From positions 1-12,556 of the forward strand of contig JAHWKC010000039.1 in the NCBI GenBank assembly GCA_019348095.1: a stretch of DNA of 12,556 nucleotides, given 5' to 3'. How positions within the stretch are numbered: the first letter of the stretch is position 1; every line of letters starts with the position of its first letter. The notes beneath the pieces were generated by a model. That model saw nothing but the letters and a program-made list of their open reading frames with translations, was not told the DNA's origin and searched no databases. Source of the DNA: Pseudomonadota bacterium (GTDB lineage: Bacteria; Pseudomonadota; Gammaproteobacteria; Xanthomonadales; Xanthomonadaceae). Below, piece by piece: positions 1-12,556 of the stretch. A program made the translations under genes and the position numbers.

Positions 1-146
1 GGCAGGTGAGACTCTAGACCGCAGCACGTGCCGCGGAAGCGGAATTCCGGTGAACGGTGGCGGAACCCTTCTATGGGAACGGCGGAGGGGGCCGCCCGGT
101 GCGTCCCCCGGGTTCGCCCGCTCTGCGCCGATCGAGCAGTCCGATG
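1..146. other. Left edge, no recognisable gene
   Basis: I can assign no gene here. Short open frames exist on the plus strand but have the arginine- and proline-rich composition of chance frames in GC-rich DNA. The ArsC-like fragment on the minus strand stops at 147, so this stretch would be its downstream flank. It contains an XbaI-like TCTAGA and an EcoRI-like GAATTC site, but no convincing vector polylinker. Given the mosaic beside it, this may be yet another foreign piece. Confidence 0.4.
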
Positions 147-378
147 TCAGGAGGCGCCATGCTCCTCGAGCGCATCGAGCTCGGCGACGACGCGCCGCAC
201 CCGCGCTGCGATGTCGTCACGGATCTGGCGCACACGCTCGATGGGCTTGCCCTTGGGGTCCTCGAGGGCCCAGTCCTCCATGGGGATGCTCAGGGCCGGG
301 CAGGCCTCCTCGACGTCGCAGCCCATCGAATAGAGCTTCTGCGCACCCTCGGCCAGTTCGAGGTCGAGCAGGCGCCCC
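147..378 (-). pseudogene. Arsenate reductase (ArsC, thioredoxin/LMW-phosphatase type), C-terminal fragment
   Basis: The minus-strand frame ends in about 77 residues that read like the C-terminal half of an ArsC-type arsenate reductase. It has LLDLELAEGAQ, then SMGCDVEEACPAL, then EDWALEDPKGKPIE and a terminal helix IRDDIAARVRRVVAEL. Such enzymes reduce arsenate to arsenite in the cytoplasm with thioredoxin or mycothiol partners. Full proteins are about 130-140 residues and begin with a catalytic C-X5-R loop. That half is missing here: upstream of about 378 the same open frame changes abruptly to decarboxylase-like sequence. The fragment therefore lacks its start and active-site loop and cannot be a working enzyme. 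Either the gene was broken by rearrangement or, more likely, two unrelated DNAs were joined. The family call rests on motif memory only. Confidence 0.6.
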
Positions 379-540
379 GGCTCGATCGCCAGGCGGCAGC
401 CGTCCGGCGGCCGGAGCTCGTGGATGCCGGCGGCGAAGGCCTGCACGTCGAAGGCCGCGCCGCCCCCGAACGCCACGCCGAGGCCGCCGCCGGCGTCGAC
501 GAGTCGTAGCTCGACACCGTGGGCGGCCGCCGTCGCCGTG
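379..540 (-). pseudogene. PLP-dependent amino-acid decarboxylase (LysA/Orn/Arg fold III), internal fragment
   Basis: About 50 minus-strand residues resemble the middle of a fold-III PLP decarboxylase such as diaminopimelate decarboxylase. AAAHGVELRLVDAGGGLGV matches the strand and glycine-rich phosphate-binding loop. FDVQAFAAGIHEL matches the following helix. GCRLAIEPGR matches the conserved EPGR substrate/PLP-binding strand. In a real enzyme this region lies near the end of the barrel and is followed by more than 120 further residues. Here the frame runs directly into ArsC-like sequence after EPGR. On the other side, the residues before AAAHG lose resemblance around 525-545, where a HEAT-like frame starts on the opposite strand. 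I read this as a short inserted piece with two broken ends. Which decarboxylase it came from cannot be told. Confidence 0.5.
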
Positions 541-719
541 CTCCGCGGGTTCCCGCAGGCGGCGCAGGTCGCGGACGACATGCTGCGGTCAGAGGATCCG
601 GAGGCCCGTCGGATCGCCCTCGAGGGCATCGCGAAGAAGGTCGGCGCGCTCGCCGCGCCCGATCTGCAGCGGGCCGCCAGCGATTCCGACCCACGCGTGC
701 GCCGCGACGCGGGCCGCGG
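538..719 (+). pseudogene. HEAT-repeat-like protein fragment
   Basis: Plus-strand frame 1 gives about 60 residues with a natural, helix-rich composition. ADDMLRSEDPEARRIALEGIA is followed by a second helix pair ending ASDSDPRVRRDAGRG. The D-P-E/D-x-R-x-A-A-L pattern resembles paired helices of HEAT repeats, a scaffold fold found in many proteins. The frame has no credible start: a GTG at 538 lacks a ribosome binding site, and upstream sequence codes on the other strand. After about residue GRG it continues only as shadow of nth. It therefore looks like an internal fragment lying between the decarboxylase piece and nth. No specific parent protein can be named. Confidence 0.4.
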
Positions 720-743
720 GTCACCCGCGCCGAAGCCGCGGAG

Positions 744-1364
744 ATGTTCGCGCGCTTCAGGAGCTTCAATCCGCATCCGACCACCGAACTGGAGTTCTCC
801 ACGCCGTACGAATTGCTGGTCGCGGTGACGCTGTCGGCGCAGGCGACCGACGTCGGGGTCAACAAGGCCACCCGCCGGCTGTTTCCGCTCGCCAATACGC
901 CGCAGGCGATCGCCGCGCTCGGCGTCGACGGGCTCAAGCCCTACATCGCCACCATCGGCCTGTACAACACCAAGGCTGCCAACGTGGTGGCGATGGCCGG
1001 ACAGCTGATAGAGCGGCACCACGGTGAGGTGCCGCGTGAGCGCGCCGCACTGGAGGCGCTGCCCGGGGTCGGCCGCAAGACCGCCAACGTGGTGCTCAAC
1101 ACCGCCTTCGGCGAGCCGACCATGGCGGTGGACACCCACATCTTCCGCGTCGCCAACCGCACCGGCCTGGCCCCGGGCAAGACGGTGCGCGCGGTCGAGG
1201 ATGGCCTGCTCAAGGCGGTGCCACCGGAATACCTGCCCGACGCCCATCATTGGTTGATCCTGCACGGGCGCTACGTGTGCAAGGCGCGCCGTCCGGACTG
1301 CCCGAACTGCCTGGTGCGCGACATCTGCCGGTACAAGGACAAGACGCCCGGTGAGCCAGGATAG
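744..1364 (+). CDS. nth: Endonuclease III (DNA glycosylase/AP lyase), start codon displaced
   Basis: Base-excision-repair enzyme that removes oxidised pyrimidines and nicks the abasic site. Counted from the ATG at 744, the 206 residues include the helix-hairpin-helix LPGVGRKTANVV with catalytic Lys112, the catalytic Asp130 in AVDTHIFRV, and a C-terminal iron-sulfur cluster C-X6-C-X2-C-X5-C (Cys179, 186, 189, 195). HPTTELEF and LSAQATDVGVNKAT are family hallmarks. Comparison with the E. coli start (its NPHPTTE lies 15 residues from Met1) places the true first codon at 720-722, but that codon is GTC, and no start with a ribosome binding site lies just upstream. ATG 744 would cut eight N-terminal residues. 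Residues TRAEAAE between 723 and 743 look native, so the start was probably lost at a sequence junction. In E. coli nth follows the rsx/rnf genes; nothing of these is seen here. Confidence 0.9.
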   Translation: MFARFRSFNPHPTTELEFSTPYELLVAVTLSAQATDVGVNKATRRLFPLANTPQAIAALGVDGLKPYIATIGLYNTKAANVVAMAGQLIERHHGEVPRERAALEALPGVGRKTANVVLNTAFGEPTMAVDTHIFRVANRTGLAPGKTVRAVEDGLLKAVPPEYLPDAHHWLILHGRYVCKARRPDCPNCLVRDICRYKDKTPGEPG

Positions 1365-1378
1365 CCGCGGGTGAGTCG

Positions 1379-1505
1379 GTCGGCTGCGCCGCCGGAGCAG
1401 TCGCTCGCTACGCGCGCAAGGCGCTAGTGACAGCAAAGGCAACAGCATCCGCCGTTGCCTTTGCCTTGCCTCTGCTTTTTGCTGACAGGCGGCGCAGCCG
1501 CCGAC
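1379..1505. repeat. Long nested inverted repeat between nth and the porin gene
   Basis: CGGCTGCGCCGCC at 1381-1393 is the exact reverse complement of 1488-1500. Five further pairs (GTCGG with CCGAC) extend it with one bulged base. Inside lies the smaller perfect hairpin described separately, and beside that AAA/TTT-containing tracts. GTCGCTCGC near 1399 also has an inverted partner near 1528, outside the main stem, allowing alternative folding. The rest of the 1365-1546 gap holds no gene. The element sits between convergent genes and looks like a dispersed intergenic repeat of the kind common in Lysobacter-like genomes, or an elaborate bidirectional terminator. Confidence 0.65.
1434..1463. 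terminator. Hairpin, probable bidirectional terminator for nth and porin
   Basis: CAAAGGCAAC at 1434-1443 pairs perfectly with GTTGCCTTTG at 1454-1463 across a 10-base loop. A CTTTTTG tract follows on the plus strand at 1475-1481. The convergent placement after nth and after the minus-strand porin gene favours a two-way transcription stop. Confidence 0.5.
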
Positions 1506-1546
1506 TACCGTTTACAACGAGCGCGGCGAGCGACCTGCCGCTTCAA

Positions 1547-2842
1547 TCAGAAGCTCAACTGAGTTCGCACCGCGTACTGCCCGGTCTGGTCACCGGTGAA
1601 CTCGTTGTCACCGCGGGTGTAGTTGAACATCAGGCGGACATTCGGATTGAAGTAGTAGTTCAGGCCGACCGTGGTCGAGTGCACTTCCAGATCGGCCACG
1701 TCCTGGTTTTCGATGCTGTCGTAGCGGGCGGTCAGCTCCCACATGCCCTGGCCCTTGGCCGAACCGAACACGCCGGCGCCGGACTTGTACGGCTTGTGTT
1801 CGCCGGTCAGCATCCAGCTGCCCATCACGTAGAACGTGTCCACGTCCTGGTCGCCACCCAATGGGGCGCCGAAGCTCGCGCGGGCGTACTCGGACTGGAA
1901 GTAGGCCGGGCCGAAAGCGCCTGCGAATTCCAGGCCCACGGTATCGACCGAGTCGCCGCTGGCGCCGGTGGTGGTGGCGATGGTCTGCGACGGACCGCGG
2001 CGGCCGGCGTAGGCCACCGACGCGCGCATGTTGGGGGAATTCTTGTTGGCGTTCTCGGTGCTGCCCGACACGCCGAAGTGCAAGGTGCTGTCGTCGTTGT
2101 TGATCGGCGCGAAGGTCGCGCGCGCGGCGGCGCCCACGCCCTCGTTGCGCGGACCGGCGGCGTCGCGCAGGGCGAAGGCGGCGGCGCCGAAGGTGAAATT
2201 GTCACCGGCAGTCAGGTAACCCACGCCCTGGCGGAACTGGCGACCGCTATAGAGCCCGCTGGCAGAGGCGAAGGGACGCTCCATCATCGTGATCTCATTG
2301 GAGCTGGTGAGCTCCTCCATGGAGCGGTACGGCTTGAACTGGCCGATGGTGAACTTGCCCCCGAGTGCCTTGCGCGCGATGAACACGTCGCGGAAACCTT
2401 CGGTCGTGCTGCCGGCCGAGAAGTCCTGCTCCATCTTGTAATCCCAGCCGTAGACCTTGCCCGCCAGGGTCAGGCGGGCGCGACGGAAATCGGTGGTGCC
2501 GGTGGTGTCGGCCAGGTCGCGGTCGAATGCATACGCATCGAAGTGGATGCGGCCGCCGAGCGAGGCAGCGAAATTGCCGTCCGCCGACGAGAGTTTTATA
2601 CCGCCCTTGGTCTCGACCTTGGTCGCCGGGCTCGCCAGCTTCTCGACGTTCTGCTGGGTGGCAATGTTGATGTCGGACTGCGCGTCGGTCCGGCTTTCCA
2701 GTTCCGCGACCTTGGCCTGCAGGGCGGCGAGCTGCGCCTTGAGTGCTTCCAGGTCGGCCGTATCGCCGGGCGCGGCCTGGGCGCCGAAGGTGATGCTGCT
2801 GAGGGCGACCGCAATGGCGGCAGTCAGAATGGTCGAACGCAT
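1547..2842 (-). CDS. OprO/OprP-like phosphate/polyphosphate-selective outer-membrane porin
   Basis: The 431-residue product has a signal peptide (cleavage likely after FGAQA, residue 23). A short coiled coil at about 28-55 (LEALKAQLAALQAKVAELE) follows, then a beta-barrel with GGRIHFDAYAFD, FRRARLTLAGK and GWDYKMEQDF. It ends in the aromatic TQLSF typical of outer-membrane proteins. These are hallmarks of the Porin_O_P family, trimeric channels selective for phosphate (OprP) or pyrophosphate/polyphosphate (OprO). The start is backed by GGGAG eight bases upstream. The gene is divergent from the pst cluster and carries its own Pho-box array, so it most likely supplies the outer-membrane entry step under phosphate starvation. 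Which anion it prefers cannot be read by eye. The opposite strand also has a long open frame, which is a codon-bias shadow. Confidence 0.87.
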   Translation of the reverse strand: MRSTILTAAIAVALSSITFGAQAAPGDTADLEALKAQLAALQAKVAELESRTDAQSDINIATQQNVEKLASPATKVETKGGIKLSSADGNFAASLGGRIHFDAYAFDRDLADTTGTTDFRRARLTLAGKVYGWDYKMEQDFSAGSTTEGFRDVFIARKALGGKFTIGQFKPYRSMEELTSSNEITMMERPFASASGLYSGRQFRQGVGYLTAGDNFTFGAAAFALRDAAGPRNEGVGAAARATFAPINNDDSTLHFGVSGSTENANKNSPNMRASVAYAGRRGPSQTIATTTGASGDSVDTVGLEFAGAFGPAYFQSEYARASFGAPLGGDQDVDTFYVMGSWMLTGEHKPYKSGAGVFGSAKGQGMWELTARYDSIENQDVADLEVHSTTVGLNYYFNPNVRLMFNYTRGDNEFTGDQTGQYAVRTQLSF

Positions 2843-2946
2843 GATCGAAACTCCCCGGTAGATGGCAATGAAGTGCGCAGGCGAAAGATGGGCTCCAGGG
2901 CGGCATCAGTAGCCCGCCAGGACGACGCACAGCGTGCGCAGCCAAT

Positions 2947-2985
2947 CTGACAACCGCATGTGATTTTCATGACCGGAATATGACA
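2947..2985 (-). promoter_or_regulatory. Pho-box array upstream of the porin gene
   Basis: Read on the minus strand, four hexamers stand exactly 11 bases apart: TGTCAT (2985-2980), GGTCAT (2974-2969), TCACAT (2963-2958) and TGTCAG (2952-2947). PhoB binds direct repeats of TGTCA-like units at 11-bp spacing, replacing the -35 element. The first two units match best. The array starts about 105 bases before the porin ATG. No clear -10 hexamer could be fixed. Confidence 0.7.
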
Positions 2986-3091
2986 AAGAGCGGCGTCGAT
3001 GCGCTCGGCGCCCCGTGGCCGCGAGCTCGCCTGGAAGATTCACGACCTTCCTTCTCTGACCAGCTCGCAGGACCGGCCGGACGCCCGCCGC

Positions 3092-3130
3092 TGTCATCGC
3101 AGTGACACGCCAGCTACATCGCGCTGTCAG
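3092..3130 (+). promoter_or_regulatory. Pho-box array upstream of pstS1
   Basis: Four units at 11-bp steps on the plus strand: TGTCAT (3092), TGACAC (3103), CTACAT (3114) and TGTCAG (3125). The outer two are near-consensus PhoB half-sites and the inner two are degenerate. TGGAAT at 3141-3146 is a plausible -10 hexamer ten bases downstream. About 62 bases separate the array from the pstS1 start. The 100 bases between this array and the porin-facing one show no further elements I can name. Confidence 0.7.
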
Positions 3131-3192
3131 CAAACGCTTGTGGAATGCACGCAGGGCAGGCTTCGCCCGCATCCACTTCCAGGGGATCACCC

Positions 3193-4212
3193 ATGCGCAC
3201 CGTTCTCAAGTCCCGTCTCGCCGCGCTCGCACTGGCCGCGGCGTTCGTCAGCAACGTCCACTCCGCCGAGATCACCGGCGCCGGCGCGACTTTCATCTAT
3301 CCGCTGCTTTCCAAATGGTCGGCCGACTACCACCAGGCCACCGGCAACAAGATCAATTACCAGTCGATCGGCTCCGGCGGCGGCATCGCCCAGATCAAGG
3401 CCCGCACCGTCGATTTCGGCTCCTCCGATGCGCCGCTCAAGCCCGAAGAGCTCAGCAAGCACGGACTTGCGCAGTTCCCCTCCGCAATCGGCGGCGTGGT
3501 GCCGATCTTCAACGTGAGCGGCATCCCGGCCGGCGCGATGAAGTTGGACGGACCGTTGTTGGCCGACATCTTCCTGGGCGAGGTCACCCGGTGGAACGAC
3601 CCTCGCATCGTCGAGCTCAACGGCGGCCTGCAACTGCCGGACATGAAGATCACCGTGGTGCATCGCTCCGACGGGTCCGGCACCACCTTCAACTTCGTCA
3701 ACTACCTGTCCAAGGTCAGTCCGCAGTGGAAGGCCAGCGTCGGCGAAGGTACTTCGGTCAAATGGCCGACCGGCATCGGCGGTAAGGGCAACGAGGGCGT
3801 AGCCGCGTACGTCAAGCAGATCAAGGGCGGCATCGGTTATGTGGAGCTTTCCTACGCCTTGCAGAACCAGATGTCGTATTCGCGGCTGAAGAACGCCGCC
3901 GGCCGCTACATCGTGCCGAGCGACGAGAGCTTCGCCGCCGCGGCGGCCAGTGCCGACTGGCGCGGCGCGCAGGACTTCAGCCTGGTCATGACCGACGCCC
4001 CCGGCCCGGATGCGTGGCCGATCGCGGCGACCAACTTCATCCTGATGTACAAGCAGCCCGCCGATGCCGCGCGCTCCACGGCGGCCCGGGACTTCTTCCG
4101 CTGGGCCTACGCCAACGGCGGGCCGCAGGCGGCCTCGTTGCACTACGTGCCGTTGCCGAAAGAGCTGGTCGAGCAGATCGAGACGTACTGGACGGCCAAC
4201 CTGCAGTTCTGA
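3193..4212 (+). CDS. pstS: Phosphate ABC transporter periplasmic binding protein PstS (soluble copy)
   Basis: High-affinity phosphate receptor of the PstSCAB importer. The 339-residue product starts at the ATG at 3193, preceded by AGGGG at a normal distance; earlier in-frame starts lie in the promoter region. It has a signal peptide cut near NVHSA/E (residue 25), with no lipobox cysteine, so a free periplasmic protein is expected. Phosphate-contact motifs of the family are intact: GAGATF (Thr33, Phe34), GSGGG (Ser61), FGSSDAPL (Asp79) and HRSDGSGTTF (Arg158, Ser162, Gly163, Thr164). It is first of two tandem pstS genes and is the copy nearest the divergent Pho-box region. By eye the mature part is about 70% identical to the next gene, pointing to duplication. 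Confidence 0.95.
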   Translation: MRTVLKSRLAALALAAAFVSNVHSAEITGAGATFIYPLLSKWSADYHQATGNKINYQSIGSGGGIAQIKARTVDFGSSDAPLKPEELSKHGLAQFPSAIGGVVPIFNVSGIPAGAMKLDGPLLADIFLGEVTRWNDPRIVELNGGLQLPDMKITVVHRSDGSGTTFNFVNYLSKVSPQWKASVGEGTSVKWPTGIGGKGNEGVAAYVKQIKGGIGYVELSYALQNQMSYSRLKNAAGRYIVPSDESFAAAAASADWRGAQDFSLVMTDAPGPDAWPIAATNFILMYKQPADAARSTAARDFFRWAYANGGPQAASLHYVPLPKELVEQIETYWTANLQF

Positions 4213-4242
4213 ATCACGGGTCCTCTCTCCCTCGTGATGCAG

Positions 4243-4272
4243 GCGTACGCGGGCCTTCGGGCCCGCGTGCGC
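4243..4272 (+). terminator. UUCG-capped GC hairpin after pstS1
   Basis: CGCGGGCC at 4248-4255 and GGCCCGCG at 4260-4267 flank a TTCG tetraloop, and five more pairs (two G-U wobbles among six outer positions) extend the stem to about 13 bp. No T-run follows. It is more likely an mRNA-stabilising or partially terminating structure between the two pstS genes than a complete stop. Confidence 0.55.
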
Positions 4273-4371
4273 TTGCGGGGCCGACCCCACTTTGCCGAGG
4301 TAAAGGCGGTTCAGGTCTGGCCGGTGCCCTTTCCCGCCAAGGGTTTCGTCACGGTGGCACGTCACCACAGC

Positions 4372-4428
4372 TGTCATCACTCCGGTGGTGATGAGGCCGG
4401 TGTCATCACCATGTAACAAAAACATCAT
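4372..4428 (+). promoter_or_regulatory. Pho-box region upstream of pstS2
   Basis: TGTCAT (4401), TGTAAC (4412) and CATCAT (4423) are spaced by 11 bases, as expected for PhoB half-sites. CATACT at 4431-4436 is a weak -10 candidate. A second TGTCATCAC lies 29 bases upstream at 4372. Between the two, GGTGATGA at 4387-4394 is an exact inverted partner of TCATCACC at 4403-4410, so the box overlaps a potential 8-bp hairpin. The second pstS therefore has its own promoter. The rest of the 4213-4483 gap shows no gene. Confidence 0.65.
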
Positions 4429-4483
4429 TCCATACTCGCACCTGCCGATCCGCCGGCCGGCACCTTTCGTGATGGAGTCCTGC

Positions 4484-5575
4484 ATGAACAGCTCGTCAGT
4501 CCGACTCGCCCTGTTGTCCTTTGCCGTCGCCCTGGGCGTTGCCGCATGCTCCGGCAGCGACACAAACTCATCGTCAGCAGGCACGCCGCCGCTGCCCGGT
4601 GCCGCCACGTCGGCCGACGACCAGGTCAGTGCGCAGATCACCGGCGCCGGTGCGACCTTCATCTACCCGCTGCTGTCGAAGTGGTCGGCCGACTACAACC
4701 AGGCGACCGGCGCGCGCATCAACTACCAGTCGATCGGGTCCGGCGGCGGCATCGCCCAGATCAAGGCCGGCACCGTGGACTTCGGCAGCTCCGACAAGCC
4801 GCTGTCGCCGGAAGAACTGACCGAAGCCGGCCTGGCACAGTTCCCGTCCGCCATCGGTGGCGTGGTGCCGGTGGTCAATATCGAAGGCATCGAGCCCGGC
4901 GAGCTGCGGTTGACCGGTCCGCTGATCGCCGACATCTACCTGGGCAAGGTGACCCGCTGGAACGACCCGGCGATCACCGCATTGAATCCGGGCGTGGAGC
5001 TGCCGGACGCCAAGATCAACGTGGTCCACCGCTCCGACGGTTCCGGCACCACCTTCAACTGGGTCAACTACCTGTCCAAGGTCAGCCCGCAGTGGAAGCA
5101 GCAGGTCGGTGAAGGGACCTCGGTGAGCTGGCCGACCGGTGTCGGCGGCAAGGGCAACGAGGGCGTCGCGGCCTACGTCAAGCAGATCAACGGCTCGATC
5201 GGCTACGTCGAACTGGCCTACGCAACCCAGACCGGCATGTCCTACACCTCGATGCAGAACGCCGACGGCAACTGGGTCCAACCCAGCGCCGAGTCGTTCC
5301 AGGCCGCCGCCGCCAGCGCCGACTGGAAGAACTCGCAGGACTTCAGCCTGGTCATCACCAACGCCCCGGGCGCCGGGTCATGGCCGGTGACGGCAACCAA
5401 CTTCATCCTGATGTACAAGCAGCCCCGCGATGCCAAGCGTTCGCAGGACGCGCTCGACTTCTTCGCCTGGGCGCTGGAGAACGGCCAGCAACAGGCCCAC
5501 GAGCTGCACTATGTGCCGCTGCCCGAGCCGCTGGTCGAGCAGGTCAAGACGTACTGGGCGGCCGAGATCCAGTAA
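4484..5575 (+). CDS. pstS: Phosphate ABC transporter substrate-binding protein PstS (lipoprotein copy)
   Basis: Second phosphate receptor, 363 residues. The ATG at 4484 has GGAG six bases upstream; a longer in-frame start at 4385 lies inside the Pho-box region and is rejected. The signal peptide ends in LGVAAC with lipobox Cys22, followed by a Ser/Thr/Gly/Pro-rich tether to about residue 50. This copy is therefore probably membrane-anchored, unlike its neighbour. Binding motifs are conserved: GAGATF (Thr58), GSGGG (Ser86), FGSSDKPL (Asp104, with Lys in place of the usual Ala after it) and HRSDGSGTTF (Arg183, Ser187, Thr189). An anchored and a soluble receptor side by side suggest division of labour in phosphate capture or release. 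pstC follows after a 230-base gap. Confidence 0.94.
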   Translation: MNSSSVRLALLSFAVALGVAACSGSDTNSSSAGTPPLPGAATSADDQVSAQITGAGATFIYPLLSKWSADYNQATGARINYQSIGSGGGIAQIKAGTVDFGSSDKPLSPEELTEAGLAQFPSAIGGVVPVVNIEGIEPGELRLTGPLIADIYLGKVTRWNDPAITALNPGVELPDAKINVVHRSDGSGTTFNWVNYLSKVSPQWKQQVGEGTSVSWPTGVGGKGNEGVAAYVKQINGSIGYVELAYATQTGMSYTSMQNADGNWVQPSAESFQAAAASADWKNSQDFSLVITNAPGAGSWPVTATNFILMYKQPRDAKRSQDALDFFAWALENGQQQAHELHYVPLPEPLVEQVKTYWAAEIQ

Positions 5576-5589
5576 GCGGCCTGTCCAAA

Positions 5590-5611
5590 GCCCGCTCCTG
5601 CAGGAGCGGGC
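5590..5611. terminator. Perfect 22-bp palindrome after pstS2
   Basis: GCCCGCTCCTG at 5590-5600 is followed at once by its exact reverse complement to 5611. It lies 14 bases after the pstS2 stop. There is no T-tract on the plus strand. It could reduce read-through so that the binding protein is made in excess over the PstCAB membrane complex, a common arrangement in binding-protein operons. It may alternatively be a REP-like element. Confidence 0.5.
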
Positions 5612-5661
5612 CGGCCGTGGCTCCGACGCGCTGCGGGTCGTCTGCCGCATCGGAATGCCAC

Positions 5662-5681
5662 CCCGGCAACCGGCTGCCGGG
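5662..5681. repeat. Second short hairpin in the pstS2-pstC gap
   Basis: CCCGGCA at 5662-5668 pairs with TGCCGGG at 5675-5681 over a six-base loop. Together with the preceding palindrome it makes the pstS2-pstC gap highly structured. No T-run follows. Confidence 0.4.
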
Positions 5682-5705
5682 CATGCGTCCAAAGCCCGGC
5701 CGCCG

Positions 5706-5750
5706 GCTTTCATCATCCCGGCTTTCATCCGCCCGACCTTCATCCGCCCG
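5706..5750 (+). repeat. Three 15-bp tandem repeats upstream of pstC
   Basis: Three consecutive 15-base units, GCTTTCATCATCCCG, GCTTTCATCCGCCCG and ACCTTCATCCGCCCG, occupy 5706-5720, 5721-5735 and 5736-5750. A further partial echo (ACGGGCATC) follows. The spacing is 15, not the 11 of Pho boxes, and no TGTCA is present. They end about 55 bases before the pstC start. TAGAAT at 5774-5779 resembles a -10 box, so pstC may have its own promoter, but no matching -35 was seen. Confidence 0.6.
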
Positions 5751-5805
5751 ACGGGCATCTTCTCCCCATGTCCTAGAATGGTGAGGTGAGAAGACAGACA
5801 GCACG

Positions 5806-6786
5806 ATGCCGCCAATGAACGCCACGACCCTCCCCGCCACTGGTGCCGGTACGCGCGACATCGTCGACGCACGCGCCGACCGTGGCTTCCGCTGGCTGGT
5901 CACCGGTGCCGGCGTGGTGGTGCTGGTGTCGCTGGCAGCGGCGGCGCTGTCGATGCTGTGGGGCGGGCGCGCGGCGTTCCAGAAATTCGGTATCGCCTTC
6001 CTGTGGCGCGATGAGTGGAACCCGGTGCTGCAGGAGTTCGGTGCGCTGGTGCCGATCTACGGCACGCTGGTCACCGCGCTGATCGCGATGCTGATCGCGG
6101 TGCCGATCAGCTTCGGCATCGCCATGTTCCTGACCGAGATCGCGCCCAAGTGGCTGCGTGGGCCGGTGGGGGCCGCGATCGAGCTCCTGGCGGGCATTCC
6201 CTCGATCATCTACGGCATGTGGGGCCTGTTCGTGCTGGTGCCGTTCCTGGCCGAGTACGTGTATCCCTGGGTCGACGAAAACCTCGGCGAGATTCCGTTC
6301 ATCGGGATGTTCTTCTCCGGCCCGCCGCTCGGGCTGGGCATGGGCACGGCCGGGCTGGTGCTGGCGATCATGGTGATTCCGTTCATCTCCTCGGTGATGC
6401 GAGAGGTGTTCCTGACCGTGCCGACCCGGCTCAAGGAGTCGGCGTACGCGCTGGGCTCGACCACCACCGAGGTGGTCTGGGACGTGGTGCTGCCCTACAC
6501 CCGCTCGGCGGTGATCGGCGGCATTTTCCTCGGGCTGGGCCGCGCGCTGGGCGAGACGATGGCGGTGACCTTCGTGCTCGGCAACGCGCACCGGCTGACC
6601 GCCTCGCTGCTGGAGCCGGGCAACTCGATCGCCGCGACCATCGCCAACGAGTTCACCGAAGCCGATTCGCCGATGTACCTGTCGTCACTGATCGCGCTGG
6701 GCTTCGTGCTGTTCCTGGTGACATTCGTGGTGCTGACCATTGCGCGCCTGATGCTGCGCCAGCTCGCCAAGAAAGAGGGCAACTGA
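5806..6786 (+). CDS. pstC: Phosphate ABC transporter permease PstC
   Basis: One of two membrane subunits forming the phosphate channel in the inner membrane. The 326-residue protein shows about six hydrophobic segments (near 31-52, 84-109, 126-150, 179-198, 237-256 and 292-314). It also has the cytoplasmic EAA coupling loop at about 211-230 (ESAYALG followed by VVLP), which contacts PstB. The motif IPSIIYGMWG is typical of PstC. The start at 5806 has only a distant GAGGTGAG; an ATG at 5815 is an alternative. Its TGA overlaps the pstA ATG by one base, so the permeases are translationally coupled. No Pho box is visible directly upstream. Confidence 0.94.
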   Translation: MPPMNATTLPATGAGTRDIVDARADRGFRWLVTGAGVVVLVSLAAAALSMLWGGRAAFQKFGIAFLWRDEWNPVLQEFGALVPIYGTLVTALIAMLIAVPISFGIAMFLTEIAPKWLRGPVGAAIELLAGIPSIIYGMWGLFVLVPFLAEYVYPWVDENLGEIPFIGMFFSGPPLGLGMGTAGLVLAIMVIPFISSVMREVFLTVPTRLKESAYALGSTTTEVVWDVVLPYTRSAVIGGIFLGLGRALGETMAVTFVLGNAHRLTASLLEPGNSIAATIANEFTEADSPMYLSSLIALGFVLFLVTFVVLTIARLMLRQLAKKEGN

Positions 6787-7667
6787 TGAGCCTTCTCTCA
6801 GGCAAGATGCTCTCGGGCAGCATGGGCTTGTACGGCGTGCGCCGCGCCAAGAACCTGATCGCGCAGGCCCTGGCCGTGCTGGCGACGGTGTTCGGGCTGT
6901 TCTGGCTGGTGTGGATCATGTGGACCACGCTGAGCAAGGGCATCGGCTCGCTCAACCTGGAACTGTTCACCCAGATGACGCCGCCGCCGGGGGATTCGGG
7001 CGGCCTGCTCAACGCGTTCTTCGGCAGCGCGGTGATGAGCCTGCTCGGCATCGCCATCGGCGCGCCGGTCGGCGTGCTCGCCGGCACGTTCCTGGCCGAG
7101 TACTCGCAGCGCAGTTGGCTGGGGGAGACCGTGCGTTTCGTCAACGACATCCTGCTGTCGGCGCCGTCGATCGTGCTGGGCCTGTTCGTCTACACCCTGG
7201 TGGTCGCGCAGATGGGGCATTTCTCCGCCTTGGCCGGCGGCATCGCGCTGGCGTTCATCGTGCTGCCGGTGGTGGTGCGCACCACCGACGAGATGCTGCG
7301 GCTGGTGCCCAGCCAGATGCGCGAGGCGGCCCTGTCGCTCGGCGTGCCGCAATGGAAGGTCACCGTGCAGGTGCTGTATCGCTCCTCCTTGCCGGGTATC
7401 GTCACCGGCATCCTGCTGGCGCTGGCCCGCATCTCCGGTGAGACCGCGCCGCTGTTGTTCACCGCGCTCAACAACCAGTACTGGACCACCGACATCACCG
7501 CGCCCATGGCCAACGTGCCGGTGGTGATCTTCCAGTACGCGATGAGCCCCTACGAGAACTGGCACAGCCTGGCATGGGCCGGTGCGTTCATCCTCACCAT
7601 GTTCGTATTGGTCATCAGCCTGCTGGCGCGCTGGATCGTGCTGCGCAACAGGATCTCCCATGACTGA
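6786..7667 (+). CDS. pstA: Phosphate ABC transporter permease PstA
   Basis: Partner permease of PstC. It starts at the ATG of the TGATG overlap with pstC and gives 293 residues. Hydrophobic segments are seen near 24-47, 80-105, 122-142, 147-165, 203-215 and 263-284. The EAA loop lies at about 180-204 (REAALSLGVPQWK through LPGI). SAPSIVLGLFVYTLVV and RISGETAPLLFTA are family signatures. The one-base overlap with pstC ensures balanced synthesis of the two halves. pstB follows after 33 bases. A minus-strand open frame spanning pstA and pstB is a GC-skew shadow. Confidence 0.94.
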   Translation: MSLLSGKMLSGSMGLYGVRRAKNLIAQALAVLATVFGLFWLVWIMWTTLSKGIGSLNLELFTQMTPPPGDSGGLLNAFFGSAVMSLLGIAIGAPVGVLAGTFLAEYSQRSWLGETVRFVNDILLSAPSIVLGLFVYTLVVAQMGHFSALAGGIALAFIVLPVVVRTTDEMLRLVPSQMREAALSLGVPQWKVTVQVLYRSSLPGIVTGILLALARISGETAPLLFTALNNQYWTTDITAPMANVPVVIFQYAMSPYENWHSLAWAGAFILTMFVLVISLLARWIVLRNRISHD

Positions 7668-7700
7668 CCTTTCCCGTGTACCCGACGTCCGGATTTCGGC

Positions 7701-8522
7701 ATGAATGACGCCTCGAACCACAATCGCATCAATCTCGCCGCCACCGAGCGCCCGGCAGTGGCCGCCGCCGCGGTGAAGCTGACCGCGCGCGGGCTGGACT
7801 TCCACTACGACAAGTTCAAGGCGCTCAACAACATCGACCTGGAGATTCCCGAAAAGCGCGTGACCGCACTGATCGGCCCGTCCGGCTGCGGCAAGTCGAC
7901 GCTGCTGCGCGTGTTCAACCGCATCTATGCGCTGTACCCGAAGATGACTGCCAGCGGCGAGGTCCTGCTCGACGGCGAGAACATCCTCGATCCGAAGTAC
8001 CCGATGAACCGGCTGCGCAGCAAGGTCGGCATGGTTTTCCAGAAGCCGGTGCCGTTTCCGATGACGATCTTCGAGAACGTCGCCTACGGCATCCGCCACC
8101 ACGAGAAGCTGTCCAAGTCGGACATGAAGGAGCGCGTCGAGCACGCGCTGCGCCAGGGCGCGCTGTGGGACGAGGTCAAGGACAAGCTCGGCCAGAGCGC
8201 GCTGGGCCTGTCGGGCGGCCAGCAACAGCGCCTGTGCATCGCCCGCGCGGTGGCGCTGAGGCCCGACGTGCTGCTGCTCGACGAGCCGACCTCGGCGCTG
8301 GACCCGATCTCCACCAGCCGCATCGAACAGTTGATCGCCGACCTGAAGCACGACTACACGATCGCGATCGTGACCCACAACATGCAGCAGGCCGCCCGCG
8401 TCTCGGACTACACCGCCTTCATGTACCTGGGCGACCTGGTCGAGCACGGCGACACCGGAACGATCTTCTCCAATCCGAGCAAGCAGCAGACCGAGGAATA
8501 CATCACCGGTCGGTTTGGCTGA
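7701..8522 (+). CDS. pstB: Phosphate ABC transporter ATP-binding protein PstB
   Basis: ATPase that drives phosphate import through PstCA. The 273 residues contain every expected nucleotide-binding motif: Walker [10 protein letters not shown] (59-67), Q-loop Gln114 in VFQKP, signature LSGGQQQR (170-177), Walker B VLLLDEP (190-196) and H-loop His226 in [19 protein letters not shown] and the [10 protein letters not shown] tail are characteristic of PstB rather than other ABC ATPases. It has an extra N-terminal stretch of about 25 residues before the usual start of the domain. The ribosome binding site is weak, so coupling to pstA is likely. phoU lies 73 bases downstream. Confidence 0.96.
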
Positions 8523-8595
8523 TACCTCGTGAACAGTAAGCGGCAAACTGGAAAAGCTGTCCCCCCTCACCATTGACTGTTTTCATTTGACTCCT

Positions 8596-9291
8596 ATGCA
8601 TGACCACATCGTGAAGAGCTACGACGACGAGCGGAAGCGCCTGCTCGACGAAACCCTGCGCATGGGCGAAATGGCTGCGGCCCAGCTGGAGGCGGCGCTC
8701 GACGTGGTCCAACGCCGCGACGACAAGGCCGCTGCGCGCATCATCGGCAACGACGAGGCGATTGATGCGCTGGAGCAGGAGATCAGCCACGACGTCATGA
8801 AGCTGGCCCTGCGCGGGCCGATGGCGCGCGACCTGCGCGAGATACTCGCCGCGATCCGGGTGGCCTCCGACATCGAGCGCATTGGCGACTACGCCGCCAA
8901 CGTCGCCAAGCGCTCCAAGGCGCTCAACCTGTCGCCGCCACTGCCGCAGATCAACGGCATGCACGCGATCGGCACGCTGGCGGTCCAGCAACTGCGTGAA
9001 GTGCTGACCGCCTACCGTGACAGCGACGTCGAGGCCGCACAGCGCATCCGCGCCCGCGACGCCGAGATCGACACCGCCTACACCGCCCTGTTCCGCGAGC
9101 TGCTGACCTACATGATGGAGGACGCACGCAGCATCACCCCGTGCACGCACCTGCTGTTCATGGCCAAGAACATCGAGCGTATCGGCGACCACGCCACCAA
9201 CATCGCCGAGAACGTGTGGTTCCTGGTCAAGGGCGAGGAGCAGTTGCCGCCTCGCGAGAAGCGCGACGACAGCAACACCGTCGCACCCTAG
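8596..9291 (+). CDS. phoU: Phosphate signalling protein PhoU
   Basis: Negative regulator that links PstSCAB transport state to the PhoR sensor kinase and so keeps the Pho regulon off when phosphate is plentiful. The 231-residue product has two three-helix PhoU repeats. Each carries the metal-binding motif, IERIGDYA near residues 93-100 and IERIGDHA near 193-200. The ATG at 8596 gives MHDHIVKSYD, a usual PhoU beginning; an in-frame TTG nine bases earlier is possible but less likely. No clear Shine-Dalgarno sequence is seen. TTGACT occurs twice just upstream (8573 and 8587) without a convincing -10. A hairpin after the stop closes the cluster. phoB and phoR are not in the window. Confidence 0.95.
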   Translation: MHDHIVKSYDDERKRLLDETLRMGEMAAAQLEAALDVVQRRDDKAAARIIGNDEAIDALEQEISHDVMKLALRGPMARDLREILAAIRVASDIERIGDYAANVAKRSKALNLSPPLPQINGMHAIGTLAVQQLREVLTAYRDSDVEAAQRIRARDAEIDTAYTALFRELLTYMMEDARSITPCTHLLFMAKNIERIGDHATNIAENVWFLVKGEEQLPPREKRDDSNTVAP

Positions 9292-9319
9292 CCGCGATCT
9301 GCCCAGCGGATCTCCACGA

Positions 9320-9350
9320 CGGGCGGGCCGATGACGGCCCGCCCGCTTTC
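9320..9350 (+). terminator. Rho-independent terminator after phoU
   Basis: CGGGCGGGCC at 9320-9329 pairs with GGCCCGCCCG at 9336-9345 over a GATGAC loop. It is followed by CTTTCATTT. Ten GC pairs and a T-rich tail make this the most terminator-like structure in the window. It separates the phosphate genes from the metallopeptide operon. Confidence 0.8.
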
Positions 9351-9556
9351 ATTTGCATCCCGGTGGACCGCGGCGGCCCGCATACTCCCGGCTCCGGCGC
9401 CCCGGGCGCATCCGCGGCGGGGTTTTGGCCGTAATGGAGGGGGTGTGCGGCACCGGCTTGCGGTGCTGCCCCCGCCACCGACGATGGAAAACGATTTACT
9501 AACGACAGCGGCTTTACGCTAGGCCGTTTTTTCGACCACCACCAAGGACTCCAACC
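9351..9556 (+). promoter_or_regulatory. Upstream region of the metallopeptide operon
   Basis: No gene is seen. GCACCG at 9450-9455 and CGGTGC at 9461-9466 form a hairpin, extendable through a GGGGG/CCCCC pairing on the outside. An AT-richer stretch at 9486-9530 probably holds the promoter. TTTACT at 9495 and TACGCT at 9515 are only 14 bases apart, so a standard sigma-70 promoter is not convincing. A GGAAA at 9486 could belong to an ECF-type promoter. No Pho box is present. Confidence 0.4.
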
Positions 9557-10006
9557 ATGTCAAAGCACAACAACAAGCCCGTTGCCCTCGCCGCCGCCCT
9601 GATCGGTGGTCTCGCGTTGTCATCGTCCGCGTTCGCGATGAGCGACCTGACCGCCGGCTACATGCTCGGCGCCCAGCACGCCGAGGCGGCCGAGAAGGCA
9701 ACCGAAGGCAAGTGCGGTGAAGGCAAGTGCGGCGGTGAGGCCAGCCACTCCGCCGATTCCTTGGACAGCGATCACGACGGCAGCATCTCGCAGGCCGAGT
9801 TCGCGGCCGCCCACGGCGGCGACGCCAGCAACTTCGGCAGCTACGACGCCAACAGCGACGGCATGATCAGCGCCGACGAGCTCAAGGCCGCGCACGAGGG
9901 CAAGTGCGGCGAAGGCAAGTGTGGCGATGCCAAGGCCGAGCCAACCGCGGCCAAGGCCGACATGGAAGGCAAGTGCGGTGAAGGCAAGTGCGGCGGTTCG
10001 GCCTGA
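9557..10006 (+). CDS. hvfA: HvfA-like secreted RiPP precursor with EGKCG cassettes and two EF-hands
   Basis: The 149-residue product starts at an ATG with AAGGA eight bases upstream. It has a Sec-type signal peptide (cleavage likely after SSAFA, residue 27). Six cysteines occur only in three EGKCGEGKCG cassettes: Cys53/58, Cys117/122 and Cys140/145. Between the first and second cassettes lie two canonical 12-residue EF-hand loops, D70-E81 (DSDHDG) and D97-E108 (DANSDG). In Haemophilus HvfA, EGKCG cysteines are converted by HvfB/HvfC to oxazolone/thioamide pairs that bind copper; related bufferins do so in other bacteria. The DUF692 and DUF2063 genes directly behind make the same fate very likely here. 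The EF-hands suggest extra calcium binding or a structured core. Product function (copper buffering or defence in the periplasm) is inferred. Confidence 0.85.
   Translation: MSKHNNKPVALAAALIGGLALSSSAFAMSDLTAGYMLGAQHAEAAEKATEGKCGEGKCGGEASHSADSLDSDHDGSISQAEFAAAHGGDASNFGSYDANSDGMISADELKAAHEGKCGEGKCGDAKAEPTAAKADMEGKCGEGKCGGSA
9704..9997 (+). repeat. Threefold 33-bp coding repeat (EGKCG cassettes)
   Basis: The 33 bases at 9704-9736 recur without change at 9965-9997. A diverged copy lies at 9896-9928. Each encodes EGKCGEGKCG plus one residue. Exact identity of the outer copies, separated by EF-hand sequence, points to recent duplication or gene conversion of the cassette, not slow convergence. Confidence 0.85.
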
Positions 10007-10040
10007 GCTGTCCAGGCTGAAGCTGGTGGCCTCGCGCCAC
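9998..10040 (+). promoter_or_regulatory. Two hairpins between the precursor and enzyme genes
   Basis: An 8-bp stem with a 7-base loop spans 9998-10020, overlapping the precursor stop codon. GTGGC at 10026-10030 pairs with GCCAC at 10036-10040. There is no T-tract. Such structures after RiPP precursors can stabilise the precursor mRNA or limit read-through, giving more peptide than enzyme. Confidence 0.4.
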
Positions 10041-10056
10041 GCCCAGAGTTGAACCA

Positions 10057-10932
10057 ATGAACGAGCTGCGTCGGATCCAAGATGGCGCGGCCGGTCTCGG
10101 CTTGCGGCGGGCCCTGTTGGGCCCGCTGCAGGCGGCCGGACCGGAGGATTTCGATTTCCTCGAATGCGCCCCGGAAAACTGGATCGGCGTCGGCGGCCGC
10201 TTCGGCGAGGCGTTGGAAGCGCTGTCCGCGCGCCACCCGATGACCTGCCATGGGCTGTCACTGTCGCTCGGCGGCTTCGCCCCGCTGGACCAGACCTTCC
10301 TCGCGCGCGTGCGCCGGTTCCTCGACCGGCATCGGGTAGCCCTGTACAGCGAGCACCTGAGCTACTGCAGCGACGATGGCCAGCTCTACGACCTGCTGCC
10401 GATCCCGTTCACCGAGGAGGCGGTCCGCCATGTGGCGGCCCGCATCGGCCAGACACAGGACCTGCTCGGCCGCCGCATCGCGGTCGAGAATGTCTCCTAC
10501 TACGCCGCGCACCCGCTCGGAGCGGATGCCCGGGCGATGAGCGAGATCGACTTCGTCAACGCGGTACTGGCCGAGGCCGACTGCGACCTGCTGCTGGACG
10601 TCAACAACATCTACGTCAACGCGGTGAACCATCGTTACGACGCGCAGGAGTTCCTGGCCGCGCTGCCGGGCGAGCGCGTGGCCTGCATCCACGTGGCCGG
10701 CCATTTCGACCAAGCCGACGACCTCAAGGTCGATACGCACGGTGCACCGGTGAAAGACGCGGTGTGGGCGCTGCTGGCCGCCGCATACCGGCATTTCGGC
10801 CCGCGTCCGACCGTGCTAGAACGCGACTTCAACTTCCCGCCGTACGCCGAGTTGCTCGGTGAACTCGGCACCGTGCGCCGTCTGCTGCGCGACAACGCGA
10901 CCGGCTCTGTTCCACGCCATGCCAGCGCCTGA
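10057..10932 (+). CDS. hvfB: DUF692 multinuclear non-heme iron oxidative enzyme (MNIO), HvfB/BufB-like
   Basis: The 291-residue cytoplasmic protein has the TIM-barrel signatures of DUF692. [10 protein letters not shown] (His65), SEHLSY (His100), VENVSYY (Glu144), [10 protein letters not shown] (Asp181 and Asn183/184), HVAGH (His212, His216), DTHG (Asp226, His228) and ERDFNFP (Glu255) together cover the iron ligands expected by analogy with MbnB. These enzymes use two or three irons and oxygen to oxidise cysteines in a peptide. The substrate should be the EGKCG precursor 50 bases upstream. Its stop overlaps the following DUF2063 gene by 14 bases. The ribosome binding site is weak (a CAGAG-like sequence), which fits lower expression than the precursor. 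Exact ligand assignment is by analogy. Confidence 0.92.
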
Positions 10933-11689
10933 CCGGAAGGCCACGCTGCGCGAACAGCAGCTTGCATTGACCCGCCACCTGCGCGACCCCGACCACCACC
11001 CGGCGCCAGGAGGGATCGAGGACCGGCGCCTTTCGGTCTACCGCGAGCTGCTGTTCAACAACATCGAAAGCCTGCTCGCGGGCAATTTCCCGGTGATCCG
11101 CAGACTGCTGGGGGACGCGCGGTGGCGGATCCTGGTGCGCGATTTCTACCGCGACCATCGCTGCCAGACGCCGCTGTTCCCGGAGATCGCGCGCGAATTG
11201 CTGCGTTACCTGGAAACCCGCATGGATGCGACCGACCCGCCCTTCCTGTACGAGCTGGCGCATTACGAGTGGGTCGAGCTGGCGCTGCAGATATCCGAGG
11301 CGAGCGCTGCAGACACTGTGCACGACCCGGCGGGTGATCTGCTCGAAGGCGCGCCGGTGCTCTCGCCGCTGGCCTGGCCGCTGGCCTATCATTGGCCGGT
11401 GCACCGGCTCGGTCCGGACCACCAGCCGGCCACACCACCGGACACGCCGACGCTGTTGCTGTTGCGCCGCGAGCCCGATGGCAACGTCCGCTTCTCCGAG
11501 CTGAGTCCGCTCGCATTCCGGCTGCTGCAGCGGCTCGGCGAAGTACCCGAGCTCAGCGGTCGGGAGCATCTGCAAGCACTCGCACAGGAGGCCGGCGCCG
11601 GCGAGGTTGCGGATTTCATCGCGCACGGCCATGCGCTGCTGCGACAGATGCACGCCAGCGCAGTGGTGCTCGGCACCGCCCAGACGTAG
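10919..11689 (+). CDS. hvfC: DUF2063 partner protein (HvfC/BufC-like)
   Basis: This is the accessory protein that works with DUF692 enzymes, probably presenting the precursor. The ATG at 10919 overlaps the end of hvfB by 14 bases and gives 256 residues; an earlier in-frame start would lie deep within hvfB. The N-terminal domain shows the DUF2063 pattern: [29 protein letters not shown], then [25 protein letters not shown], then [16 protein letters not shown] second domain with a mixed strand-helix pattern runs from about 135 to 245, where [18 protein letters not shown] lies. The overlap implies translational coupling and a fixed ratio to the enzyme. A DoxX-like hvfD or an ECF-sigma pair, often found with such operons, is not seen next to it. 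Confidence 0.9.
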
Positions 11690-11795
11690 GCCCGGCTGGC
11701 AAGCCCGGCAAATGCGGACGCCAAAGCGCGGACGTCAGCCAGGCTACGAAGGCTTCCTGATCTGCCGAACGTGCGGTCTCTGCTAGGCTTTCGCG
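11690..11795. other. Short gap between hvfC and rnt
   Basis: No gene and no convincing terminator. GCCCGGC occurs twice as a direct repeat (near 11691 and 11704) but forms no stem of note. A TAGGCT near 11784 is a weak -10-like sequence eleven bases before the rnt start. Confidence 0.3.
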
Positions 11796-12341
11796 ATGCA
11801 GAGTTCCGATCCCGCGGCCGCCGCTCCCACGGCCACCGATGCCTCACCGGCCGGTGTCGGTTCGGCGGCACCCGCCAGCAGCGTTGCGCATCCGACCCTG
11901 GCGACGCGCTTTCGCGGCTACCTGCCGGTCGTGGTTGATGTCGAAACCGGCGGCTTCGATTGGAACCGCCACGCCCTGCTCGAGATCGCCGCCATCCCGC
12001 TGGACTTGGACGAAAACGGCCTGCTGGTCGCGGGCGAAACCGCGCATGCACATGTCACGCCGGCGCCCGGCACCGATATCGACCCAAAGTCGCTGGAAGT
12101 CACCGGCATCATCATCGACCACCCCTTCCGCCTGGCCAAGGCCGAGCGCCCTGCGCTCGACCATGTGTTCGCCCCGGTCCGCGCCGCCTGCAAGAAACAC
12201 GGCTGTCAACGCGCGATCCTGGTCGGCCACAACGCGCACTTCGATTTGAACTTCCTCAACGCCGCGGTTGCACGTTGTGGCCACAAGCGCAATCCGTTCC
12301 ACCCCTTCAGCGTATTTGACACGGTGACCCTGGCCGGCGTC
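11796..12341 (+). pseudogene. rnt: Ribonuclease T, 3' end replaced
   Basis: This is a DEDD-family 3'-5' exoribonuclease that trims tRNA and other stable RNAs. From the ATG at 11796 there is an Ala/Pro-rich lead of about 38 residues. Then come [16 protein letters not shown] (catalytic Asp48, Glu50), [37 protein letters not shown] (Asp150) and [18 protein letters not shown]. Up to residue about 181 this is a close match to RNase T of Xanthomonas-like bacteria. The expected continuation (AYGQTVLA and the ExoIII His/Asp motif HSARYD) is absent; the open frame carries on with N-acyltransferase-like sequence. With one pair of catalytic residues missing, the encoded fusion could not be a normal RNase T. 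A misassembled contig end is the likeliest cause. Confidence 0.8.
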
Positions 12342-12556
12342 CAGCCCGGCCTCATCCACGACCCCGGCGAACGGCTGCGCGCCAACGAGCGGCTCAGCGC
12401 CGGCATCGCCGCCTCGGCCGTCGACCTGGTCGTCTGGGGGCAGAGCAGCGTGGGGTTCGATCCCGCCAGCGAGCCGGAGGTCCGCACCAGGCTGGAGGCG
12501 GTCGCCGACGGTCTCGGCGTCCCCGTGCTGGTCAACGTCGACGCCCGCCGGCCGGA
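12339..12556 (+). pseudogene. Apolipoprotein N-acyltransferase-like fragment fused in frame to rnt, runs off the end
   Basis: The last 72 residues of the open frame ([19 protein letters not shown], then [15 protein letters not shown], then [10 protein letters not shown]) resemble the beginning of the nitrilase domain of actinobacterial Lnt. Those proteins typically show VQPG, LVVWGESSVGFD and LVNVDARR in this order. Lnt adds the third acyl chain to lipoproteins in the membrane. The family's catalytic Glu in VVWGES is Gln here, through one base difference, which may be a real change or an error. There is no start codon, no ribosome binding site and no membrane domain upstream. It joins RNase T in frame at about 12339. 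Identification is by motif memory only. Confidence 0.5.

Follow-up and report, generated by a model that had tools for sequence, protein, structure and literature searches.

Why should the precursor of a putative copper-binding peptide carry two EF-hand loops between its cysteine cassettes? The precursor gene lies in a 12,556-nucleotide stretch of DNA (contig C332; the whole stretch is called the window here) from the 2.7 Mb genome, 72% complete, of a Lysobacter-type bacterium. On the + strand of the window, the order pstS-pstS-pstC-pstA-pstB-phoU is followed by a three-gene operon and then by an RNase T-like gene; pstA was named by its position and translation, without a family search, and the RNase T-like gene was called by eye. 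The tandem pstS pair (3145-5575) scored over the PstS cut-offs for each copy. The final gene of the pst cluster, phoU (8587..9291, + strand), was assigned by an NCBI family match and by synteny in relatives.

The first gene of the operon (9557..10006, + strand) was identified from its open reading frame and from Pfam and NCBIfam matches, and encodes an HvfA-like precursor of 149 residues with six Cys; all of its features lie on the same strand. A Sec-type signal peptide, assigned by eye with cleavage after AFA, covers residues 1-27 (9557..9637), and a leader with a GY motif connects it to cassette 1 (EGKCGEGKCG, residues 50-59, 9704..9733). The EF-hand loops, recognized by Pfam match and predicted fold, are DSDHDGSISQAE at residues 70-81 (9764..9799) and DANSDGMISADE at residues 97-108 (9845..9880). 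The cassette sequence EGKCGEGKCG recurs as cassette 2 (residues 114-123, 9896..9925) and cassette 3 (residues 137-146, 9965..9994), so that the EF pair is sandwiched with one cassette on its N-terminal side and two on its C-terminal side. The six EGKCG units start at residues 50, 55, 114, 119, 137 and 142, and Cys53, Cys58, Cys117, Cys122, Cys140 and Cys145 are all located within them, which bears out the six candidate cysteines of the preliminary description.

Against a cut-off of 25.9 bits, Pfam EF-hand_5 matched the precursor with 34.6 bits; NCBIfam KCGExKCG_twice (NF050137) matched it in three stretches with 52.7 bits (cut-off 19.5). None of 20,000 shuffles of the protein contained two EGKCG units or two EF loops. 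The profile matches and the shuffles confirm the earlier account of a precursor with three cassettes and two canonical EF loops. The score against the strict HvfA equivalog NF050188 (45.4 bits) fell below the cut-off of 95, and the protein is therefore an HvfA-like chimaera rather than a strict HvfA. A match to the XopAW calcium-binding effector family NF041410 (35.1 bits, under the cut-off of 120) was confined to residues 65-115, which correspond to the EF pair.

The second gene (10057..10932, + strand) encodes an HvfB-family MNIO (DUF692) peptide maturase, with 417.9 bits against NF003818 (cut-off 360), 337.5 bits against PF05114 and a 238-bit alignment with PDB 3BWW. Iron-site motifs, including LDVNNIYVN and VDTHG, are common to the window MNIO and 3BWW. 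Residues N175, D242 and H244 of HvfB were reported to be essential (PMC13419390), and we infer that the NN and DTHG motifs correspond to them, a mapping made by position and not by alignment to HvfB. The third gene (10919..11689, + strand) encodes the HvfC-family partner (DUF2063 and NGO1945_C), which scored 313.4 bits against NF050145 (cut-off 142) and also matched PDB 3DEE; its start is most likely the ATG at 10919, overlapping the 3' end of hvfB. The MNIO stayed under the cut-offs for the Buf1 bufferin maturase BufB (NF050167, 271.2 bits, cut-off 310) and for methanobactin MbnB (TIGR04159, 42 bits, cut-off 325). With the HvfB, HvfC and cassette families all over their curated cut-offs, the operon is a true captophorin/oxazolin HvfABC-type member, and both its HvfABC-like character and the order of DUF692 and DUF2063 genes proposed earlier hold.

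How common is this arrangement? A profile search for the spread of EF-hands combined with EGKCG had been suggested in the preliminary description, and our survey found the precursor in 81 of 149 family genomes, in 93 loci with a single ORF taken per locus. These comprised 58 sandwich, 14 C-terminal-EF, 20 EF-less and one truncated form. From 248 named relatives, the best 80 were examined together with one viral contig; these 80 comprised 30 sandwich, 30 C-terminal-EF and 20 EF-less precursors. Architecture and loop counts in both surveys rest on loop patterns, laxer for the family loci, and favour recognizable loops; the two surveys probably share genomes, and their counts were not summed. Within the named set, the sandwich form occurred in Lysobacteraceae (21), Pseudomonadaceae (4), Rhodanobacteraceae (2) and unplaced genomes (3), and 26 of the 30 C-terminal-EF forms belonged to Pseudomonadaceae, with some in Lysobacteraceae. 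Lysobacter prati carries both forms at separate places (L116, L188). By loop pattern, each of the best 120 of 3285 homologues carried one or more EF loops, and in 119 of them cassettes were counted on both sides. Among the matches listed, the closest protein was from Lysobacter sp. D1-1-M9 (93% identity over 91% of the query). Matches at E 1e-7 were rarer in wider samples, with the precursor in 27 of 200 order-level and 14 of 369 class-level genomes; for the EGKCG domain on its own, the count at class level was 76 of 274.

Sandwich forms also occurred beyond the order, in several gammaproteobacterial families. The examined flanks of some of these loci (L068, L069, L072, L073) gave no MNIO match, and their precursors might be modified in trans. 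Cassette numbers differ widely among relatives, and a pattern search found the leader GY motif in 48 of 53 EF precursors and 33 of 35 EF-less ones. Several individual records deserve mention. The IMG/VR viral contig (L195) encodes a precursor with cassettes followed by a partly degenerate EF pair, with no MNIO match in the stretch examined. At the phoU locus of relative G101 (L222), the precursor has no cassettes after the EF pair, and the search match there includes one in-frame TGA. A record labelled Bacillus subtilis SK7B5 (L167) combines phoU with an EF-less, Lysobacteraceae-like hvfABC, and is probably contamination or mislabelling.

The codons of the EF pair bear on its function. In an alignment of 36 family loci made without a loop filter, pN/pS was 0.05 at the calcium-ligand positions (1, 3, 5 and 12) versus 1.35 at positions 2, 4, 10 and 11, a contrast that is indicative only because synonymous sites are near saturation and the loci were picked by similarity to the window protein. 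In the same loci, G6 showed zero replacements. Because the ligand codons are strongly constrained, metal binding by the pair is probably real, and on this sequence evidence the EF pair is probably a genuine metal site. Positions 7 (pN/pS 1.09) and 8 (1.04) were unconstrained, which counts against the mechanism proposed below. Cassette codons pooled over these loci gave 0.50, and the last cassette alone showed no replacement in a loop-pattern-based set of 37 loci.

The geometry around the pair is also conserved, as counted in loci with at least one strictly canonical loop per pair. Nearly all sandwich loci had two strictly canonical loops (56 of 58 family, 30 of 30 named); among C-terminal-EF loci this held for 8 of 14 (family) and 26 of 30 (named). 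The last Cys of the N-terminal block preceded loop 1 by 5 residues in sandwich loci (45/58 family, 22/30 named) and by 8 residues in C-terminal-EF loci (13/14 family, 30/30 named); the distance downstream of loop 2 varied more than this N-side gap. We must also note that the window precursor has a gap of 11 residues between cassette 1 and loop 1 instead of the usual 5, which counts against the mechanism. In the AlphaFold2 model, whose overall pTM of 0.38 denotes low confidence, the EF pair alone folded (residues ~66-115, pLDDT ~85) and the cassettes had pLDDT below 50. Foldseek matched the model to calmodulin-like lobes with E values of 0.07 or higher.

The chemistry of the cassettes is known from relatives. 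HvfABC-type products have been assigned as 5-thiooxazoles, with copper binding and a diiron cofactor described (PMC13097082, PMC13419390), and this assignment supersedes the oxazolone/thioamide pairs of the preliminary description. The mass test given there, a loss of about 4 Da per Cys, is still valid, as 8 Da were lost for two repeats (PMC13097082). EGKCG peptides take up as many as four Cu and aggregate with it, and Pro within the core repeats was not accepted by the maturase (PMC13097082). PMC13097082 leaves it unclear whether the mature EGKCG product is a single polypeptide or is cleaved into pieces. Thiooxazoles and copper binding are thus established for relatives, and by analogy would be expected here.

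We propose, with a probability of roughly 0.55, that the EF pair was inserted between the Cys cassettes of a peptide that is modified by HvfBC, exported by Sec, folded by Ca2+ and used as a copper buffer. In the cytoplasm, HvfB (a mixed-valent diiron oxidase) and HvfC would convert up to six Cys to copper-binding 5-thiooxazoles. The cytoplasm is poor in calcium, and the EF pair would stay unfolded there, leaving the chain flexible and export-competent. Once the Sec pathway has carried the modified precursor out, the EF pair would take up two Ca2+ in the calcium-rich periplasm and fold up as a compact core that keeps cassette 1 ahead of loop 1, with cassettes 2 and 3 past loop 2. The result would be a soluble, ordered copper buffer that is less prone to aggregation. 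For the window peptide itself, modification, calcium binding, folding on export and the effect on copper are all inferred from these relatives and from the conserved loops.

An extension of this proposal, which we put forward tentatively and at clearly less than even odds, is a two-metal RiPP. Folding by Ca2+ on export would be an assembly step, and the core would place thiooxazole pairs on both sides, so that the copper-loaded product is monomeric and the polypeptide intact. If the Ca2+-locked core keeps the product monomeric, the mature product would therefore be an intact polypeptide and not diced cassette peptides. Such a peptide would join a genetically encoded, folded metal site and enzyme-installed metal ligands in one RiPP. 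A calcium core between cassettes would also be a natural construct for setting a folded core against aggregation, and a whole chain against a cut one.

The same EF pair can be read in other ways. It could be a calcium sensor, in which bound Ca2+ changes how copper is held or released, or passes a signal to a partner, and so couples copper buffering to calcium. In favour of it, the loops are canonical and conserved, and the idea was raised in the discussion of PMC12452194. The inter-loop linker, though, evolves freely (pN/pS 0.89 in the 36 family loci), and we consider a sensor unlikely. Periplasmic calcium is usually high, and a permanently loaded structural site is therefore favoured over a sensor. 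Another reading treats the pair as an acidic, flexible spacer between cassettes, for which metal binding would be irrelevant. Cassette number does vary widely, and EF-less precursors with extra cassettes take the place after phoU in 9 of the 20 EF-less family loci, so that the pair is dispensable in some relatives. This reading is weakened by constraint that is confined to the calcium ligands and G6 and spares the remaining loop and the inter-loop linker, and by a loop-to-loop spacing of 27 in 49 of 58 family sandwich loci; it now appears distinctly unlikely. The pair might also bind a lanthanide or other trivalent ion instead of Ca2+, in the manner of lanmodulin, since lanmodulin was matched weakly (in the PDB at E 0.004; 18.4 bits against NCBIfam NF053806) and the loop spacing of 27 or 24 is close, compared with 24 in the lanmodulin alignment. 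The NCBIfam score is nevertheless far under the cut-off of 135, and close spacing is not diagnostic, because loops 24 residues apart also occur in other EF-hand proteins (L004, L005) that this genome encodes. A fragmentary match to a PQQ alcohol dehydrogenase in the window genome (168 bits, short of the cut-off) would fit such a site, but among the 149 family genomes that enzyme was over the cut-off in only 16, of which 3 had the precursor, versus 78 of the other 133. We regard a lanthanide site as very improbable.

The position of the operon invites a further explanation, namely that it belongs to the Pho response as a neighbour of pst-phoU. In the family survey, 57 of 58 sandwich loci had phoU upstream on the same strand, as did 1 of 14 C-terminal-EF loci, 9 of 20 EF-less loci and the truncated locus; these counts are lower bounds where the examined sequence stopped short, and the distance to phoU was about 4 kb in one EF-less locus. 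Such conserved order may reflect plain vertical inheritance. The gap between phoU and the precursor gene contains a terminator-like hairpin (9320..9345, + strand), which is near chance (one found versus 0.8 expected). Two Pho-box-like sites with at most 3 mismatches occur in the window (2969-2986 and 3091-3108), versus 0.62 expected and with at least two also in 24 of 200 shuffles; they fall in the gap that separates the first pstS from the divergently oriented phosphate-porin gene, and none with at most 3 mismatches was found before the precursor gene. In 17 of 58 sandwich family loci, moreover, the operon has an ECF-type sigma gene as a neighbour; within the window genome, the best relative of this gene (59%, 205 bits) sits on a different contig (L196, 797-1825). 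A phosphate link thus seems improbable. A search of PMC12452194 for phoU gave nothing, and among the open-licence PMC papers listed, phoU occurred only in a Shewanella genome report.

The window genome contains a second MNIO locus (L001, 1100-2950), with a bufferin-1-like precursor of DUF2282 type, as judged by eye, an MNIO and a partner gene. Beyond position ~2950 the DNA of L001 looks foreign (actinobacterial-type, by eye), and that contig may be chimeric. Like the window operon, it sets an MNIO-type maturase beside a secreted, Cys-containing precursor. Its precursor, however, lacks EGKCG and EF-hands, and its MNIO is 40% identical to that of the window.

Calmodulin-like lobes are a looser comparison. 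The loop spacing of calmodulin is 36, and the EF pair of the window is shorter, with loops 27 apart; the incoming helix of its first EF-hand is a single turn in the AlphaFold2 model, unlike that of a calmodulin-like lobe.

Closer to the window are HvfABC/oxazolin and the captophorins (FonABC fontiphorin and gonophorin; PMC13097082, PMC13419390), which likewise combine a signal peptide, an HvfB-family MNIO and an HvfC-family partner. HvfA has three AEGKCGEGKCG motifs (PMC13419390), equal to the three EGKCGEGKCG cassettes and six Cys of the window precursor. The window differs from HvfABC by the EF pair between cassettes 1 and 2. It also has no DoxX/HvfX gene beside the operon, and no match to this family was found across the whole genome including the window, at 72% completeness.

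The nearest system is the Buf_EGKCG|EF-hand_5 chimaera published in 2025 (PMC12452194), the only one among the open-licence PMC papers listed that covers EF-hands and MNIO together. It shares with the window EGKCG cassettes, two EF-hand_5 matches, MNIO and DUF2063 partners and the lack of 17-residue repeats, and a role in calcium homeostasis or signalling was suggested for it. Its EF-hands are described as fused C-terminal to the EGKCG domain, whereas in the window cassettes stand on either side of the EF pair. The C-terminal-EF form also has another cassette-to-loop spacing and occupied another place in our family survey. The sandwich layout and its usual place beside the phosphate-uptake genes were not found in the descriptions of the family consulted here. 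The window precursor is a sandwich variant of the published chimaera class.
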